NCBI RefSeq assembly: GCF_036967205.1
Contig: NZ_CP146022.1
Location: 8,432,001-8,496,000 of the forward strand
DNA from: Streptomyces sp. Q6
GTDB lineage: Bacteria > Actinomycetota > Actinomycetes > Streptomycetales > Streptomycetaceae
DNA length: 64,000 nt
Reading direction: 5' to 3'
Part shown: positions 1 to 64,000 of the stretch, piece by piece
Layout: every line of letters begins with the position of its first letter
How positions within the stretch are numbered: position 1 is the stretch's first letter
Made by a program: the position numbers and the translations under genes
The notes under the pieces: model-generated
Seen by the model: only the letters and a program-made list of their open reading frames with translations
Databases searched by the model: none
What the model was told of the DNA's origin: nothing

Positions 1-451
1 CGGCCAGGATCCGTCCGGCGGTGGTCAGCTGCACCAGGAGCAGAGGAGTGAGGACGACCAGGCTCGCGACACCCAGCGCCCTGCGAACCGACGGATCGCC
101 GAGCCGGTCGGCGAGGAAGTCGCCCAGGGTGAACGCGCCGACGCGGCGCAGGCGTTCGCCCAGGAACCGCATCACGAAGAACAGAGACAGGACCGTGGCA
201 CCGGCGAACAACATGCCGTCCGCGCCGTCGAGGGCGACCGCGCCCGTGGTACTGAGCAAGGTCGCCGCGGAGATGTAGTCACCGGCGATGGCGAGCCCAC
301 CGCCGACCGGTCCGAAGGCCGCGCTGCCTCCCGCGTAGAAGTGCTCGGGGTCGTCCAGATCGGCCGCCGCGAGCCCGCACAGCAGCAGCGACACAGCGAC
401 GAAGCCGAGAAAGACCACGACCGCGAACGACTGTCCGTCGCCGCCGCTCAC
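1..451 (-). CDS. Solute:sodium symporter (SSS family), N-terminal part
   Basis: The minus strand reads an open frame from a GTG at 451 to the window edge (150 codons, 3' end missing). The protein opens with a hydrophobic helix, then the stretch EHFYAGGSAAFGPVGGGLA and GDYISAATLLSTTG, which are hallmarks of acetate/pyruvate-type sodium symporters (ActP/MctC branch). Later helices (LFAGATVLSLFFVMRFLGE; FTLGDFLADRLGD) also fit the family. Such proteins take up small monocarboxylates with Na+ across the plasma membrane. Family assignment is firm; the substrate is inferred. No partner DUF485 gene, which often precedes actP, was recognised immediately upstream. Confidence 0.85.
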   Translation of the reverse strand, partial: MSGGDGQSFAVVVFLGFVAVSLLLCGLAAADLDDPEHFYAGGSAAFGPVGGGLAIAGDYISAATLLSTTGAVALDGADGMLFAGATVLSLFFVMRFLGERLRRVGAFTLGDFLADRLGDPSVRRALGVASLVVLTPLLLVQLTTAGRILA

Positions 452-896
452 GGTCGACGCTCCCGCACGACCGGTCTCCGACGGTGGGTGAGGGGGATGC
501 GGACGGCTGAAGGAATCGGACTCGGACTCGGATACGGAGTCCCCGTCCGAGTCGAACGAGGTGCGGGAGAAGACATGCCGGGTATGGCATCAGCCGCTCG
601 GCCGACGCGTACAGACGAAGGAACGTTCTGAAGGCGTCCGCACAACGTGGCCGAGAACGTGTTGTGCAGGCGTACAAACCCTCAGCTCGGCGGCGGGTAC
701 GCCGAAGTCGTGGCCGGCGCCGTGAACGAGGACGTCCCCCGCGACGCGAACGCCGGAACCACCCCGCTCCTCAAGAGCAGCTCTTCCAGCCTGATGGCGG
801 CTCCCCAGGAGCGCTGACCGGCCGGACGTTCCGATGCTGCCGGCCGTCCGCGACCACGTATCGCATCCAGGTCACCTCCACCTCGGCCCAGTGCGT
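452..896. other. Intergenic region without a recognisable gene
   Basis: This stretch lies upstream of the symporter and downstream of the wall-anchored protein gene. Open frames on both strands are arginine-rich and match no family I know, so they look like GC-rich shadow frames. It should hold the symporter promoter. Confidence 0.4.
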
Positions 897-935
897 GCGA
901 GAGGCCCGGCGCGTGGTCGCGACCGGGCCTCTCGC
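897..935 (-). terminator. Rho-independent-like hairpin after the wall-anchored protein gene
   Basis: Perfect 13-bp inverted repeat (897-909 with 923-935) around a 13-nt loop, about 65 bp beyond the stop codon of the large surface-protein gene at 1002. No U-tract follows, as is common in Streptomyces. Confidence 0.7.
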
Positions 936-1001
936 CGGCTTCCTACGTGGAGATCCCTTCGATCCAGCCTGTCGGTACAGGGCGTCGAGTCGGGTCGGGA
1001 C

Positions 1002-4000
1002 TCAGTCGCCCGTGCGGCGCGAGCGGCGTGCGCCGGCGAAGAGCAGGGTGCCGAGGCAGAGCAGGATCGCGGCGCCGATGCCGGTGAACAGCATGGCGTC
1101 GGAGGATCCCGTCTCCGGGAGATGGCCCTGCGGCGACGCGGGCGTGCCGGGCTTGTCCGGTGTCCCGGGCGTGTGGGGCTCGTTCGGCACGCTGGGAGTG
1201 GGCGGCGGGATCTTTCCGGTGGTGGAGCACTCTGAGCGCGTCGTTCCGGTCCGGCAGTCGGAGTCGTCGGGGCCGATGACCGTGTTGGTCATGGTGCGGT
1301 CGCCGGTGACCGGGTCGTCGACGGTGACGGAGTAGGTGACGGTCACGGTCTTGCCAGCCGGGACGGTGCCGCTCCAGGTCAGCTTCGGCCTGGTGTAGGA
1401 GACCGTGCCGGCGGTGGCGGAGGCGGCGCCGCTGTAGGAGGCGTCGTCGAGAAGGCCGGTCAGGTCGTCGGTGAAGGTGGCGCCGACGTACTCCGCCGAA
1501 CCGCTGCTCGCGACGGTGACGGTGTAGGTCACCGTGTCGCCGGGCTCGGGCGTGGTGGTGGAAGCGGTTTTGGCGAGGACGAGATGGGCGGCCTCGACCG
1601 GGACCGCGTAGTCCTCGATCTCACCGGGGCCGCCGAACCCGGTCGGTGACGGATCGCCGGGAGCCCGCTTGCCGAACACGGCGCTCCAGGCGGCCCGTTC
1701 GACCGGTGTGCCGCTCGCCGGGGTGGGATCGGTGCCCAGGCTCTCGGCGCCGAACAGGCGAAGCCGCAGGAACGTGGTGTCGGCGGTGAGGTCCTCCAGG
1801 CCGTTCCAGGTGAGGGTGGCGCTGGTGGCGCCGGGCGGAACCGTGGCCTGTACCGCCTCGCGGGCCTCGAACTCGCCGTCCTGGTCGCGGTCCAGCCAGC
1901 CCACCAGGAGGGCGGGACGGTCCGTGGTGTTGGTGACCTTGGGGTGCAGCGTGACGGAGCCCTGGTGGGTGGAGAGGCGGGGCGCGCTGAGGGCGTCCTC
2001 CGCCTGGTCGGCGTCGGCGTCACCGTGCGGCGCGCCGTCGGTGTCCTGTTCCACGGCCGTGCCGAGGCGCAGGCCGTCGACGATCTCGTGGTGGGCGCCC
2101 GCCTCGCCGCGGGTGGTGCCGTAGGTGTCGGGTGCGTCGCCGAAGTCGTACGAGGGGGCGGGCAGGACGGTGCGGCAGTCCAGATCGGTGGTGCCGGCCG
2201 GGCAGTTGGAGCCGGGGCCGCCGACCAGTCCGTTCACGAAGGTGCCGTCGCCGTCACCGGGTCCTCCCACGCGGGCGGTGTAGGTGAGGGTGGCGGTGGT
2301 TCCCGGCGCGAGGTCGCCGGTCCAGGACAGGGTCGGCTCCGTGTAGGTGACGGTGCCGGTGGTGGCCCGGGCGTCGTCGTTGTAGGTGGCGTCGTCCAGG
2401 ACGTCGGCGAGGTCGTCGGTGAGGGTGGCGCCGGGGTAGGGCGCATCGCTGTCGTTGGTGACGGTCACGGTGTACGTGATGGTGTCACCGGGCCGTGGGT
2501 TCTGCGGTGCGGCCGTCTTCCGGATCGTGAGGGACGGGATGGGGGTGGTGGTCGTGCACCGCGGGTTCCGGGCCTCGGCGGGGCAGTTGGTGCCGGGAAC
2601 GTCACCGGTGACGGTGTTGGTCATCTTCTGGTCGCCGGTGAGCGGGTCGTTGATCGTCACGGAGTACGTGACGGTGACGGATCCCGCGGCCGGGATGTCG
2701 CCGGTCCACTTCAGCTTCTTGTCGGCGTAGGTGGCGCGGCCGCCGGTGGCCTGCGCGTCGTCGTTGTAGGTGGCGTCGTCGATGACCTTCGTCAGGTCGT
2801 CGGTGAAGGCCGCGTCGTCGTAGGCCGCGGTATCGCTGTCGTTGGTGACGGTCACCGTGTAGGTGACGGTGTCTCCGGGCAGCGGTGCGGCCGGGTCCGC
2901 GGACTTGGAGAGGGTGAGGGTGGGCACGTCGTTCGTCGTCGCGCACTCCGGGTCCGTCGAGCCCTGCGGGCACTCGGCGCCGGGGCTCGTGGAGACGACG
3001 GCGTTGCCGAGCCGACCGTCGCCGAGTTCGGACGGGTCGGTGAAGACGGTGACGGAGTAGCTGAGGGTGACGGTGTCGCCGGCCGGGACGTCGCCGGTCC
3101 AGCTCACCTGCCGGCCGGTGTCGGCGACGGTCCCCGAGGTGGCCTTCGCGTCGTTGTTGTACGTGGCGTCGTCGACGACGTCCGTCAGGTCGTCGCTGAA
3201 CGTGGCGCCCGCGTAAGGGCCTTTGCCGGAGTTGGTGAGGGTGATCGTGTAGGTGACCTTGGTGCCGGGCTTGACGGTTCCCCGGGCGCTGGAGGTCTTC
3301 CTGATGTCCAGGTCGGCGACCGCGACGGTGGTCGTACACCCTGTCCCGGTCGCGTCGGCGCAGTTCGACCGGTCGGAACCGGTGACCGCGTTGGTCAGCA
3401 GTCCGTCGCCGGTGACCGGGTCGTGCACCGTCACCGAGTACGTGATCGTGGCGCCGGCACCCGGGGCGAGTGTCTCGGACCAGTCCAGTTTCCCATCGGC
3501 GTAGGTGACGTCGCCGACACTGGCACGGGCGTCCTGCCCGTACGCGGCGTCGTCCAGGACCTTCGTCAGGTCGTCGGTGAGGGTCGCGGCGACGGGCACG
3601 CGGCCCGGGTTCTTCACCGTGATGGTGTAGTCGACCTTCTGGCCCGGCACGACCGGCTCGCCGGGTGCCGGGGACGAGGTCTTGCTGATGGTGTAGCGAG
3701 GGTCCTGGAACTCGACCGTCGCGCAGTCCGGCGCGTTCACTCCGACGAGGTCGCTGACGTTCTCCGCGCAGTTGCTGTACGAGCCGGTGTCCGCGGTGAT
3801 CTGCACACTGAGCGTGCACGAGGTCTGTCCGGCCCTGAGGTCGCCGGACAGTTTCACCGTCGTACCGCCGCTCGTCGCTCCGACGCTTCCGCCGGTGCAC
3901 GTGGTGGACGTGGCGGCCGGGTCGGCGACCGTCAGTCCGGCCGGGAGGTTGTCGGTGAAGGACCAGCCGGACTTGGCGTACAGGTCCGAGGTGTTGGTGA

Positions 4001-4874
4001 CGGTGAACGTCAGCGTCGATGTACCGCCACTGGGCGCGACGGCGGGGCTGAAGGCCTTGTCGACGGACGGCGTCACGTCGAGGACGCGAATGTTGTCGAA
4101 CGCCGCGTCGTTCCCGCTGCCCGAGCCCTGCGCGTTGATCATCCGTACGCCGAGCTGGTCGCCGCTGAACAGGATGGGGTTGTCCGCGGCCCGGTTGACG
4201 ACCTTCGTCGAGCCGACGGAGCGCGCGGCCGGGTCGGTGCACGGGTTGATGCCCCGGTCGGAGGCGGGGATCGCCGTGGCCCCGTCCATCAGGAAGAACT
4301 TCAACGACGGTCCGACGGCGAAGCAGTTCATGGCGGCCGAGTCGACGGAGAAGGTGATGAACCGGTTGCGGGAGGTCAGCGGGATCGGTTCGGCCGTCTC
4401 GAATTCGACCTTGTTGGCACCGGGGTCGGCGGCGGTGAACGCCGTGACCGCCTGGTTCCGCTCCGGGGCCGCTGCTCCGTTGTACGTGCCGAGGGCCTGC
4501 GCGAGGTCGCGGGACATGTTCCACCAGGACGCGTTGTTCCGGCAGTCGGTGATTCCCGGCGCGAAGTTCGCGCTGTCCGCGCTGTTGTCGACCACCCAGC
4601 CGTTGCAGTTGTCCAGCCACGCCGCGTTCGCGGTGTACGAATCGGCGACGGGCGCGGCGCCGGTGTACGCGGTCAGCCGGACCGGAGCCGCCGTGTTCTC
4701 GAAGTCCTCGGCGTACACCGGGACCGGATCCTTCGGCGAACCGGGGGCCGCGGCGCGGACGTTGCTCGGCATGGTGTCCAGGGAGGGTGGCGCGGCCCGT
4801 GCCGGAAGTCCGCCGCTCAACGCGAGCGCCGCACTGAGCAGCAGCGCCGGCGTGGTCCATCTACTGCGATTCAT
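1002..4874 (-). CDS. LPxTG-anchored surface protein with DUF11-type repeats and a GEVED domain
   Basis: A ~1290-residue protein. An N-terminal signal peptide (MNRSRWTTPALLLSAALAL, then ARAAP) precedes a ~250-residue domain. A degenerate DUF11-like domain follows, then four tandem ~130-residue repeats, each opening with a KT/KS-rich strand (for example LTIRKTAAP) and containing a TDDL-x5-DDATY-like block. A GEVED-like domain (GWLDRDQDGEFEAREAV; GEIEDYAVPVE) and a fifth repeat come next. The C-terminus is a Pro/Thr linker, the sortase signal LPETG at about 40 residues from the end, a hydrophobic helix and a basic tail. It should be exported and linked to peptidoglycan, acting as a stalk or adhesin. 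I chose ATG 4874; an upstream GTG at 4913 is in frame but would bury the signal peptide. The role is inferred. Confidence 0.88.
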   Translation of the reverse strand: MNRSRWTTPALLLSAALALSGGLPARAAPPSLDTMPSNVRAAAPGSPKDPVPVYAEDFENTAAPVRLTAYTGAAPVADSYTANAAWLDNCNGWVVDNSADSANFAPGITDCRNNASWWNMSRDLAQALGTYNGAAAPERNQAVTAFTAADPGANKVEFETAEPIPLTSRNRFITFSVDSAAMNCFAVGPSLKFFLMDGATAIPASDRGINPCTDPAARSVGSTKVVNRAADNPILFSGDQLGVRMINAQGSGSGNDAAFDNIRVLDVTPSVDKAFSPAVAPSGGTSTLTFTVTNTSDLYAKSGWSFTDNLPAGLTVADPAATSTTCTGGSVGATSGGTTVKLSGDLRAGQTSCTLSVQITADTGSYSNCAENVSDLVGVNAPDCATVEFQDPRYTISKTSSPAPGEPVVPGQKVDYTITVKNPGRVPVAATLTDDLTKVLDDAAYGQDARASVGDVTYADGKLDWSETLAPGAGATITYSVTVHDPVTGDGLLTNAVTGSDRSNCADATGTGCTTTVAVADLDIRKTSSARGTVKPGTKVTYTITLTNSGKGPYAGATFSDDLTDVVDDATYNNDAKATSGTVADTGRQVSWTGDVPAGDTVTLSYSVTVFTDPSELGDGRLGNAVVSTSPGAECPQGSTDPECATTNDVPTLTLSKSADPAAPLPGDTVTYTVTVTNDSDTAAYDDAAFTDDLTKVIDDATYNDDAQATGGRATYADKKLKWTGDIPAAGSVTVTYSVTINDPLTGDQKMTNTVTGDVPGTNCPAEARNPRCTTTTPIPSLTIRKTAAPQNPRPGDTITYTVTVTNDSDAPYPGATLTDDLADVLDDATYNDDARATTGTVTYTEPTLSWTGDLAPGTTATLTYTARVGGPGDGDGTFVNGLVGGPGSNCPAGTTDLDCRTVLPAPSYDFGDAPDTYGTTRGEAGAHHEIVDGLRLGTAVEQDTDGAPHGDADADQAEDALSAPRLSTHQGSVTLHPKVTNTTDRPALLVGWLDRDQDGEFEAREAVQATVPPGATSATLTWNGLEDLTADTTFLRLRLFGAESLGTDPTPASGTPVERAAWSAVFGKRAPGDPSPTGFGGPGEIEDYAVPVEAAHLVLAKTASTTTPEPGDTVTYTVTVASSGSAEYVGATFTDDLTGLLDDASYSGAASATAGTVSYTRPKLTWSGTVPAGKTVTVTYSVTVDDPVTGDRTMTNTVIGPDDSDCRTGTTRSECSTTGKIPPPTPSVPNEPHTPGTPDKPGTPASPQGHLPETGSSDAMLFTGIGAAILLCLGTLLFAGARRSRRTGD
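2150..3700 (-). repeat. Four tandem ~390-bp repeats encoding DUF11-like domains
   Basis: The repeat starts, marked by the conserved KT/KS strand, fall near 3690, 3305, 2910 and 2530, giving a 380-400 bp period. A fifth copy lies at about 1210-1590 after the GEVED domain. Copies share blocks such as the coding for DDATYN-DDA, so recombination could change domain number. Confidence 0.75.
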
Positions 4875-5049
4875 GATCACAGAGTCACATCGGGACGCTA
4901 CGGAATGTGACACATCGTCACGATAAGTTACGGAAATGACCTGTCTGGGCGCTCGGCGCGAGTCGGAACGGGGGAGGGGGTGCTTCCGGGCGCGGTCCGG
5001 CGGGGTGGGTCGATCGGGGGGAGAGGCCGAAGAGCGGGTCCGCCGAGCC

Positions 5050-6015
5050 TCAGTGACCCGGTCCCGGATCCGGATGGACGGGCGCGTGGATTCCGGCGCG
5101 GGCGGCCTCGAGCTGAGCGGCGAAAGCGATGCCGAGGAACAGGGCGACGGCCGTGAGGTTGGCCCACAGCAACAGGGCGATGAACGCCGTGAGCGGGCCG
5201 TAGATCGACCCGAACGCCCCGCTCTTGCCCACGTAGAGGGCCAGCAGCCACGTGGCAGCGACCCACAGCGCGAGGTGGACCGCCGACCCGAAGGCGAGCC
5301 ACGTATAGCCCGGCTGTATCCGGCGCGGCGCCCTGCGCAGGATCACCGCGGACGCGATCCAGGCAAGCAGCAGCCCGGCGGGTATCTGCAACGCGCCCCA
5401 CCAGCCGATGCCGCCGTGGTCGTCCCCGGTGCTGCGCGCCACCGCGTCGCCCACGGCCGAACCGGCGACCATCACGAGGAACCCCAGCACCATGGGCAGC
5501 CCCGCGGTGAAGGACAGCACCACCGCCCGGCCGTACTTCGCGGGCCCGGGACGGTCGCGCTCGATGCCGTAGATACGGTTCGCACCCCGCTCGACCTGGC
5601 CCATGGCCGACGCAAGGTTCAGCACGGCGAAGACCAGACCGAGCCAGAGCGCCACCGTGCTCGCCACGTTGCTGTCCGCTGTGCGACGCGTACCGTCGAG
5701 GGCCTTCTCCACCACATCGGCGCTCGCGCCCGGCACGATCCCGCCCAGCGTCAGCTCGATGACGCGGCCCACGGGCTCGGTGTGGACGCTGGTCGCCAGA
5801 CCGACGAGCACGACGGTGAAGGGCACCAGCCCGAGCACCATCTGGAAGGCGAGCGCCCGAGCGTTGGTGAAACCGTCGGCGTAACGAAAGCGGCTGAAGG
5901 AGTCCAGCAACAGCCGCACGCCGCCGTAGCGGCGCAGGGCGGCGAAGGCTTCGTCACCGGAGAGTTCCTCTCCGATCATGTCCCGGGTCTGAGGGACGTG
6001 GACGACGGTTCCCAC
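5050..6015 (-). CDS. YihY/BrkB family membrane protein
   Basis: 321 residues with about six hydrophobic helices and the family signatures: ARALAFQMVLGLVPFTVVL near residue 55, then the central WLGLVFAVLNLASAMGQVERGANRIYGI and the terminal IYGPLTAFIALLLWANLTAVALFLGIAFAAQLE. BrkB/YihY proteins are inner-membrane proteins once called ribonuclease BN; a transport role has been suggested but the substrate is unknown. GTG start at 6015 has a GAGGAG Shine-Dalgarno about 10 nt upstream. It stands alone between two convergent or tandem units. A second, different paralogue lies at 47374. Confidence 0.9.
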   Translation of the reverse strand: MGTVVHVPQTRDMIGEELSGDEAFAALRRYGGVRLLLDSFSRFRYADGFTNARALAFQMVLGLVPFTVVLVGLATSVHTEPVGRVIELTLGGIVPGASADVVEKALDGTRRTADSNVASTVALWLGLVFAVLNLASAMGQVERGANRIYGIERDRPGPAKYGRAVVLSFTAGLPMVLGFLVMVAGSAVGDAVARSTGDDHGGIGWWGALQIPAGLLLAWIASAVILRRAPRRIQPGYTWLAFGSAVHLALWVAATWLLALYVGKSGAFGSIYGPLTAFIALLLWANLTAVALFLGIAFAAQLEAARAGIHAPVHPDPGPGH

Positions 6016-6239
6016 AGCGGGGGTGCTCCTCGGTTCGACAGGTCGGTGCGGTCCCTCTCCGCCTGCCCGCTCGCTCGCCGGTCACGCGATCGGGCCTGCC
6101 TCGGCGCGGGGCACGTCGACCGAGGCTCACGGAGGCGTCCTTCGACGGCGTGACAACTCGCACCCCTTCGGGGGTAGTTGGAATCACCGTCCGCGACGGA
6201 GCGGACGGGCGGAAGAACTGATCCGGAGCTGGAGAGGTG

Positions 6240-6638
6240 ATGGCTGTGACGGAGCCCGCGATCGCGTCCACGGTGCTGGCACGCGGGAGTTCCTTGGACG
6301 GCCCGGGCGACTGGGCGCTGTTCATCGGGATCTTCGCGGTGTATCTGGCGATCGGCTACGCGTTGGAGTACCGGTCGAAGAGGCGCAGGGGAGCGCGGCG
6401 CCCGACGAAGGCCGCGGTGGAGGGACTGTTCACCGAGCGCAGCGGTGCTGATCCGCTCCAGAGATTCTCCAGCCGCATGGTGATGCTGGTGGGCGCGCTG
6501 GCGGCGGGCGGGGCCGGCTATGCGACCCGGAGCGCGCCCATGGCCGTACAGATCGTGTCGGTCGGTGCAGTCGCCCTGGCGGGCATCTTCGCCTGGGCGT
6601 ACTTCGACCATCGCACGGAGTCGCGGGACGAGACGTGA
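6240..6638 (+). CDS. Small two- to three-helix membrane protein, unknown function
   Basis: About 132 residues. One helix lies near residue 25 (WALFIGIFAVYLAIGYALEY), followed by a basic loop (RSKRRRGARR), then two helices (MVMLVGALAAGGAGYA; IVSVGAVALAGIFAWAYF). Shine-Dalgarno GGAGAGG at 6231-6237 is only 2 nt from ATG 6240 but 8 nt from GTG 6246, so the true start may be 6246. No family is recognised. It begins a plus-strand unit next to the divergent BrkB gene. Confidence 0.7.
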   Translation: MAVTEPAIASTVLARGSSLDGPGDWALFIGIFAVYLAIGYALEYRSKRRRGARRPTKAAVEGLFTERSGADPLQRFSSRMVMLVGALAAGGAGYATRSAPMAVQIVSVGAVALAGIFAWAYFDHRTESRDET

Positions 6639-6799
6639 CCCGAGGGGGAAGCGAGGCAGCATGCCCGTCGCGCCGGTCACCCTGAGGTCGTGGACGTGGA
6701 GCGTGGAGCCGTGCGCGGAGATGTCGTCGGCATCCGACGTGACGACGTTGCGCGGTAGTCGGCTGTCTCGGCCGCCTCGTTCGGGCGCGCGAGGGTGCG

Positions 6800-7096
6800 C
6801 TACGCGTCCTCGCCGCCCCCGCGTCGGGTCCGCCGGATCCGGATCGGGCCGCGGGCCGTGTCCGGGTCGACGCGACGGCCCCCTTGAGTGATCTCCACCT
6901 GGCCTGCCAGGGCGAGCTGCCGGGCGGCGTTCCGTACGGGCTCCATGAGGGCACGCCACCCCTCGGCCCGGTCCCCTTCGTACGCGGCTCGCGCGGCGTC
7001 CGAGGGGCAGATCGAGGAGCTCGGATCACGTTGCGCCAGCAGGTCCAGGACGACCTGCTGCAAACGCCGCTCTGCCACGTGCTCGTCATGGGTCAC
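6800..7096 (-). CDS. DUF3253 domain protein
   Basis: 98 residues from GTG 7096. The core (LQQVVLDLLAQRDPSSSICP, then SDAARA, WRALMEPVRNAARQLALAG and VEITQGG) matches DUF3253, a short winged-helix-like domain found alone in many actinobacteria. The C-terminus RGPIRIRRTRRGG is typical. Biochemical function is unknown. The longer frame extending to 7315 is rejected because the added part is Pro/Arg-rich and overlaps the divergent FKBP promoter. Confidence 0.75.
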   Translation of the reverse strand: MTHDEHVAERRLQQVVLDLLAQRDPSSSICPSDAARAAYEGDRAEGWRALMEPVRNAARQLALAGQVEITQGGRRVDPDTARGPIRIRRTRRGGGEDA

Positions 7097-7299
7097 CCGG
7101 CCAGGGTCCCACCGGCCGCAGCGAGGCGCGCGATGAGTCGGTCTCGCTCGTGCGGGTCGAGCGGGCGCGAGACCCGTGTGCCACGGCATGGAGTGAAACG
7201 CCTGGCAGGGGGGCGCAGGTAGCGTGGTCGGCTGCCGCATGGAGTGTCCATGTGTCCGGCCCTGACAGGGAGGGCGCGGCGGCGAACGAGGGGTTCGAG

Positions 7300-7719
7300 A
7301 TGAGCGATCTGACAAAGCCCACAGTTGAGGTTCCCGAGGGGGATGCCCCCACCGAGCTGTCGTTCCGGGACCTGGTCGAGGGGGAGGGCCCCGAGGCGCG
7401 ACCGGGCCGGGTCGTCCAAATTCACTATGTGGGGGTGACGTTCGCGTCCGGCAGGGAGTTCGACTCCTCCTGGGAGCAGGGGCGGCCGTTCAAGTTCGCT
7501 GTGGGCGGTGGCAAGGCCATCAAGGGCATGGACCGGGGAGTGAGGGGAATGAAGGTGGGCGGTCGGCGCGAGATCGTTGTTCCGCCGCGTCTTGGTTACG
7601 GCAAACAATCGCCCTCGTCGTCGATCCCGCCCGGCTCGACGCTGGTCTTCGTCGTGGACCTGGTCACGGTCGTGGGCGGACCCACCCAAGCGCGGCCAGG
7701 TCTCGCCGGCTCGGCCTGA
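7300..7719 (+). CDS. FKBP-type peptidyl-prolyl cis-trans isomerase
   Basis: 139 residues, a single FKBP domain with the usual landmarks: VVQIHYVGVTFASGREFDSS near residue 40, then FAVGGGKAIKGMDRGVRGMK, REIVVPPRLGYG and STLVFVVDLV. The aromatic and acidic active-site positions (Y, F, D, F, I) are present. It catalyses prolyl isomerisation and probably acts in the cytoplasm, as no signal peptide is seen. Start ATG 7300 has GAGGGG upstream. Divergent from the DUF3253 gene. Confidence 0.92.
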   Translation: MSDLTKPTVEVPEGDAPTELSFRDLVEGEGPEARPGRVVQIHYVGVTFASGREFDSSWEQGRPFKFAVGGGKAIKGMDRGVRGMKVGGRREIVVPPRLGYGKQSPSSSIPPGSTLVFVVDLVTVVGGPTQARPGLAGSA

Positions 7720-7890
7720 ACCCGGCGCCCATGACGCGCCGAGCGGACACACCGGGCTCGCCCTCGGCGCCGTAGCCGACGAAGCCTGGCCACGCGGGCC
7801 CAGGACCCGCCGACCATCGTTGGACGGGGGCGAGGTACGACATCCCCTCCGTGACCATGGCCCGGCCCCGCCGCTCTGGACGGACGGCCG

Positions 7891-8844
7891 GTGCCGCATG
7901 ATGAGCCGGTGGACTTCGAGTCGTACCGGGGCGAGTTGATGGCCTTCTGCTACCGGATGCTGGGTTCGGTGCACGAGGCCGAGGATCTGGTGCAGGAGAC
8001 ACTGCTGCGCGCCTGGAAAGCTCGCGACCGGTACGACCCGGCGCGCGCCTCGGTGCGGACATGGCTGTACCGGATCGCCACCAACGCGTGCCTGACCGCC
8101 CTGGAGGGCCGCGGGCGACGGCCCTTGCCGTCCGGACTGGGTGCGCCGAGCGACGATCCCGGGGCGCCGCTGACGCCGGCGCTGGACGTGCCCTGGCTGG
8201 AGCCGTTCCCCGACGGACGGTTCGACGTGGAGGCCAGGGCCGATCTTCGACTCGCGTGGGTGGCCGCGACGCAGGTCCTGCCCGCGCGGCAGCGGGCGGT
8301 CCTGGTGCTGCGCGACGTGCTGGCGTTCACCGCCGCCGAGACCGCCCAGCATCTGGGGACCACCGTCGCGGCCGTCAACAGCGCGTTGCAGCGCGCCCGT
8401 GCCGCCGTCGTCGATGTGGGGGAAGCGGGGTCGGTCACCGAGCCGGATGACCCGAAGGTCCGGGCGGCCGTCCAGCGCTACATGCGGGCGTTCGAGGCCG
8501 CGGACGTCCCCGCGCTGGTGCGGCTGCTGGCTGATGACGCGGTGCTGGAGATGCCGCCGGTGCCGCTCTGGTACCGGGGCAGCGCGGACTACGGACGGTT
8601 CCTGGAACGGGTGTTCGTGATGCGGGGCGCCGGCTGGAGCATGCGAGAACTCGTCGCGAGTGGGCAGCCCGCGCTCGCCGCGTACGCGCCGGAGCCCGGC
8701 GGCGGGCGCCGGCTGCACAGCCTGCAAGTCCTGACCGTCGCCGGGGGCCGGATCGCTCACAACGTCGTGTTCACCGATCCGCGTGTCTTCGACACCTTCG
8801 GACTGCCGAGTCGGCTTCCCCACGATGGATTCCGAAAGTTCTGA
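7891..8844 (+). CDS. ECF sigma factor with C-terminal SnoaL-like domain (SigX5/SigG type)
   Basis: 317 residues. Sigma region 2 lies at about 12-75 (MAFCYRMLGSVHEAEDLVQE; RTWLYRIATNACLTAL) and region 4 at about 125-175 (LPARQRAVLVLRDVLAFTAA, then NSALQRARA). A SnoaL/NTF2-like domain occupies 190-310 (YMRAFEAADVPALVRLLADD). This architecture (TIGR02960-like, related to mycobacterial SigG) usually lacks a separate anti-sigma factor; the tail is thought to regulate activity. It directs RNA polymerase to unknown promoters. GTG 7891 is used; GTG 7909 is possible. A DHFR-like reductase gene follows 69 bp downstream, a common pairing. Confidence 0.92.
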   Translation: MPHDEPVDFESYRGELMAFCYRMLGSVHEAEDLVQETLLRAWKARDRYDPARASVRTWLYRIATNACLTALEGRGRRPLPSGLGAPSDDPGAPLTPALDVPWLEPFPDGRFDVEARADLRLAWVAATQVLPARQRAVLVLRDVLAFTAAETAQHLGTTVAAVNSALQRARAAVVDVGEAGSVTEPDDPKVRAAVQRYMRAFEAADVPALVRLLADDAVLEMPPVPLWYRGSADYGRFLERVFVMRGAGWSMRELVASGQPALAAYAPEPGGGRRLHSLQVLTVAGGRIAHNVVFTDPRVFDTFGLPSRLPHDGFRKF

Positions 8845-8913
8845 CAGCCGCGATGAGTCGGGGCGGTGCCGCCGGTACGTACCGGCGAACACCGAACCGA
8901 AGGAGATCTCACC

Positions 8914-9483
8914 GTGAGCGTCATCGTCATCGAGTTCGTCACCCTGGACGGGTTCGTGTCCGACCCGGACGGGGCCGCCGGCACGCCGTCGGGCGGCTGG
9001 GCTTTCCGGCACGGCCCGGAGGCGGTCGCCGGGGACAAGTTCCGGCTCGGCCGCACGCTTGACGACGGGGTGCTGCTGCTCGGCCGCACCACCTGGCAGC
9101 TGTTCTCAAGGCTGTGGCCGTACCGCGACGACGCGTTCTCCGCGCGGATGAACGCCGTCCCCAAGCTGGTCGCCTCCCACACCCTGACCCGCGCGGACAC
9201 CTCGGCGTGGGCGAACTCCCAGCTTCTCGACGGCGACCTGGTCGACGCTGTGAAGCGGGAGCGGCGTGACGTGATCGTCGCCGGAAGCCTGAGCGTCGTC
9301 GAGCGGCTCAGGGAGGCCGACTTGATCGACGAGTACCGACTGCTGACCTTTCCCACTGTGCTCGGCACCGGTCGGCGCCTCTTCCCGGTCGAGGGCCCGC
9401 ACACCGAGCTGACGTGCCCGGCCGCTGAGCGGATCGGTGCCGCGGTCCTCGCCCGCTACCTGAGGGCGGACGGCCGACAGTGA
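8914..9483 (+). CDS. Dihydrofolate reductase family (RibD C-terminal) protein
   Basis: 189 residues. IEFVTLDGFVSDPDG at the start, LLLGRTTWQLFSRLWPY in the middle and GSLSVVERLREADLIDEYRL followed by FPTVLGTGRRLFP match RibD_C/YyaP-type reductases, which bind NADPH. The substrate is unknown; members are not true folate reductases. GTG 8914 is preceded by AGGAG at 8901-8905. It probably shares the transcript of the ECF sigma gene and is followed by a strong hairpin, suggesting a two-gene unit perhaps under autoregulation. Confidence 0.9.
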   Translation: MSVIVIEFVTLDGFVSDPDGAAGTPSGGWAFRHGPEAVAGDKFRLGRTLDDGVLLLGRTTWQLFSRLWPYRDDAFSARMNAVPKLVASHTLTRADTSAWANSQLLDGDLVDAVKRERRDVIVAGSLSVVERLREADLIDEYRLLTFPTVLGTGRRLFPVEGPHTELTCPAAERIGAAVLARYLRADGRQ

Positions 9484-9600
9484 CAGGCGATCAGCCGCTG
9501 TAGTCGGACCGCGCGCGGGAGCGGGAAGGGAGTGGAAGGAGGTCGGCGCCGCCGCATTTCCGCACCGTGGCAACGGTTTGTCCGAATGGGGCGATGAGCC

Positions 9601-9638
9601 CGGCCTCCGCTTCCCGTCCGACCGGGAAGCGGAGGCCG
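9601..9638 (+). terminator. Hairpin ending the sigma factor / reductase unit
   Basis: Perfect 16-bp arms (9601-9616 with 9623-9638) and a 6-nt loop, 118 bp after the reductase stop codon. Confidence 0.8.
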
Positions 9639-10018
9639 GCTCGTCGCCGCTCCCCACGGCGCGGGTGGTCGCCGCACGGCCCTCGGCAGTGCCCTCACCC
9701 TTGCTCTCATCACCACCATCGGCATGCCGGAACTCGTCCTGCGCCCGCGTCGGCTGTACGAGCGGACCGGCTTCGACAGTCGTTCACCGCCCACTCCGCG
9801 CACCTCATCGGCAGCGCCCGGACCGGTCACCACGCGACCTGACCAGCCGCGCCCCCTCGCAGCGACAGGCCATGGCCGTATCCCGGCGGCGTGAGCCCTG
9901 CCCTCGAGGCTGCGGAGGACTTCTCGTCGACGCGGATGGCCCTCGTATGGATGCCGTGGACGGGCATGTCCGCGCCGGGACGCCTCCAATGATCTTGAAC
10001 CGTCTGTAGGAGGACGCA
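9639..10018. other. Intergenic region, possible gene debris
   Basis: No intact gene. A plus-strand frame near 9680-9790 reads a short hydrophobic stretch then RRLYERTGF, which resembles fragments of acetyltransferases, but it has no start and soon degenerates. The end of the region carries the AGGAGG ribosome site for the gene at 10019. Confidence 0.3.
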
Positions 10019-10993
10019 GTGGACAACACACGTGTGTGCCGTGTCGGCAGAGCGCGACACTCATGGAGGACCGCCCTGGCCGGCTGCGCACTGATCGGCA
10101 TGCTCGCACCGGCCTTACCCGCGGCGGCCGCAGACCTGCCCCAGCCGGAGCCGATCGTGTCGGCCACCGCGGCTGACGGCCCCGAGGACTTGGCGGCGTG
10201 GATCAACCACGTCGCCGGCGTGCCCGCCGCACCGGGTGCCGGGCAGCCGGGCAGCGGGTCCATGCCGCGTATCGAACTGCCCGAGGCGACCGACGAACTG
10301 CTGTGGGGCGCGGCGGCTTCCGGGAGCGGGGTCGGGCTGCGGATGCCCGAGACGCCCGCCCGGGTGGCAGGCGTCACGACCTCCCAGGGCACGGTCGTCT
10401 ACCCCCTGAACGACACCTACGCCCTGGCCGCGCAGCGCGTTGATGCGTCCTCGGCCCGCGCCCTGGTGGTGCTGAAGTCGGCTGCCGCACCGCAGCGTTA
10501 CCGCTTCCCCGTCCAAGTGCCGCGCGGCGCCCGGCTGGTGGAGGACGGAGCCGGGGGAGCGGTGGTCGGCATCGAGCGAGCGCCGGGTGTGCTGGTGTCC
10601 GTGGCCGAGATCGCCGCCCCGTGGGCCAAGGACGCGCGCGGCCGAGCGGTACCCACACGGATCCGTGTCGAGAACGGGGCGCTGGTCCAGACGGTCAGCC
10701 CCGGCCCCGGTACGCCCTTCCCGGTGGTCGCCGACCCGAAGATCACCTGGGGAGTGGTCACCGGAACCGCCTACTTCAACCGCTCGGAGACCCGGCGCAT
10801 CGCCATCTACGGAGCCACCGCGGCCCTCGCCGCGAACACCCTGCCGCCCCCGCTCAACGTCCTGTACTCCGTGAACGCGGCTGTGGTCAGCGCGAAGGCG
10901 GTCAGCGCGAACTCGGCCAAGCACTGCCTGAAAATCAAGTTCGCGGCGGGCCTCTTCCTTCCCTCTACGTATCGAGGTGGTTACTGCAAGTGA
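10019..10993 (+). CDS. Secreted protein of unknown function
   Basis: 324 residues. A long N-region (many Arg) is followed by a hydrophobic core and APALPAAAAD, a Sec signal with a likely cleavage site near residue 40. The mature part has an ordered domain (VVYPLNDTYALAAQRVDASS; YRFPVQVPRGARLVEDG) and a C-terminal segment from VADPKITWGVVTGTAYFN to two cysteines (KHCLKIK; GGYCK) that may form a disulfide. I recognise no catalytic motif. GTG 10019 has AGGAGG at 10008-10013. Similar secreted proteins with a VADP-x-ITWG linker are known to me only as hypothetical. Confidence 0.85.
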   Translation: MDNTRVCRVGRARHSWRTALAGCALIGMLAPALPAAAADLPQPEPIVSATAADGPEDLAAWINHVAGVPAAPGAGQPGSGSMPRIELPEATDELLWGAAASGSGVGLRMPETPARVAGVTTSQGTVVYPLNDTYALAAQRVDASSARALVVLKSAAAPQRYRFPVQVPRGARLVEDGAGGAVVGIERAPGVLVSVAEIAAPWAKDARGRAVPTRIRVENGALVQTVSPGPGTPFPVVADPKITWGVVTGTAYFNRSETRRIAIYGATAALAANTLPPPLNVLYSVNAAVVSAKAVSANSAKHCLKIKFAAGLFLPSTYRGGYCK

Positions 10994-11035
10994 GATAGTG
11001 GTGGTCGTGGGCTTGGAGCGACCTGGGAGAAGCGG

Positions 11036-11332
11036 ATGAACATGGTGCTGTTGTGGGTGGGCGTGGCCGCCTTCTGTGCTGCCGTTGTCGCACTGGAGGC
11101 GCACGCGGTGCGGCGAGGCGCACACGGCCCCCGCCCGGCGCGCTTCGCCTTCCTGGCCGACCGCGTCGCTCTGGCCCTCGGGGTCCTCACCCTCGTGGCA
11201 TGGCTGGTGCTCTCACCCGCCGACCCGGTGACGGCGTGGGCCACGGGAATCTTCTGGGGCCTCGCGGTCTGCGCATTGACCCACCTGGCCCGCGACAACC
11301 ACCGCGCCGACGCCGGCGCCGCCGAGCGCTGA
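11036..11332 (+). CDS. Small membrane protein, unknown function
   Basis: 98 residues with three likely helices: residues 3-20, about 42-60 (LALGVLTLVAWLVL) and about 68-82 (WATGIFWGLAVCALTHL). Basic segment RRGAHGPRPARFAFLADR between them. GGGAGAAGCGG precedes ATG 11036. It lies 42 bp after the secreted-protein gene and may be cotranscribed. No family recognised. Confidence 0.7.
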   Translation: MNMVLLWVGVAAFCAAVVALEAHAVRRGAHGPRPARFAFLADRVALALGVLTLVAWLVLSPADPVTAWATGIFWGLAVCALTHLARDNHRADAGAAER

Positions 11333-11415
11333 CGGGGCGGCAGTTCCCGGCCCGCATGACTCGTCCAGGAGGTGGGAGGGAGGCTTGGCGCACGCCTCTT
11401 GCGTAAGCTCAGTGC

Positions 11416-12042
11416 GTGCAGTGGCATCCGGTACTCGGCTTCGTGGCCGCAGTCATACCTCTGACGTTGATTCCCGGCACGAGCTTCACGTTGGTCACGC
11501 AGCAGGTGATCACGGGCTCACGCTCCGACGGTGTACGTGCCGCACTGGGCTCCTCGTGCGGGCTCCTGGTCCACGCGACGTTCGCCGTGGTGGGCCTGTC
11601 CGCACTGGTCATGTCGTCGGCTCGCGCGCTCACCGTGGTGAAACTCGTGGGCGGCATCTACCTCATCTGGCTCGGTGTGACCACGTGGCGTTCCGCGCGT
11701 CGAGGTGACGAACCGACGACACGCAGGCTGTTGCGCCTTCCGTGGGCTCAACTCGGTGGATTCGGCCAGGGACTGTGGTCCAACGTCCTCAACCCGAAGG
11801 CTGCGTCCGTCTATCTCACCCTGGTCCCGCAGTTCCTCACCTCCAGCCGCCCTGTCGCACCGCAGATCGCCGCGCTTTCGGTCGCGCACGTCATGGTCGT
11901 ACTGGTGTGGCTGCTCCTGTGGACTTCGGTGGTCGGCGTCGCACGCACGACACTCGACACCCCCCGATTCCGACGTGGGACGAGTCGTCTGGCCGGAGCC
12001 GTGCTCGTCGCCTTCGGGATGCGGACAGCGGCCGCGAGCTGA
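11416..12042 (+). CDS. LysE/RhtB family amino-acid exporter
   Basis: 208 residues with five to six helices. The family signature is near the start (GFVAAVIPLTLIPGTSFTLV), with VKLVGGIYLIWLGVTTWRS and GLWSNVLNPKAASVYLTLVP following. These proteins export amino acids or homoserine-lactone-like molecules by proton exchange; the substrate is not predictable. GTG 11416 lacks a clear Shine-Dalgarno, so translation may be leaderless. Monocistronic by position. Confidence 0.9.
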   Translation: MQWHPVLGFVAAVIPLTLIPGTSFTLVTQQVITGSRSDGVRAALGSSCGLLVHATFAVVGLSALVMSSARALTVVKLVGGIYLIWLGVTTWRSARRGDEPTTRRLLRLPWAQLGGFGQGLWSNVLNPKAASVYLTLVPQFLTSSRPVAPQIAALSVAHVMVVLVWLLLWTSVVGVARTTLDTPRFRRGTSRLAGAVLVAFGMRTAAAS

Positions 12043-12240
12043 GCGTGAAGCCCTCCAGAAGGCCGACCGTGGGGACGGCCGCGGGCGGACCGAGTCCTGT
12101 TGCCCGGACAGGTCGGTGGTCGGATTCGACGGTACGGCGATCAGTCTCCGCGGATTCCCGCTCCGTCGAGGCTGCGACAGACATGGGCGTCACGGCAACA
12201 GGGCGGATCCAGACCGCTGGTTCAGCCGATTGGTTCAGCC

Positions 12241-12264
12241 GATGCCGATGCCGATGCCGATGCC
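12241..12264. repeat. (GATGCC)4 hexanucleotide repeat
   Basis: Four exact GATGCC copies, next to a 13-bp direct repeat containing GGTTCAGCCGAT at 12219-12243. It lies about 75 bp before the start at 12337, in what is probably the 5' leader. Confidence 0.85.
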
Positions 12265-12336
12265 GTGGGGAGCGTACGAGCGCTGAGCGGCAAAACCAGG
12301 TCGACGTACGCCGACGCGGTACCTGATCATGCGTTC

Positions 12337-12864
12337 ATGCCCCTGCGAGAGACCCTCACCCGTATCGACGCTGACCTGGCCGCCGGCCGGATTCCTGTCG
12401 CGCGCCAGCGTCTGCGCGGTCTCCTCTCGTCTTTCCCCCACGACCTGATGCTCCGCCGTCGTCTGGCCGAGGTGTACCGGCTCTACGGTGACGACGCCGA
12501 GGCTGGACGCTGGATGTACCTCGAAGAGGAGCGGAACGCCGAGGAGACCGCCGCCTTCGAGGCGCGGTACGGGACTCCCGGGCGGCGGATGAAGGCCCTT
12601 GCCTGGCGCGGCCCTGAGACGAAGGCGGCCACCGCCTTCGCGGAGGGGCAGTTGGTCACCGTCCGGACCGCCCACGCCGAGGAGTTGGGGCACCCGGTGG
12701 ACTGGGACGACGCTGCCTCCTACCTGGAGGACCAGGATGGGGAGCACGAGGCGCCCGCCGGGCCGTGGACGGTCGGCGGTGTGCTGGCGGGCGCCGGTTG
12801 CCTGGTGGCGGCCCTCGCGTGTCTCGCGATCTGGGTGAATGGGCTCGTCGCCCTCTTCGTCTGA
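12337..12864 (+). CDS. DUF6584-like protein with C-terminal membrane helix
   Basis: 175 residues. The N-terminal half (ETLTRIDADLAAGRIPVARQ; LLSSFPHDLMLRRRLAEVYR; LYGDDAEAGRWMYLEEE) is TPR-like and matches a small streptomycete family I know as DUF6584. A single hydrophobic helix closes the protein (GGVLAGAGCLVAALACLAIW). Function unknown. ATG 12337 is chosen because the longer frame upstream runs through the GATGCC repeat and is of poor composition. Confidence 0.75.
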   Translation: MPLRETLTRIDADLAAGRIPVARQRLRGLLSSFPHDLMLRRRLAEVYRLYGDDAEAGRWMYLEEERNAEETAAFEARYGTPGRRMKALAWRGPETKAATAFAEGQLVTVRTAHAEELGHPVDWDDAASYLEDQDGEHEAPAGPWTVGGVLAGAGCLVAALACLAIWVNGLVALFV

Positions 12865-12980
12865 CCAGGCTCGGCGAGCCTTCACTGGCCCCAGGCGGCG
12901 ACGCCCCCGTCCTGGACTCGCGCAGCAGCGGCGGCTCGGAAAGCGACACCGTCGCCTGCCCGCGCCTACTGTCCTACTCC

Positions 12981-13070
12981 GGTCACCCCGGTCACCCCGG
13001 TCACCCCGGTCACCCCGGTCACCCCGGTCACCCCGGTCACCCCGGTCACCCCGGTCACCCCGGCCACCCC
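12981..13070. repeat. Minisatellite, 9 x GGTCACCCC plus one variant unit
   Basis: Nine exact 9-bp units (12981-13061) followed by GGCCACCCC (13062-13070). The unit length keeps reading frame. On the minus strand one frame has TGA in every exact unit, and this supplies the stop codon of the neighbouring hydrolase gene. Confidence 0.95.
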
Positions 13071-13921
13071 GGCAGATCGGGGGAGAGGAAAGGCGCGAGG
13101 AGCGCGAGCAATGCGTCGGGGCGGTCGAGGGGGATGATGTGACCGCAGTCCTGGAGGTGGTGTCCGACCAGGTCATCGGCGAGAGGACGGAGTTGGCGTT
13201 CGAGCCCCGTCCCGATGGGATGAGAGCCGACGGCCATCGTGGGCATGGTCAGCCGCGCCGTCGCGACGGCGTCCTGGATCTGCTGCGCGCTGGTCGGCAG
13301 GGCCCGGTAAGAGGAGAACGCGCAGCGAAGCGCCTCGCTCCCGGTGTACGCGTGGACGAAGGCTGCACGGACGTCGTCGGGTACCCCTCTCCCGAGCGTC
13401 CCCGAGTCGAGGAACCAGTCGATGTACGGGGCCTCGTTGCCGACCACGACGGACTCGGCGAGGCCGGGGACGGCGTGGAAGCCGAACCACCACGGGGCGC
13501 CGCCCGCGACGACGTGCTCTGCGCCGGGCAGCCTGCCCAGCAGTGCTTCCATGACGACCAGGCGCCGGACACGGCCCGGTCGGCGCAACGCGAGCAGGAC
13601 GGCGGGGGCGGTGCCCGCGTCGATGCCGACGACTGCTGCCGAGGACTCGCCGAGTGCGTCGAGCAGTCCTTCGGCGTCGGCGGCGAGCGTGCCCGCGTCG
13701 TACCCGTCGACGGCACGTGTGCTGCCGCCGAAGCCTCGCAGGTCCGGGGCGATGACCCGGTACCGCCCGGCCAGTCGGCCCATGATGCCGCTCCAGAGTT
13801 GCCAGGTGTGCGGGAAGCCGTGCAGCAGCAGAACCGCGGGTCCGTCCCCTGCGATCGCGACGTTGAGCTGGACACCGTTCGTCTCGATGCGATGCAGGTG
13901 GGGTGCGGCGGTTACCGGCAT
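13055..13921 (-). CDS. Alpha/beta hydrolase, epoxide hydrolase/dehalogenase-like
   Basis: 288 residues. The oxyanion motif [10 protein letters not shown] lies near residue 38. The nucleophile elbow is [11 protein letters not shown] with Asp in the nucleophile position, as in epoxide hydrolases and haloalkane dehalogenases rather than Ser esterases. The catalytic His is in the terminal [14 protein letters not shown]. Start ATG 13921 has GGAGAG 5 nt upstream; longer frames to 13987 are less likely. It is divergent from an HxlR regulator, which probably controls it. The last residues (PGWPG) and stop codon come from the GGTCACCCC minisatellite. Substrate unknown. Confidence 0.88.
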
Positions 13922-13936
13922 GGCGACTCTCCAGGT

Positions 13937-13971
13937 GGTTACTATTGGTGACCACAAAACGATAAGTAACC
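13937..13971. promoter_or_regulatory. Putative operator in the hydrolase-hxlR intergenic region
   Basis: Inverted repeat GGTTACT (13937-13943) and AGTAACC (13965-13971) in an AT-richer stretch between the divergent starts. HxlR-type regulators bind such dyads beside their own genes, so this is the likely shared operator. Confidence 0.55.
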
Positions 13972-14020
13972 GCCTAGCCGCTTCCAAGACGGCACTTTCA
14001 GGGAAGGTGGTGAGCCACAG

Positions 14021-14431
14021 GTGACCACCGGAGGAGACCGAGCCGCCGGTCGCGGGGTACGCGGCGATCTGTTCGATCCCGACTGCCCGACGCGGCAGTT
14101 GCTGGATCGCATCGGTACGAAGTGGACGTCGATGGCCGTGAAGACGCTCGCTGACGCCGCACCGGACGAGGTGCGCTTCGCGGAGCTGAGACGCCGGATG
14201 CCCGGCGTCTCGCAGAAGATGCTGTCCGTGACGCTGCGCAGCCTGACCAGCGACGGCTTGGTGTCACGTCGGGTCGAACCCACCGTGCCACCGCGGGTCT
14301 TCTACCGACTCACCGGACTCGGGCTGTCGCTGGAGGCCGTGCTCGCGGGGCTACGGACCTGGGCGGAGGAGCACATGGCCGAGATCGAACGTGCCAACGA
14401 AGCCAACGGCCAAGAGGCCGGCGGGGGGTAG
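14021..14431 (+). CDS. HxlR family transcriptional regulator
   Basis: 136 residues. The winged-helix begins with LFDPDCPTRQLLDRIGTKWT; the Cys is the position used for redox sensing in some HxlR/HypR members. VRFAELRRRMPGVSQKMLSV and LTSDGLVSRRVEPTVPPRV are the recognition helix and wing. It likely represses or activates the divergent hydrolase gene and itself. GTG 14021; GGGAAGG is rather far upstream. Confidence 0.9.
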   Translation: MTTGGDRAAGRGVRGDLFDPDCPTRQLLDRIGTKWTSMAVKTLADAAPDEVRFAELRRRMPGVSQKMLSVTLRSLTSDGLVSRRVEPTVPPRVFYRLTGLGLSLEAVLAGLRTWAEEHMAEIERANEANGQEAGGG

Positions 14432-14506
14432 GCGGCTCGCTTCCGTCTCTTCGCTCCCGTCGGAGATGGGTGGCGCACGGGTCCAACCGCCGCACGAGAT
14501 ATGTGA

Positions 14507-14539
14507 GGGTGGGCCCGGCTCCGGGAGCCGGGCCCACCC
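14507..14539. terminator. Bidirectional hairpin between hxlR and the lipase gene
   Basis: Perfect 14-bp arms (14507-14520 with 14526-14539) with a 5-nt loop, followed by TTGTG. It lies between two converging genes and can serve both. Confidence 0.8.
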
Positions 14540-14602
14540 TTGTGTGGTGATGTGCGAAGACGGAGTGGTTCCGGGGCGAGCCGGTTGCTCAGGGGCGAGC
14601 GG

Positions 14603-15364
14603 TCAGGACGCGACGAAGCGGGCGATCTGGCCGAGGACGATCGTGTCGGTCAGGAACCCGATGTGGGTCTGACAGGCCACGTTGTTGTTGGTCGCGCCAT
14701 CGAGGCGGGTGCTCGTGTACGGGATGATGATGCCGTCGCACGCCGAGTACCACGTGGCGTACTTCGTGGTGCCGGGCGTCTCGTCGCCGGACGAGATCTG
14801 GGAGATGAACGAGGAGCCCGGGTACATCTGCTGACAGGTCGTGTAGATGAGACAGGCGCCGGCGTAGGTGGTGCCGTGGTTGGCGCCCGCGATCGAGGCG
14901 AGGTGACTGACGCTGCTGTTGCCGCCCAGAACCTTCAGGTAGTACTGGCTGACCAGCCCGCCCATCGAGTGGTTGACGATGGCGACCTTGCTCGCGCCGG
15001 TCCGCGCCTTCACGGTGTTGACGTAGGAGGCGAGTCCCTGCGCGTTGGTGATGTTGTTGCCGTACGAGTTGTACTCGTAGGCGAAGAGGTTGGAACTGGC
15101 CCAGCCGTTGGCACGGAACACGCTCATGGCGGTGACCCAGTTGGAAGCGCTGCCGGTGTAGCCGTGGACGAACACGACCGGCGTGCTTGTGGACAGCGTC
15201 TGCGCGGCGGTTTGCGTGGTGGTCTGCGAGGTCGTGGCGCGCGCGACGGCGGCCGAGGTGTCGTCGGCGCCTGCGGTGGTCGTGGTCGAGGAGAAGAAGG
15301 CGAGCGCGGCGGCGGTGGCCGCGAGTGCGCCGAGGATTCTGCGCCGGGGACGAGTGGAGCTCAT
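14603..15364 (-). CDS. Secreted lipase/esterase (Lipase_2 type alpha/beta hydrolase)
   Basis: 253 residues. A Sec signal (RRRILGALAATAAALAFF) is followed by a Thr/Ala-rich linker, then TPVVFVHGYTGSASNW (oxyanion region), the nucleophile motif VNHSMGGLVSQYYL with Ser, and terminal D and H (YSACDGIIIPY; CQTHIGFLTD) that could complete the triad. Four cysteines (LIYTTCQQM, ACLI, ACDG, ACQT) suggest disulfides, fitting secretion. Such enzymes hydrolyse triacylglycerols or esters outside the cell. ATG 15364 has AGGAGG upstream. Confidence 0.9.
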   Translation of the reverse strand: MSSTRPRRRILGALAATAAALAFFSSTTTTAGADDTSAAVARATTSQTTTQTAAQTLSTSTPVVFVHGYTGSASNWVTAMSVFRANGWASSNLFAYEYNSYGNNITNAQGLASYVNTVKARTGASKVAIVNHSMGGLVSQYYLKVLGGNSSVSHLASIAGANHGTTYAGACLIYTTCQQMYPGSSFISQISSGDETPGTTKYATWYSACDGIIIPYTSTRLDGATNNNVACQTHIGFLTDTIVLGQIARFVAS

Positions 15365-15662
15365 GGAGCCCTCCTGAGGGGGTGCGGGTACCTGGTCCGG
15401 ATCAGGGTGGCGGCAACGGGCCCCGGCGCCATCGGCGAAATCACCAGTGCGCGCGAGTCGTTCCGTAACTGTGGGCCGTGTGGGGGATCGTGCGGTGCAG
15501 GTACGTCCGGGCGACCGGCTGCGCGGATGGTCGTCGTCGTCGCTTCCCTCGTCAGAGGTGCGATACCGGGGGCAGGGATGCGGTACCGGCAGGCTGTCGT
15601 CGACGACAGGACCCGGGCCGAGGCCGGATGCCTCACACCCCGGGTATCTAGAGTTCCTGACT

Positions 15663-16217
15663 ATGCGACTCATGGAGATGGAGATCGCCCGTCATGACTG
15701 GACGGGCATGCGGTGCGGGTGCGGCGACACGGCAGCGCATCTCGTCGCCGAGCTGCTCCAGCTGACGGAGGACGGGGACGAACGGGCGTCGGTGCAGGCG
15801 GGTTTGGAGCACCATGTTTGGTCGTCGGTGGTCCTGTGGGAACCGGCACTCGCGGTGACGTCGGTCGCTCTGGCGGCCCTCGCGGAGGACTTGGAACCCG
15901 CGGCCCGTCTGCGGTTCCTCGACCTTCTCCAGTACCTGGTCACGGGAGAGGGGACGGACCGGGAGTCTGCCGCTGAGGGGCTCGACCTGCCGGAACGGTG
16001 CCGGAGCGCTGCCACCCAGGGCATGTGGCTCCTCTATCAGGAGGTCATGTCGACCCGTTCGCCCGGACTTGCCGGGGCCGCCTTCGAGGTGCTGACAGTG
16101 ATCGAACCCGATCGTGCTCGTCTGGCGCGGGTTCGCGAGGCGGCGGCCGAGTGGCTGCCCGTGTGCTGTCGAACCGGACTGTGTGATGACGACTTTGATG
16201 GCGGTGATCGGATGTGA
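15663..16217 (+). CDS. Conserved hypothetical, helical (HEAT-like) protein
   Basis: 184 residues from ATG 15663. Begins MRLMEMEIARHDWTGMRCGC, then amphipathic helices (ALAVTSVALAALAEDL; LRFLDLLQYLVTGEG; AFEVLTVIEPDRARLARV) that suggest an alpha-helical repeat fold. Five cysteines, two clustered near each end. No convincing ribosome site precedes the ATG, so the transcript may be leaderless. I recognise no family. Confidence 0.65.
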   Translation: MRLMEMEIARHDWTGMRCGCGDTAAHLVAELLQLTEDGDERASVQAGLEHHVWSSVVLWEPALAVTSVALAALAEDLEPAARLRFLDLLQYLVTGEGTDRESAAEGLDLPERCRSAATQGMWLLYQEVMSTRSPGLAGAAFEVLTVIEPDRARLARVREAAAEWLPVCCRTGLCDDDFDGGDRM

Positions 16218-16364
16218 CGAACGTCAGCGAGTCTCTCCACGTAGTGAAGCCGCGTCAGATCGAGGGCTGACGGAGGGAATTCGCATCGCGGCAAGCTGCC
16301 GCTCCTTCGCGGCGTGCGGGGAATCTCGGCCATACCGCCCGTGAAGCGGGGCACACGCGCAGGC

Positions 16365-16637
16365 ATGAACACTCATGAGACCGGAGCGGACAGCCAAGGC
16401 ATGGGCTCGATGGAACGCGGAACGTCGCAGCGACTGGCGGCACGTCAGCGCATGTGGGTGCAATCATGGACAGCTTTGTGCGTGCTGGCCGCTCTGTGGT
16501 CGCTGGCCTGGGGTGTGGGATGGATCAGCGGAGTGGAGGACGGCTGGGTTTTCACTGCGGTGGGAATGGTGCTCCTTGGGTGTGCGCTGTGGGCGCGCCG
16601 TTCAGCCATCCGCAATGCTCCGCCGCGCCATTTGTGA
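16365..16637 (+). CDS. Small membrane protein, unknown
   Basis: 90 residues from ATG 16365. Two helices (WTALCVLAALWSLAWGVGWI; WVFTAVGMVLLGCALWA) followed by a basic tail RRSAIRNAPPRHL, so the C-terminus is probably cytoplasmic. A hairpin follows at 16701-16752. No family recognised and the ribosome site is weak. Confidence 0.5.
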   Translation: MNTHETGADSQGMGSMERGTSQRLAARQRMWVQSWTALCVLAALWSLAWGVGWISGVEDGWVFTAVGMVLLGCALWARRSAIRNAPPRHL

Positions 16638-16700
16638 TGTGACGAGGCGCCAGGCGCCGGCTCGGTCCCGCGCCTGGAGCAGGGTGCACGTCTCTGGACG

Positions 16701-16752
16701 GGCGCAACGGAGCCGGCGTGAAGCGGTAGCCATCGGCTGGCTCCGTTGCGCC
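16701..16752 (+). terminator. Hairpin after the small membrane protein gene
   Basis: Perfect 14-bp arms (16701-16714 with 16739-16752) and a 24-nt loop, 64 bp past the stop at 16637. Confidence 0.65.
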
Positions 16753-16939
16753 TGTCCCTAAGGTGCAGGGCTCGGATCGTGGTCGTGGAGCGCTGGGGTG
16801 GGTGCACCGCCGCTTCCGCAGGCATTCTTCGGTATCGGCTGACATCTACTTTTGCGATGTCCCGCTGGGGAGCGGAGCGTTCGAACCGAAGAGCCGGAGG
16901 GGAAGTAGTACGCGGCCTCGTCCGGGGGACTCGTTCAGC

Positions 16940-17305
16940 ATGGCCGGTATGAGTGGAGAGCGGTGCGAACGCTGCGACATGATCCTCGGGATGGGCTGTA
17001 GCTGCCCCGCTGACGGTAGTTCCCCGAGCCGAGCGGACCCGACTCGGGTCGGGCCCAAGGCGGGACCGAACTTCGCGTTCGACAGGATCCTTGTCTCGCT
17101 TGCGGGCGTAGCCCACATTCCTGGGGGATGCGTGCACTACGTCGACGATCCCGAGGCGGCCGGCTGGGGCTGGTCGCCCGGTGCTGATCTGGCGGCCTGG
17201 GCTCGGCTCGGGGAGGGTGCGCCGCTGCCTGCCACTGCGGGAAACACCTCCCTCCGTGCCACGAGTCGCTGCCATCACTGCGCGACCTTCCTCGGGGGAC
17301 CCTGA
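16940..17305 (+). CDS. Small cysteine-rich protein, possible zinc-binding
   Basis: 121 residues from ATG 16940 (ATG 16949 possible). It carries C-x2-C (GERCERCDM), a second CSC motif ten residues later, GGCVHYVDDP and a terminal CHHC. The spacing suggests one or two metal sites or disulfides. No signal peptide is evident. GGGGG lies 9 nt upstream of 16940. I do not recognise a family; function unknown. Confidence 0.5.
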   Translation: MAGMSGERCERCDMILGMGCSCPADGSSPSRADPTRVGPKAGPNFAFDRILVSLAGVAHIPGGCVHYVDDPEAAGWGWSPGADLAAWARLGEGAPLPATAGNTSLRATSRCHHCATFLGGP

Positions 17306-17758
17306 GTCCGTCATCCATGCCGCCACTCGATCGCGCACACGTGTGACATGTGCGGGAGGCTGCGGGGGACCGCGTGCTTCCTGAAGCTCCGTGGCGAACA
17401 GCGCCGCACCTTCGAGTGGGCCCAAGCGCTCGTCTGACTGCGGACCCTGACGATCGGAGACGGCTCAGGCGCCGTCTTCGGCGGAACGCAGACCATGCCG
17501 CTGGTCCCGTACCCCACGCTCGTCCTGGACGCGCTCGCACCCTCGTCGGCAACATGATCGGCCGGGCAGGTCCTGGCCGACGGCGAACTCATGGTGGAAG
17601 CGGCCTGCGGGGAGGCGGCCCCGGATGTGCCGACTCAGGCCCCTCGGACGAGAAGCAAGGCGGAAGCTCGGTTTATTCGCGTGCAGGAGGGAAGTCGGAG
17701 GGGGCGCGGATCGGGACGCACGGTACAAAACGTACCGCCCGCCCGCGTGCCAAGATCT
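17306..17758. other. Intergenic region with possible coding debris
   Basis: No intact gene seen. A short plus-strand frame near 17440-17550 (LRTLTIGDGSGAVFGGTQTM) has unusually ordered, protein-like composition but no start and ends at a TGA, so it may be a remnant. The 3' end should hold the promoter of the PRC-barrel gene. Confidence 0.3.
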
Positions 17759-17772
17759 GCGGAGGATGCGCC

Positions 17773-18204
17773 ATGAGCGAGAACATCTGGAACTACCCCG
17801 ACGCCGCCGGGTACACCCCGGGCGCAGACCTGACGGGGTACAAGGTCGAGGCGAGCGACGGCAGTATCGGCAAGGTCGACTCGCACTCCCGCGACGTCGC
17901 CGATCAGTACATCGTGGTCGACACGGGCGTGTGGATCTTCGGCAAGGAGGTGCTGCTGCCCGCCGGCACCATCACTCATGTCGACCCCGAGGCGAAAACC
18001 ATCCGCGTTGCGCGCACCAAGGAAGAGATCAAGGCTGCCCCGGAGTTCGACAAGAACAAGCACCTGGACAACCCCGAGTACCACCAGGAACTCGGCACCC
18101 ACTACAGCCGTGGCGGCGGCAGCGGCATCACCACGCCCACACCGCCGGGAACCCCTGGCTCCCCCGGCACCGGCCCCGGTGAGCGGGGCGGGCCGACCAT
18201 CTGA
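17773..18204 (+). CDS. PRC-barrel domain protein
   Basis: 143 residues. The PRC-barrel covers about residues 18-75 (LTGYKVEASDGSIGKVDSH; QYIVVDTGVWIFGKEVLLPA; VDPEAKTIRVARTKEEIK). A hydrophilic segment (NKHLDNPEYHQELGTHYS) and a Gly/Pro/Thr tail follow. PRC-barrels mediate protein or RNA contacts; streptomycete versions are often stress-associated, but the role here is unknown. GGAGG is 7 nt before ATG 17773. Longer upstream frames are shadows. Confidence 0.9.
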   Translation: MSENIWNYPDAAGYTPGADLTGYKVEASDGSIGKVDSHSRDVADQYIVVDTGVWIFGKEVLLPAGTITHVDPEAKTIRVARTKEEIKAAPEFDKNKHLDNPEYHQELGTHYSRGGGSGITTPTPPGTPGSPGTGPGERGGPTI

Positions 18205-18287
18205 CGCCGAAGCGCCGCGGCGGGGCGTCTCAGCGGTGCTGGAGACATGCCGCCCTGCCGCGCGGTGCTCCCTCTGTGACGCGGTGA

Positions 18288-18313
18288 CGGGGACGGTTCA
18301 ACGGCCGTCCCCG
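18288..18313 (+). terminator. Hairpin after the PRC-barrel gene
   Basis: 9-bp perfect arms (18288-18296 with 18305-18313) 84 bp after the stop codon. It lies between converging genes. Confidence 0.55.
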
Positions 18314-18449
18314 CTCTTCGTGGGCTCACGGGCCATGGGATCTCGTGCCGGACTGGCGGTATCTCGTGCCGTGGGCTCTCATGCCGGCGACCGTGATGCC
18401 CCGAGCAGTGTCGCATCTGATGTGAGTGAGCCCCGATCCGGCGGCAGGA

Positions 18450-19238
18450 TCAGCCCCTTCGGGGCCGGTGCTCGTGGCCCGCGCGGACGGCACGTGGGCT
18501 CGCGCCGAGTTCGCGGCGGCACGCTTTGTTGAACGCTTGCAGGTCCGCGATGCCCACGGCCGCCGCGATCGCGTGGATGGACTGGGTGGAGGACAGCAGG
18601 AGGTGGCGGGCCCGCTGCAGACGCCGTCGCCGGATGTACGAGACGACGGTGAGGCCGGTCTCCGCGCGGAACACGCGGGTCAGATGTGTGTGGGAGACGC
18701 CGACCGAGGCGGCGATGTCCGGTACGCGCAGCGGGCCGGCCAGATGTTCCTCGACGTAGGCCTGCGTGGCGGCCACGAGCGGGTGCGGCTGGCCTGCGCG
18801 ATCGACACGAGCCAGTCCGGCGACGCGCCACAGGACGGTCCACACCTCGGCGGTCGCGTGCCGGGGAGACGATGCCCTGGTCGAGACGGCACTGCGCAGC
18901 AGCTCGGCCAGGCGCGTGCTGTCGCCGCCCGCGTCCTGCATCACCGGCACGCTCAACGGAGCCCCGCTGTCGTGCAGCCGGAAGTGGACGTACACATGTT
19001 CCGACCTGCCCCGGTAGCGGAAGTGCACGTCCGTGTCGGGCGGTACGAGGCTGATGTGGCCGGGGCGGATGCGGTGGACGGAGCCGCCGAGGGAGAGCGC
19101 GCCGTCGTAGTGGTAGAGGTGCAGCTGCCACAGGTCGGGCAGCCGGAAGGTGTCGTGCGCGGTGGCGACTCCGTGCACCCCGATGCCGATGTCGGCGACC
19201 GAGGGCGGCTCGTCGAGCCGCAGCGTTACTGACTTCAT
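18450..19238 (-). CDS. AraC family transcriptional regulator
   Basis: 262 residues. A cupin-like sensor domain (LPDLWQLHLYHYDGALSLGG; ISLVPPDTDVHFRYRGRSEH) precedes the AraC DNA-binding domain at about 155-250: VEEHLAGPLRVPDIAASVGV, THLTRVFRAETGLTVVSYIR and IHAIAAAVGIADLQAFNKAC. The ligand is unknown. It is divergent from a PhyH dioxygenase gene (73 bp between starts), which it probably regulates; AraC-PhyH neighbours are common. ATG 19238 lacks a good ribosome site. Confidence 0.9.
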   Translation of the reverse strand: MKSVTLRLDEPPSVADIGIGVHGVATAHDTFRLPDLWQLHLYHYDGALSLGGSVHRIRPGHISLVPPDTDVHFRYRGRSEHVYVHFRLHDSGAPLSVPVMQDAGGDSTRLAELLRSAVSTRASSPRHATAEVWTVLWRVAGLARVDRAGQPHPLVAATQAYVEEHLAGPLRVPDIAASVGVSHTHLTRVFRAETGLTVVSYIRRRRLQRARHLLLSSTQSIHAIAAAVGIADLQAFNKACRRELGASPRAVRAGHEHRPRRG

Positions 19239-19311
19239 GAGGGTGGAAAATTACCAGTAGTGGATGACTTCAGCCCACGACGCGGGAGTATCGGCGCCGT
19301 ACGTTCGTCGC

Positions 19312-20130
19312 ATGTCAACCAGCAAACACCTTCTGACATCGGTTCAGATGGCGCGCTTCGTCGCGCAGGGGCACCTACGCCTCGACGGGGTGGTGCCGCA
19401 GGAGATCAACGAGCGAGCCCTCGCCGCCCTGGCGGACGGACTGCCCGGAGTGCCCTACGGCACGCCGCTCCGCACGGCGTTTCCCGAGGACGCCTTCATG
19501 TCCGAGCTGCTCGCCCTGCCAGCCGTCGCCGGTACCGTGGAGAGCCTGGTCGGGCCCGACCCGACCGTCGACCACCACGCCGTCCACGTGCGCGAGCCGC
19601 ACGACGGACACGCGCAGGATCTCCACGCCGACGCGATCATCGACGTACGGCCGGACGCGTTCGACATCCAACTCATGTACTACCCGCACGAAGTCACCCC
19701 CGAGATGGGCGGCACGCTCAGCGTGCCCGGCAGCCACCTGCGCAGGGTCAACGAGACGGACATCGGCCGCGTCCAGAATCTGCGCGGGCAGTCGCGCCTG
19801 ACCTGCCCGGCGGGCACGGTCGTCCTGCTGCACCACGGCATCTGGCACGGCGGCCGCCGCAACGACACCGCGCGCCGCCGCTTCATGTACAAGATCCGCC
19901 TCAACCCGACCGTGCCCCAGGTGCGGCTCTGGGACACCGCGGACCTGGACGACCCGGCCGTCGCCACCGAACTCCACACCTACTTCCCCTGGTACGAAGC
20001 CGCCACCGCCCGCCTCGAGGTCTACAACCGGGTTCTGCTGTGGCGAGCCCTGACCGGAGACGCGTCGTTCGACGTCGAGCACTGGGTCACGCGCGTCAGC
20101 AACCGCCCGGCCCTGAGGAGTCACGCATGA
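19312..20130 (+). CDS. Phytanoyl-CoA dioxygenase (PhyH) family protein
   Basis: 272 residues from ATG 19312. Fe(II)/2-oxoglutarate dioxygenase motifs are visible: the HxD pair in AQDLHADAII, the conserved MGGTLSVPGSHLRRVNETD and the distal His/Arg region TVVLLHHGIWHGGRRNDTAR. It should hydroxylate a small molecule in the cytoplasm; the substrate is not predictable. An in-frame ATG at 19264 would leave only 25 bp to the divergent regulator. Its stop overlaps the next gene by ATGA, so the two are translationally coupled. Confidence 0.9.
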   Translation: MSTSKHLLTSVQMARFVAQGHLRLDGVVPQEINERALAALADGLPGVPYGTPLRTAFPEDAFMSELLALPAVAGTVESLVGPDPTVDHHAVHVREPHDGHAQDLHADAIIDVRPDAFDIQLMYYPHEVTPEMGGTLSVPGSHLRRVNETDIGRVQNLRGQSRLTCPAGTVVLLHHGIWHGGRRNDTARRRFMYKIRLNPTVPQVRLWDTADLDDPAVATELHTYFPWYEAATARLEVYNRVLLWRALTGDASFDVEHWVTRVSNRPALRSHA

Positions 20131-20402
20131 GACAGCAAGTCCTGGTCCTGTACCTGTCGTCCTCCGCGCTCGACTCACAGGTGGTCGGCTGGTCCCGATA
20201 CGACGGGACCGGCCGGACCCGCCCCATGACCGGTGACAGCGACGAGCCGCCGTACGACACGGGGCTCGCCGCTCTGTACGACGGCTGGCGCCTGTTCCAG
20301 GCCTCCCAACTGCTGCCGCCGCAGGCCGGTCACGAGTACGACGTGTCCTTCCTCAAGCACGAGTTCTTCTTCGAGAAGTGGGAGGACGAGACGCAGGCGT
20401 GA
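20127..20402 (+). CDS. Small protein coupled to the PhyH gene
   Basis: 91 residues; the start ATG overlaps the PhyH stop (ATGA, 20127-20130). Acidic and aromatic: LVLYLSSSALDSQVVGWSRY, then YDTGLAALYDGWRLFQASQL and a C-terminal HEFFFEKWEDETQ. No catalytic motif, signal or helix. The coupling suggests a subunit or accessory of the dioxygenase, but this is inference. Confidence 0.75.
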   Translation: MRQQVLVLYLSSSALDSQVVGWSRYDGTGRTRPMTGDSDEPPYDTGLAALYDGWRLFQASQLLPPQAGHEYDVSFLKHEFFFEKWEDETQA

Positions 20403-20722
20403 AGTGGCGTCGGCTGTCCGCGAGTGACCCGGAGCATCTCCGGCGACCCCGGCGGCTCCGTCCTGAAGAACTTAGGTACTGCCGGTGTGTCCTCCATCAA
20501 GTCGCTTGCTGCTTCGCTGGGTTGATGCCCTCTGGGTGGCGCGCGCGACGGCTGGCGGGAGTCGGCGTGGGCCGCGTGGGGAGGCTCCCGCCGACCAGCC
20601 GAGGGCGGTCGCCCGGGTGGTGTGAGGGGGCCGGGTCTGTGACGTGATGAAGACGCTGTGGGAGACGGGCTGTAACTCGGTGCGGGATACAAAGAGTTCT
20701 GACCGCTCGCACCGCGCTATTC
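20403..20722. other. Intergenic region
   Basis: No gene recognised. It holds the promoter region of the DUF4232 gene, and GGGGGA at 20725-20730 just after it is that gene's ribosome site. Confidence 0.35.
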
Positions 20723-20735
20723 CAGGGGGAACACC

Positions 20736-21494
20736 GTGAAGTCCAGCCGCACCGCTGCTCTCACCACCGACCGCACCCCTCGTCCCGCCGCCGGCCGCAG
20801 CGCCGCCTCCGCTGCTCGCCGCGGCACTGTCATTGCCGCTGTCGCGGTGGCCGTCGTCCTGGCGCTCACGGCCTGTGGCGGCAACGGCTCGGGGGCGGAC
20901 TCGTCCTCCGAAGGAGCCGCGCCCTCCGGGAGTTCCTCGCCGTCGTCTGCCGGGTCTTCGTCGCCCTCTCCGTCCTCGGGCTCTGGTGGTTCGCAAACGG
21001 GTCACGCGAAGCAGGGTTCGGCGGAGGGTGGCGAGGCGGGCGCCGACGCCGCGAACGCCGCAGAGGGATCAGCAGGCACCGGTGGCGGGGGCACGTTCTG
21101 CAAGACGAGGGACCTGGCCGTCGACGCGAGGGATGCCGCGCCGGATGAGGTGGCCGGCCGGATCGACATCACCATGGTCAACCGGGGGTCGGTCACCTGC
21201 TCGGTGACGGGTTTCGCGGGCGTCGACATCGAGGACGCCGATCACACGTCCAGCCCCATCGAGCGCGGCCCGGCGCAACCGCGTGTGACCGTCCTGAAGC
21301 CGGGCGACGCGGCTGTCTTCAATCTCGCCTACACGATCGACCCGTCCGGCAAGAGCCTCGCGTCGCCGACCAGTATTCTCGTCACGCCCCCGAACGAGAC
21401 CCACACCGTGAACCTGAAGTGGCCCGCGGGCGCGGGTCAGATCAAGGGCGCTTACGCCGACGTCGAGGTCTACCCGACGCATACGACCGTGTGA
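20736..21494 (+). CDS. Lipoprotein with DUF4232 domain
   Basis: 252 residues. The signal peptide ends in a lipobox, LTACGGNG, with Cys as the lipidated residue. A long Ser/Gly/Pro-rich linker follows, then DUF4232 from about residue 125: CKTRDLAVDARDAA, ITMVNRGSVTCSVTGFAGVD, VTVLKPGDAAVFNLAY and a final VEVYP. Two cysteines probably form a disulfide. DUF4232 proteins sit on the outer face of actinobacterial membranes; function unknown. GTG 20736 has a clear AGGGGGA site. Confidence 0.9.
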   Translation: MKSSRTAALTTDRTPRPAAGRSAASAARRGTVIAAVAVAVVLALTACGGNGSGADSSSEGAAPSGSSSPSSAGSSSPSPSSGSGGSQTGHAKQGSAEGGEAGADAANAAEGSAGTGGGGTFCKTRDLAVDARDAAPDEVAGRIDITMVNRGSVTCSVTGFAGVDIEDADHTSSPIERGPAQPRVTVLKPGDAAVFNLAYTIDPSGKSLASPTSILVTPPNETHTVNLKWPAGAGQIKGAYADVEVYPTHTTV

Positions 21495-21861
21495 CGTCTC
21501 GCCCGGGACGAGCGCCGCCCATGATGATCTGGAGCGGGCGATGCGCCACCTTCCTCCGGGAGCCAAGCGGGACTTGGGCCGACTGACCACGCGTGAGGAA
21601 CGTGAGCGCCGCGCTCTGCCTGAAGCCCCCTCCTGCGGGTTGAAGACATTCGCCTGGTCGTGAACCAGGACGTGTGACCATTGATGCGCTGTGAGTTCGG
21701 GTGCCGTCCCTCCCGTCGAACACGGCCGGGAGGGAGGGCGGATGGCAGGGGCTGCGGGACGTCGTCGGTGTCGTCGGAGATCGGATCGGTGTTGGTCGGC
21801 GGTCGCCTCGCTCATCCGTCCGAGCTGAACGCCCTTTGCCGGGCGCGGAGTTGAGGGCGGG
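21495..21861. other. Intergenic region between converging genes
   Basis: No supported gene. A weak hairpin (21707-21715 with 21727-21735) may terminate one or both flanking units. Confidence 0.35.
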
Positions 21862-23184
21862 TCAAGGTGCGGAGTCGGTGGCCGGTGCGGCGTCGGCGGC
21901 GGGCCCGGGAACGGTCGGCTTCTTGGTGACGGGCGGCGCCGTGGTCGCGCTCGGTGTGCGGTAGGCGCGGAGAGGCGCGTTGGTCGCGGCGACGACGGCG
22001 ATCATCAGGGCTGCGGACAGTCCGCCGAAAAGCAGGGAGAAGGGCGCGGAGGTGGCCGATGCCAGCAGGCCCGCACGGAAGTTGCCGAGCTCGGGGCCGG
22101 CGACACCGATGACGTGTTCTGCCGAGGACACCCGCCCCCGGTAGGCGTCCGGGGTCTCCAGTTGCACCAAGGCGCTGCGCGTGATGACCGAGATGGTGTC
22201 GGCGGCGCCCGCCACGGCCAGGCAACCGAGCGCCAGCCACAACGGCTGTGCCAAGGCGAAGCAGGCCAGTGCCAGGCCCCAGACGGCCGCCGCGGACAGT
22301 TGGATGAGACCTGCGCGGCGTCGGCGCGTCACCGTGGCGGAGAGCAGCCCCGCGCTGATCCCGCCGACCGCGACGGCCGACAGGAACAGGCCGAGGGTCT
22401 GCGGGTTTCCCTGGAAGCGGATCTCGTTGAGCAGGGGGAAGAGCGCGATGGGCATGGCGAGCAGGGTCGCGGACAGATCGGTGGCCATCGAGCCCCACAG
22501 AGTCGGGCGGCGCAGAAGGATCCGCCAGCCGCCGGGCTCGGGTCGGCGTCTGCCGCCTGCCGGGCCGGTGCTCTCGGGCCGCATGGCGGGCAGGCGAAAC
22601 ACCGTCAGCATCGAGAGTGCCGCGGCCGCGGCCTGGGCCGCGTAGGCGGCGGGAAAGTCCCAGCGGGCGATGATCAGTCCGGCCGCCGCGGGACCGGCCA
22701 GCATCGCCGCCTGGAAGGAGATGTTGGTCAGAGCGAGACCGGCCGCGACCTGGTCGCCCGGCAGCAACCGGACCGGAAAGGTGCGCCGAGCCGGAGCACC
22801 CAGGGCGCCGCAGCTCGTCCCCAGGGCGACGAGGGCGAGCAGCAGCAGTACGTTGCGGTTGTCCGCCAGGGCCTGGGCGCACAGCCCCGCGGCGGCCATC
22901 AACTGGCCTGCGGTGGTGGCCCGTACCAGCGTACGGCGGTCGACGGTGTCGGCCAGGGTGCCGCCGAGCAGCCCGAACCCGATCATCGGCAGCCCGGTGG
23001 CGAGCCCGATGGTGCCGGTGCCCACCGGGCTGCCGGTCAGGTCCCAGACCTGGGCCAGCACCGCCACGTTCGCTATCTGTCCGCCGAGTTGCGAGACCGA
23101 GGTGCCGATCCACAGGGCGCGAAACGGCCGGTTGCCGCGCAGCGGGCGGGTATCGAGGAACCGGACACGGCCACGTCTCTTCAT
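21862..23184 (-). CDS. MFS transporter
   Basis: 440 residues with about 12 hydrophobic helices. The first helices and loop (FRALWIGTSVSQLGGQIANV; LGGTLADTVDRRTLVRATTA) carry the MFS motif-A-like D-R-R-x-L-V. ALGAPARRTFPVRLLPGDQV is typical of the enterobactin-exporter (EntS)-like MFS_3 branch. It probably exports a drug or natural product. ATG 23184 overlaps the MarR stop by ATGA, so the regulator and pump form one translationally coupled operon. The C-terminal tail is Pro/Ala-rich. Confidence 0.9.
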   Translation of the reverse strand: MKRRGRVRFLDTRPLRGNRPFRALWIGTSVSQLGGQIANVAVLAQVWDLTGSPVGTGTIGLATGLPMIGFGLLGGTLADTVDRRTLVRATTAGQLMAAAGLCAQALADNRNVLLLLALVALGTSCGALGAPARRTFPVRLLPGDQVAAGLALTNISFQAAMLAGPAAAGLIIARWDFPAAYAAQAAAAALSMLTVFRLPAMRPESTGPAGGRRRPEPGGWRILLRRPTLWGSMATDLSATLLAMPIALFPLLNEIRFQGNPQTLGLFLSAVAVGGISAGLLSATVTRRRRAGLIQLSAAAVWGLALACFALAQPLWLALGCLAVAGAADTISVITRSALVQLETPDAYRGRVSSAEHVIGVAGPELGNFRAGLLASATSAPFSLLFGGLSAALMIAVVAATNAPLRAYRTPSATTAPPVTKKPTVPGPAADAAPATDSAP

Positions 23185-23669
23185 CGCGGTGGCTCGACAA
23201 GGTGGTCGAGGACCCGCTGCCGCATCGACCGGCGTTCCAGCGCCCGGCGCACTTCCTCCACCACGGCGGTCATCGCGTAAGGGACTTCGCCATCCAGCTC
23301 GGCGACCGTCGCGTGCGTGGCGCGCCACTCCGCTTCCAGGAACGGAACGAGTGACCGGCCGCGCTCGGTGAGATCGATCCGCCGGGTACGGGCGTCGGGC
23401 CCCGGCTCGGAGGTGACCAGGTCTTCCTTGCGCATGGCGGCGATGGTCTGGCTGATCGCGGAGTGCGAGCGGTCCAAGGACTGCGCGAGTTCGCGGATGG
23501 TCAGCGGTCCGGTGTGGGCGAGCCGGATCAGCGGATAGGCGAAGCGGGGCCGTACCCCCTGGATGCCCCGCTCGATGTAGACCTGCTCGATCTCGGCGTC
23601 CATGGAGGCCAGAAGCTCGTGCAGGCGGTGCCAGGGGTCGGGGAGCGCGGTGGGATCAGAAGATGTCAC
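23181..23669 (-). CDS. MarR family transcriptional regulator
   Basis: 162 residues from GTG 23669 (an ATG at 23720 is in frame but lies beyond the operator). The winged helix is clear: RLAHTGPLTIRELAQSLDRS, HSAISQTIAAMRKEDLV and PGPDARTRRIDLTERGR. It presumably represses the MFS gene it is coupled to and its own promoter. A dyad CAGCGCT-N8-AGCGCTG overlaps the start codon, which fits autorepression. Confidence 0.9.
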   Translation of the reverse strand: MTSSDPTALPDPWHRLHELLASMDAEIEQVYIERGIQGVRPRFAYPLIRLAHTGPLTIRELAQSLDRSHSAISQTIAAMRKEDLVTSEPGPDARTRRIDLTERGRSLVPFLEAEWRATHATVAELDGEVPYAMTAVVEEVRRALERRSMRQRVLDHLVEPPR

Positions 23670-23690
23670 AGCGCTAATATAACAGCGCTG
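23669..23690. promoter_or_regulatory. Putative MarR operator overlapping the regulator start
   Basis: Inverted repeat CAGCGCT (23669-23675) and AGCGCTG (23684-23690) spaced by the AT-rich AATATAAC. It includes the first base of the GTG codon of marR. Confidence 0.6.
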
Positions 23691-23698
23691 CGATAATT

Positions 23699-23750
23699 GG
23701 CTCCGTAAGGCGGGCTCCAAGAACGGCTCCGTGAGGCGGGCTCAAAGAGC
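23699..23750. repeat. Direct repeat, 2 x 26 bp
   Basis: Two adjacent near-identical units (23699-23724 and 23725-23750), differing at three positions, just upstream of the marR operator. Confidence 0.8.
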
Positions 23751-23842
23751 GAACGCGGTGGGTAGGGGGCAGCCGGCTGTCTCCCCCGAGGGGTGAGCAG
23801 CCAGCCGTCTCCCCACCCGGACACGCGCCGGGAAGGCTGCGC

Positions 23843-24853
23843 CTACCGGGAGGCCGCCACGGGGCGCGACTTGTAGAAGGATTCCTCCAGGTAGGCGGCC
23901 TTGTGCGGCTGGTAGGGCTCCTCCAGGTAGGCGGCTTCGTCCTCGTCGAGTTCGACGTCCACCGCGGCGACCGCGTCGGCCAGTTGGGCCGGCTTGGTGA
24001 CCCCGACGACGGGCGAGGTCGCTACCGGGTTGCGCATGACCCAGGCCAGGGCGACCTGGGCCGGGGACAGACCCCGCTTGCCCGCGATCTCGTGGACACG
24101 CTCAACCACCGCCTGGTCCCCGTCGTGGTAGAGGATCTCGCCGCCCGGATCGGTCCCGGCACGCGCCGTGGCGGTGTCCCGGGTCCGCGTCAGCCTGCCC
24201 CGCGCCAGCGGGCTCCACGGGATCACGCCGATGCCCTGGTCGACGCAGAGCGGGAACATCTCCCGCTCCGCTGCTCGGTGGATGAGGTTGTAGTGGTCCT
24301 GCATCGACACGAACCGGGTCCAGCCGTTCAGATCAGCAAGGTACAGGGCTTTGGTGAACTGCCAGGCGTACATGGAAGAGGCTCCGATGTAGCGGACCTT
24401 CCCGGACCTGACCGCGTCGTGCAGCGCCTCGAGGGTTTCCTCGATCGGGGTGTCGTAGTCCCAGCGGTGGATCTGGTACAGGTCGATGTAGTCGGTCCCC
24501 AGGCGCTTCAGGGAGGCGTCGAGCTCGGCGAAGATCGCCTTGCGGGACAGCCCGGCGCCGTTCGGGCCGGGGCGCATCCGCATCCAGACCTTGGTGGCGA
24601 GAACGACCTCTTCGCGCCGGGTGAAGTCCTTCACCGCCTGGCCGACGATCTCCTCGCTGCTTCCGGCGCTGTACCCATTGGCCGTGTCGAGGAAGTTGAC
24701 GCCGCTCTCAAGTGCCTGCCTGATGATGTCCCGGCCGGCGTCCGCGCCCAGCGACCAGGGCTCGCCACCCCGGTCCGGCTCGCCGAAGCTCATACAGCCG
24801 AGGGCGATGGCGGAGACTTCCAGTCCGGTTGTTCCGAGTTTGATGTATCGCAT
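23843..24853 (-). CDS. Aldo/keto reductase
   Basis: 336 residues, TIM-barrel oxidoreductase. Start MRYIKLGTTGLEVSAIALGC; catalytic tetrad visible as D and Y in FLDTANGYSAGSSEE, K in LATKVWMRM and H in LYQIHRWDYDTP. The NADPH-binding end is NPVATSPVVGVTKPAQL. It reduces aldehydes or ketones; substrate unknown. The C-terminus carries a short internal duplication (AAYLEEPYQPHK then AAYLEESFYK), encoded by a near-repeat at about 23885-23945. Single-gene unit by position. Confidence 0.92.
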   Translation of the reverse strand: MRYIKLGTTGLEVSAIALGCMSFGEPDRGGEPWSLGADAGRDIIRQALESGVNFLDTANGYSAGSSEEIVGQAVKDFTRREEVVLATKVWMRMRPGPNGAGLSRKAIFAELDASLKRLGTDYIDLYQIHRWDYDTPIEETLEALHDAVRSGKVRYIGASSMYAWQFTKALYLADLNGWTRFVSMQDHYNLIHRAAEREMFPLCVDQGIGVIPWSPLARGRLTRTRDTATARAGTDPGGEILYHDGDQAVVERVHEIAGKRGLSPAQVALAWVMRNPVATSPVVGVTKPAQLADAVAAVDVELDEDEAAYLEEPYQPHKAAYLEESFYKSRPVAASR

Positions 24854-25271
24854 GCTCCGGAACCTAGGAGTTCGCGTGCGCTCTCACGCAACCCCAAAGG
24901 CGCGGGGCGTGCGGGCCCTGGCAGGTTTCGACCGCCCTTTCCAGACAGTGCCCGGAACCTGAGCCAACGCTGCCGGCGCGGCCTTCCTTCCGGCTCAGAG
25001 GCGCAGGGGGCCCCTGATGCCGCGCCGACTCACCCCGCTGAACGGGATTCCGGGATTGCGGGGGAGTCGAGGGCGGTCCCGTCGGGTGGGCGCAGCGGGA
25101 GCGGTGGCACTGGCTGATCAGTGCCGCCGGCCTGCGGCTTCCGGGCGTGGCGCTGTCGGGCAGGGGGGTGAAGTCGGACAGGTCTGCCGTGCGTCGTATT
25201 CCATCCCAGGCGAATGTCATCGAGTCTGCTGCGTTATGAGTGAATATCGCACAAATGCGGTGAAGGGTGGC

Positions 25272-25838
25272 GTGCGCGTGAGCGTGCGCACGGCACTGGT
25301 AGGAGCCGTGGCGGCGGCCGCGCTCGGCTGGACCGCTGCCCCCGCCAGTGCCCTCGGCCCGCTCCTGGATGACGGGCCGGGCAGGCCGGGTTCCTCCGCC
25401 GTCGGAGGCGAGCAGGGGAAGGGCGACCCGTCCGTCCCGCCTCCCGGGACGGACCGCGAGGTCCCGGCGGGACCGGGTTACGGCGAGGAGTCCGGCGGAT
25501 ACGGTGAACAGCCCTCCGGCTACGGCGAAGAGCAGACTCCATCGGCCACGCCCACCCCGTCCGTCACGTCCTCCGTCGGGCCGCCCGTGGTGCAGACCCC
25601 CTCCCCGTCCGCCCCACCGACCACGACTCCTGCCACCGGCACGCCCACTCCAGGGCCTTCGAAGTCCAGCACGCCGAGCGGCCCGCCCCGACCGGCGCCC
25701 TCCACCGGCGAGCACCGGCCTCCGCAACTGGCCGAGACCGGCAGGAAGACGACCCTCGTCGCTCTCACCGCGGCCGCGATCATGCTGCTCGCGATCGGCA
25801 CCGCGGTACGGCTCATGGCCCGCCGGGGCAAGGCGTGA
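25272..25838 (+). CDS. LAxTG-type wall-anchored secreted protein
   Basis: About 188 residues from GTG 25272 (GTG 25278 or ATG 25236 possible). Signal peptide VSVRTALVGAVAAAALGWTA, then a Gly/Tyr/Glu segment with GYGEE-type repeats and a Pro/Thr/Ser-rich stalk. The end is LAETG, a hydrophobic helix (LVALTAAAIMLLAIGTAVRL) and MARRGKA. LAxTG is the motif used by class E sortases in Streptomyces. The protein should be covalently linked to the wall; its stalk has no recognised domain. GAAGGG precedes the GTG. Confidence 0.75.
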   Translation: MRVSVRTALVGAVAAAALGWTAAPASALGPLLDDGPGRPGSSAVGGEQGKGDPSVPPPGTDREVPAGPGYGEESGGYGEQPSGYGEEQTPSATPTPSVTSSVGPPVVQTPSPSAPPTTTPATGTPTPGPSKSSTPSGPPRPAPSTGEHRPPQLAETGRKTTLVALTAAAIMLLAIGTAVRLMARRGKA

Positions 25839-26183
25839 CCTGGAGGCGGTGACGTCGATCCGCCGCGGCGCGCCGCGTCTCGGCCACTGCTGCCCGTCCG
25901 GCACGAGGTGCCCGTCCGTGAGCCTCCGCCACCTTGAATCCGCGGGTCAAGGGCTGGCGTGACGGGTCCTCGTGGTGCTCATCCGCGTGCGCGCAACAAC
26001 AACAGCGTCCGGGAGTCCGAGCCGCACTCTCGGCTTCGTCGCCACGGTGGCTTCCGGTGTGTTCCTGTCGACCGCCGTGTGACCTCGTGGACCAAGGCGG
26101 CCGGGGCCCGCCGGTGCCGGGTGAAGGATCACCTGTCTTGGATCACGGCCCGTGGGTACACGGAGGGCACAAGGAGAAACCCC

Positions 26184-26443
26184 ACGCGTGCCCTGTCCTT
26201 GGTCTGCACCCTCAACGCGTCCCCCGCCCCTCCAGCAGCCTGCTCCTGTCCGACCAGGTCTGCGCCGAGCTCGACAAGCTCGGTGTGACGACCGAGACGA
26301 TCCGTGTCGCCGACCACGACGTACGCCCCGGTGTCGGGACGGACATGGGGGAGGGAGACGCCTGGCCCATGCTGCGCGAGAAGGTGCTCCAGGCCGACAT
26401 CCTTGTGATGGCCACCCCGATCTGGCTGGGGCACCCCGGATGA
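26184..26443 (+). pseudogene. Broken NADPH-dependent FMN reductase/flavodoxin-fold gene
   Basis: AAGGAG (26171-26176) is followed by ACG where ATG is expected (26184), then RALSLVCTLNASPAP. One base appears lost near 26226-26232; the next frame continues SSLLLSDQVCAELDKLGV, TIRVADHDVRPGVGTDMGEG and LQADILVMATPIWLGHPG before TGA at 26443. These are the family's first half; the rest is absent. Three lesions (start, frameshift, truncation) indicate a decayed gene. A PfpI gene begins 50 bp later. Confidence 0.75.
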
Positions 26444-26493
26444 CGCCGGGCCGGAACCCGCCCGCACCCGAACGGCACAGAAAGGCTGACCCC

Positions 26494-27060
26494 ATGACCG
26501 ACCGACGGCTCGAAGGCCGCAGCGTTCTCGCCCTTGTCACCAATTACGGTGTCGAGCAGGACGAACTGCTCGTCCCCTTGCGGGAGTTGCGCGAGGACGG
26601 CGTCCACGTCACTGTCGCCGCCGTCAGCACGGACCCCGTCCAGACCTTGCAGGGGGACAAGGACCCCGGGGAGAGCGTGGACCCGGACGTGTCCTACGAG
26701 TCTCTGGACGCCGCCCCGCACGATCTGTTGCTCATTCCCGGCGGCACGCTCAACGCCGACCACCTGCGCCTGGAGGCGGCCGCCGTCGACACGGTGAAGG
26801 CGTTCGCCGCGAGCGGGCGCCCCATCGCCGCCATCTGCCACGGACCGTGGGCGCTTGTGGAGGCCGATGTAGTGCGGGACAAGACCCTCACCTCGTACCC
26901 GTCACTGCGTACCGACATCACCAACGCCGGCGCCAAGGCGTGGGTGGACGAACCGGTTGTCGTCGATACGGAGGGCGGCTACCGGCTGATCACTTCGCGC
27001 ACCCCGAAGGACCTGGACGCATTCGTGACGGCGATCCGCGAACAGCTCGCCCAGGTCTGA
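26494..27060 (+). CDS. DJ-1/PfpI family protein (type 1 glutamine amidotransferase-like)
   Basis: 188 residues. The nucleophile Cys is in PIAAICHGPWALVEADVV near residue 118; the conserved Glu is in VTNYGVEQDELLVPL; then TSYPSLRTDITNAGAKAWVD. This matches the PfpI/YhbO/YraA branch, linked to stress and proposed to have protease or deglycase activity (debated). Cytoplasmic. ATG 26494 follows AAAGG. Confidence 0.92.
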   Translation: MTDRRLEGRSVLALVTNYGVEQDELLVPLRELREDGVHVTVAAVSTDPVQTLQGDKDPGESVDPDVSYESLDAAPHDLLLIPGGTLNADHLRLEAAAVDTVKAFAASGRPIAAICHGPWALVEADVVRDKTLTSYPSLRTDITNAGAKAWVDEPVVVDTEGGYRLITSRTPKDLDAFVTAIREQLAQV

Positions 27061-27497
27061 GCGGTCTGAGCGCGAACGGCCCGAGGAGCCCAGGGCGACG
27101 CATGCCCCCGTACCTGAGCGGCTGTCCGGCGCGGACGCACCCGCCATCAGGGGCGCGACGAGTCACGTCCGCCGCTCGTCGTCGCTGCGCCCGCGGTAGG
27201 AGGGCCGTACCTCCTCGTGCCACTGGCGACGCGCGTCACGCTCTTGATGCTGCGCGGGGAGATCACCGCCGCGTTCCTGACCTCGCTCCGAGGCAGGGGA
27301 GGGCGGCGCGTCTTCTCCCGTACGTGGAACGAGTCCGTCCCACGCGACCACCTCTGAGCCGGCACGACGGTCCCGCCGATGGTTCCGGCGACGGGCCCGG
27401 ACCCAGCTGATACCTCAGGCCGGAGCCCGAGACCGGAGCCCGCGCACCTTGTGCACTCCCCGCCTCGTACGGGCCACCCGCTGCCGATCCCGAACGG
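27061..27497. other. Intergenic region
   Basis: No gene recognised. Several short arginine- and proline-rich frames exist on both strands without family resemblance or ribosome sites. Confidence 0.35.
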
Positions 27498-28219
27498 TCA
27501 GGAGTGGGAAAGGGCGAAGGACACGAGGAAGCCGCTGACGGTGATCAGCCCGATGGCCAGGTGGGCGTCGTCGAACGCTTCGGGGATCATCGTGTCGGCG
27601 ACCATCGCGAGGATCGCCCCGGCCGCCACCGCGGTCACCGCGGCGATCACGGCCGGCGAGAAGGAACCGACCACCGTGTAGCCGAGGACGGCCGACACCG
27701 TGCCGGCTGCGGCGATCGCCGCCCGGACACCGTAGACGTACCCCTTCGTGCGGCCGGCCTTCTTCGTACCCGCCGAACTGGACAACCTCTCGGGGACGCT
27801 ACTGATGAACACCGCGGCCACCGTCGCCAGGCTGACGGCGCCACCGTCGAGCAGGCTGACGCCGATGACCGCTGACTCCGGTACGCCGTCGAGCAGGGCG
27901 CCGAGCGCGAGCGCCATTCCGGACCCGCCCTGCTCGGCCTCCGACGGCTGCGCCTGCGCACGCCCGTGCCCGGACCGCTTGCGGTGCCGGGCGTCCCGAC
28001 GGGCCAGCCACACATCGGCCCCTGTCTAGGCCATGGCGCCGATGAGGGTGCCGACGGCCGCGGGAGCAAGCCCTGCCCTGCCTGCTCGTACGCCTCCCCG
28101 ACCAGTTCGAAGGACACCGCTGAGATCAACACCCCGGCGCCGAAGGTCATCACGGTGGCGATCACCTTTTGCGGAATTCGCAGCCCGTACCCCAGCGCCT
28201 CACCGTCCCCGGCACACAA
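27498..28219 (-). pseudogene. Broken ZIP-type metal transporter gene
   Basis: Reading right to left: LRIPQKVIATVMTFGAGVLI then SAVSFELVGEAYEQAG in one frame; a frameshift near 28075-28085; LAPAAVGTLIGAMA in the next frame, interrupted by TAG at 28026-28028; then TGADVWLARRDARH, ALALGALLDGVPESAVIG, VAAVFISSVPERLSS and IPEAFDDAHLAIGLI to the end. The protein is otherwise a normal ZIP-family permease, but its N-terminal helix is also missing. Three lesions make it non-functional unless the last 171 codons are made separately from GTG/ATG codons near 28013. Confidence 0.75.
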
Positions 28220-28223
28220 CCGG

Positions 28224-29081
28224 TCAGCCGTGATCGCGCGCGATGGTGTGCAGGTGCTCCAGGGCGTCGAGGACCACGGTATGGCGATGCCAGTGCAGCC
28301 ATTGGCCCACGGTGGTGCCGGTCCTCTCCAAGGCGGTGAGCTGTGTCTGGGTGAGACCCGTCAGGGGTTGTTCGTGATGGGAGGAGATCATTCCGAGCAC
28401 GCGGCCGCCACTGGTGAGGGGGAGGCTGTGGGCGGCCCGGCTGCCGGTCTGGAGGATGGCGTGACGGGAATCGTCATCGAAGACGTCGGCCGATTCGACG
28501 TTCTTCACAGTGATCTGCTGACGCTGCTGGGCGGCCTGCGAGCATGACGTGGTCGAGTCCTGGACGAAGGCGAAGAAGTCGGTGAAGTGCCGGTTCAGGC
28601 CGGTGTGTTTCTCCAGGCGCAGCATTCCGTGTTCGGCGAGCTGGACGTTGCCCATATCCGTGTCGGTGATGTGGAGGACTCGCCGCAGCGCCGCCCTGAG
28701 AACCGCTGCCTGGCCTTCGGCCCGCCCTTCATGCAGCGCCAGATCCGGCAGCCTGGGCGCGATGAAGCGGGCCCGACGCGGAAACCACTGCTCGGCGTCG
28801 GCGTCCGGGCCGGCGACACGCGTCACGGCATCGGCGAGCGTGTGCAGCTTGATGTTGAAGCGCTGAGACGCCTGCTTCAGCAGGTCGAACCCGTCGGCAG
28901 GGCAGGCCAAACGGTAGCGGTGGACCAGGGTCCGCTGTGCCGCTTCGACCGCGGCCCGCGCGAGCTGCCGGTTGCGCGCTTCAAGGGCACTTTCCGAAGC
29001 GGCGTGCACGCCCTGTCGGGGTTCGACCGTGTGGGGGCCGACCGGCGAGGGGCCGGACATTCCTTGGCTTTCGTCGATCAC
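28224..29081 (-). CDS. ANTAR-GAF domain regulator
   Basis: 285 residues from GTG 29081 (AGGAGG 7 nt upstream). An ANTAR RNA-binding domain lies first, at about residues 35-90 (AAVEAAQRTLVHRYRLACPA; DGFDLLKQASQRFNIKLHTL). A GAF domain follows at about 125-270 (LHITDTDMGNVQLAEHGMLR; FVQDSTTSCSQAAQQRQQIT; AAHSLPLTSGGRVLGMISSH). ANTAR proteins bind paired hairpins and cause antitermination; GAF senses a small ligand or redox cue. The usual order in actinobacteria is GAF-ANTAR, so the order is unusual. It abuts the broken ZIP gene. Confidence 0.85.
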   Translation of the reverse strand: MIDESQGMSGPSPVGPHTVEPRQGVHAASESALEARNRQLARAAVEAAQRTLVHRYRLACPADGFDLLKQASQRFNIKLHTLADAVTRVAGPDADAEQWFPRRARFIAPRLPDLALHEGRAEGQAAVLRAALRRVLHITDTDMGNVQLAEHGMLRLEKHTGLNRHFTDFFAFVQDSTTSCSQAAQQRQQITVKNVESADVFDDDSRHAILQTGSRAAHSLPLTSGGRVLGMISSHHEQPLTGLTQTQLTALERTGTTVGQWLHWHRHTVVLDALEHLHTIARDHG

Positions 29082-29638
29082 AACGGCACCTCCTGAGGGC
29101 TTAGGGCATAAGGACATGAAACGACCGCGGCAACGCACGCATGTTCATGGCGCGTCCCGCGGTGTGCCTGTGGCCTAAGCACTCGCCCCCAGCCTAAACA
29201 CACAGCCGTCCAGCTCGATACGGGGGCCCACCTGCGAGAAGTTCCAACCCGCGGGTTCTCGGGCTTGTCGCGGGCAGAGACTGTGGCTGCTATGGCGTTT
29301 GTCACGGTCGCGGCGCAGGCGGCGGCCGTCCTGCTCGAGGTCGGAGACGGTACGCAACGCCATGCGAGGCCGCGGAGCCGGCCGGCGGAGTCCGAATCGA
29401 GGAACGGGTGTACCTCGACCACGGTGAGCGGACGGAAGCGCCTGAGTGGCCGTACCACCCGCTCCGCAGGCCCGGAGGGACGCTGCCTACCGGACAGGGG
29501 CGTCTGCGGTGGGGTTACGGGGCTGCTGTACACCGAAGCCGCGGAGTCAGTGGCGCATCCAACAGTTCTCGGTACTCCAGCCGGAGATCGTGATCACAAG
29601 GGGCTGTGGCGGGCTCGTCAATCACTACGGGGGAGTGC
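29082..29638. other. Intergenic region between two minus-strand genes
   Basis: No supported gene in 557 bp. A 62-codon minus frame at 29175-29363 has ordinary composition but no family match. The right part lies downstream of the PH-like gene and the left part should contain the ANTAR-GAF promoter. Confidence 0.35.
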
Positions 29639-30223
29639 CTACTGTCCGCCGAGTTGGAGCACCGCAACCACGTACAGGCTCCCGGCCACGGTCAGAAGCA
29701 GGAAGGAGAGAACCGTGTGAGCGACGAGCCCCCGCCCTGGAGCGAGGCCCAGATACGTCCGGGCCGCACGGCTCACACGGGGCCCGGTGGCGCCTCGCAC
29801 GGCGTTCGCGTCCGCCTTCTCGATCGCTCGACGTAGCTTTCCGCGGCTCCTCTCGGTCGTGATACCCAGACGCACACCGTCCGCGTCGCGCACCCACAAC
29901 GTCCGGTACGCACCGCCGTACGAGAAGGTCGTCAGCAGTCGGACGGAGGTGATCCGGTGGAGATCGACGGACCGCTCGCCGGTCGACGTGCGCGCGGTCA
30001 GGTGCGTCGATGAGTGCCTGAACGGGGCTCGCTCCTCGCACAACGCGGGTACGAGGACGAAGCCGGCGATCAAGGACAGCAGGCCGAGCACGATCGGCGT
30101 GCCGCCCGGGGCGACCCCCGCCCTGGCCAGGCCGTAGCCACCGAGAGGCAGCAGAAGAACCGTCACCGCCAGGCCCGATCCGATGCGGGCACGGGCCACG
30201 CCGCGGGTTGTGGTTGCTTCCAC
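29639..30223 (-). CDS. Membrane protein with PH-like domain
   Basis: 194 residues. Two N-terminal helices (GLAVTVLLLPLGGYGLA; IVLGLLSLIAGFVLVPAL), a soluble middle with the pattern LTARTSTGERSVDLHRITSV and GAYRTLWVRDADGVRLGITT typical of bacterial PH (bPH) domains, and a C-terminal helix (VLSFLLLTVAGSLYVVAVLQ). Function unknown. Start ATG 30223. Confidence 0.75.
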   Translation of the reverse strand: MEATTTRGVARARIGSGLAVTVLLLPLGGYGLARAGVAPGGTPIVLGLLSLIAGFVLVPALCEERAPFRHSSTHLTARTSTGERSVDLHRITSVRLLTTFSYGGAYRTLWVRDADGVRLGITTERSRGKLRRAIEKADANAVRGATGPRVSRAARTYLGLAPGRGLVAHTVLSFLLLTVAGSLYVVAVLQLGGQ

Positions 30224-30432
30224 TGACGCTTCCGTTTCTGTCGACCGGCATCAGCATGCACGCACGGCGGACCTTCGCACATTGCAGGCGCCCGGCAATC
30301 TTCTGCTCTGATTGCCCCGCGCCTCACCGCCTGTTTCGCGCGCTGCTCGCCCTGACGGACATCGACGCCGCTTCCGACAGCTGACTGCTGCCGCAGGCAG
30401 CCCGCGATCTCTACGGAAACCGCGTTGCCGCC

Positions 30433-30801
30433 CTACCGGGCCGGGATCGGCTGAGTGAGGTTGACCGGGTTGCCGTCCGGGTCACTGATGTGGGCGACGC
30501 GCTGCCCCCACGGCATGTCCTGCGGGTCGCTGCGGACCGAACCTCCCAGCGCCTCCACCCGGCCGAGTGTCTCGTCGACGTCGTCGACGCTGATGCTCAA
30601 CAGGATCCGTGGCGCTGCACCGGTCCCCGGGTCCGCTTTGGTCACCAGACCGAGGTCGGTGTCGCCGACACGCAGGCCGAGATAGAAGGCGGGGCCTTCC
30701 TCCGGCACGCGGAAGACCTGCTCGGCGCCGAGCAGTTTCGTGTAGAAGCCGACCAGAGCGTCCTGGTCGGCTGTGAGGATCACTGGCTGGATGGTGGACA
30801 T
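30433..30801 (-). CDS. VOC family (glyoxalase-like) protein
   Basis: 122 residues, one glyoxalase/bleomycin-resistance fold. Halves: VILTADQDALVGFYTKLLGA with AFYLGLRVGDTDLGL, and ISVDDVDETLGRVEALGGSV with HISDPDGNPVNLTQP. The terminal DPDGN-x-NL is characteristic. It could bind a metal or a small ligand; substrate unknown. ATG 30801 has GAGAGG upstream. Confidence 0.9.
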   Translation of the reverse strand: MSTIQPVILTADQDALVGFYTKLLGAEQVFRVPEEGPAFYLGLRVGDTDLGLVTKADPGTGAAPRILLSISVDDVDETLGRVEALGGSVRSDPQDMPWGQRVAHISDPDGNPVNLTQPIPAR

Positions 30802-31026
30802 GGCAGTCCTCTCGTGAACGGTCGTGTCCCTGGACAGACCGTTCGAGGACAGCCAACTCATCGGTGCGACCCGCCCGCCGCACTACCTGCGCCCCGGACT
30901 CCGGCGGGTTCGCGGCCGAGCCGGTTCAGGGTGAGGTACCGGACTGCCATGGGCCGCCGTCACGGCGGAGGCGTTGGCGCTGGGTGCGAACGCGAGTGTG
31001 CCGTTGCGCGCCCCTGGCCACTCGGA

Positions 31027-31569
31027 TCAGACCGAGGTGAGCTCCAGCGTGCCAAGGGGGAGGTAGAGGCTGGAGACCGTCCCGAGACCGAGGGTGCACA
31101 GGGTGATGTCGGTGGACGGTCCGGTGTAGTTGACCAGGACGGTGTCCCCGGCGAACACGCCGGCGGTGACGACCCCGGTGGCGGTGACGGTGTAGACCCC
31201 ACCTGCCGCGACCCTGGTGTAGTTGGTGCTCAGAGTGCTGGTCTGCCCGGTGTTCCAGGTGATCGTGTACGTGAACGTGCCGGGGCCGAGCAGGTCGGCG
31301 CAGCTGGTCGTGGTCGTCACGGACGCGCTGCGCGTCCCTGAGGTGATCGCCGGCTGCGACAGGGAGACACATGGGCCGTAGAGAGCGGTCGTCGAGACGG
31401 TCACGGTCTGCGGCGCGAGGGTGAGCGCCGGGCTGTAGCTGTTCAGGACGCTCGTCGGCGGCGTGCACGTCATGTCCAGCACGCCTGCACTGGACGGTGT
31501 GGCCAGGAAGAAGACCGAGCCGACCCACACGATGAATGTCGCGATGACGATACTCAGTCCACGTCTCAT
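31027..31569 (-). CDS. Secreted beta-rich protein of unknown function
   Basis: 180 residues from ATG 31569 (GAGGAG 7 nt upstream). Signal peptide RRGLSIVIATFIVWVGSVFF to TPSSAG. The mature protein is rich in Thr/Ser/Val (APQTVTVSTTALYGP; SVTTTTSCADLLGPGTFTYT; TSTLSTNYTRVAAGG) with four cysteines, suggesting an extracellular immunoglobulin-like fold. No anchor motif is present. Confidence 0.75.
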   Translation of the reverse strand: MRRGLSIVIATFIVWVGSVFFLATPSSAGVLDMTCTPPTSVLNSYSPALTLAPQTVTVSTTALYGPCVSLSQPAITSGTRSASVTTTTSCADLLGPGTFTYTITWNTGQTSTLSTNYTRVAAGGVYTVTATGVVTAGVFAGDTVLVNYTGPSTDITLCTLGLGTVSSLYLPLGTLELTSV

Positions 31570-32061
31570 GTTCGACTCCTCTGCTCGGTGGCTTACGCCA
31601 TCCGGCGCTTGCACGGCACCAGCGGACGGCGGGTTTCTGTGGTCCCCGCTCGTCACGGGCCAGGTCCCCTGCAAACCGGATACGGCAGGCACAGACGTGG
31701 AGGGACCTTGCGATCCCGCGGAACGCAGCGTCTGCGCTCCGGTGGCCTCACCCGTCCGAACGGCCCTTGACGGCCGTACAACCGCTCTTTCCGTCTCTCC
31801 TGGAGAGTCGCAGAATGCCGGTGCTTGTCAACACCGGGTGCGTTCGCCTGCTCACCCCGGCCGCGCTCACCTGCGCTGCTTCGAGGACCGGCTCAGGCTC
31901 GCGTAGGGGAGAGGATCGGTGTCTCGCAGAGGCAGGTCTTCCGTCTTCTGTCCCGGGGTTGCGCACGAGTGTGCCGTGACGCGTCGGCGCGGCCGGATGG
32001 GCGACGTTTCGAAGCCCCGCGCGGGGCACCCGGCCGCACACCCGACAGTGATGGAGGCGGT
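31570..32061. other. Intergenic region between divergent genes
   Basis: 492 bp with no supported gene; it should hold the two divergent promoters. GGAGG at 32053-32057 serves the next gene. Confidence 0.35.
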
Positions 32062-32538
32062 ATGGCCAAGCGACACAGAGTCATCAAAGTCAGCCCGCTT
32101 GTGGTGTGGGCCGTCCTCGCCGACGAGACCCGGTACGCGCAGTGGGTGGTGGGGACCGCCGAATCGCGACCCGTGGACGGCCCTCAATGGCCGCGGACGG
32201 GCGCCGCGCTGGAGTACGAGGTGCGGCTGGGGCCCGTGAGACTCCGTAACGAGACCGTGGTGCGGTACTGCGAGGAAGGCACGGTGCTGGAGCTGGAGGC
32301 GAAGGCCGGCGCGCTGGGCACCGCCCGAATCTGCCTGGCGCTGCGGCCCTGGGGCGAGCACTGCCTGGTGACGGTCGATGAACATCCGCTCCGCGGTACC
32401 GCCGGAACCCTGCACAACGTGGGCGTCGAGGTGCTCATCCAGATTCGCCACCGCGCGATGCTCGCCAGGCTGGCGCGTGTATGCGCATCGGAGCAGCGGT
32501 CCCGCGCCCGCCGGGCGGGGACCGACGCCCACGCCTGA
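32062..32538 (+). CDS. SRPBCC (START-like) family protein
   Basis: 158 residues. MAKRHRVIKVSPLVVWAVLA is the first strand-helix of the Bet v1/SRPBCC fold; RYAQWVVGTAESRPVDGPQW and ALEYEVRLGPVRLRNETVVR continue it, and a long C-terminal helix (VEVLIQIRHRAMLARLARVC) closes it. The fold binds hydrophobic ligands or lipids. No clue to the ligand. ATG 32062 with GGAGG upstream. Confidence 0.85.
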   Translation: MAKRHRVIKVSPLVVWAVLADETRYAQWVVGTAESRPVDGPQWPRTGAALEYEVRLGPVRLRNETVVRYCEEGTVLELEAKAGALGTARICLALRPWGEHCLVTVDEHPLRGTAGTLHNVGVEVLIQIRHRAMLARLARVCASEQRSRARRAGTDAHA

Positions 32539-32758
32539 CGCGCTCGGCCGAACACGCCGCCCCTCCGCGGACGACACCCGGCGCGCGTCCCGAACCGGGA
32601 CGCCGATGCCACAGCCGCTCTGCAGGCCCCTTCGCACCGGCTGTCCCGGTTCTGTCACAGCGGCGTCCTCCAGGACAACGGCACGCCCGGGTGCCGGGTC
32701 TGACGACAGATGGTGCGGGTGATGCGCCCGCAGCATCGACGTACGGGGGAACAAAGAA

Positions 32759-33834
<1,076 letters not shown>

Positions 33835-33877
33835 GGTCCGTTCACTGGGAGATCCGTCTCGTCCGGGCTCTCCTCCG

Positions 33878-33904
33878 GGTCGGCCGTGTCGATCACGGCC
33901 GACC
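33878..33904 (+). terminator. Hairpin after the secreted DUF6299-like gene
   Basis: Perfect 11-bp arms (33878-33888 with 33894-33904) and a 5-nt loop, 44 bp past the stop codon. The rest of 33905-34261 shows no gene and should contain the promoter of the MarR gene. Confidence 0.65.
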
Positions 33905-34261
33905 ATCGCGCTCCCTACGCCGCGGAGGGGGAACGGAACTCTCGGCCTCCCAGACCTCGCTGAACAGCAGGAGGACGCCGATCCGGAGCCCCGGTGGGCG
34001 GGTCACCGCCTGACTGCCCAAGCGGTGTCCCGGCGGGGCTCGCTGTCCGGGGCGTCCTCCCGCTCGCAGCACTCTGCACCCCGAAGGGCGTCTGCGCCAG
34101 AGGCCGTTCGGCTCTGCGTGGGATCCGACCTACCCGCACCGCGGCAGGTGCCACTCGCGGGCTCCGCGCTCGGCCCCGGGACGGTGCGGGGCGGCGTCGA
34201 GAAGGGGATCGGCGTCAACCTCGTACTGACAGCGCTACCGGAAAAGTGGCACAGTACGGCA

Positions 34262-34804
34262 ATGCGCCCAAGCCCGATGACTACCTCGGACACAGCAGAT
34301 CTTGCTGTCGAAGTCTCAGGACTGCTCGGCGTCGTGCGGGGCCGGGCTCACGGCAGGATGCTCTCCGGCCTTGTCTCCACCTCGCAGATGCGTGCTCTGC
34401 TCGTCCTCGGGCGGCTCGAGGGCGGCAACCAGCGGGCGTTGGGCGAAGCGTTGGGATCGAGTCCGCCGGCCACCAGCCGACTGTGCGACCGTCTCGAAGC
34501 GGCCGGCCTTTTGGAGAGGCGCCTCAGCGAGACGAGCCGCCGCGAGTTCCAGCTCTTCTTGAGCGCGCGGGGGAGGGTACTGCTCGACGAGGTCCGTGCG
34601 GCGGAAGTGGAAGAAGTCCGTACGATGCTGGACGCGATGCCCACGCATGCGCTCGGGCAGCTCGCCGAAGGCCTGGCGGCGTTCCGTGACGCCGCGGCGG
34701 CCGTGGTCGACGGGGCGGGCATGGCCGCCCGGCGGGCGGAATCGTGCGCGGATCGCACCGGCGGGGCGGACCAGGGGCACCTGCGCATCGCGCGTCCCGC
34801 TTGA
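34262..34804 (+). CDS. MarR family transcriptional regulator
   Basis: 180 residues from ATG 34262 (ATG 34277 possible). Helix-turn-helix is clear: STSQMRALLVLGRLEGGNQR, ALGEALGSSPPATSRLCDRL, EAAGLLERRLSETSRREFQL and LSARGRVLLDEVRAAEV. It precedes the PP2C-kinase operon by 158 bp on the same strand and could govern it, but no direct evidence is visible. The C-terminal tail is long and Ala/Arg-rich. Confidence 0.88.
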   Translation: MRPSPMTTSDTADLAVEVSGLLGVVRGRAHGRMLSGLVSTSQMRALLVLGRLEGGNQRALGEALGSSPPATSRLCDRLEAAGLLERRLSETSRREFQLFLSARGRVLLDEVRAAEVEEVRTMLDAMPTHALGQLAEGLAAFRDAAAAVVDGAGMAARRAESCADRTGGADQGHLRIARPA

Positions 34805-34962
34805 TGGCGAGGGCCAGTGGATCCGGGGTGCGGCCGGCGAGGCACCATACCCCGTTCGAGCATTAGTTGCCATAAGGCAACTAATCGTTTTAGTCTCCTG
34901 GCGGACGCGCTTGGGCGGCCGCACTGGCCTGACAGGCTGGTGGCGAGAGGAGACACCCAGTC

Positions 34963-36234
34963 ATGGGGGACGGCCCCAGATCCGCGAGCGCCCTGAACAC
35001 CGGCGACCCTTTCGTGCCACCTCAACGGCGTTCACTCCTCGACCCGGTCCCTGCGTCCGGCCTGTGGGACGGGGCGCCGCCCGACGTACTGCTGATCGAG
35101 GACGACGCCGGTGACGCGCTGCTCGTGGAGGAACTGGTCGCCGACACCGGCGCGCCCATGGAACTGCGCTGGGCGCGCACGCTCGCCGAGGCGCTGTCCC
35201 AGCTCGACACCGCCGTGCCGCACTGCGTGCTGCTCGATCTGCATCTTCCCGACGCCCAGGGACTCGAAGCCCTGGAGCGGGTGTTGCAGCGGGCGGGCGA
35301 GGCCGCCGTCGTGGTGCTGACGGGACTCGCCGAAGAACAGGCCGGACTGGCCGCGGTGGCGGCCGGTGCCCAGGACTACCTCATCAAGGGGCGCCTGGAC
35401 CCGGACCTGTTCGTGCGCGCCGTCCGGTACGCGATCCAGCGCAAGCACACGGAGCTGGCCGCGGCCGTGCTGCAAGAGGGCAGGCTGCGAGCCGAGGAGA
35501 ACGCTCGCCTGGAACGTGGCCTGTTGCCCCGGCCGCTCCTGCTCGACGACAGCGTGGTGGTGCACGCCCGGTACCAGCCGGGGCGCGCGCAGGCGCTGCT
35601 CGGCGGCGACTTCTACGACGTCGTCCAGACACCGGACGGCACCACGCACGCCCTGGTGGGCGACGTCTCCGGACACGGGCCCGACGCCGCGGCTCTGGGC
35701 GTCTGCATGCGCGTGGCCTGGCGTTCGTTCGTGCTCGCCGGAGCCAGGGAGCAGCAACTCCTGGAACTGCTCGAGCAGATCCTGGTCGCCGAACGCTCGG
35801 GTCCGGAGATTTTCGCCACCCTCAGCTGTCTGACCCGGACCGCGGGCCAGGCGAGCGTGAACGTCGTGCGCGCCGGCCACCCGGGTCTGCTCGTGCGCTC
35901 GCGCGAGCGCCAGGTGCGCATGGAAGTCGTGCCGGGCGGTCCGATGCTGGGGATTCTGCCCGGGGTGGCCCGATGGCCCTCGACCCAGGTGCCGCTGAGC
36001 GACGACGACGTGCTCATGCTGTTCACGGACGGTCTGATCGAAGGCCGCGTGGGGGAGGGGTCGGAGCGCCTGGGGGAGGACGGCCTCCTGCGGCTCGCCG
36101 CGACACACGCCCACCATCCACCGGACCGCTTCGTGGACACTGTGATCGGTGCCGCCGAAACCCTCGCCGCCGCAAGCGGCGGACTGGCCGACGACGTCGC
36201 CGTCCTGCTTCTCGAATGGAACAACACCCCATGA
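34963..36234 (+). CDS. Response-regulator-linked SpoIIE/PP2C serine phosphatase
   Basis: 423 residues. A receiver domain spans about 40-155 (DVLLIEDDAGDALLVEELVA; phospho-acceptor Asp in HCVLLDLHLPDAQG; Lys in QDYLIKGRLDPD). A short helical linker leads to a PP2C-type phosphatase at about 195-420: GGDFYDVVQTPDG, GDVSGHGPDAAALG, VRAGHPGLLVRS, LFTDGLIEGR and DDVAVLLLEW hold the metal-binding Asp residues. It should dephosphorylate a STAS anti-anti-sigma protein when the receiver is phosphorylated. It overlaps the following kinase gene by ATGA. Confidence 0.93.
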   Translation: MGDGPRSASALNTGDPFVPPQRRSLLDPVPASGLWDGAPPDVLLIEDDAGDALLVEELVADTGAPMELRWARTLAEALSQLDTAVPHCVLLDLHLPDAQGLEALERVLQRAGEAAVVVLTGLAEEQAGLAAVAAGAQDYLIKGRLDPDLFVRAVRYAIQRKHTELAAAVLQEGRLRAEENARLERGLLPRPLLLDDSVVVHARYQPGRAQALLGGDFYDVVQTPDGTTHALVGDVSGHGPDAAALGVCMRVAWRSFVLAGAREQQLLELLEQILVAERSGPEIFATLSCLTRTAGQASVNVVRAGHPGLLVRSRERQVRMEVVPGGPMLGILPGVARWPSTQVPLSDDDVLMLFTDGLIEGRVGEGSERLGEDGLLRLAATHAHHPPDRFVDTVIGAAETLAAASGGLADDVAVLLLEWNNTP

Positions 36235-37862
36235 CACACGAACAGTCCGGCATACGGCGCGCGGTACCGGCGGGCCGCGAGCTGACCGTCCGGACCTGGT
36301 TCCTGCTCGCCCTCGTGGTGATGGGGCTCATGACGCTGATGGCGGCAGGGGTGGGGACGGTGGTCCTCTCGCGGACGAGCGAGGCGACGGACCGGCTGGT
36401 GCACACCATTGCCCCGGCGCGGACCGAGGCGTTCAAGCTGCAGGCGGCCCTCCTGGATCAGGAGACCGGTGTCCGCGGCTACCTCCTGAGCGGCGACGAG
36501 ACCCTGCTGGAGCCTTATCGCCGCGGCCTGGCCGCGGAAGGCACGACCACGAAGGCGATGCGGCCCCTCATCTCCGCCGACAGCGGCGACTCCAAGGCGC
36601 TGAGTGACCTCGACGGAGCGGTCCGGCACTGGCGCGAGACGTTCGCGGTGCCGGCCATCAAGGCCGAGCAGGCGGACGGTGAGAGCGTCGGACCCGCCGC
36701 CCTCAAACAGAGCAAGAAGGATTTCGACCGGGTGCGCGAGCGCCTGGCCGCCCTGCACACCGAACTCGCGACGGATCAGCGCGAGGCCCAGAGCCGTCTG
36801 GACACGGCCCGTTCCCAGCGCGACCGCGCCTTCCTCGCCGTCCTGGCGCTTCTGCTGGCGACCGGCGCGGCGGTCGCCCTGCTCCTGCGAGCCACGGTCC
36901 TGCGCCCGCTGGAGTCCGTGCGCACGGCCGCGGGCCGGGTCGCGGACGGCGACTTCGACCTGTCCATACCCGAGAAGGGCCCTGCGGACCTGCGGGCCGT
37001 GGCCCGCACGGTGGAAGCCATGCGGCTGCGAGTGGTGGGCGAACTGACCACGTCCCGGCGGAACGAGGCCGTGCTCGCCGACCAAGCGGCGCAACTCGAT
37101 CTCCAGGCCGTCGAACTGCGCCGCTCGAACGCCGAGCTCGAACAGTTCGCCTACGTGGCCTCGCACGACCTACAGGAGCCGCTGCGCAAGGTGGCCTCGT
37201 TCTGCCAGCTCCTGGAGCGGCGCTACGGTGACCAGTTGGACGACCGGGGGCTGCAGTACATCGCGTTCGCCGTCGACGGCGCCAAGCGCATGCAGACCCT
37301 CATCAACGACCTGCTGACCTTCTCCCGTGTGGGACGCCTCAACGACGCGTACGGGAAGGTCGACCAGAAGGCCTCCCTCGACCGGGCGCTGCGCAATCTC
37401 GCGGCGACGGTGGAGGAGCACGACGCGATCGTCGAGTACCCGGAGGACCTGCCGGAGGTGATGGGCGACCCGACGCTCTTCACGATGCTGTGGCAGAACC
37501 TGCTGGGCAACGCGGTCAAGTTCCGCGCCCCGGACCGCACTCCCCACATCACGGTCGAGGCGGCGCCCGACGACGATCCGGCATTCTGGCGGTTCGCCGT
37601 GACCGACAATGGCATCGGGATCGCCCCCGAGTTCGCGGAGAAGGTCTTCGTCATCTTCCAGCGCCTGCACAGCCGTGACGCCTACGACGGCACCGGTATA
37701 GGTCTGTCCCTGTGCCGGAAGATAGTCGAGCACGGAGGCGGCCGGATCTGGATCGACACCGCCCACCTGGTCGGCACCCGCATCCAGTTCACCCTCCCGC
37801 GCGTGCCGGCGATCGACGCCGACGCGGCCCACACCCCCACCGCCGAAGGAATCGCCTCGTGA
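36231..37862 (+). CDS. Sensor histidine kinase with CHASE3 and HAMP domains
   Basis: 543 residues. TM1 is near residues 22-46, an extracytoplasmic CHASE3 domain (LQAALLDQETGVRGYLLSGD) near 45-195 and TM2 near 198-222. HAMP follows (VLRPLESVRTAAGRVADGDF), then HisKA with the phospho-His in YVASHDLQEPLRKVASF at about residue 312, and HATPase (NLLGNAVKFR; DNGIGIAPEF; GTGIGLSLCRKIVEHGG). The SHDLQEPLR H-box is the bacteriophytochrome-type kinase variety. Both flanking genes overlap it by 4 bp, so phosphatase, kinase and regulator are made together. The stimulus is unknown. Confidence 0.94.
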   Translation: MTHEQSGIRRAVPAGRELTVRTWFLLALVVMGLMTLMAAGVGTVVLSRTSEATDRLVHTIAPARTEAFKLQAALLDQETGVRGYLLSGDETLLEPYRRGLAAEGTTTKAMRPLISADSGDSKALSDLDGAVRHWRETFAVPAIKAEQADGESVGPAALKQSKKDFDRVRERLAALHTELATDQREAQSRLDTARSQRDRAFLAVLALLLATGAAVALLLRATVLRPLESVRTAAGRVADGDFDLSIPEKGPADLRAVARTVEAMRLRVVGELTTSRRNEAVLADQAAQLDLQAVELRRSNAELEQFAYVASHDLQEPLRKVASFCQLLERRYGDQLDDRGLQYIAFAVDGAKRMQTLINDLLTFSRVGRLNDAYGKVDQKASLDRALRNLAATVEEHDAIVEYPEDLPEVMGDPTLFTMLWQNLLGNAVKFRAPDRTPHITVEAAPDDDPAFWRFAVTDNGIGIAPEFAEKVFVIFQRLHSRDAYDGTGIGLSLCRKIVEHGGGRIWIDTAHLVGTRIQFTLPRVPAIDADAAHTPTAEGIAS

Positions 37863-38302
37863 CCACACCCCCGCCCCAACCGGTAGAAGTCCTGCTCGTC
37901 GAGGACGACGCGGGTGACGAGCTCATGACGCGCGAGGCGTTCGAGGACAACAAGATCGGCAACGTCCTGCACGTGGTGCGCGACGGCCTGGAAGCGCTCG
38001 ACTTCCTCTACCGGCGCGGTGCGCACGCCGACGCGCCGCAGCCCGACCTGATCCTGCTGGACCTCAACCTGCCCAAGTACGACGGCCGACAGGTGCTGGA
38101 GCAGATCAAGTCCGACCCGGACCTGCATCACATCCCCGTGGTGGTGCTGACCACGTCCTCGGCCGAGGAGGACATCCTGCGCAGCTACAAGCTCCACGCC
38201 AACGCGTACGTGACCAAGCCCGTGGACCTGGACCAGTTCATCCGGGCCATCCGCCAGATCGACGACTTCTTCGTCACTGTCGTCAAGCTGCCCAAGCGTT
38301 GA
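37859..38302 (+). CDS. Single-domain response regulator (Rcp1-like)
   Basis: 147 residues; receiver only. VEVLLVEDDAGDELMTREAF carries the acidic pair, LILLDLNLPKYDGRQVLEQI the phospho-Asp, VVVLTTSSAEEDILRSY the Thr and AYVTKPVDLDQF the Lys. The LDLNLPKYDG and long alpha4 insert are typical of Rcp1-type regulators that partner bacteriophytochrome-like kinases. GTG 37859 overlaps the kinase stop (GTGA). With no output domain it probably acts by protein contact or as a phosphate relay to the REC-PP2C protein. Confidence 0.93.
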   Translation: MTTPPPQPVEVLLVEDDAGDELMTREAFEDNKIGNVLHVVRDGLEALDFLYRRGAHADAPQPDLILLDLNLPKYDGRQVLEQIKSDPDLHHIPVVVLTTSSAEEDILRSYKLHANAYVTKPVDLDQFIRAIRQIDDFFVTVVKLPKR

Positions 38303-38540
38303 CCCGCCCGTGCTCCGCGAGGACCTCGCGGAGCACGCGGGCGGTCGCCGTGTCGCGGGTGAACACCTGGTCGACACCGAGGGGGTCGAGGAGCCGGCGG
38401 ACCGGCCGGGACGCTGCCGAGATGTGCGGGCGTTCCGTGAGCGTGAGCCGCCTCCGCGCCGTCGCCGCGTACCGCCGAGCGAGCCCCGCCGACGGCGACG
38501 AACTCGATGTCCACGCTGACTGGTCCAGCCGCGATGCCGC
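38283..38540 (-). pseudogene. Remnant of a STAS-domain anti-sigma antagonist gene
   Basis: A minus-strand frame without ATG or GTG ends at 38283 and overlaps the 3' end of the response-regulator gene. It reads ARRYAATARRRLTLTERPHI, then PVRRLLDPLGVDQVFTRDTA, which resembles the last two strands and helix of STAS (RsbV/SpoIIAA-like) proteins. The N-terminal half with the phosphorylatable Ser is missing. I call it a decayed copy; the assignment is from pattern only. Confidence 0.4.
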
Positions 38541-38558
38541 CGAAGCGGCAGAGGCGCG

Positions 38559-38774
38559 CTACGCCAGGGTGCAGACGATCGAGGTCATGATGAGCGCGGT
38601 CGCCACGCAGATCATGATCTTCCGAAAGTGCGGCACGCCGTCCCTGGGCGAGGGCGCGTCGAGCATGCACGAGCACAGGGCCGTCGCAGCGCCGGGCGCG
38701 GGGTGGGGCGTGTCGACGCCGTAGGTGTCGGCCAGCCGGGCGAGCGCCGAGGACGGCGCGTGGTGAGTCTCCAT
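38559..38774 (-). CDS. Small protein with C-terminal membrane helix
   Basis: 71 residues from ATG 38774: a soluble part (SSALARLADTYGVDTPHPAP; ALCSCMLDAPSPRDG) and a terminal helix (RKIMICVATALIMTSIVCTL). It looks like a tail-anchored small protein but has no good ribosome site and no recognised family. Confidence 0.4.
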   Translation of the reverse strand: METHHAPSSALARLADTYGVDTPHPAPGAATALCSCMLDAPSPRDGVPHFRKIMICVATALIMTSIVCTLA

Positions 38775-39057
38775 GGCGGTTGCAACGGGGTGTCCCGGTA
38801 GTCGGCTACGGCTTGGTCAGCCGCGCCGGTGTGAGGTCCACACGTACGGTCGAGGTCTGCGCCCCAGCGTGTTTGTGACTCAAAGGACGGGGCATTCGGC
38901 CGGGCTGGTCGGCCGATGGGCGGTGAGCGTCCGGCCCAAGCCGATCCCCCTTTCGCCGGCTTCGGGTGCCGCGGTGCACGTGAGGCGTGTCGATGCGGGT
39001 ACACAGCCCCCCTGGTCGGCACCCAGCCACCGGGAGTCGCGAGTACGGAGGAAGTCT

Positions 39058-39531
39058 GTGGACGGCATCGTGCTGCTCAAGGAAGACCACAAGACAGTGG
39101 AGAAGCTGTTCAAGCGGTTCGAGAAGGCAGGGGACAAGGCGCACGCCGAGAAGCGGCGGATCGCCGACCAGGTGATCCAGGAGCTCACGACGCACACCTT
39201 CATCGAGGAGGAGATCTTCTATCCGGCCTCGCGGGAGGCCGCACCCGACACGAAGGACCACATCCTCGAAAGCGTCGAGGAACACCACGTCGTCCTGTGG
39301 ATGCTCTCCGAGTTGAAGGACCTCGACCCGGCCGACGAGCGGTTCGACGCCAAGATGACCGTGCTCATCGAGAACGTGCGGCACCACGTCGAGGAAGAGG
39401 AGAAGGAGTGGTTCCCGCAGGTGCGCAAGGCGATGGGCCGCAACCGGCTCAAGGAGCTCGGTGACCAGATGGACGCCGCCAAGAAGAAGTCGCCGGACGA
39501 CCCGCTGTCCGTGCCCAGCGCCGACAGCTGA
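39058..39531 (+). CDS. Hemerythrin HHE domain protein
   Basis: 157 residues. Four-helix bundle with iron ligands visible: VLLKEDHKTVEKLFKRFEKA, LTTHTFIEEEIFYP, ILESVEEHHVVLWMLSEL and ENVRHHVEEEEKEWFPQ. Such proteins bind a di-iron centre and sense or store O2, NO or iron. GTG 39058 is preceded by GGAGGAAG. A tail rich in Lys and Asp follows. Single-gene unit with a hairpin downstream. Confidence 0.93.
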   Translation: MDGIVLLKEDHKTVEKLFKRFEKAGDKAHAEKRRIADQVIQELTTHTFIEEEIFYPASREAAPDTKDHILESVEEHHVVLWMLSELKDLDPADERFDAKMTVLIENVRHHVEEEEKEWFPQVRKAMGRNRLKELGDQMDAAKKKSPDDPLSVPSADS

Positions 39532-39549
39532 ACGGCTTCTCCGTGCCGT

Positions 39550-39574
39550 GCCCCTCGTCCGTGAGGCGAGGGGC
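39550..39574. terminator. Hairpin between converging hemerythrin and GNAT genes
   Basis: 8-bp arms (39550-39557 with 39567-39574), 18 bp after the hemerythrin stop; overlapping alternative pairings with 39580-39590 are possible. Confidence 0.55.
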
Positions 39575-39620
39575 GTCCCCTCACGGCGTGGGCTGAGACG
39601 CCGGTCACGAGGCTTCGCCG

Positions 39621-40115
39621 TCAGCCCTGGCGCTCCGCGGAGAAGCTGTGCTCCATGAGCAGGCTGTCGGCTCCACCGGACACCTCGCGGAAGCCGGCTT
39701 TCGCCCAGGCGCGGACCGCGCGCACGTTGTCCCTCACGGGATCGACCGTCACGCGACGCCATCCAAGCGTCTCGCCCAGGTGGGAGAGGAGCGCACGCGT
39801 GGCGTCCGGCCCCCATCCCCGGCCTCGGGCCACCGGGTGCAGCACCATGTCGATGCCGCCGTCCGCCGGGCCTGCGTACCAGTACTGGGCGTAACCCACC
39901 GGTGAGGCCTGCGCGTGCACGAGGAAGGACTCCACGCGCGGCCGACGTCGCCCGACGTACTTCTCGGCCACTTCCTCACGCGTGATCGGGGCCCCGCCCC
40001 AGTGCTCGACGAATGCGGGTGAAGCGAACCATCCGGCCAGCAGGTCGAGATCGTTCTCTGTGGTCGGGACAAGCCGCGTCCGTTCTCCGTCGAGAACGGT
40101 TGCACCGGGCATCAT
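39621..40115 (-). CDS. GNAT family N-acetyltransferase
   Basis: 164 residues. RTRLVPTTENDLDLLAGWFA at the start, VGYAQYWYAGPADGGIDMVL in the middle, the acetyl-CoA loop VARGRGWGPDATRALLSHL and VDPVRDNVRAVRAWAKAGF at the end. It resembles the RimJ/AAC(6')-type aminoglycoside or protein acetyltransferases; the acceptor is unknown. GDMVL-type beta strand and R-G-x-G-x-G/A loop are intact (RGRGWG). Confidence 0.9.
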   Translation of the reverse strand: MMPGATVLDGERTRLVPTTENDLDLLAGWFASPAFVEHWGGAPITREEVAEKYVGRRRPRVESFLVHAQASPVGYAQYWYAGPADGGIDMVLHPVARGRGWGPDATRALLSHLGETLGWRRVTVDPVRDNVRAVRAWAKAGFREVSGGADSLLMEHSFSAERQG

Positions 40116-40343
40116 CCGCTCTCCCCCTCACCGCCAAGCGCTCCCATGACGCAAAGCTACTCGACATCAGGGCCGCGTCTCGGTCCGTTGCCGCACGGGC
40201 GGTACGGCGTCATGTACGCGTGCGGCAGGGAGTTCGACGCTTCCTGAAAGGCGGAGTGGACGGACCTGGAGTTCGGCGAGCCGATGGCGGAGATCGCTCT
40301 GAGACGCGAAGTCGACACCGCGCCCGGTTCGCGCCCTGAGCCG

Positions 40344-41486
40344 TCAACCGTCCAGAGCCGACTGCCGGCGTACGGCGAGCAGGGCGATGTCGTCGTCGGA
40401 GTCGGCGCTGTAGTGGTGCAGCAGGGCGTCTCGCAGTGCGTGCGGGATGCAGGGCAGTCGGCTCGCGCGGCGGCGGAGGTCCTCCATGGAGTCCGCGAGG
40501 TCGACCCGGGGACGTTCGATCAGCCCGTCGGTGATCATCAGCAGAATCTGGCCCTGTTCCATGCGAGCGGACGCGGCGGGCTTGTGAGCCAGACCCAGGC
40601 CCAACAGAGGTCCGTGGACCGAGAGATAGTGCGCCCGCCCACCGGGGGACACGATCAGGGGTGGCAGGTGCCCGGCGTTGGCGATCTCCATCGCGCCGGA
40701 GTGCGGATCGAGGAGGGCCAGGCACATCGTCGCGGTGACGTCGGGGTGGAAGTGCAGCAGGAGGCGGTCCATCAACTGCAGGATGTGGTGCGGCTCGTGG
40801 CCCTCGAGCGCGTAGGCCCGCAGGACGTGCCGGAGCTCGACCATGACGGTGGCGGCGGCCAGGGAGTGCCCGGCCACGTCGCCGACGGCCAGCAGCAGGC
40901 GGCGCTCGACGGCGAACGCCGCGTAGAAGTCGCCGCCGAGCTGCGAGTGCCGCATCGCCGGTACGTACCCGACGGCGAGGTCGATGCCCTTCAACGTGGC
41001 CAGTTTGTGAGCCGGGGGCAGGAACGCCTGTTGGAGGTCGAGGGCGAAGCGGCCTTCATCGTGGGCTGCCTGCGCCTTGCGTCCGGCGGTCAGCACCATG
41101 TGGACCGTGGCCAGCAGCTCCTCGGGAGCGACGGGGGAGGCGAGGTAGGCGCTGGCGCCTCCTTGTAACCCCTCGACGCGGTCGTGCGCCTCGTTGGCCT
41201 CCGCGGAGATGTGCACGACCGGAACGCGCGAGAGCGCGGGGTCGGCGGCCATCCGCCGGGCGAGTTCGAACCCGCTCACCTCCGGCAGATGGACGTCGAT
41301 CAGTGCCATGTCCGGCAAGGGATCGGTTCGGTGCAGGGCGGATAAGGCCTGGGCGGCCGAGTCTGCCACCAGCACGTGGTAGCCGGCCCGGCGCAGCACA
41401 CTGCCGACAGCGAACCGGTTCGGCTCATGGTCATCCACGACCAGAATGGTGCCTGCCGGGCCGGTGCTGGACATCTTGTCGCTCAC
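40344..41486 (-). CDS. Response-regulator-linked SpoIIE/PP2C serine phosphatase (second copy)
   Basis: 380 residues from GTG 41486. Receiver domain at about 12-130 (GTILVVDDHEPNRFAVGSVL; Asp in ALIDVHLPEVSGFELARRMA; T/S in VPVVHISAEAN; no clear Lys, since SAYLASPVAPEEL has Ser-Pro there, so signalling may differ). The phosphatase half has QLGGDFYAAFAVERR, VGDVAGHSLAAATVMVE, ANAGHLPPLIV, LMITDGLIERPRVDL and SDDDIALLAVRR. It likely acts on a STAS protein in a partner-switching cascade. It has no kinase neighbour, unlike the copy at 34963. Confidence 0.92.
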   Translation of the reverse strand: MSDKMSSTGPAGTILVVDDHEPNRFAVGSVLRRAGYHVLVADSAAQALSALHRTDPLPDMALIDVHLPEVSGFELARRMAADPALSRVPVVHISAEANEAHDRVEGLQGGASAYLASPVAPEELLATVHMVLTAGRKAQAAHDEGRFALDLQQAFLPPAHKLATLKGIDLAVGYVPAMRHSQLGGDFYAAFAVERRLLLAVGDVAGHSLAAATVMVELRHVLRAYALEGHEPHHILQLMDRLLLHFHPDVTATMCLALLDPHSGAMEIANAGHLPPLIVSPGGRAHYLSVHGPLLGLGLAHKPAASARMEQGQILLMITDGLIERPRVDLADSMEDLRRRASRLPCIPHALRDALLHHYSADSDDDIALLAVRRQSALDG

Positions 41487-41785
41487 GCGCGGAACTTACG
41501 GGCCTGCGCGGGGCGCGCACAAGGTCTGCACTGAATGCGCACCGGCGAGAAGGGCGCGTACAGGGCCCAGGTGTGCTCCCGGTATCCGGCCCTGCACCGC
41601 GCCGCGCCCGCGAAACTCGCCGACGGCAGGCAGCTGCCGGGCTGTGCCGGGAGCACTCCTTCGTGGCCGCCTCCGAGGAGCCGGAGCAGCCCGGAGGCCT
41701 CACCAGTTGCTCGACCCATCGCCGCCAGGCCGGTCGCCGTTGACGAACCGCGCCCGGTATGGCGGCGATGCCGCACAGGAGCCCA

Positions 41786-42244
41786 TCATGCGGTGGGCGT
41801 GGCTGCCTCCGGCTGGTCGAGGGGCAGGGCCGCGGCGATCACATTGCGTTCGGAGCGCCCCAGGAGCGGGAAGATGATCTTCAGCCCTTGGTCGTCGGCG
41901 GGCGAGGAGACGACGAAGGACGAGTTCAGCCAGCGTTCCCGTATCGGACCGCGTACGAGCCCGGCGCGTGGGATCGTCATGACGTGCTCGCCCGTCTTGG
42001 CGAACGTCGGATCGGCCTGGAAGACGAAGATTCGATGGTTCGTCATGGCCAGGTACATCGGCCGCGGCGTCGGGATCACCGCGACAGCTCCACCGCTGAG
42101 GATGGCCGAGGCCGCCGCGAACGCGGCCGTGCGGCGCACCGACACCGAGCTCAGGTTCACGATGGTCGTGACCTCGACCTGCTCGTCAGGTGCAAGCATC
42201 GGGGACAGGGTGGCCAGCAGCAGACGGCGGCGCTTTGCGTTCAC
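41786..42244 (-). CDS. Conserved hypothetical with PH-like fold
   Basis: 152 residues from GTG 42244 (GGAG upstream). LLLATLSPMLAPDEQVEVTT, a hydrophobic segment (FAAASAILSGGAVAVIP) and MYLAMTNHRIFVFQADPTFA resemble bacterial PH-like (YokE/bPH-type) proteins. The pattern SSFVVSSPADDQGLKIIFPL fits the last strands. Function unknown. The 300 bp to its left shows no gene. Confidence 0.7.
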   Translation of the reverse strand: MNAKRRRLLLATLSPMLAPDEQVEVTTIVNLSSVSVRRTAAFAAASAILSGGAVAVIPTPRPMYLAMTNHRIFVFQADPTFAKTGEHVMTIPRAGLVRGPIRERWLNSSFVVSSPADDQGLKIIFPLLGRSERNVIAAALPLDQPEAATPTA

Positions 42245-42601
42245 GGGTGCTCCAGAGAGTGCGATCGAACCGTTCAGGCCATCACCTGACCGGCAGAGGG
42301 AGCATGCCGTACGCCTGCGATCCCTCCTCACGCAGGGTGGCCTTCGGCCTCCGGTTCGCTGTTCGAGGTCGTCGAGTACTCCGTCACGGCCCGTCGCAGT
42401 CGGCCAAAAGCCTCGATGCTTCCGAAAGTAAGTGGGTGGATCTTTCCCTGGCCGCGACACCGCGAGGGAAACAAGGAGGAGAGCCGGCTGCGTGCCGACG
42501 CGGGCTCGTGGCCGTGGACCGCGGATACTGGGCGCCCGCGCACCTGCGCGGCACGCGGCCTCGCACCTCTGACCGGTCCGAGGGGCCGGAAAGGGGAGCA
42601 T

Positions 42602-43777
42602 GTGGACGGGGTTCGGGCGGAGCCGAGCGACGACGAGCCGGGGCAGGGAGCCCTCTTCGACTGGGCGGAGCCGGTGCCCGCCGCCCCGTCACGCGGTGGG
42701 TTCCGGGGGAGCGCCGTGGCGCGGCGCATGCTCGACGTGCGCGAGGTCTACGCCGAACCCGCCGCCCTCGCCTCCCCGCGCGGCCGACAGATCATGGCCG
42801 GCCTGCCCGGTGTACGCGTGACCGAAGTGCCCAGTCACTGGCGGATCCCGTCGCTGCACGGCAACGACGGCAACGTGGCCCGTTGGACCCGCATCAAGAC
42901 GGAGACGCTCGTCCTCGGCGTCAAGCGCACCCTGGAGACCCGCCCCAACGGCAGGTCCGCCGACTGGATCGCCCCCGGCCCCTCCAACGGCTGCGCGATG
43001 GCCTGCGCGTACTGCTACGTCCCCCGCCGCAAGGGGTACGCGAATCCGATCACGCTGTTCACCAACATCGAGGCCATCGTGGCCCACGTCCGGCGCCACG
43101 TACGGGCTCAGGGCCCCAAGTCCGAGCCCAACCAGTGCGACCCCGAGGCCTGGGTGTACGACATCGGCGAGAACGGGGACTGCTCGGTCGACGCCCTGGT
43201 CTGCGACAACACCGCCGACCTCGTCGCGACGTTCCGCGCGCTGCCCACCGCCAAGGCCTCCTTCGCCACGAAGTTCGTCAACCCCGACCTGCTGGAGCTC
43301 GATCCGCGAGGTCGCACCCGTATCCGCTTCTCGCTGATGCCGCCCGACGACTCCCGGCTGCTGGACATCCGCACGAGCCCGGTCGCGGAGCGGATCGCCG
43401 CGGCCGCCGACTTCCTCGACGCGGGCTATGAGGTGCACTTCAACCTCTCACCCGTCGTGCTGCGCCCGGACTGGCAGCGGGACTGGGCGGCCCTCCTCAC
43501 GCACCTCGACGACGTCCTGCCGCCGAGGGTGAAGCGGCAGGCGGCCGCCGAGGTCATCATGCTGACGCACAACCAGGCGCTGCACGAGGTCAATCTGGGC
43601 TGGCACCCCAAGGCCGAGGACGTGCTCTGGCAGCCGCAGGTCCAGGAGGCGAAGCGCTCGCGGAACGGGGCGCTGAACGTGCGCTATGCCGTCGAGATCA
43701 AGCAGCGGGCGCTCGCCGAACTCCGCACGCTGCTGACCGCGCACACGCCCTGGCTGCGTATCAGGTACGCGTTCTGA
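42602..43777 (+). CDS. Radical SAM protein of the spore photoproduct lyase family
   Basis: 391 residues from GTG 42602. The [4Fe-4S] motif C-x3-C-x2-C is in SNGCAMACAYCYVPRRKGYA near residue 140. EAWVYDIGENGDCSVDALVC, FATKFVNPDLLELD and EVIMLTHNQALHEVNLGWHP are typical of the SplB-like lyase_spl_fam group. True SPL repairs spore UV photoproduct; this actinobacterial branch is uncharacterised. A soluble cytoplasmic enzyme, no neighbour clearly linked. The N-terminal 40 residues are acidic and family-specific. Confidence 0.88.
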   Translation: MDGVRAEPSDDEPGQGALFDWAEPVPAAPSRGGFRGSAVARRMLDVREVYAEPAALASPRGRQIMAGLPGVRVTEVPSHWRIPSLHGNDGNVARWTRIKTETLVLGVKRTLETRPNGRSADWIAPGPSNGCAMACAYCYVPRRKGYANPITLFTNIEAIVAHVRRHVRAQGPKSEPNQCDPEAWVYDIGENGDCSVDALVCDNTADLVATFRALPTAKASFATKFVNPDLLELDPRGRTRIRFSLMPPDDSRLLDIRTSPVAERIAAAADFLDAGYEVHFNLSPVVLRPDWQRDWAALLTHLDDVLPPRVKRQAAAEVIMLTHNQALHEVNLGWHPKAEDVLWQPQVQEAKRSRNGALNVRYAVEIKQRALAELRTLLTAHTPWLRIRYAF

Positions 43778-44294
43778 GGTGGCGGCGGCCCGGCAGTACT
43801 GCGGATGGCCGCCTCCAGGACGCGCCCTGTGCGGGGCACAGAGGTGCCGGGATCGGCGCATGAGGTTGATCTTTGCAGTCGGTGCTCCGAGTTGAGTGAT
43901 TCCTTGACGATCGTGTGCGTGCGGAGGTGATTGCGGGGCATTCGCGTGTGCGGAAGGCGAAACGGTACGAGGACGTGAGGCGGCTGATGAGGGCAGCGGT
44001 GGTGGCGGCGGACAGGCCCTTGTGGGACGGCCTGCCACCCTGGGATCTCACCGTTCTCCTGGTGACCTTGGCCCTGGCGGCCGTAGCTGCGGTGATCGTC
44101 TCCATGCGGAGTTGGCACCTGCCCGACCATGACGTCGCTACGGCTGAACTCGGCCTCGGCTCACGTAGGGGTGTCGGCGGGAACCAGGACGGCGTCCCGA
44201 CGGCATGGGGCGTTCATGGTGCAGGTCGTGGGCTGAGCTTCCGGAGATCGTTTCGTACACATCGACCCGCAGAACTCGAACGAATGGAATCGTG
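43778..44294. other. Intergenic region with one doubtful frame
   Basis: A plus-strand frame 43915-44295 (GTG start, 126 codons) includes one membrane-like helix (WDLTVLLVTLALAAVAAVIV) but runs into the next gene and degenerates to Arg/His-rich sequence. It may be the end of a decayed small membrane-protein gene; I do not call it. Confidence 0.3.
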
Positions 44295-44450
44295 ATGATT
44301 GCTCTTGGACTGATCCTGCTGATCATCGGCCTGCTGGTGGGCATGGGCCTGCTGACGACCATAGACAGCGTCCTGATCGTCGTCGGCGCCGTCCTGTGGC
44401 TGCTGGGAGCCTCGGGCCGTGCCGTCGGTGGGCGAAAGCACTATTTCTAG
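44295..44450 (+). CDS. DUF6131-like small membrane protein, stop codon at an IS junction
   Basis: 51 residues from ATG 44295: MIALGLILLIIGLLVGMGLL, then TIDSVLIVVGAVLWLLGASG and GRKHYF. Two helices and the GRKHYF-type end match a short streptomycete family (DUF6131). The TAG stop (44448-44450) is formed by the target TA plus the first G of the inserted IS630-like element, so the protein remains full length. Function unknown. Confidence 0.85.
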   Translation: MIALGLILLIIGLLVGMGLLTTIDSVLIVVGAVLWLLGASGRAVGGRKHYF

Positions 44451-44479
44451 TGCCCTGACCGGGAAGGTTCGCCGGGTTG
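44450..44479 (+). repeat. Left terminal inverted repeat of the IS630-like element
   Basis: 30 bases beginning GTGCCCTGACC, exact reverse complement of 46160-46189. TA of the target site directly precedes it. Confidence 0.95.
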
Positions 44480-44533
44480 TTGGTGGTGGCGGTTGGATGT
44501 GCGGTGACGTCCGATCCGACCGTTGGGGGTGCG

Positions 44534-45655
44534 GTGGCTGAGCCTGTTCGGGTGCGCAGACTGACTGACCAGGAAGGGCAGAAGCTGCAGCAGATCGTGC
44601 GCCGGGGCAGCACCAGTTCGGTGCGGTACCGGCGGGCGATGATGCTGCTGGCCTCGGCCGGCGGGAACCGGGCACCGGTGATCGCGAAGCTGGTGCAGGC
44701 CGACGAGGACACCGTGCGCGATGTGATCCACCGGTTCAACGAGATCGGCCTGGCCTGCCTGGACCCTCGGTGGGCGGGAGGCCGTCCCCGCCTGCTCGAT
44801 CGTGATGACGAGGACTTCGTCATCCAGACGGCCATCACCCGCCCCACCAAGCTCGGCCAGCCCTTCACCCGCTGGTCGCTGCGCAAGCTCGTCGCCTACC
44901 TGCGGAAAGTTCACGGCCGGGTGATCCGCATCGGCCGCGAGGCGTTACGTGGCCTGCTCGCCCGCCGCGGCGTTACCTTCCAGCGCACCAAGACATGGAA
45001 GGAGTCGCCGGACCCGGACCGCGAGGCGAAGCTGGACCGGATCGAAGAGGTCCTTCACCGCTTCTCCGACCGGGTTTTCGCCTTCGACGAGTTCGGCCCG
45101 CTCGGGATCCGGCCCACCGCCGGCTCGTGCTGGGCCGAACGAAAGCGCCCCGGCCGACTGCCCGCCACATATCACCGCACCCACGGGGTGCGCTATTTCC
45201 ATGGCTGCTACTCGGTTGGGGACGACCGCCTGTGGGGCGTCAACCGGTGCAAGAAGGGCGCCGCGAACACGCTGGCCGCGCTGAAGTCGATCCGTGCCGC
45301 CCGCCCCGACGGCGCACCGATCTACGTGATCCTGGACAACCTGTCTGCCCACAAGGGCGCCGACATCCGCCGCTGGGCGAAGAAGAACAAGGTCGAGCTG
45401 TGCTTCACCCCGACCTACGCCTCGTGGGCAAACCCCATAGAGGCCCACTTCGGACCGCTGAGACAGTTCACCATCGCCAACTCCCACCACCCCAACCACA
45501 TCGTGCAGACCAAGGCTCTGCACGCCTACCTGCGCTGGCGCAACGTCAACGCCCGCCATCGTGACGTCCTGGCCGCCGAACGCAGGGAACGCGCCCGCAT
45601 CCGCAGCGAGAAGGGCATCCGATGGGGCGGACGCCCGCTCACGATGGCGGCCTGA
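44534..45655 (+). CDS. IS630 family transposase
   Basis: 373 residues from GTG 44534 (GGGGGT upstream; GTG 44477 also in frame). An N-terminal helix-turn-helix (VRRLTDQEGQKLQQIVRRG; LVQADEDTVRDVIHRFNEIG) and winged-helix segment (LLARRGVTFQRTKTWKESPD) precede the DDE catalytic core: Asp in VFAFDEFGPLGIRP, Asp in IYVILDNLSAHKGADI and Glu in ASWANPIEAHFGPLRQF. All three catalytic residues are present and the frame is intact, so the enzyme may be active. Confidence 0.95.
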   Translation: MAEPVRVRRLTDQEGQKLQQIVRRGSTSSVRYRRAMMLLASAGGNRAPVIAKLVQADEDTVRDVIHRFNEIGLACLDPRWAGGRPRLLDRDDEDFVIQTAITRPTKLGQPFTRWSLRKLVAYLRKVHGRVIRIGREALRGLLARRGVTFQRTKTWKESPDPDREAKLDRIEEVLHRFSDRVFAFDEFGPLGIRPTAGSCWAERKRPGRLPATYHRTHGVRYFHGCYSVGDDRLWGVNRCKKGAANTLAALKSIRAARPDGAPIYVILDNLSAHKGADIRRWAKKNKVELCFTPTYASWANPIEAHFGPLRQFTIANSHHPNHIVQTKALHAYLRWRNVNARHRDVLAAERRERARIRSEKGIRWGGRPLTMAA

Positions 45656-45672
45656 CCAGATGTTCCGGCGGG

Positions 45673-46074
45673 TCAGACAACCAGCGCCGCGTGCAGCGCA
45701 TCGAATGCTTCACGAAGTTCCAACGTGGCGATCGGATCGATCTCCATCTGCAAATGACACACGCCGTCGTCGCCGTTGGGAGTCAGACGCACGAAAAAGG
45801 CGAAACCGTCCCCGACGGGCTCCGCCTTCAACGTCATCGGATTGCTCCGGCCCGGAGTCACCGCCACCGAAAAGCGTCCACCCGACGGCGCGCGCAGGTG
45901 AGAGAGCACGCGGGCCGCGAAGTCCATGACCTCCGCAGCGCTGACATCCGCGGTGAAGTCAGCCGTCAGCCACGAGCACCAATCGGCAGTGACCTGCCAG
46001 GTGTCGCCATCGGTCCGAGCCAGTTCCACCCACACGTCGTCGCTGCCGAGGCGTATCCGCGGTAGTTCCATCAT
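45673..46074 (-). CDS. Passenger gene inside the IS: small acidic protein, unknown
   Basis: 133 residues from ATG 46074 (GGAGGG fits ATG 46071 better). Features: ELPRIRLGSDDVWVELARTD, then WQVTADWCSWLTADFTADVS, VMDFAARVLSHLRAPSG, GFAFFVRLTPNGDDGVCHLQ and IDPIATLELREAFDALHAAL. It is compact, acidic and alpha/beta with no signal or helix; it resembles small DUF6228-type proteins of streptomycetes, but I am unsure. It ends 17 bp from the converging transposase gene, and its own promoter would lie in 46075-46159 within the element. Confidence 0.8.
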   Translation of the reverse strand: MMELPRIRLGSDDVWVELARTDGDTWQVTADWCSWLTADFTADVSAAEVMDFAARVLSHLRAPSGGRFSVAVTPGRSNPMTLKAEPVGDGFAFFVRLTPNGDDGVCHLQMEIDPIATLELREAFDALHAALVV

Positions 46075-46159
46075 CGCCCTCCGACATCCGAGCCTGGGCT
46101 CAAGATCCTATGAGGCAGATCTCCCTCATCGGAAGCCATCACGCCATCCACCGCCCGCT

Positions 46160-46189
46160 CAACCCGGCGAACCTTCCCGGTCAGGGCAC
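46160..46189 (-). repeat. Right terminal inverted repeat of the IS630-like element
   Basis: Exact 30-bp reverse complement of 44450-44479; the TA duplication follows at 46190-46191. Confidence 0.95.
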
Positions 46190-46306
46190 TAGCCCCGAGT
46201 GCGTGCAAGGTGGGCAGAGCTGCCTCTGAGGCACGAGTGAGCCACCCTGCTGCTGCGTACTCAAGGCGCCAACCGCATCCACGACCAGGACATGTGGGTT
46301 GATTTA

Positions 46307-46351
46307 TGCCCGCACTGGTCACCGGCGTTCCGCCGGTGACCAGTGCGGGCA
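46307..46351. terminator. Very stable hairpin right of the IS
   Basis: 21-bp perfect arms (46307-46327 with 46331-46351) and a 3-nt loop. It lies 117 bp beyond the IS end, where the transcript of the interrupted DUF6131-like unit would originally have ended. The stretch 46352-46636 holds no gene and should contain the next promoter. Confidence 0.65.
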
Positions 46352-46636
46352 CTGGCTTGTGCGGGCATTGTCTTGTGTGGCATTCGGACAGCGTGTCCGC
46401 ACGTCCACACCATCCGGCCTGGCCGCGCGGGGCGAAGGCACTCCGGTGCGCGACCGACCGCCGGATCGTTCAGACGTAAACCGCCTGATGTCCGGTCAAA
46501 CCGCTCCTTCGGCGAGGTCTCCGATGAGGTTCCGGGCCCGCCCGGGCACATTCATCTCACCCGTGCGCGGTACGGTCCTGATTCGGGGGTATCGGGGGTT
46601 GAGTTACTAGCGGCGCTTCGGATGTGAGGCGGATCC

Positions 46637-47074
46637 ATGGACCTTGATGTGCAGACCCTGCGCCAGGAGGCGCACGTTGATCGCTCGCCGGCGGTCGGCG
46701 CTGCTTTCGACAGCAGTGCCGAGATCGCGGCCGCGCGGCTCATGGCCCGCGAGTTCCTGACGTCCTTGCAGGCAGAGCACGGTCTGCCGGTACCGCCTCA
46801 GACGATGGGTGTCGTCCAACTCGTCGTGAGCGAGCTGGTCACCAACGCCAGCAAGTACGCGCCGGGTCCGTGCCTCGTGGACCTGGAGCTCAAGGGGGGC
46901 GCCGTGGAGATCAGCGTGTGGGACAGCAGCACCACGCTGCCGTCGGTCCAGGCGGCGGACCCGGAGCGGATCGGGCAGCACGGGCTGGAGATCGTCATGG
47001 CGGTGTGCCAGAGCTTCAGTGTTCACCGCGCGCCGGTGGGCAAGCGGATCGCCGCATCCGTCGCGCTCGGCTGA
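46637..47074 (+). CDS. RsbW-like ATP-binding protein (anti-sigma kinase type)
   Basis: 145 residues, a single HATPase_c fold. N-box VQLVVSELVTNASKYAPGPC; G1-like VWDSSTTLPS; G2-like GQHGLEIVMAVCQSF; end FSVHRAPVGKRIAASVAL. Such proteins phosphorylate a STAS antagonist and bind a SigB/SigF-type sigma factor. The VWDSS box (normally D-x-G) shows that ATP contact residues differ from RsbW, as in many streptomycete paralogues. ATG 46637 with GAGGCGG upstream; a strong hairpin follows. Confidence 0.9.
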   Translation: MDLDVQTLRQEAHVDRSPAVGAAFDSSAEIAAARLMAREFLTSLQAEHGLPVPPQTMGVVQLVVSELVTNASKYAPGPCLVDLELKGGAVEISVWDSSTTLPSVQAADPERIGQHGLEIVMAVCQSFSVHRAPVGKRIAASVALG

Positions 47075-47142
47075 ACGAGTTCGAAGGTCGGGCTGTCACC
47101 CACGCCCACCTTCGATGAGACGAGCATCTTCCGCGGTGGCCT

Positions 47143-47196
47143 CGGCGGCCTGCTCGATCCGGGACAAGCATGTCGTCCGGATCGAGCAGGCCGCCG
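47143..47196 (+). terminator. Hairpin after the ATP-binding protein gene
   Basis: 20-bp perfect arms (47143-47162 with 47177-47196), 14-nt loop, 69 bp past the stop. Confidence 0.75.
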
Positions 47197-47373
47197 AACC
47201 GGCTCAACCGCACATGACCTCCGCCACCCCACGCGAGAACAACAGGCGGAGCCGTTCCCGCTCAGCGCGTCGAGGCTGATCCGCACGAGACCCATGGCGG
47301 CGATGTGCCGGCCGACCAAGGTTTTCGCCTCGCGGCGTGCGTGCGGCCTCCACCTGCGGGACATGCGGGGTGA

Positions 47374-48369
47374 ATGACAGACAACAAGGATGAGTACGGC
47401 CCGTCCGCAGCCGTCGAGGAGCGGGCCCCCGACTCCCCGACCGAACTTCCCGAACATGCCTGGAGAGCGGTGTTCAAGAGGAGTGTCCGGGAGTTCCAGG
47501 AGGACGAACTCGTCGATCGTGCCGCGGCGTTGACGTACTACGGCATTTTGTCGATCTTCCCCGCACTCCTCGTGCTGGTGGCCGTCCTGGGAGTGGTGGG
47601 GGAGAGCGCCACCCGGAAGGTGCTGAAGGGGCTGGAGTCGCTGGCACCAGGACCTGCCCGGGACATCCTCACCACGTCCGTCTCCCAGTTGCAGGGCAAT
47701 GCCGGCATGGGGTCGATCATGGCTGTCGTCGGACTCGTGCTGGCCGTCTGGTCGGCTTCGGGTTACGTGGGGGCGTTCATCAGGACGGCGAATCAGGTGT
47801 ACGACGTACCGGAGGGCCGCCCCTTGTGGAAGATTCTTCCGCTGCGGCTCGGACTCACCGTCGCCCTGATGGCTCTCGCGATGGCGAGCGCGCTGATCGT
47901 CGTCTTCACCGGTGGCATCGCCGAGAACGCGGGGAGCGCGCTGGGCGTCGGAGACACGGTGCTCGCGGTCTGGTCCGTCGCGAAGTGGCCGGTGCTGGCG
48001 GTGCTCGTGGTGCTGATGATGGCCCTGTTGTTCTGGGCGACCCCCAATGCCAAGGGCCGGGGATGGCGTTGGGTCACTCCGGGCGGGGGCGTCGCGCTCC
48101 TCATCTGGCTGGTGGCATCCGTGGGCTTCTCCGTCTACGTGTCCGGCTTCGCCTCGTACAACAAGACGTACGGAACGATGGCGGGTGCCATCGTCTTCCT
48201 CGTCTGGCTCTGGCTCACCAACCTCGCCCTGCTCCTCGGGCTCGAGTTCGACGCCGAGATCACCCGGCAGCGCGCGATGGTCGCCGGACATCCGGAGGAC
48301 GCCGAGCCGTTCGTCGAGCCCCGCGACACGCAGGCATGGGACGAGCGGGACGAAGAGCAGGTGAGCTGA
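47374..48369 (+). CDS. YihY/BrkB family membrane protein (second copy)
   Basis: 331 residues. AWRAVFKRSVREFQEDELVD then RAAALTYYGILSIFPALLVL is the family signature; YVGAFIRTANQVYDVPEGRP, GGVALLIWLVASVGFSVYVS and FASYNKTYGTMAGAIVFLVW follow, ending in an acidic tail (AEPFVEPRDTQAWDERDEEQ). Six helices. This is the more canonical BrkB paralogue; the copy at 5050 is divergent. Two tandem hairpins follow its stop. Confidence 0.93.
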   Translation: MTDNKDEYGPSAAVEERAPDSPTELPEHAWRAVFKRSVREFQEDELVDRAAALTYYGILSIFPALLVLVAVLGVVGESATRKVLKGLESLAPGPARDILTTSVSQLQGNAGMGSIMAVVGLVLAVWSASGYVGAFIRTANQVYDVPEGRPLWKILPLRLGLTVALMALAMASALIVVFTGGIAENAGSALGVGDTVLAVWSVAKWPVLAVLVVLMMALLFWATPNAKGRGWRWVTPGGGVALLIWLVASVGFSVYVSGFASYNKTYGTMAGAIVFLVWLWLTNLALLLGLEFDAEITRQRAMVAGHPEDAEPFVEPRDTQAWDERDEEQVS

Positions 48370-48376
48370 GGCGTAC

Positions 48377-48402
48377 GGGGCCCGGCTGCGGTGCCGGGCC
48401 CC
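48377..48402 (+). terminator. First hairpin after the BrkB gene
   Basis: 10-bp perfect arms (48377-48386 with 48393-48402), 6-nt loop, directly after the stop codon. Confidence 0.65.
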
Positions 48403-48407
48403 AAGAA

Positions 48408-48472
48408 CGTAGCCCGCAGTCGAGGAACCCGGCCGCCGTCCTGGGGGCCGGGTTCCTCGACTGCGGGCTACG
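48408..48472. terminator. 27-bp-arm hairpin between converging genes
   Basis: Perfect 27-bp arms (48408-48434 with 48446-48472), 11-nt loop. It lies between the BrkB gene and the converging small-protein gene, so it may end both transcripts. Confidence 0.8.
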
Positions 48473-48489
48473 AGAGTTCTCGTGTGCGG

Positions 48490-48879
48490 TCAGAACCGTC
48501 CGCCGGTCCACCGGGTGATCGGGCCGTGACCGCGCCGAGCGTTCGCCCGGCCCAGCGCGTAGGCGCCCACCAGTCCGGCGAGGACACCGCCACCCGCACC
48601 GGTCGCGATCGCCTTGCGGTGCTTGATGACGCTCCATGCGGTCGCCGCGGCCTGGACGGACTTCGTCGGAACGGTGGACAGCATCGCGCCGCCCGCCTTC
48701 GCCTTGGAGGCGAGAGTGCTCACCTGACCGGCGCTCTTGTCGCGGAGATCGGCGGCTGTCGATGAGGACTTCTTTGCCGCCGCCGACGCCTTGGACGCGG
48801 CGGAACTGCCGGCCGATCGAGCCGCCGTGCCGGCCTTCGATTTCTGTGCGGTCTGGGTGGTCTTCGCATTTTCAGCCAT
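48490..48879 (-). CDS. Ala/Lys/Ser-rich small protein with C-terminal helix
   Basis: 129 residues from ATG 48879 (GGAG upstream). The N-terminal two thirds is low complexity (TAQKSKAGTAARSAGSS; ASAAAKKSSSTAADLRDKSA), histone-H1-like. The C-terminus has a glycine-rich helix (AIATGAGGGVLAGLVGAYAL) and RANARRGHGPITRW. It may be a membrane-tethered or nucleoid-associated protein; function unknown. The longer frame to 48975 overlaps the hairpin at 48967 and is rejected. Confidence 0.7.
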   Translation of the reverse strand: MAENAKTTQTAQKSKAGTAARSAGSSAASKASAAAKKSSSTAADLRDKSAGQVSTLASKAKAGGAMLSTVPTKSVQAAATAWSVIKHRKAIATGAGGGVLAGLVGAYALGRANARRGHGPITRWTGGRF

Positions 48880-48966
48880 GCACTCCGTCTGGCCGACACC
48901 GCGCTGCTCAAACACATTTGTGAGAAGAGTATGGCGTCGGCGTGTGAAGGGCGTGCGCGGCCGCGG

Positions 48967-49026
48967 CCGACTCATGCGCGAGGGCGGCTCCCGAATATCG
49001 GGAGCCGCCCCTCGCGCATGAGTCGG
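48967..49026 (-). terminator. Hairpin after the csbD-like gene
   Basis: 28-bp arms with one unpaired base (48967-48994 with 48998-49026), just beyond the CsbD stop at 49042. Confidence 0.8.
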
Positions 49027-49041
49027 CCGGCGCTGTGCCGG

Positions 49042-49215
49042 TCAGTGCTTGCCGACGTCCTTCGCCTTTTCCTTGGCCTGACGGGCATCGCCCTTCATCT
49101 GCTCGGCGCGGCCCTCGGCGGTGAGCCGCTCGTTGCCCACCGTGCGGCCGACGGCTTCCTTGGCGGAACCGGTGGCCTGCTCGGTCTTCGCCTTGGCCTT
49201 TTCGTTGGCGCTCAT
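49042..49215 (-). CDS. CsbD family stress-response protein
   Basis: 57 residues, too short to be obvious but clear: MSANEKAKAKTEQATGSAKE, AVGRTVGNERLTAEGRAEQM, KGDARQAKEKAKDVGKH. The repeated G-x-x-K-E pattern and Lys/Ala content are those of CsbD, small hydrophilic proteins induced by osmotic and general stress in Bacillus and Streptomyces under SigB-type sigma factors. Start ATG 49215 with GGGAG upstream. The 280 bp beyond it carry no gene and should hold the stress promoter. Confidence 0.92.
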   Translation of the reverse strand: MSANEKAKAKTEQATGSAKEAVGRTVGNERLTAEGRAEQMKGDARQAKEKAKDVGKH

Positions 49216-49494
49216 ATCTGCTCACGCTCCCTTGGTCTCAGCGTTCTCTGTGCACTCTCCGTCTGGCCGCTGCGTTCCGTCATAAACCCTGGGAATCCAT
49301 CAGAAGTTCAGACCCTCGTGTCATTCTCCGCAATGAGGCCGCCAAGCAGCGTGGACACAATTCGGCTGAGCGGGCGGGATGCCCGCATCTGCGAACAGCC
49401 GCTGTGTTTCGCTAATCGCCGCTGCGTGCGCTGTTTCGACCTTTGATGAATCGGAGGTGCACCAGAAGCCTTTACCGGTCGTCGAGACGCTGGG

Positions 49495-49899
49495 TCAGGG
49501 CTGGGGCGCGAGCGGGAGCGCCAGCGCGGCCGTGACCGTCTTGCCCCACGCGTCGGTGGTGACCTGAAGGCGTGAGGACAGGCGACGCACCATCGCCCAG
49601 CCGTAGCACCCCGGCTGACCCTTTTCGTTGTCGAGCGCGCGCGGACGTGTGTCGCTGCTGTCGCTGACCCGTAGCTGAAGCTCTTCGCTGCTCAGGCGGA
49701 TGCTGAAGCGCGTCACGCCGCCCGCGTGCTGGAGCGCGTTCGCTATCAACTCGCTGGCTACGAGCAGGGCGTCGTCCCGCAGGCGCCGGGCCTCGGGCAG
49801 GGGAAGGCCGCAACACACCTCTGCCAGGACCGAGCGGAGCTGGGATCTGGCGTCCGCGCTGCTGATGCCTTTCGGCTCTGTCGCCCTCGCAACGCTCAT
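49495..49899 (-). CDS. RsbW-like ATP-binding protein (anti-sigma kinase type)
   Basis: 134 residues from ATG 49899. N-box ALLVASELIANALQHAGGVT, G1-like LQLRVSDSSDTRPRAL, G2-like CYGWAMVRRLSSRLQVTTDA, end WGKTVTAALALP. HATPase_c proteins of this class bind ATP and act as serine kinases in partner switching. The VSDSS box departs from D-x-G. It shares the pattern of the copy at 51581, 1.7 kb away, so the two may be duplicates. The longer minus frame to 50502 is Arg-rich shadow. Confidence 0.87.
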   Translation of the reverse strand: MSVARATEPKGISSADARSQLRSVLAEVCCGLPLPEARRLRDDALLVASELIANALQHAGGVTRFSIRLSSEELQLRVSDSSDTRPRALDNEKGQPGCYGWAMVRRLSSRLQVTTDAWGKTVTAALALPLAPQP

Positions 49900-50135
49900 G
49901 GCGGCCTCGCTCTCTTCCCCGTACGGGCTCGGTGGCGGCCGACGGTCATGTGCTCCTCCCTGGTTGCCCCGTATCACCGGCCCCACACACCCGCGCCCCG
50001 TGATCCCGAGGCTTCGAGGGCTGTGCCGGAACGTCCGTGATGTCGAAGAGGCGCATGCATCGGGAGCGGCGGGGCAAACGGGGTGGCGAACACTTTGGCC
50101 GGGCGCCCAGCCCACGATCAGATTGGCAGACCCGC

Positions 50136-50474
50136 ATGCTTCTGGCGCATCCCGCGGTCCTGACCCGTCTCCTGGAGCAGTACGCGACCTTGGTCGCGCT
50201 GAACGCCCAGGAGGGCTCTCCCGAGGTGCAACGCCGCATGGAGGACATCTCCTACACCCTGTGCGTGACCACCGGAACCCGGGACATCGACAGTGCCCTC
50301 GTCGCCGCGCGCCATCAGCTCCCCGGGGCCCGGCCCGGGGACGACTCCGTCCTGGGCGACACCGCCCAGCGGGTCCCCGAGGATGCCGTCGAATTCGGTG
50401 TCGTCCCCGCATCCGTCGCCACCTCGGCGGAGCCGGACGCGCTGACGCGGCCGGAGACCACACCGGCGGCCTGA
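50136..50474 (+). CDS. DUF5133-like protein
   Basis: 112 residues from ATG 50136: MLLAHPAVLTRLLEQYATLV, ALNAQEGSPEVQRRMEDISY and TLCVTTGTRDIDSALVAARH match DUF5133, a small helical family found near stress genes in Streptomyces. The C-terminal 40 residues are Pro/Ala/Glu-rich. No ribosome site is obvious; an ATG at 50037 would add a basic stretch. Function unknown. Confidence 0.85.
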   Translation: MLLAHPAVLTRLLEQYATLVALNAQEGSPEVQRRMEDISYTLCVTTGTRDIDSALVAARHQLPGARPGDDSVLGDTAQRVPEDAVEFGVVPASVATSAEPDALTRPETTPAA

Positions 50475-50543
50475 GGCGACTCCCCCTGACACCGGTGTTC
50501 AAGCGCCCGTGTCACCGACGACAGAGTGGGCACTGGGACAGGC

Positions 50544-50729
50544 ATGAACACACCCTTCGAAGGCCGTGAAGAGCCGTTGATGCTCCTGGAGGCCTTCGCG
50601 CTCCCGTCCCCTCTGCACGGCAGCGACTGCATGTGGTGCGGCATCACGCGCCAGAGCGGGCAGCCGGCGGCCGGGCTCCGGCAGGATCCGGGTCCGACCG
50701 CCGCGCCCGGCCTGTCCGGAGCGCCCTAG
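50544..50729 (+). CDS. Doubtful small gene
   Basis: 61 codons from ATG 50544, with GGGACAGG before it: MNTPFEGREEPLMLLEAFAL, GSDCMWCGITRQSG. A C-x2-C pair and ordered composition make it possible, but no family supports it. Confidence 0.25.
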   Translation: MNTPFEGREEPLMLLEAFALPSPLHGSDCMWCGITRQSGQPAAGLRQDPGPTAAPGLSGAP

Positions 50730-51096
50730 CGTGAGGAGCGGTCGGAACACGTGCGGAGAACGCGCAACGGACGGAGATGGCCGCGGTGAGCGGGGGCGGC
50801 GGGATCCTGCGGGCACGAACGCAATACGGCCCCGTCGATCGGCAAGTGCGTACCGGCATCCACGTACCGGCATCCACGCCGAGTCGGTGGTTCACGTACG
50901 CCTTGGTGAACGCGGCGTCACCGGTGCCGTTGTCGGCGGTCGACGGTGGAAACGGCATGGCTGAGGGATGAGTTCCAGAGCACCTGCGACGCACTGAAGA
51001 GCGCCGCCTCCTCAAGCGGCCCGGCATCACGGGGCGTCCGGGCGGAGCCACGGGGTCCGGTGCGTACGCGCGGACAGGTGTGCGAAGGTACGGGCC
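50730..51096. other. Intergenic region
   Basis: 367 bp without supported coding sequence. The last part is the leader of the STAS gene. Confidence 0.35.
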
Positions 51097-51465
51097 ATGA
51101 CATCAGGCAGCAGCGACATCCGCGTCGAGCAGCACGGAAGCGTCACCACCGTGACGGTGTCCGGCCAGGCGGACCTGCAGAACCTCGCAGAGGTCGTCGA
51201 GGCCTTCGCCCAGGCTCTGAGTGATCCGCGGACCAAGGGCACGGTGATCGATCTGTCGGCCCTGACTTTCGCCGACAGCGTTCTTCTCAACCAGCTCCTC
51301 AAGGCACACTCCGACCACCGCGCCGAGGGCAGGCCGCTGCGTATCGCGGGACCCCTGCACTCCGGAGTCGAGCGACTGCTCCAGATCACGGGGACCGACG
51401 AGATCCTCGACGTCGCGGCGGACCTCGGGACCGCCCTGGACGAGCTCGACATCCCGCCCCGATAA
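51097..51465 (+). CDS. STAS-domain anti-sigma factor antagonist
   Basis: 122 residues. IRVEQHGSVTTVTVSGQADL is the first strand pair; TVIDLSALTFADSVLLNQLL holds the D-S motif whose Ser is phosphorylated by RsbW-type kinases; PLRIAGPLHSGVERLLQITG and TDEILDVAADLGTALDEL close the fold. It should free a sigma factor by binding unphosphorylated to an anti-sigma ATPase. The ATPase gene at 51581 follows 115 bp downstream on the same strand, a likely functional pair. Confidence 0.92.
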   Translation: MTSGSSDIRVEQHGSVTTVTVSGQADLQNLAEVVEAFAQALSDPRTKGTVIDLSALTFADSVLLNQLLKAHSDHRAEGRPLRIAGPLHSGVERLLQITGTDEILDVAADLGTALDELDIPPR

Positions 51466-51580
51466 CGGCCCGGGGCACGGGGCTGCGCGCGTGTGCCGGG
51501 GCTCAAGGCGGGCAGGCGGGACGGGTACACACCCCGGACGGCACTGACCGAACTCGTCCGGCAGGCAGAAAGAGGCCGGC

Positions 51581-51982
51581 ATGGCAAGCCCGCCCGAACA
51601 TCGGACCATGAGCCTGACCTGTCCCGAAGCGCGCAGCCGCGTCAGATCGGTGCTCCAACCACTGTGTGACACGCTCCCCGAGCGGCAGGCGGAGCGACTG
51701 CAACAGGACGCCTGTCTGATCACCAGCGAACTGGTGACGAACGCGATGCTGCACGCGGGAGGCGTCAGAGACTTCGACGTCGGTGTCCAGGGTCAGACGC
51801 TGATCATTCGCGTCAGCGACGGATCCACCACCCCACCCAGGCCGCGGTCGTCGGCTCCATCGGTGCCCGGCGGCCACGGCTGGTTCGTCGTCCAGCGGCT
51901 CAGCACCGATGTCGCGGTCGAACCCGACGCACACGGCAAGACCATCCGCGTCACTCTCGACGCCTCCCGGATGGCCGTCTGA
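51581..51982 (+). CDS. RsbW-like ATP-binding protein (anti-sigma kinase type)
   Basis: 133 residues. N-box DACLITSELVTNAMLHAGGV; G1 TLIIRVSDGSTTPPRPRSSA with a normal D-x-S/G; G2 GHGWFVVQRLSTDVAVEPDA; end HGKTIRVTLDAS. This is the best-preserved of the three copies and follows the STAS gene, so it may be that protein's kinase. ATG 51581 has AAAGAGG upstream. Between it and the next gene (51983-52303) nothing else is seen. Confidence 0.9.
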   Translation: MASPPEHRTMSLTCPEARSRVRSVLQPLCDTLPERQAERLQQDACLITSELVTNAMLHAGGVRDFDVGVQGQTLIIRVSDGSTTPPRPRSSAPSVPGGHGWFVVQRLSTDVAVEPDAHGKTIRVTLDASRMAV

Positions 51983-52303
51983 GACCTCCCGGCCCGCACA
52001 TCATGCGGAGCGGTCGTCGGCAGAATCGCTGCGCCTGGTCGCCCCGAAGGGGTACCGAGGCACCTGTGTCGCGGCCCGGACATCCCGTGGCCCACCCGCG
52101 GTGCGGTACAGGAAAGCTCGCCCGACCGCGCCACTGCTGGAGACCGTCGATCGCGACGTACCTGCCGCCGCGGCCTGGGCACGGTGGAGCGACGTGTCAC
52201 GGCGGCGGCCCGCGTTCCCGGGCCATGTCCGGCCCTTCCGTATGCCGGTCATACGTAACCTCCCGAACTGCGGGCATCCGAGGTGTCTACGAAGGAGGCG
52301 CCG

Positions 52304-52825
52304 ATGAGCACGGACGAGATCGCGAGGCCGGTGGAGACCCGGGAGAGTGCCCGGGAGGAGGCACACGAGAGAGTGAACCGGCGGTGGGCCGAGGTGCTCC
52401 AGGAGACCCGGGTCGCGCAGACGGGAGTACAGATCCTCTTCGGCTTCCTGCTGAGTGTGGCGTTCACCTCGCGCTTCGACGACCTCGGCGCTTTCGACAC
52501 CAACGTCTACGTCGCGACCGTGATCCTCGGAGCAGCCGCCACCGGTGCCTTGATAGCCCCGGTGGCACTGCACCGGATGCTGACCGGCCAACGGATGAAG
52601 GACGACCTGGTGAAGGTCGCCGGGCGGCTGATGGTGACCGGCCTGGTGCTCCTGTCGCTCACCATCAGCGGCACAGTGCTCCTGATACTTCACGTGGTGC
52701 TGCCGGACCTGCTCGCCGAGATCTTCGCGGGTGCGGTCCTCCTCTGGTTCGCCCTGTGCTGGTACGGCCTTCCGCTCTACCTCAAGAAGCGCTCCGCACG
52801 CCGTGAACGGCGGCTGCCGCGGTGA
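52304..52825 (+). CDS. DUF6328-like membrane protein
   Basis: 173 residues from ATG 52304 with AAGGAGG upstream. A charged N-terminal helix (SAREEAHERVNRRWAEVLQE) leads into TRVAQTGVQILFGFLLSVAF, then three more helices (VATVILGAAATGALIAPVAL; GRLMVTGLVLLSLTISGTVL; LLAEIFAGAVLLWFALCWYG). The RVAQTGVQILFGFLL block is characteristic of this streptomycete family. Function unknown; possibly stress-related from context. Confidence 0.88.
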   Translation: MSTDEIARPVETRESAREEAHERVNRRWAEVLQETRVAQTGVQILFGFLLSVAFTSRFDDLGAFDTNVYVATVILGAAATGALIAPVALHRMLTGQRMKDDLVKVAGRLMVTGLVLLSLTISGTVLLILHVVLPDLLAEIFAGAVLLWFALCWYGLPLYLKKRSARRERRLPR

Positions 52826-53002
52826 GCGCACCGCGGGGACTGCCGACGCGGCGGGTGTCTGCCCGCCGCTCCAGCACTGAGCAAATCCTCAACGGATGTA
52901 CGTAGATTTTTGACTCCACGATGAAAACTCCTCGCTCCTCTCTTGTGGGGGTGGCCCCGGCGGCCCTACTGTCACCGCACCCGTGAGAGAAACGAGGAAC
53001 TG

Positions 53003-55069
53003 ATGTCGTGGTACAGCACCCGCGCGGCCGCGGGACGGCTCGACGTCCCGTCGCGAAGACCCGTCAGGACCGCCACCGCGCTCATCGCGGTATCCGCCGC
53101 ACTCGGCCTCACGTTCGTCGGCACCGACGCCGTGGCGCGGCCTGATTCCGGCGCCCGACCGGTCGTGACGCGCGCGGGGCTCGACCCCGCGCTCGTCGCG
53201 GGCCGTGGCGCCGACGTGCCCTTCGTCGAGCAGGAGGCCGAGAACGCCTCGACGAACGGTACGGTCATCGGGCCCGACCGCACCGCGTACACCCTCGCGT
53301 CCGAGGCGTCGGGACGCAGCGCCGTCAAGCTCAAGCCCGGCCAGCACGTCGAGTTCACCCTGCCGCGCGGCGCCAACGCCCTCACGGTCCGCTACAGCAT
53401 TCCGGACTCCGCGCGCGGCGGCGGGATCGTCGCACCGCTGGACGTCTCGGTGAACGGCGCACGCCGCACCTCGATGACGCTCACCTCGCAGTACTCATGG
53501 CTCTACAACCAGTATCCGTTCAGCAACGACCCCCAGGCCGATCTGATCCACCCCGACTGGTGGATCACGGAGTGCCAGTGCGTTCCGAACGCGACCACGC
53601 CCGCCCCGGCTGTCGACAAGCCGTTCCGGCCGAGTCACTTCTACGACGAGCAGCGGATGAAGCTCGGCAGGACCTATCACGCCGGCGACACGGTGCGCCT
53701 GAGCGTGCCCACCCGGAGTCCGGCCGCCTGGACCGTGATCGACCTGCTCGACTCGGAACTCGTGGCCCCGCCCCACGTCGTGTCCGGCGCCGCGAACGTG
53801 CTGGCGTTCGGCGCCGACCCGTCGGGCCATCGCGACTCCGCCGGCGCCCTGGACAAGGCCATCGCCTTCGCCCAGCGCAAGCACCTGAAGGTGTACGTCC
53901 CGCCAGGCACGTACCAGGTGAACCGGCACATCGTGGTGGACGACGTGACGATCGTCGGCGCGGGCAGCTGGTACACGGTCTTCAAGGGGCGCGAGGTCGC
54001 CCTGAGCACCCCGGCACCGGACGGTTCGGTGCACACCGGGGTCGGCTTCTACGGCAAGGACGCGGCGAACGGCGGCAGCAGCGACGTCCATCTTTCGGGG
54101 TTCGCCGTCGAGGGCGACGTCCGCGAGCGGATCGACACCGACCAGGTGAACGCCGTGGGCGGCGCGCTCGACGACTCCACCGTCTCCGGGCTCTACCTCC
54201 ACCACACCAAGGTCGGACTGTGGTTCGACGGCCCCATGCGCGGGCTGCGCGTCACCGACAACGTCATCGTCGACCAGATCGCCGACGGCCTCAACTTCCA
54301 TACGGGCGTGACCGATTCGACGGTCTCGAACAACTTCGTCCGCAATACGGGCGACGACGCGCTCGCCCTGTGGTCGGAGAAGACAGGCAACGCGCGCAAC
54401 GTCCTCGCGCACAACACCGTCCAGACCCCCGTCCTCGCCAACGGCATCGCGGTCTACGGCGGTACGGACAACACCGTCACCGGCAACCTCATCGCCGACC
54501 CGATCAGGGAGGGCAGCGCCATCCAGGTCGGCTCCCGGTTCGGTGCCGAGCCCTTCGCCGGTCACCTCACGATCTCCGACAACACCACGGTGCGCGCGGG
54601 CACGTTCGAGCTGAACTGGCGGATCGGTCTGGGCGCCATCTGGTTCTACGCGCTGGAGAAGGACATCGAGGCGGACATCCAGGTCACCGGCGACCACTTC
54701 CTGGACAACACCTACAACGCGATCATGCTCGTGTCCGACTTCCCGGTGAAGGACAAGTACGAGATCAAGAACGTCCACTTCAAGGACATCCGCGTGGACG
54801 GCACCGGCACCTCGGTCGTCAGCGCGCGCTCGGCCGGATCGGCCTCGTTCGAGAACGTCGACGCCCGCAACGTGGGCGCCGTCGGGATCAACAACTGCGG
54901 ATCCTTCAACTTCCCCTCGACCGGATCGGAGTTCACGGTCCAGGACCTCGGTGGCAACGACGGGGGCGGCACCAGCGGCCCCTGGCTGGCGCCCTGGGAA
55001 CTTCCCAACACCATCACGTGCGACGACCGTCCCCCGGTCGTCACCCCGCCCGCCCCTGGGACGTGGTGA
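53003..55069 (+). CDS. Secreted GH87-like alpha-1,3-glucanase (mycodextranase-like)
   Basis: 688 residues from ATG 53003. Signal peptide TATALIAVSAALGLTFVG then VARPDSG. A carbohydrate-binding module-like domain at about 70-265 (VPFVEQEAENASTNGTVIGP; WITECQCVPNATTPAP). From about 270 a right-handed beta-helix: VLAFGADPSGHRDSAGALDK, VTIVGAGSWYTVFKG, VSNNFVRNTGDDALALWSEK (conserved acidic pair) and NTVTGNLIADPIREGSAIQV. This layout matches GH87 enzymes that cut alpha-1,3-glucan of fungal walls. It acts outside the cell. A hairpin follows. Confidence 0.87.
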   Translation: MSWYSTRAAAGRLDVPSRRPVRTATALIAVSAALGLTFVGTDAVARPDSGARPVVTRAGLDPALVAGRGADVPFVEQEAENASTNGTVIGPDRTAYTLASEASGRSAVKLKPGQHVEFTLPRGANALTVRYSIPDSARGGGIVAPLDVSVNGARRTSMTLTSQYSWLYNQYPFSNDPQADLIHPDWWITECQCVPNATTPAPAVDKPFRPSHFYDEQRMKLGRTYHAGDTVRLSVPTRSPAAWTVIDLLDSELVAPPHVVSGAANVLAFGADPSGHRDSAGALDKAIAFAQRKHLKVYVPPGTYQVNRHIVVDDVTIVGAGSWYTVFKGREVALSTPAPDGSVHTGVGFYGKDAANGGSSDVHLSGFAVEGDVRERIDTDQVNAVGGALDDSTVSGLYLHHTKVGLWFDGPMRGLRVTDNVIVDQIADGLNFHTGVTDSTVSNNFVRNTGDDALALWSEKTGNARNVLAHNTVQTPVLANGIAVYGGTDNTVTGNLIADPIREGSAIQVGSRFGAEPFAGHLTISDNTTVRAGTFELNWRIGLGAIWFYALEKDIEADIQVTGDHFLDNTYNAIMLVSDFPVKDKYEIKNVHFKDIRVDGTGTSVVSARSAGSASFENVDARNVGAVGINNCGSFNFPSTGSEFTVQDLGGNDGGGTSGPWLAPWELPNTITCDDRPPVVTPPAPGTW

Positions 55070-55089
55070 CCACACACCGGCCCTGAACG

Positions 55090-55120
55090 AGGCCCGATGA
55101 GCCACGCGCTCGTCGGGCCT
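55090..55120 (+). terminator. Hairpin after the GH87-like gene
   Basis: 13-bp arms with one wobble pair (55090-55102 with 55108-55120), 21 bp after the stop. The region 55121-55365 is AT-rich for this genome and holds no other gene. Confidence 0.7.
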
Positions 55121-55365
55121 GCGGATCGTGCCCGTCTACCCGTCTGCCGCACGTCGAGGGCAAGCCCTGCGGCGGGAACCTCCCAATATCTGCTGCAACG
55201 AAATGAGAATTCCGAGAATTGCTACGCGAGTATTCCTCTCCCGTCGTTTTCCGGCGAGAATGAATCAGAAAAGGAATTCTCGATTCCCGCATCCCGGACG
55301 GAATGTGTGGGAAGGTTTCCGTGAGGGGCCCTCAGGGTTCTGCTCCCCTGGGAAAAGGTGTCCTG

Positions 55366-55554
55366 ATGGCGATTTTGTCCGACGATCAGCGCGCGGCGAT
55401 CGCGGAGATCGTCGATGCCGTCCACGACGGCAGCTACTGGCGGGTGGGCATTCTGCTGGAGCGATTCGTCGCAGACGTCGACCTGTCGGATCTGACAGGT
55501 CTCGTGGCGCTGCGCAGCGCCCTGGCGAATGACGCCGCCGCCGTGCGGCCGTAG
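55366..55554 (+). CDS. Small conserved-looking helical protein
   Basis: 62 residues from ATG 55366 (GGAAAAGG upstream): MAILSDDQRAAIAEIVDAVH, GSYWRVGILLERFVADVDLS, TGLVALRSALANDAAA. Helical, cytoplasmic, no motif known to me. An AT-rich leader suggests its own promoter. Confidence 0.55.
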   Translation: MAILSDDQRAAIAEIVDAVHDGSYWRVGILLERFVADVDLSDLTGLVALRSALANDAAAVRP

Positions 55555-55696
55555 AGATCGCTCCCGAGCCGAGTCCCGGATGACGAGGGCGGCAGGGCCG
55601 GTGCCTGACGTTCTGGACCCTTGCCTTGTCGTAGGAGGAGGGGCCGTCACCGACGGATCCTGAATCTGCTCGATCCCGACTCGGAAGGGGCTGACC

Positions 55697-56143
55697 ATGC
55701 CGTTCACTTCCTCCGCTGTGCACCTCAACGTGCAAGGCGCGGACGAGGCATCGCGCTGGTATCAGACGGCGTTCGAAGCCGAGGAGCTCACCAGGCTGGT
55801 GGTCCCCGACGGCCGGTTGATCCATGTCGAGATCCGCATCGGGACCGTCGCGCTCATGCTGGCCGACGAGTTCCCCGAGCTGAAGTCCTTCGGCCCGCAG
55901 CACTTCGGTGGCACCTACGCAGCCGTCTACCTGCATGTCGATGATGTCGATGCCGCCTGGCAGAGGGCCGTTGCCGCCGGTGCCACCGTGATACGCCCGC
56001 TGAGCGATGCGTTCTGGGGCGAGCGGGAGGGGCAGTTGCTGGACCCCTTCGGTCACCGGTGGGGCCTGACGCGACATCTCCGTGACGTGGCGCCGGCCGA
56101 TCTCCAGGAGCTCACCACCAAGGCGTTCTCGGCGCAGAACTGA
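55697..56143 (+). CDS. VOC family (PhnB/glyoxalase-like) protein
   Basis: 148 residues. AVHLNVQGADEASRWYQTAF, HVEIRIGTVALMLADEFPEL, YAAVYLHVDDVDAAWQRAVA and FWGEREGQLLDPFGHRWGLT follow the PhnB-like VOC layout with His/Glu residues (H, E, H, E) that may bind metal. Substrate unknown. GGGG precedes ATG 55697; a hairpin follows. Confidence 0.92.
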   Translation: MPFTSSAVHLNVQGADEASRWYQTAFEAEELTRLVVPDGRLIHVEIRIGTVALMLADEFPELKSFGPQHFGGTYAAVYLHVDDVDAAWQRAVAAGATVIRPLSDAFWGEREGQLLDPFGHRWGLTRHLRDVAPADLQELTTKAFSAQN

Positions 56144-56164
56144 CAGCGAGCGCTCGTCGGGAGC

Positions 56165-56215
56165 ACGGACCTTGTCGAGGGCGGTTCGCCAGGGGGGATC
56201 CCCGACAAGGTCCGT
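56165..56215. terminator. Hairpin between converging VOC and SDR genes
   Basis: 13-bp perfect arms (56165-56177 with 56203-56215) and 25-nt loop. Confidence 0.65.
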
Positions 56216-56221
56216 CGCGGG

Positions 56222-56992
56222 CTACGCCGCGACCACGGCCACCCCCGTCCGTCCGCCGTCCACGTCGACCACGGTGCCGTGGACGAAGGACGCCTCGTCA
56301 CTCGCCAGCCAGAGGGCCGCGTGGGCGATCGCGGCGGGCGATCCGACCGTGCCGGCCGGGGTGCCGTGCATCATGATCTGGCCGAGGTGCGGGGCGGTGC
56401 CGTCGGTGGACGGGGGCAGGATCACGCCGGGGGAGACGGCGTTGACGCGTACACCCTGGGGGCCGAACTCCGCGGCCCAGGCCCGGGTGAGGGTTTCCAT
56501 GGCGCCCTTCGTGGAGCTGTAGAGCGCGCCCGCGGGGACGCCCAGGCGGGAGATCCATGAGCCGAGGTTGATGATCGTGCCGCCGCCGGAGACCACCATG
56601 GCGGGCGCGATGGTGGCCGTGAGGAAGAACGGTGCCTTCACGTTCACGGCGTAGACATGGTCGAAGGTGTTCTCGGTGGTGTCGGCGGTGCCGGGGGAGG
56701 GGTAGACGCCGGCGTTGTTGACCAGAATGTCGATCCGGCCGCCCAGCGCCGTCGTGGCCTGCTCGGCGAGGCGGCGGGAGAGCTCCGTGCTGCCGTCCAG
56801 ATCCGCTGCGACGAAGTCCGCTCGACCGCCGGCGGCGCGGATGCCGTCGACGACGGCGGCTCCGCGTTCCACGGTGCGCCCGGACACCACGACGTGGGCG
56901 CCTTCGGCGGCGAACGTCTCGGCGATGGCCTGACCGATGTTGCTGGTCGACCCCGTGACCAGTGCTGTCTTGCCGTGCAGTCGTCCACTCAT
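56222..56992 (-). CDS. Short-chain dehydrogenase/reductase (SDR)
   Basis: 256 residues. Cofactor motif TALVTGSTSNIGQAIAETFA; NNAG in DILVNNAGVYPSPG; catalytic Ser in TIINLGSWISRLG and Y-x3-K in AGALYSSTKGAM; NADP/NAD tail DEASFVHGTVVDVDGGRTGV. A classical SDR oxidoreductase; substrate unknown. ATG 56992 has AAGGAG 9 nt upstream. Divergent from a TetR regulator that probably controls it. Confidence 0.93.
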   Translation of the reverse strand: MSGRLHGKTALVTGSTSNIGQAIAETFAAEGAHVVVSGRTVERGAAVVDGIRAAGGRADFVAADLDGSTELSRRLAEQATTALGGRIDILVNNAGVYPSPGTADTTENTFDHVYAVNVKAPFFLTATIAPAMVVSGGGTIINLGSWISRLGVPAGALYSSTKGAMETLTRAWAAEFGPQGVRVNAVSPGVILPPSTDGTAPHLGQIMMHGTPAGTVGSPAAIAHAALWLASDEASFVHGTVVDVDGGRTGVAVVAA

Positions 56993-57047
56993 GACGTCAT
57001 CTCCTTGTTCCGTCTCTCGCGTGGTGCCCACCGTGCCGCGTCAAAAA

Positions 57048-57063
57048 TGGACCAGCAAGTCCA
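57048..57063. promoter_or_regulatory. Putative TetR operator
   Basis: TGGAC (57048-57052) and GTCCA (57059-57063) form a dyad in the AT-rich gap between the divergent SDR and TetR genes, framed by runs of A, as expected for an operator. Confidence 0.55.
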
Positions 57064-57107
57064 AAAAGGCGTACGGTGCGGGGAAGGGAGCTGAGACGAG
57101 GAGATTC

Positions 57108-57758
57108 ATGACGGAACCGTCGACCGCGAAGGGGCGCGCCACCCGGGCCCGCATCGTCGAGGGCGCCGCCGAGGTGTTGCGCGAGCAGGGCGTCGCCTTC
57201 ACCAGACTCGATGACGTCCGCGCCCGCACCGGGACCAGCAAGAGCCAGCTGTTCCACTACTTCCCAGACGGCAAGGACGAGCTTTTGCTGGCCGTCGCCC
57301 GGTTCGAAGCCGACCGGGTGCTCGAGGATCAGCAGCCGCATCTGGGTCGCCTCGACTCGTGGGAGACCTGGCAGCGGTGGCGGGACGTCGTGGTGGAGCG
57401 TTACGAACTCCAGGGTGACCACTGCCCGTTGGGTGCGCTGTTCCTCCAGGTCGGCCGGTCGAGTCCGGGCGCGCGGGCGATCGTCACGGAGCTGATGCGG
57501 CAATGGCAGGAGCAGCTCGCCCGCGGAGTGCGCGCGGTGCAGGAGAAGGGGCTCGTGTCGTCCCGTCTCGACGCGGACCGGGCCGCCGCGGCTCTGCTCG
57601 CGGGGATCCAGGGAGGTGTCACGATCATGATGTCCACCGGTGATTCCACCCACCTCAGGGCGGCGCTCGACACCGGAATCGAGCATCTGCGTTTCGTCGA
57701 CCGGGAGTTCACCGTCCGGCAGGGGGGAGGGGCTCTCGTGGAGCGGCGGATCGACTGA
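57108..57758 (+). CDS. TetR family transcriptional regulator
   Basis: 216 residues. N-terminal helix-turn-helix: GRATRARIVEGAAEVLREQG, FTRLDDVRARTGTSKSQLFH, YFPDGKDELL. The C-terminal ligand domain includes HCPLGALFLQVGRSSPGARA, and GGVTIMMSTGDS, resembling TetR_C_33-like regulators beside SDR genes. It should repress the divergent SDR gene. ATG 57108 with GAGGAG upstream. Confidence 0.92.
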   Translation: MTEPSTAKGRATRARIVEGAAEVLREQGVAFTRLDDVRARTGTSKSQLFHYFPDGKDELLLAVARFEADRVLEDQQPHLGRLDSWETWQRWRDVVVERYELQGDHCPLGALFLQVGRSSPGARAIVTELMRQWQEQLARGVRAVQEKGLVSSRLDADRAAAALLAGIQGGVTIMMSTGDSTHLRAALDTGIEHLRFVDREFTVRQGGGALVERRID

Positions 57759-57919
57759 GGCCCGGTCAGCGAGGACTTCACTTCTTGCGGGTCCCATCAG
57801 CACCCGGCCGCCGGAACCGGCTCAAGCACGCGCTCCGAGCGCTGTCCCCAGGGTGCGGGAGCCTCGTCCGTCGCGGGGCGCGGACCTGCCCAGCTCTGCG
57901 GCGAATCTGAGGCTGCTCA

Positions 57920-58393
57920 CTAGCCGAGATCGGCTGTCAGAGTGGCACACCCGTCTCCCGAAGCCGCCTTCGGTACGCGCATCCGGTGCAGCAGATCGCG
58001 AGAGAGGCGTTTCTCGAGCGTGGTGTGCCACGTGATGTCGGGATGCTGCGCGCGCAGATGAGACAGCGCTCTGGTGCCCAGCCCGCAGTCGCGGAACGGT
58101 TCGTCGAGAACGACATCGGTGATGAGGCCCTCGGCGCACTCGTCGCAGACTCGATAGGTCACTCGCCCGACCACCTTGCGGATGTGTACCAGCAGCAAAC
58201 ACACCGAACCCGCGCTCTCCGGAGCTGGAGAGGCCAGCATCTCGACACGCCGGTAGGCCACGTACCTGCGATGCCACCGGCCCCCTCGTCGTCCAGGACG
58301 TCGGTGCCTTCCCCTCGCTCGCTCCTGCGCGCTGCCCTCCCGTACGGATCGACCGCGCGCGCTGCCCGTGGCGTACATCTGGTTTCCCTGCAT
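57920..58393 (-). CDS. GNAT-like hypothetical protein
   Basis: 157 residues from ATG 58393 (GTG 58471 is also in frame). An Arg/Gly-rich head is followed by AYRRVEMLASPAPESAGSVC, VVGRVTYRVCDECAEGLITD and VVLDEPFRDCGLGTRALSHL, which resemble the strand-loop-helix of acetyltransferases (GLG-x-RAL in place of GxGxGR/KxL). The C-x2-C pair may bind metal. The end lacks the normal last strand, so it may be truncated. Confidence 0.55.
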   Translation of the reverse strand: MQGNQMYATGSARGRSVREGSAQERARGRHRRPGRRGGRWHRRYVAYRRVEMLASPAPESAGSVCLLLVHIRKVVGRVTYRVCDECAEGLITDVVLDEPFRDCGLGTRALSHLRAQHPDITWHTTLEKRLSRDLLHRMRVPKAASGDGCATLTADLG

Positions 58394-58696
58394 TCCACCG
58401 TGAATGCCCTTATCTCCGTGTCTCATGCCGCGCTGTCGAGAACGGATGCCGCGCGTGCACGACACGCGCAACCGACGTCCGCGGATCGGTCGTCGCCGGT
58501 TCGAGAAGCCCTCGCGGCCCTCGCGATACGAGAGTGAGGCGCTGGGATCGAACGAGTTTCTTGTTCGAAGGCGTACTTGTCGCAGGCAAAAGGCGAGGTC
58601 GGCTTGTAGACCGGCGAGTTGACCATGACCTCGCGCGTCATGGAGGTCGCACTCGTTCGGATCCTACGATCGGCGCACCGAGCCGAGGGAGGAGTG

Positions 58697-59576
58697 ATGT
58701 TCTTCGAGACCAGTGACGGAACCCGCCTGGCGTACGAGGACTACGGCCAGGGCCGACCGATCGTGTCGCTGCCGACTGGACGCTGAGCGGGCAGATGTGG
58801 GAGTACCAGTTGCCCGTCCTTGTCGAGCACGGGTCCGCTGCGTCACGCTCGACCGACGAGGCCATGGCAACTCCGATCGGCCCTCGGGCGGATACGACCT
58901 GGACACCGGCGCCGATGACCTGGCCGCGCTCCTGGACCACCTCGACGTGCGCGACGCGGTCCTGGTGGGTCATTCCGCGGGCGGTGCCTATATCGCCCGC
59001 TATCTCGCGCGGCACGGCGAACACCGTGTCGCCGGCGTTGCCTTCCTCTCGACCGTCCTGCCGTTCCTGAAGGCGACAGCCGACAACCCCGACGGCCTGC
59101 CGGAGAACGCCCTGCACGCGACCCTCCGGGCGCTCCGCACCGACCGCCCCCAATGGTTCGCCCGGCAGGCGCAGTCGTGGTTCGCCACGCACCTCAACGA
59201 GGTGTCCACCGCCACGATCGACCACACCATCGCCCAGTGTCTGGCCACCTCGCCGTGGGCGGGCTCCGCACTGTTCGAGTCCATGTTCCACCAGGATCAT
59301 CGTGAGCCACTGCGCAAGATCTCGGTGCCCGCTCTGGTGGTCCACGGAACGGTCGACTCCTCCGCGCCCGTCGCTCTGACAGGACGCCGCACGGCCGCAC
59401 TGATCCCGGGCGCAACGTTCAAGGAGTACCCCACCGCCGGCCACGGCATGTACATCACGCACAAGGAGCAACTCAACACCGACCTGCTGGAGTTCATCAG
59501 CACCTGCTGCTCGCTGATCGAACGGGACGATACACCTGAGGCGGCCGGTGCCGAACGCGGCAGCAGAGAACGCTGA
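58697..59576 (+). pseudogene. Alpha/beta hydrolase gene with two frameshifts
   Basis: ATG 58697 opens MFFETSDGTRLAYEDYGQGR, then one base is missing at about 58766-58770 and the protein continues in another frame as DWTLSGQMWEYQLPVLVEHG; a second base is missing near 58833 and the third frame carries RCVTLDRRGHGNSDRPSG, VLVGHSAGGAYIARYLARHG (Ser nucleophile) and the terminal EYPTAGHGMYITH (His). The catalytic half is intact from 58840 to 59576 but cannot be made in one frame with the start. A chloroperoxidase-like hydrolase in its intact form. Confidence 0.8.
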
Positions 59577-59713
59577 GAAGCCACCCGGGCACCGTATTCG
59601 AACGCCTTATCGAGCCCAAGCTTGGCCGAGCGCTGTCGTCATCTCGCCGGCCGGCGACCGCGCGTCAGACAGGCTCCTGAGTCCCCTCCATGGACGGTTC
59701 GGCGCTCTCGGCG

Positions 59714-61468
59714 TCACTTGACGCAGAACTGCCTCTCAGCCGCCGCCGGGTCTGCGGGAATCCGCAGCCGTGTGCGTTCCCAGGATCCGATGAGGTTGTG
59801 CCAGAAGCGTGAGGCGGTCAGCGGGCTGCGTGCCGAATCCCGCAGTTCGGCGATCGGGCCGCAGGTCATGGCGTGGCGGGCGGCGCGTACGGCGGGGGAG
59901 TCGGCGGGGGAGGGGTCCGTGTAGTCGGCGATCACCCAGGCCCGGTTGATCGGCTTCTCGTGGCCGGCTTTCCTGAAGACGACCGGATGGGTATGGGCGC
60001 CCACCGGGTTGGCCAGACTCAAGGAGTCGGTGGCGCTCTCGGTCAGGGGGATCGCCACGCCCGCGTGCCCCAGGCGCGCCTCCACGCCGGCGAAGCGGAT
60101 CGCGGGGTGACGCCGCGCGGACAGCGGCAGCGCCTCGACCTTTCGGTCGTACGACGTCTCGATCAGGACGACCCGCTCGCCTGCGGCCGTGAGCCGTCGT
60201 GCCTCACGCGCGAAGAGGAACGTGCGCGCGGCGTGCGCGGATTGGGTGACGGGGTGGTCCTGGTCGGTGACGTTGACGTAACCGGTGTGTTCGTCGACGA
60301 CGAAGTGGGAGCCGTCGTCGTTCGTGTGCGGGGGTCGCCACAGAAGCAGGCAGGCGCCGGCCCACACCGTGAGCGCGGCGAGCGCGGAGGCCGCGATCCG
60401 GGTGAGTGGCACGAGGAAGACCGGCAGGAGCACCAGGAACAGGCCCGGCAGGAGCATCCTGCCGTGCATGAAGTCACCACCCACCTTGGTGACGAACAGG
60501 GCCGATGCCAGTCCGGCCACGACCGGCGCAGAGGCGATGACCAGGGTGCGGCGGCCGTCCGACGCGTCACCGAGCGCCGCCGCGACCGGGACGGACAGCG
60601 CGGCGAGCAGCGCCAGAGGCAGCCACAGCTGATACGGAGCGACGAAGTCGGCGAGGTAGAACAGGCCCCGGTCCCACAGCGTCCACGACGCCTCCTTGGT
60701 CACCGCGGGAAGCGGGACGAGGATGCCGTAGTACCCGGCGCGGAAGATCTCGTAGCCGACGGGCAGTGCCAGTCCTGCGACGAGCGCGGTCAGCGCGCGC
60801 CGTGGAGCCGGACGGACGAGCGCGTAGAGGACCACCGCGTACAGAGCGGTCACCAGCGACAGGTCGGGGCGCACCAGCGGCCCGAGGCCCAACAGGACGG
60901 CGACCGGGACGAGATGGCGGCCGCTGCGTCCGGTGTGGACCAGCGCCCACCACGTGGCCCCCAGCCAGCAGAAGGCGAGCCCCGTCTCCAGCCCCGAGGT
61001 GGCGTAGTCCCACGTCGCCTGGACCGGCAGTAGGGCCACGACGCCCAGCGGAACGACTCGGGTGGGGCGGCCGTACAGTCCGAGGGTGCCGAGCAGCGCG
61101 AGGACGAAACCGGCGGTGCACAGCACCAGCCCGAGCCAGACGGCGACGGTCGCCGGGTCCTTGCCCGTCGGCAGTGTCGCGGCCGCAACCAGCCATTGCC
61201 ACAGCGTGCCCGTCGACGTCTCCACGCGTTCGTCGACGTTGAACACGGGGCCGTTGCCCGCCAAGATCTGCCGCACCACCCGCGTGTAGATCAGGCCGTC
61301 GTCGCCGATCCAGCGATGGTTCCACCCGGCGATCAGGATCCAGCACGCAGGGAGGACGACGGTGAGGGTCCGCCACGGGGCGCGGCGACCGAACCGTACA
61401 GCGGGACGAGCTGGAGGGGCGGGGGAGGGGACGTAGGACAGTTGGTTGCCCTCGGGCGGAGCGGTCAC
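59714..61468 (-). CDS. AftB-like (GT89) membrane glycosyltransferase
   Basis: 584 residues, about nine helices. The N-terminal loop WIGDDGLIYTRVVRQILAGN and GPVFNVDERVETSTGTLWQW has the acidic pair of GT-C catalysts and matches mycobacterial AftB, which adds terminal beta-1,2-arabinofuranose from decaprenyl-phosphoryl arabinose. GLETGLAFCWLGATWWALVH and KVGGDFMHGRMLLPGLFLVL also fit. The C-terminal ~180 residues form an extracytoplasmic domain with two cysteines. Some databases label this family ZomB. Streptomyces lacks arabinogalactan, so acceptor and sugar are unknown. It heads a glycan locus. Confidence 0.83.
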   Translation of the reverse strand: MTAPPEGNQLSYVPSPAPPARPAVRFGRRAPWRTLTVVLPACWILIAGWNHRWIGDDGLIYTRVVRQILAGNGPVFNVDERVETSTGTLWQWLVAAATLPTGKDPATVAVWLGLVLCTAGFVLALLGTLGLYGRPTRVVPLGVVALLPVQATWDYATSGLETGLAFCWLGATWWALVHTGRSGRHLVPVAVLLGLGPLVRPDLSLVTALYAVVLYALVRPAPRRALTALVAGLALPVGYEIFRAGYYGILVPLPAVTKEASWTLWDRGLFYLADFVAPYQLWLPLALLAALSVPVAAALGDASDGRRTLVIASAPVVAGLASALFVTKVGGDFMHGRMLLPGLFLVLLPVFLVPLTRIAASALAALTVWAGACLLLWRPPHTNDDGSHFVVDEHTGYVNVTDQDHPVTQSAHAARTFLFAREARRLTAAGERVVLIETSYDRKVEALPLSARRHPAIRFAGVEARLGHAGVAIPLTESATDSLSLANPVGAHTHPVVFRKAGHEKPINRAWVIADYTDPSPADSPAVRAARHAMTCGPIAELRDSARSPLTASRFWHNLIGSWERTRLRIPADPAAAERQFCVK

Positions 61469-61653
61469 ACGGGATCCCAGTCAGGAGTTCGGCGAGAGGA
61501 CGTCGCTGATCAGCGGTGTTGCCTCACCTTGACACAGGACACGAGCCGATCCTGGCCTGTGCGGCGCGAGCGCTGTTGGTTCCGACGGCGTTCACTCGGA
61601 TGGCTGCGGTCGCCACCGCTCCCGCCCCACTGCGCGGTGGGGCGACTCCGGAT

Positions 61654-61689
61654 CGGCGGAGTCGGGACGGAGGCGTCCCGACTCCGCCG
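61654..61689 (-). terminator. Hairpin after the GT92-like gene
   Basis: 15-bp perfect arms (61654-61668 with 61675-61689), 6-nt loop, 41 bp beyond the stop at 61730. A second shorter hairpin (61623-61644) follows. Confidence 0.8.
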
Positions 61690-61729
61690 CGGACTTCCCA
61701 ACGGGGGTGCTGGAGTGGCCTCCAGCGCT

Positions 61730-63088
61730 TCAGTTGCCGAAGACGATGTCCAGGACGCGGCTCATCCGGACGTCGAAGTGGTGAGCCCCCGGCTGCGCCA
61801 CGACTTCGGTCCGGTTGTACTTCCAGCCGTTGGTGATGCCTTGGTAGTGCCGGTGGTGGAGGTGCGGGGTCGGCTGGGCGCCGGAGCCGTCGACGCTGTG
61901 CACGCGCCACTGGGTGGTGCGCCAGTCCAAGTGGCTCGGCAGAAGCGTCCACTTGGCAGTGGCGGCTTTGCCGGTGCGGTGGCGGTAGTCGACGAAGCGC
62001 CGTTGACGGGTGGGGCTCATGGGCTGCGGCGTCGCCATGGCGATCCAGTGCCCGTGGTAGGTGACGACGCCCGTCTCGGACTCCGCGGCGTGCTCGAATG
62101 CCGATCGGCCGTCGTCGGCCAGGACGAGTTCGTCGATGTCCGCGTTGATGACGCCGGCCGCCTTGGCCAAGTAGCGGAACCTGCCGTGTTCGAGCAGCGA
62201 ATACTGGCAGTAGTCGGAATCCCAGACGTTGTTCGGGCCGCGCTCCGCACCCCAGGGGTAGTTCCAGGCGACGACAACCGCCGTCGTGATTCCCTCGACC
62301 TCGGCGATCGCGTCCGCGACGTCGTGCGGGGTGTACCGCGTGGAGTTGTTGTCGTAGAGGACGATTCCGGTCACGCCGTGAACGACGTGGTAATAGTGCA
62401 GATAGTCCTTGAGCCAGACGAGATCATTGTCCTTGGACACCGTGATCAGCGTGCGTTGCCCCGCGAACAGATCTGATTCGTCCGGGGCGATGTCCATGGT
62501 GAATTCGCAACCGTGCACGGCGAGTGTCAATGTGTTGCCGGCCGGTGCGTCCACGATGCGCGAGCGCTGAGTGCGGCCCCAATCGCTCAAGGACAGCGAG
62601 CCGTTGACGGGCACGCCGTCCACCCGCCAGTCCGCGCCCTCGAGCACCGCTCGCAGATTGCGCAGCGGCGGACCTGAGAGCCATACGCCGTCGTCGTGAC
62701 GGAAGGCGTCGTAGTAGAGGGTCGTACTGTCGAACTTCTCAAGGTAGTCGGGCTGTTGGTCGGCGGGCTTGCGAGGAGGTTCGCGGCGCAGATCGGAATG
62801 TGCGGGCAGTGTCATCCCGCTCGGCTCGACGACCTTGATGGTCTTCTTCGGTGGCTTCGCGGAAGCGCGACTGCGATCCCAGGCGTCCTTCGCGCGACGC
62901 ACCGGCTCGAGGAACTCCTCCAAAGGGAGAGGACCGGATCTACGCTCAGAACGATTGATGACGTCGGTCAGCTGAGCGACCTTCTCTTCGATCCTCAACA
63001 TTTCTGTACGCAGCATTTCCGCACTCAGGTTTTCCTCGCGGTCCGTTACGGGTGCCATCTCGGCGCGTTCGACGGCCTCTGACGTCAT
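61730..63088 (-). CDS. GT92/DUF23-like glycosyltransferase
   Basis: 452 residues. The N-terminal 60 residues form a coiled coil (EEKVAQLTDVINRSERRSG). A beta domain precedes the transferase core from about residue 215: TVSKDNDLVWLKDYLHYYHV, VTGIVLYDNNSTRYTPHDVA and GVINADIDELVLADDG, with D-x-D as sugar-nucleotide/metal site. GPNNVWDSDYCQYSLLEHGR is typical of GT92/glyco_tranf_2_4 proteins of surface-polysaccharide clusters. No signal or helix, so it should work at the cytoplasmic face. Minus strand like the AftB-like gene 260 bp away, but a terminator separates them. Confidence 0.83.
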   Translation of the reverse strand: MTSEAVERAEMAPVTDREENLSAEMLRTEMLRIEEKVAQLTDVINRSERRSGPLPLEEFLEPVRRAKDAWDRSRASAKPPKKTIKVVEPSGMTLPAHSDLRREPPRKPADQQPDYLEKFDSTTLYYDAFRHDDGVWLSGPPLRNLRAVLEGADWRVDGVPVNGSLSLSDWGRTQRSRIVDAPAGNTLTLAVHGCEFTMDIAPDESDLFAGQRTLITVSKDNDLVWLKDYLHYYHVVHGVTGIVLYDNNSTRYTPHDVADAIAEVEGITTAVVVAWNYPWGAERGPNNVWDSDYCQYSLLEHGRFRYLAKAAGVINADIDELVLADDGRSAFEHAAESETGVVTYHGHWIAMATPQPMSPTRQRRFVDYRHRTGKAATAKWTLLPSHLDWRTTQWRVHSVDGSGAQPTPHLHHRHYQGITNGWKYNRTEVVAQPGAHHFDVRMSRVLDIVFGN

Positions 63089-63454
63089 GGGTCGCCCTTC
63101 TCCTACTGTGGTCGCGCCCGATGCTCTTCAAACGCTTGACCGCATCTCGGCGCAGGATTTCAGCTCCAACAGATCGCGCAGCATACAGTCGCGCGCAGCG
63201 CTCCATGACCCATGAATCCGGAGGGAATATCGGATTATCGGGCTTCCCTTCGGATGTCGGTCCGGGACGGAATCCGCACGCCTCACGGAACTGTGACGGG
63301 ACTTTGTCCCACGGACCGTGCCCTTGCCCAGCGCTGGTCGTTAACGCGAGCGATGCGTGACGTACCCCGCTGAGACCGGCTGCGTTTACGTGCTTCTCCT
63401 TGCCCACGCGTACACCTCGCAGGAGATGCCCGGCGGCCCAGAGAAAGGCTTCAG
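63089..63454. other. Divergent promoter region of the glycan locus
   Basis: 366 bp between the divergent GT92-like and GT2 genes, less GC-rich than its surroundings, no coding sequence. AAAGG at 63444-63448 serves the GT2 gene. Confidence 0.4.
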
Positions 63455-64000
63455 GTGTCCCTCGTTCCCCGGTTGAGCGTGATCGTGCCCGTGTACAACG
63501 TGGAGCGTTATCTCGCCGCGTGTTTGGATTCGCTGGTCGCGCAGACCTTGCGGGAGTTGGACATCGTCGTGGTCGATGACGGGTCGCCCGACGGCTCGGC
63601 GGCGATCGCCGCCGCATACGCCGCGCGTGACTCCCGGATCAGGCTGGTGCGTCAGGAGAACGCGGGGCTCGGTGCGGCGCGCAACGCAGGCATGGCGGCG
63701 GCCGACCCGCGCACCGAGTACGTGGCCTTCGTGGACAGCGACGACACGGTGCCGCCGGATGCCTACCGGACGATGACGGACAGTCTCGACGCGACGGGGT
63801 CGGACTTCGCTACGGGAAACGTGCACCACGTGAACTCGGTGAAGACCTGGCAGGTTCCGCTGTTGTCGATGCTGGGAAGGGAGCCGCGGGCCGCCACTCA
63901 CATCAGTGAGTTTCCGGGACTGGTCGCGGACCGGATCGCGTGCAACAAGGTCTTTCGTCGGTCGTTCCTCTCGGAGCACGGCCTCACGTTCCCCGAAGGC
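63455..64000 (+). CDS. Glycosyltransferase family 2, N-terminal part
   Basis: 182 codons to the window edge. GTG 63455 with AAAGG 6 nt upstream. LSVIVPVYNVERYLAACLDS, LDIVVVDDGSPDGSAAIAAA, RLVRQENAGLGAARNAGM and YVAFVDSDDTVPPDAYRTM are the GT-A nucleotide-sugar motifs with the D-x-D (DSDD). CNKVFRRSFLSEHGLTFPEG is seen in capsular/teichoic-acid GT2 enzymes, often fused to a glycerophosphotransferase, but the C-terminus lies outside. It probably builds a wall glycan with its neighbours. Confidence 0.92.
   Translation, partial: MSLVPRLSVIVPVYNVERYLAACLDSLVAQTLRELDIVVVDDGSPDGSAAIAAAYAARDSRIRLVRQENAGLGAARNAGMAAADPRTEYVAFVDSDDTVPPDAYRTMTDSLDATGSDFATGNVHHVNSVKTWQVPLLSMLGREPRAATHISEFPGLVADRIACNKVFRRSFLSEHGLTFPEG

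Follow-up and report, generated by a model that had tools for sequence, protein, structure and literature searches.

An IS630-family element with a passenger gene in Streptomyces sp. Q6 and the variable cargo slot of its relatives

Members of the IS630 family usually consist of a transposase gene only and are commonly regarded as bare selfish units. In ISEcp1, which belongs to the IS1380 family, the transposase can skip the normal right end and use a farther one, taking adjacent genes with it; the outer end is then usually a poor match. Integron cassettes form a pool of small, mostly single genes on one type of vehicle, and depend on an integrase and on attC sites.

The element described here was found in a window of 64,000 nucleotides from Streptomyces sp. 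Q6 (the whole stretch of DNA that was analysed; assembly GCF_036967205.1, contig NZ_CP146022.1, positions 8,432,001 to 8,496,000). In agreement with the IS630 family (IS630/Tc1/mariner superfamily), it possesses a transposase recognized by the IS630 model, a TA duplication at CTAG and 30-bp inverted repeats, but it differs from that family by carrying, at a fixed slot, a gene unrelated to transposition. As in ISEcp1-type capture, the transposase would pass an inner right end, use an outer one and gain genes; unlike in ISEcp1, the outer end in this IS630 lineage matches an IS end well, and it is the inner one that has decayed. Integron cassettes are comparable in role only, with small and mostly single genes on one kind of carrier, whereas the IS630 lineage moves by means of a DDE transposase, usually with one cargo unit per element.

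Insertion sequence derivatives with passenger genes are designated by the accepted term transporter IS (tIS, PMC9330008). As the class is defined in the accessible part of that source, the window element belongs to it, since it is an IS whose ends enclose a passenger gene; relative to what that part describes, it stands apart in that one IS630 lineage displays 45 nucleotide cargo clusters among 62 cargo elements (window element counted once) in one slot, with bare and three-ended forms alongside. Orphan immunity genes, as presented in the accessible accounts of acquired interbacterial defence, are similar in that some elements carry immunity-family cargo and no toxin gene was noticed in the slot; here, however, the genes sit on an IS in Streptomyces and most cargo is of other kinds. 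Neither IS630 passengers in Streptomyces nor a cargo-swapping IS630 lineage was found in the accessible literature searched, the scope of which stopped short of most subscription journals and of ISfinder. The transporter IS concept is already known, and an IS630 lineage with interchangeable cargo is apparently new within that literature.

The element and its copies in the host genome

The original prediction placed at window positions 44450-46189 an IS630-like element with perfect 30-bp repeats and a TA duplication. This was confirmed, the assignment to IS630 being that of NCBIfam. The element is 1,740 bp long and contains a transposase gene and a convergent passenger gene between its two ends. 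The left terminal inverted repeat (44450-44479, plus strand) is the perfect complement of the right one (46160-46189, minus strand; 30/30), and the copies of the TA target duplication are located at 44448-44449, in a CTAG context, and at 46190-46191. When 44447-44479 is compared with 46160-46192, the complementarity is perfect over 33 nt, which corresponds to the 30-bp repeat and the CTAG context. Two flanking IS copies, characteristic of a composite transposon, were not found, as the element has a single transposase and a single pair of ends.

The transposase gene (44534-45655, plus strand) encodes 373 aa from a GTG codon, with HTH and DDE regions; a second possible start, TTG at 44477, is also open. 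When scanned from the TTG start, the protein matched the NCBIfam IS630 model NF033545 with 155.1 bits (cut-off 100), and Pfam HTH_29, HTH_32 and DDE_3 were all above cut-off. From the transposase stop to the right end extends a cargo slot of 504 nt (45656-46159), where related elements hold other genes. In the window element, it is occupied by the passenger gene P0001 (45673-46074, minus strand), the ribosome-binding site of which, GGAGGG, was read from the sequence at 46077-46082 (minus strand) and is followed by two in-frame ATG codons, giving 133 codons from the first and 132 from the second. As the homologues L145, L038 and L149 start at the second ATG, the 132-codon form is somewhat likelier; the homologue L040 starts at the first. 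The predicted second gene, convergent, with its own ribosome site and no part of a transposase, was thus recovered.

The element is inserted at the stop codon of a small DUF6131 gene (44205-44450; Pfam score just at the cut-off), which is unbroken because the TA duplication restores its TAG stop. Just to the right of the element, positions 46307-46351 form a perfect inverted repeat of 21 bp around a 3-nt loop, which is overlapped by two 16-nt direct repeats (46343-46374, 88% alike). A terminator is one possible identity of this structure, a small repeat element another.

In the host genome (8.95 Mb), five copies were detected, window copy included, with 100% identity over the full 1,740 bp and the passenger in each of them. 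They all lie at different sites with TA on both sides within CTAG, so that the proposed check, recurrence at different sites with TA duplication, was positive for 5/5 copies. Because these five identical copies occupy different CTAG sites, the passenger belongs to the mobile unit, as had been anticipated, and the identity of the copies suggests a recent movement of the element. The transposase would act on both 30-bp ends, put the whole 1.74 kb into CTAG and duplicate TA, by the chemistry of the IS630 family; as the anatomy and the five identical copies show, the passenger travels along, being inside the ends. A joined-flank search of 61 genomes, host included, gave no clean empty site, and the intact element with the P0001 passenger was found in no genome searched except that of the host. 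Near another host copy, a distant transposase relative was noticed (L054:9822-10649, 29% identity over 303 residues).

The cargo slot in related elements and its filling

Transposase matches with E up to 1e-60, a cut-off that also lets in relatives at about 42-45% identity, were present in 136/295 genomes of the genus and in 66/150 genomes of the family, in 11 of its 17 genera (host counted in each case). We examined 81 foreign loci with transposases at least 80% identical in the aligned part. The first set comprised 60 of the best 62 foreign genus hits, the incomplete G239:C241 and G249:C60 being left out. The second consisted of 20 of the next 25 family hits, to which L192 was added, a locus collected with the more distant set; the identity of its transposase is 83% in an aligned part of no more than 136 residues and 65% over the whole. 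Cargo was called when a slot of at least 150 nt separated the transposase stop from the right end and both ends were accompanied by TA. With the same thresholds, the control for ends in the wrong orientation, which covers the first set only (64 loci), was positive at 1 of 2,889 TA positions.

A cargo slot enclosed by both ends was found at 57 of the 81 foreign loci, and a slot with the right end only at four (4/81); a good left end is absent in the counted cargo elements L104, L116, L132 and L133. Bare elements of about 1.24 kb were found at nine loci (9/81), two of them with the right end only, and a good left end is absent in the counted bare elements L130 and L136. The remaining 11/81 loci displayed a right end without TA, a contig edge or no credible pair of ends, and include L183, where the best 'ends' resemble a different inverted repeat. 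Slot length varied from 257 to 3,312 nt, with a median of 629. Among the elements examined, the cargo-bearing state is the commoner one. The unusual cargo that had been predicted is therefore real, but its description as one odd passenger was too narrow, cargo being commoner than the bare form. Nor do all other copies of the ends lack a passenger, an outcome considered beforehand: related ends do enclose cargo, mostly different from that of the window element.

The search was extended to more distant elements. Three relatives at 66-68% transposase identity are all bare, two of them being copies in one genome. For a subfamily with 37-41% identity, ends could be recognized at 7/16 loci when up to 7 mismatches were accepted; of these loci, L204 and L206 are bare and L196, L197, L202, L205 and L208 bear cargo. 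Outside the host family, there are seven loci with transposases 65-71% identical. L250 and L251, from one genome in another family of the class, share an 88-aa ORF, contained in both copies in a slot of 294 nt; the other five comprise one slot with poorer ends (6 mismatches), three bare elements and one locus without credible ends.

The cargo proteins to be scanned were picked by hand, and the clusters left out include L092, L093, L096, L116, L122, L127, L129, L132 and L187; the family names that follow indicate resemblance and not demonstrated activity. Among the first 30 proteins, 24 had a Pfam match at E up to 0.01 and six had none. The families matched were Imm51, Imm53, SUKH-4, NADAR, GNAT (2), alpha/beta hydrolase (4), MarR, short-chain dehydrogenase, HxlR, glyoxalase, methyltransferase, inositol monophosphatase, S66 carboxypeptidase, OMP decarboxylase (PyrF), APH, AAA kinase, aminoglycoside-2''-adenylyltransferase, mycothiol-S-transferase and DUF6368, with a SnoaL-like match below cut-off. 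Ten further proteins gave APH, AICAR transformylase (PurH), chloramphenicol phosphotransferase-like, hydrolase and GNAT matches, NACHT just under cut-off, DUF6225 below cut-off and three without match. A tblastx clustering of the cargo (33 clusters) was discarded in favour of the nucleotide clusters, as one cluster chained 17 slots with unlike proteins, a high-GC artefact.

Some cargoes deserve separate mention. The one in L173 (2160-4412) is a 750-aa NACHT-like NTPase, just under the Pfam cut-off and without PADLOC match at E up to 0.01. In L133 (2479-3410), two overlapping ORFs resemble a second transposase nested in the slot and adjoin the mycothiol-S-transferase gene. The cargo of L120, L125 and L179 is related to the housekeeping enzymes OMP decarboxylase PyrF and AICAR transformylase PurH, and such proteins could perhaps act as spare drug targets.

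When cargo pairs were compared, dN/dS was 0.05-0.39 in six of nine; the other three, with 0.67-1.05, are uninformative because their dS is only 0.005-0.027. An internal stop was observed in the cargo ORF of L142. The open frames and the dN/dS values of six of the nine pairs support the view that the cargo would generally be useful to the host.

In bare elements, the right end lies within a few nt of the transposase stop. Behind this stop, inner-end relics were detected in 14 of 65 cargo copies (61 foreign and 4 own) at p<0.01 and in 19 of 65 at p<0.05, versus 1/65 for the mid-slot control in both cases. Substitutions and short deletions are among the damage observed, as is the loss of the flanking TA. 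In L247, the inner and outer right ends are both present. On a plasmid of S. tendae 139, DUF6368 cargo lies inside both ends, with CA after the inner end and TA after the outer one, and a plasmid of Streptomyces canus NBC_01585 bears a three-ended element with cargo and TA after both the inner and outer right ends. Cargo was also found within both ends on plasmids of S. anthocyanicus NBC 01636 and of Streptomyces sp. Mg1, an M15 peptidase in the latter, while on a plasmid of S. aurantiacus the stretch examined contains the inner right end only.

In the elements examined from this Streptomycetaceae IS630 lineage, the stretch from the transposase stop to the right end is a slot occupied by widely differing genes, mostly single ones, and the bare 1.24-kb members are probably ancestral. 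Cargo would probably be gained when the transposase passes over the end that directly follows its gene and uses one further out; decay of the inner end would then fix the cargo. In the window element, an inner-end relic was not found behind the transposase stop (p about 0.5), and therefore end-skipping remains unsupported for that element itself. Considered as a whole, the explanation that we favour, a transporter IS of the IS630 family with a lineage-wide variable slot, cargo gain by end-skipping and a selected passenger, is given a probability of about 0.85.

A composite origin was also considered, in which a gene was enclosed between two IS630 copies, one of which then eroded to its end; each cargo element would in that case be a degraded composite transposon and not a product of end-skipping. 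Decayed inner right ends are compatible with both origins and therefore do not separate them. The composite origin draws support from the window element, where the right 62 bp match the inverted left 66 bp with 79% aligned identity (perfect 30 bp included), a similarity that would fit an outer end copied from the left end. It is also favoured by L187, in which the sequence bordering the right end on its inner side is clearly similar to a left end (z 10.9), this resemblance being weak in the window element (z 1.9-3.1); a few other elements present a weak right-end resemblance inside the distal end. However, in most of the 65 distal ends examined, the DNA just inside resembles neither the left nor the right IS end, and the extra similarity is missing. 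We consider a composite origin as a possibility to be kept in mind, although not the probable one.

Cargo may also have been exchanged. In the pairs L085/L142 (transposase 79%, slot 87% nucleotide identity) and L117/L121 (84% and 89%, respectively), the cargo is less diverged than the transposase, which hints at cargo exchange or at a stronger constraint on the cargo. The pair L139/L143 behaves in the opposite way, its cargo (75%) being more diverged than its transposase (79%).

The passenger family

For the passenger itself, 49 distinct foreign relatives were compared. With more than 50% identity, there are 28, of which 18 have full-length ORFs without internal stops and 10 are partial or broken. 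IS debris (15 nt or more of IS sequence from outside the slot) accompanies 11 of the full-length ORFs, seven being free of it, and eight of the partial or broken ones, which amounts to 19/28. Beside the 18 full-length ORFs, no intact transposase was found within about 1.5 kb or more, contig permitting, and the dN/dS of the passenger versus nine of the full-length homologues was 0.16-0.48. Since full-length ORFs occur without an intact transposase and dN/dS is low, the passenger appears to have often been kept after loss of the IS. ORF integrity and dN/dS show that this predicted small protein is kept by selection, its ORF often outliving the transposase.

The 21 other relatives have at most 50% identity or were recognized by profile only. 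Sixteen of them adjoin the genes of menaquinone decarboxylase (TIGR03701) and prenyltransferase MqnP (NF041584), and none of these (0/16) has IS debris beside it; in the stretches examined, no menaquinone genes were found beside the 28 closer relatives. In L042, L043, L044 and L049, the operon gene overlaps its neighbour, decarboxylase or prenyltransferase, by 4 nt. The five relatives outside the menaquinone operon are L257 (50% identity, plasmid-borne, one stop, IS debris), L030 (27%, with stops, probably a chance match), L229, L231 and L235, the last four having neither IS debris nor menaquinone genes. The passenger family is present in 3/197 genomes across the class, all three of the host genus, and in 19/150 family genomes (6/17 genera); it is absent from the host's own menaquinone operon. 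By these relationships, the passenger is a predicted mobile paralogue of an uncharacterised gene located between the menaquinone decarboxylase and prenyltransferase genes. For that gene of the futalosine menaquinone operon, no NCBIfam match was observed at E up to 0.01 (L042:6858-7259, L043:6516-6914, L049:6149-6625).

The passenger had been proposed to be a defence, immunity or regulatory factor. This is unproven: the suggested profile search was carried out and gave zero matches in Pfam, NCBIfam and PADLOC at E up to 1, and its operon relatives belong to the menaquinone operon. PADLOC models of known anti-phage defence match neither the passenger nor the transposase. Pfam gave nothing reliable for 14 family members (best DUF317, E 0.0013, one member), and a PDB sequence search with the family was equally unrewarding (best E 0.81). 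We would venture, as a weak and rather doubtful guess, that the passenger might be a stand-alone accessory or protective factor linked to menaquinone or quinone metabolism.

It could instead be an immunity protein that gives protection from the toxins of other strains nearby, a role that the Imm51, Imm53 and SUKH-4 proteins carried by sister elements may have, and its small size and its nature as a single, partnerless gene would agree with this. However, neither the passenger nor 13 relatives had an immunity-family match in Pfam, and where its relatives form part of an operon, this is the menaquinone operon, with the 4-nt overlaps described above; we regard this function as unlikely, though not far-fetched, and place it level with the quinone-related one. 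Regulation of its own transposase, as a transposition inhibitor or enhancer, is very improbable: the passenger is convergent with the transposase gene in all five intact copies, but sister elements hold different cargo or none even at transposase identities of up to 93%, the 18 loci with a full-length passenger ORF yielded no intact transposase, and homologues occur in an operon free of IS debris. Judging from the sister elements with other or no cargo, the passenger is presumably dispensable for transposition. Finally, a one-off nested insertion, in which a chromosomal gene fell by chance into one IS630 copy, would agree with the intact element with the P0001 passenger being present in the host genome only, but it is refuted by recurrence and has next to no probability left, given the five identical host copies, the passenger in other species with IS debris beside 19 of the 28 close foreign relatives, and the same slot filled in most related elements examined.

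A possible route of gene exchange in Streptomyces and relatives

The frequent occurrence of other genes in the same slot of related elements suggests that the lineage works as a gene shuttle. We propose, tentatively and at somewhat less than even odds, that cassette-like capture by end-skipping and inner-end decay has given Streptomyces and relatives a mobile library in which stand-alone antidotes are combined with spare copies of target enzymes. If true, this library would bring together immunity proteins, enzymes resembling drug-modifying ones, PyrF, PurH and a relative of a menaquinone-operon protein, in producers of many antibiotics.

With differing genes in most of the copies examined, the IS630 lineage would offer antibiotic-producing soil bacteria a way to exchange genes, similar in role to integron cassettes although with a far simpler machinery. 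Because bare, three-ended and locked forms coexist, the transition from IS to transposon can be studied directly. Furthermore, the analysis points to a protein family that is uncharacterised and has one branch located in the futalosine menaquinone operon, the other being carried by the IS630 element of the window.
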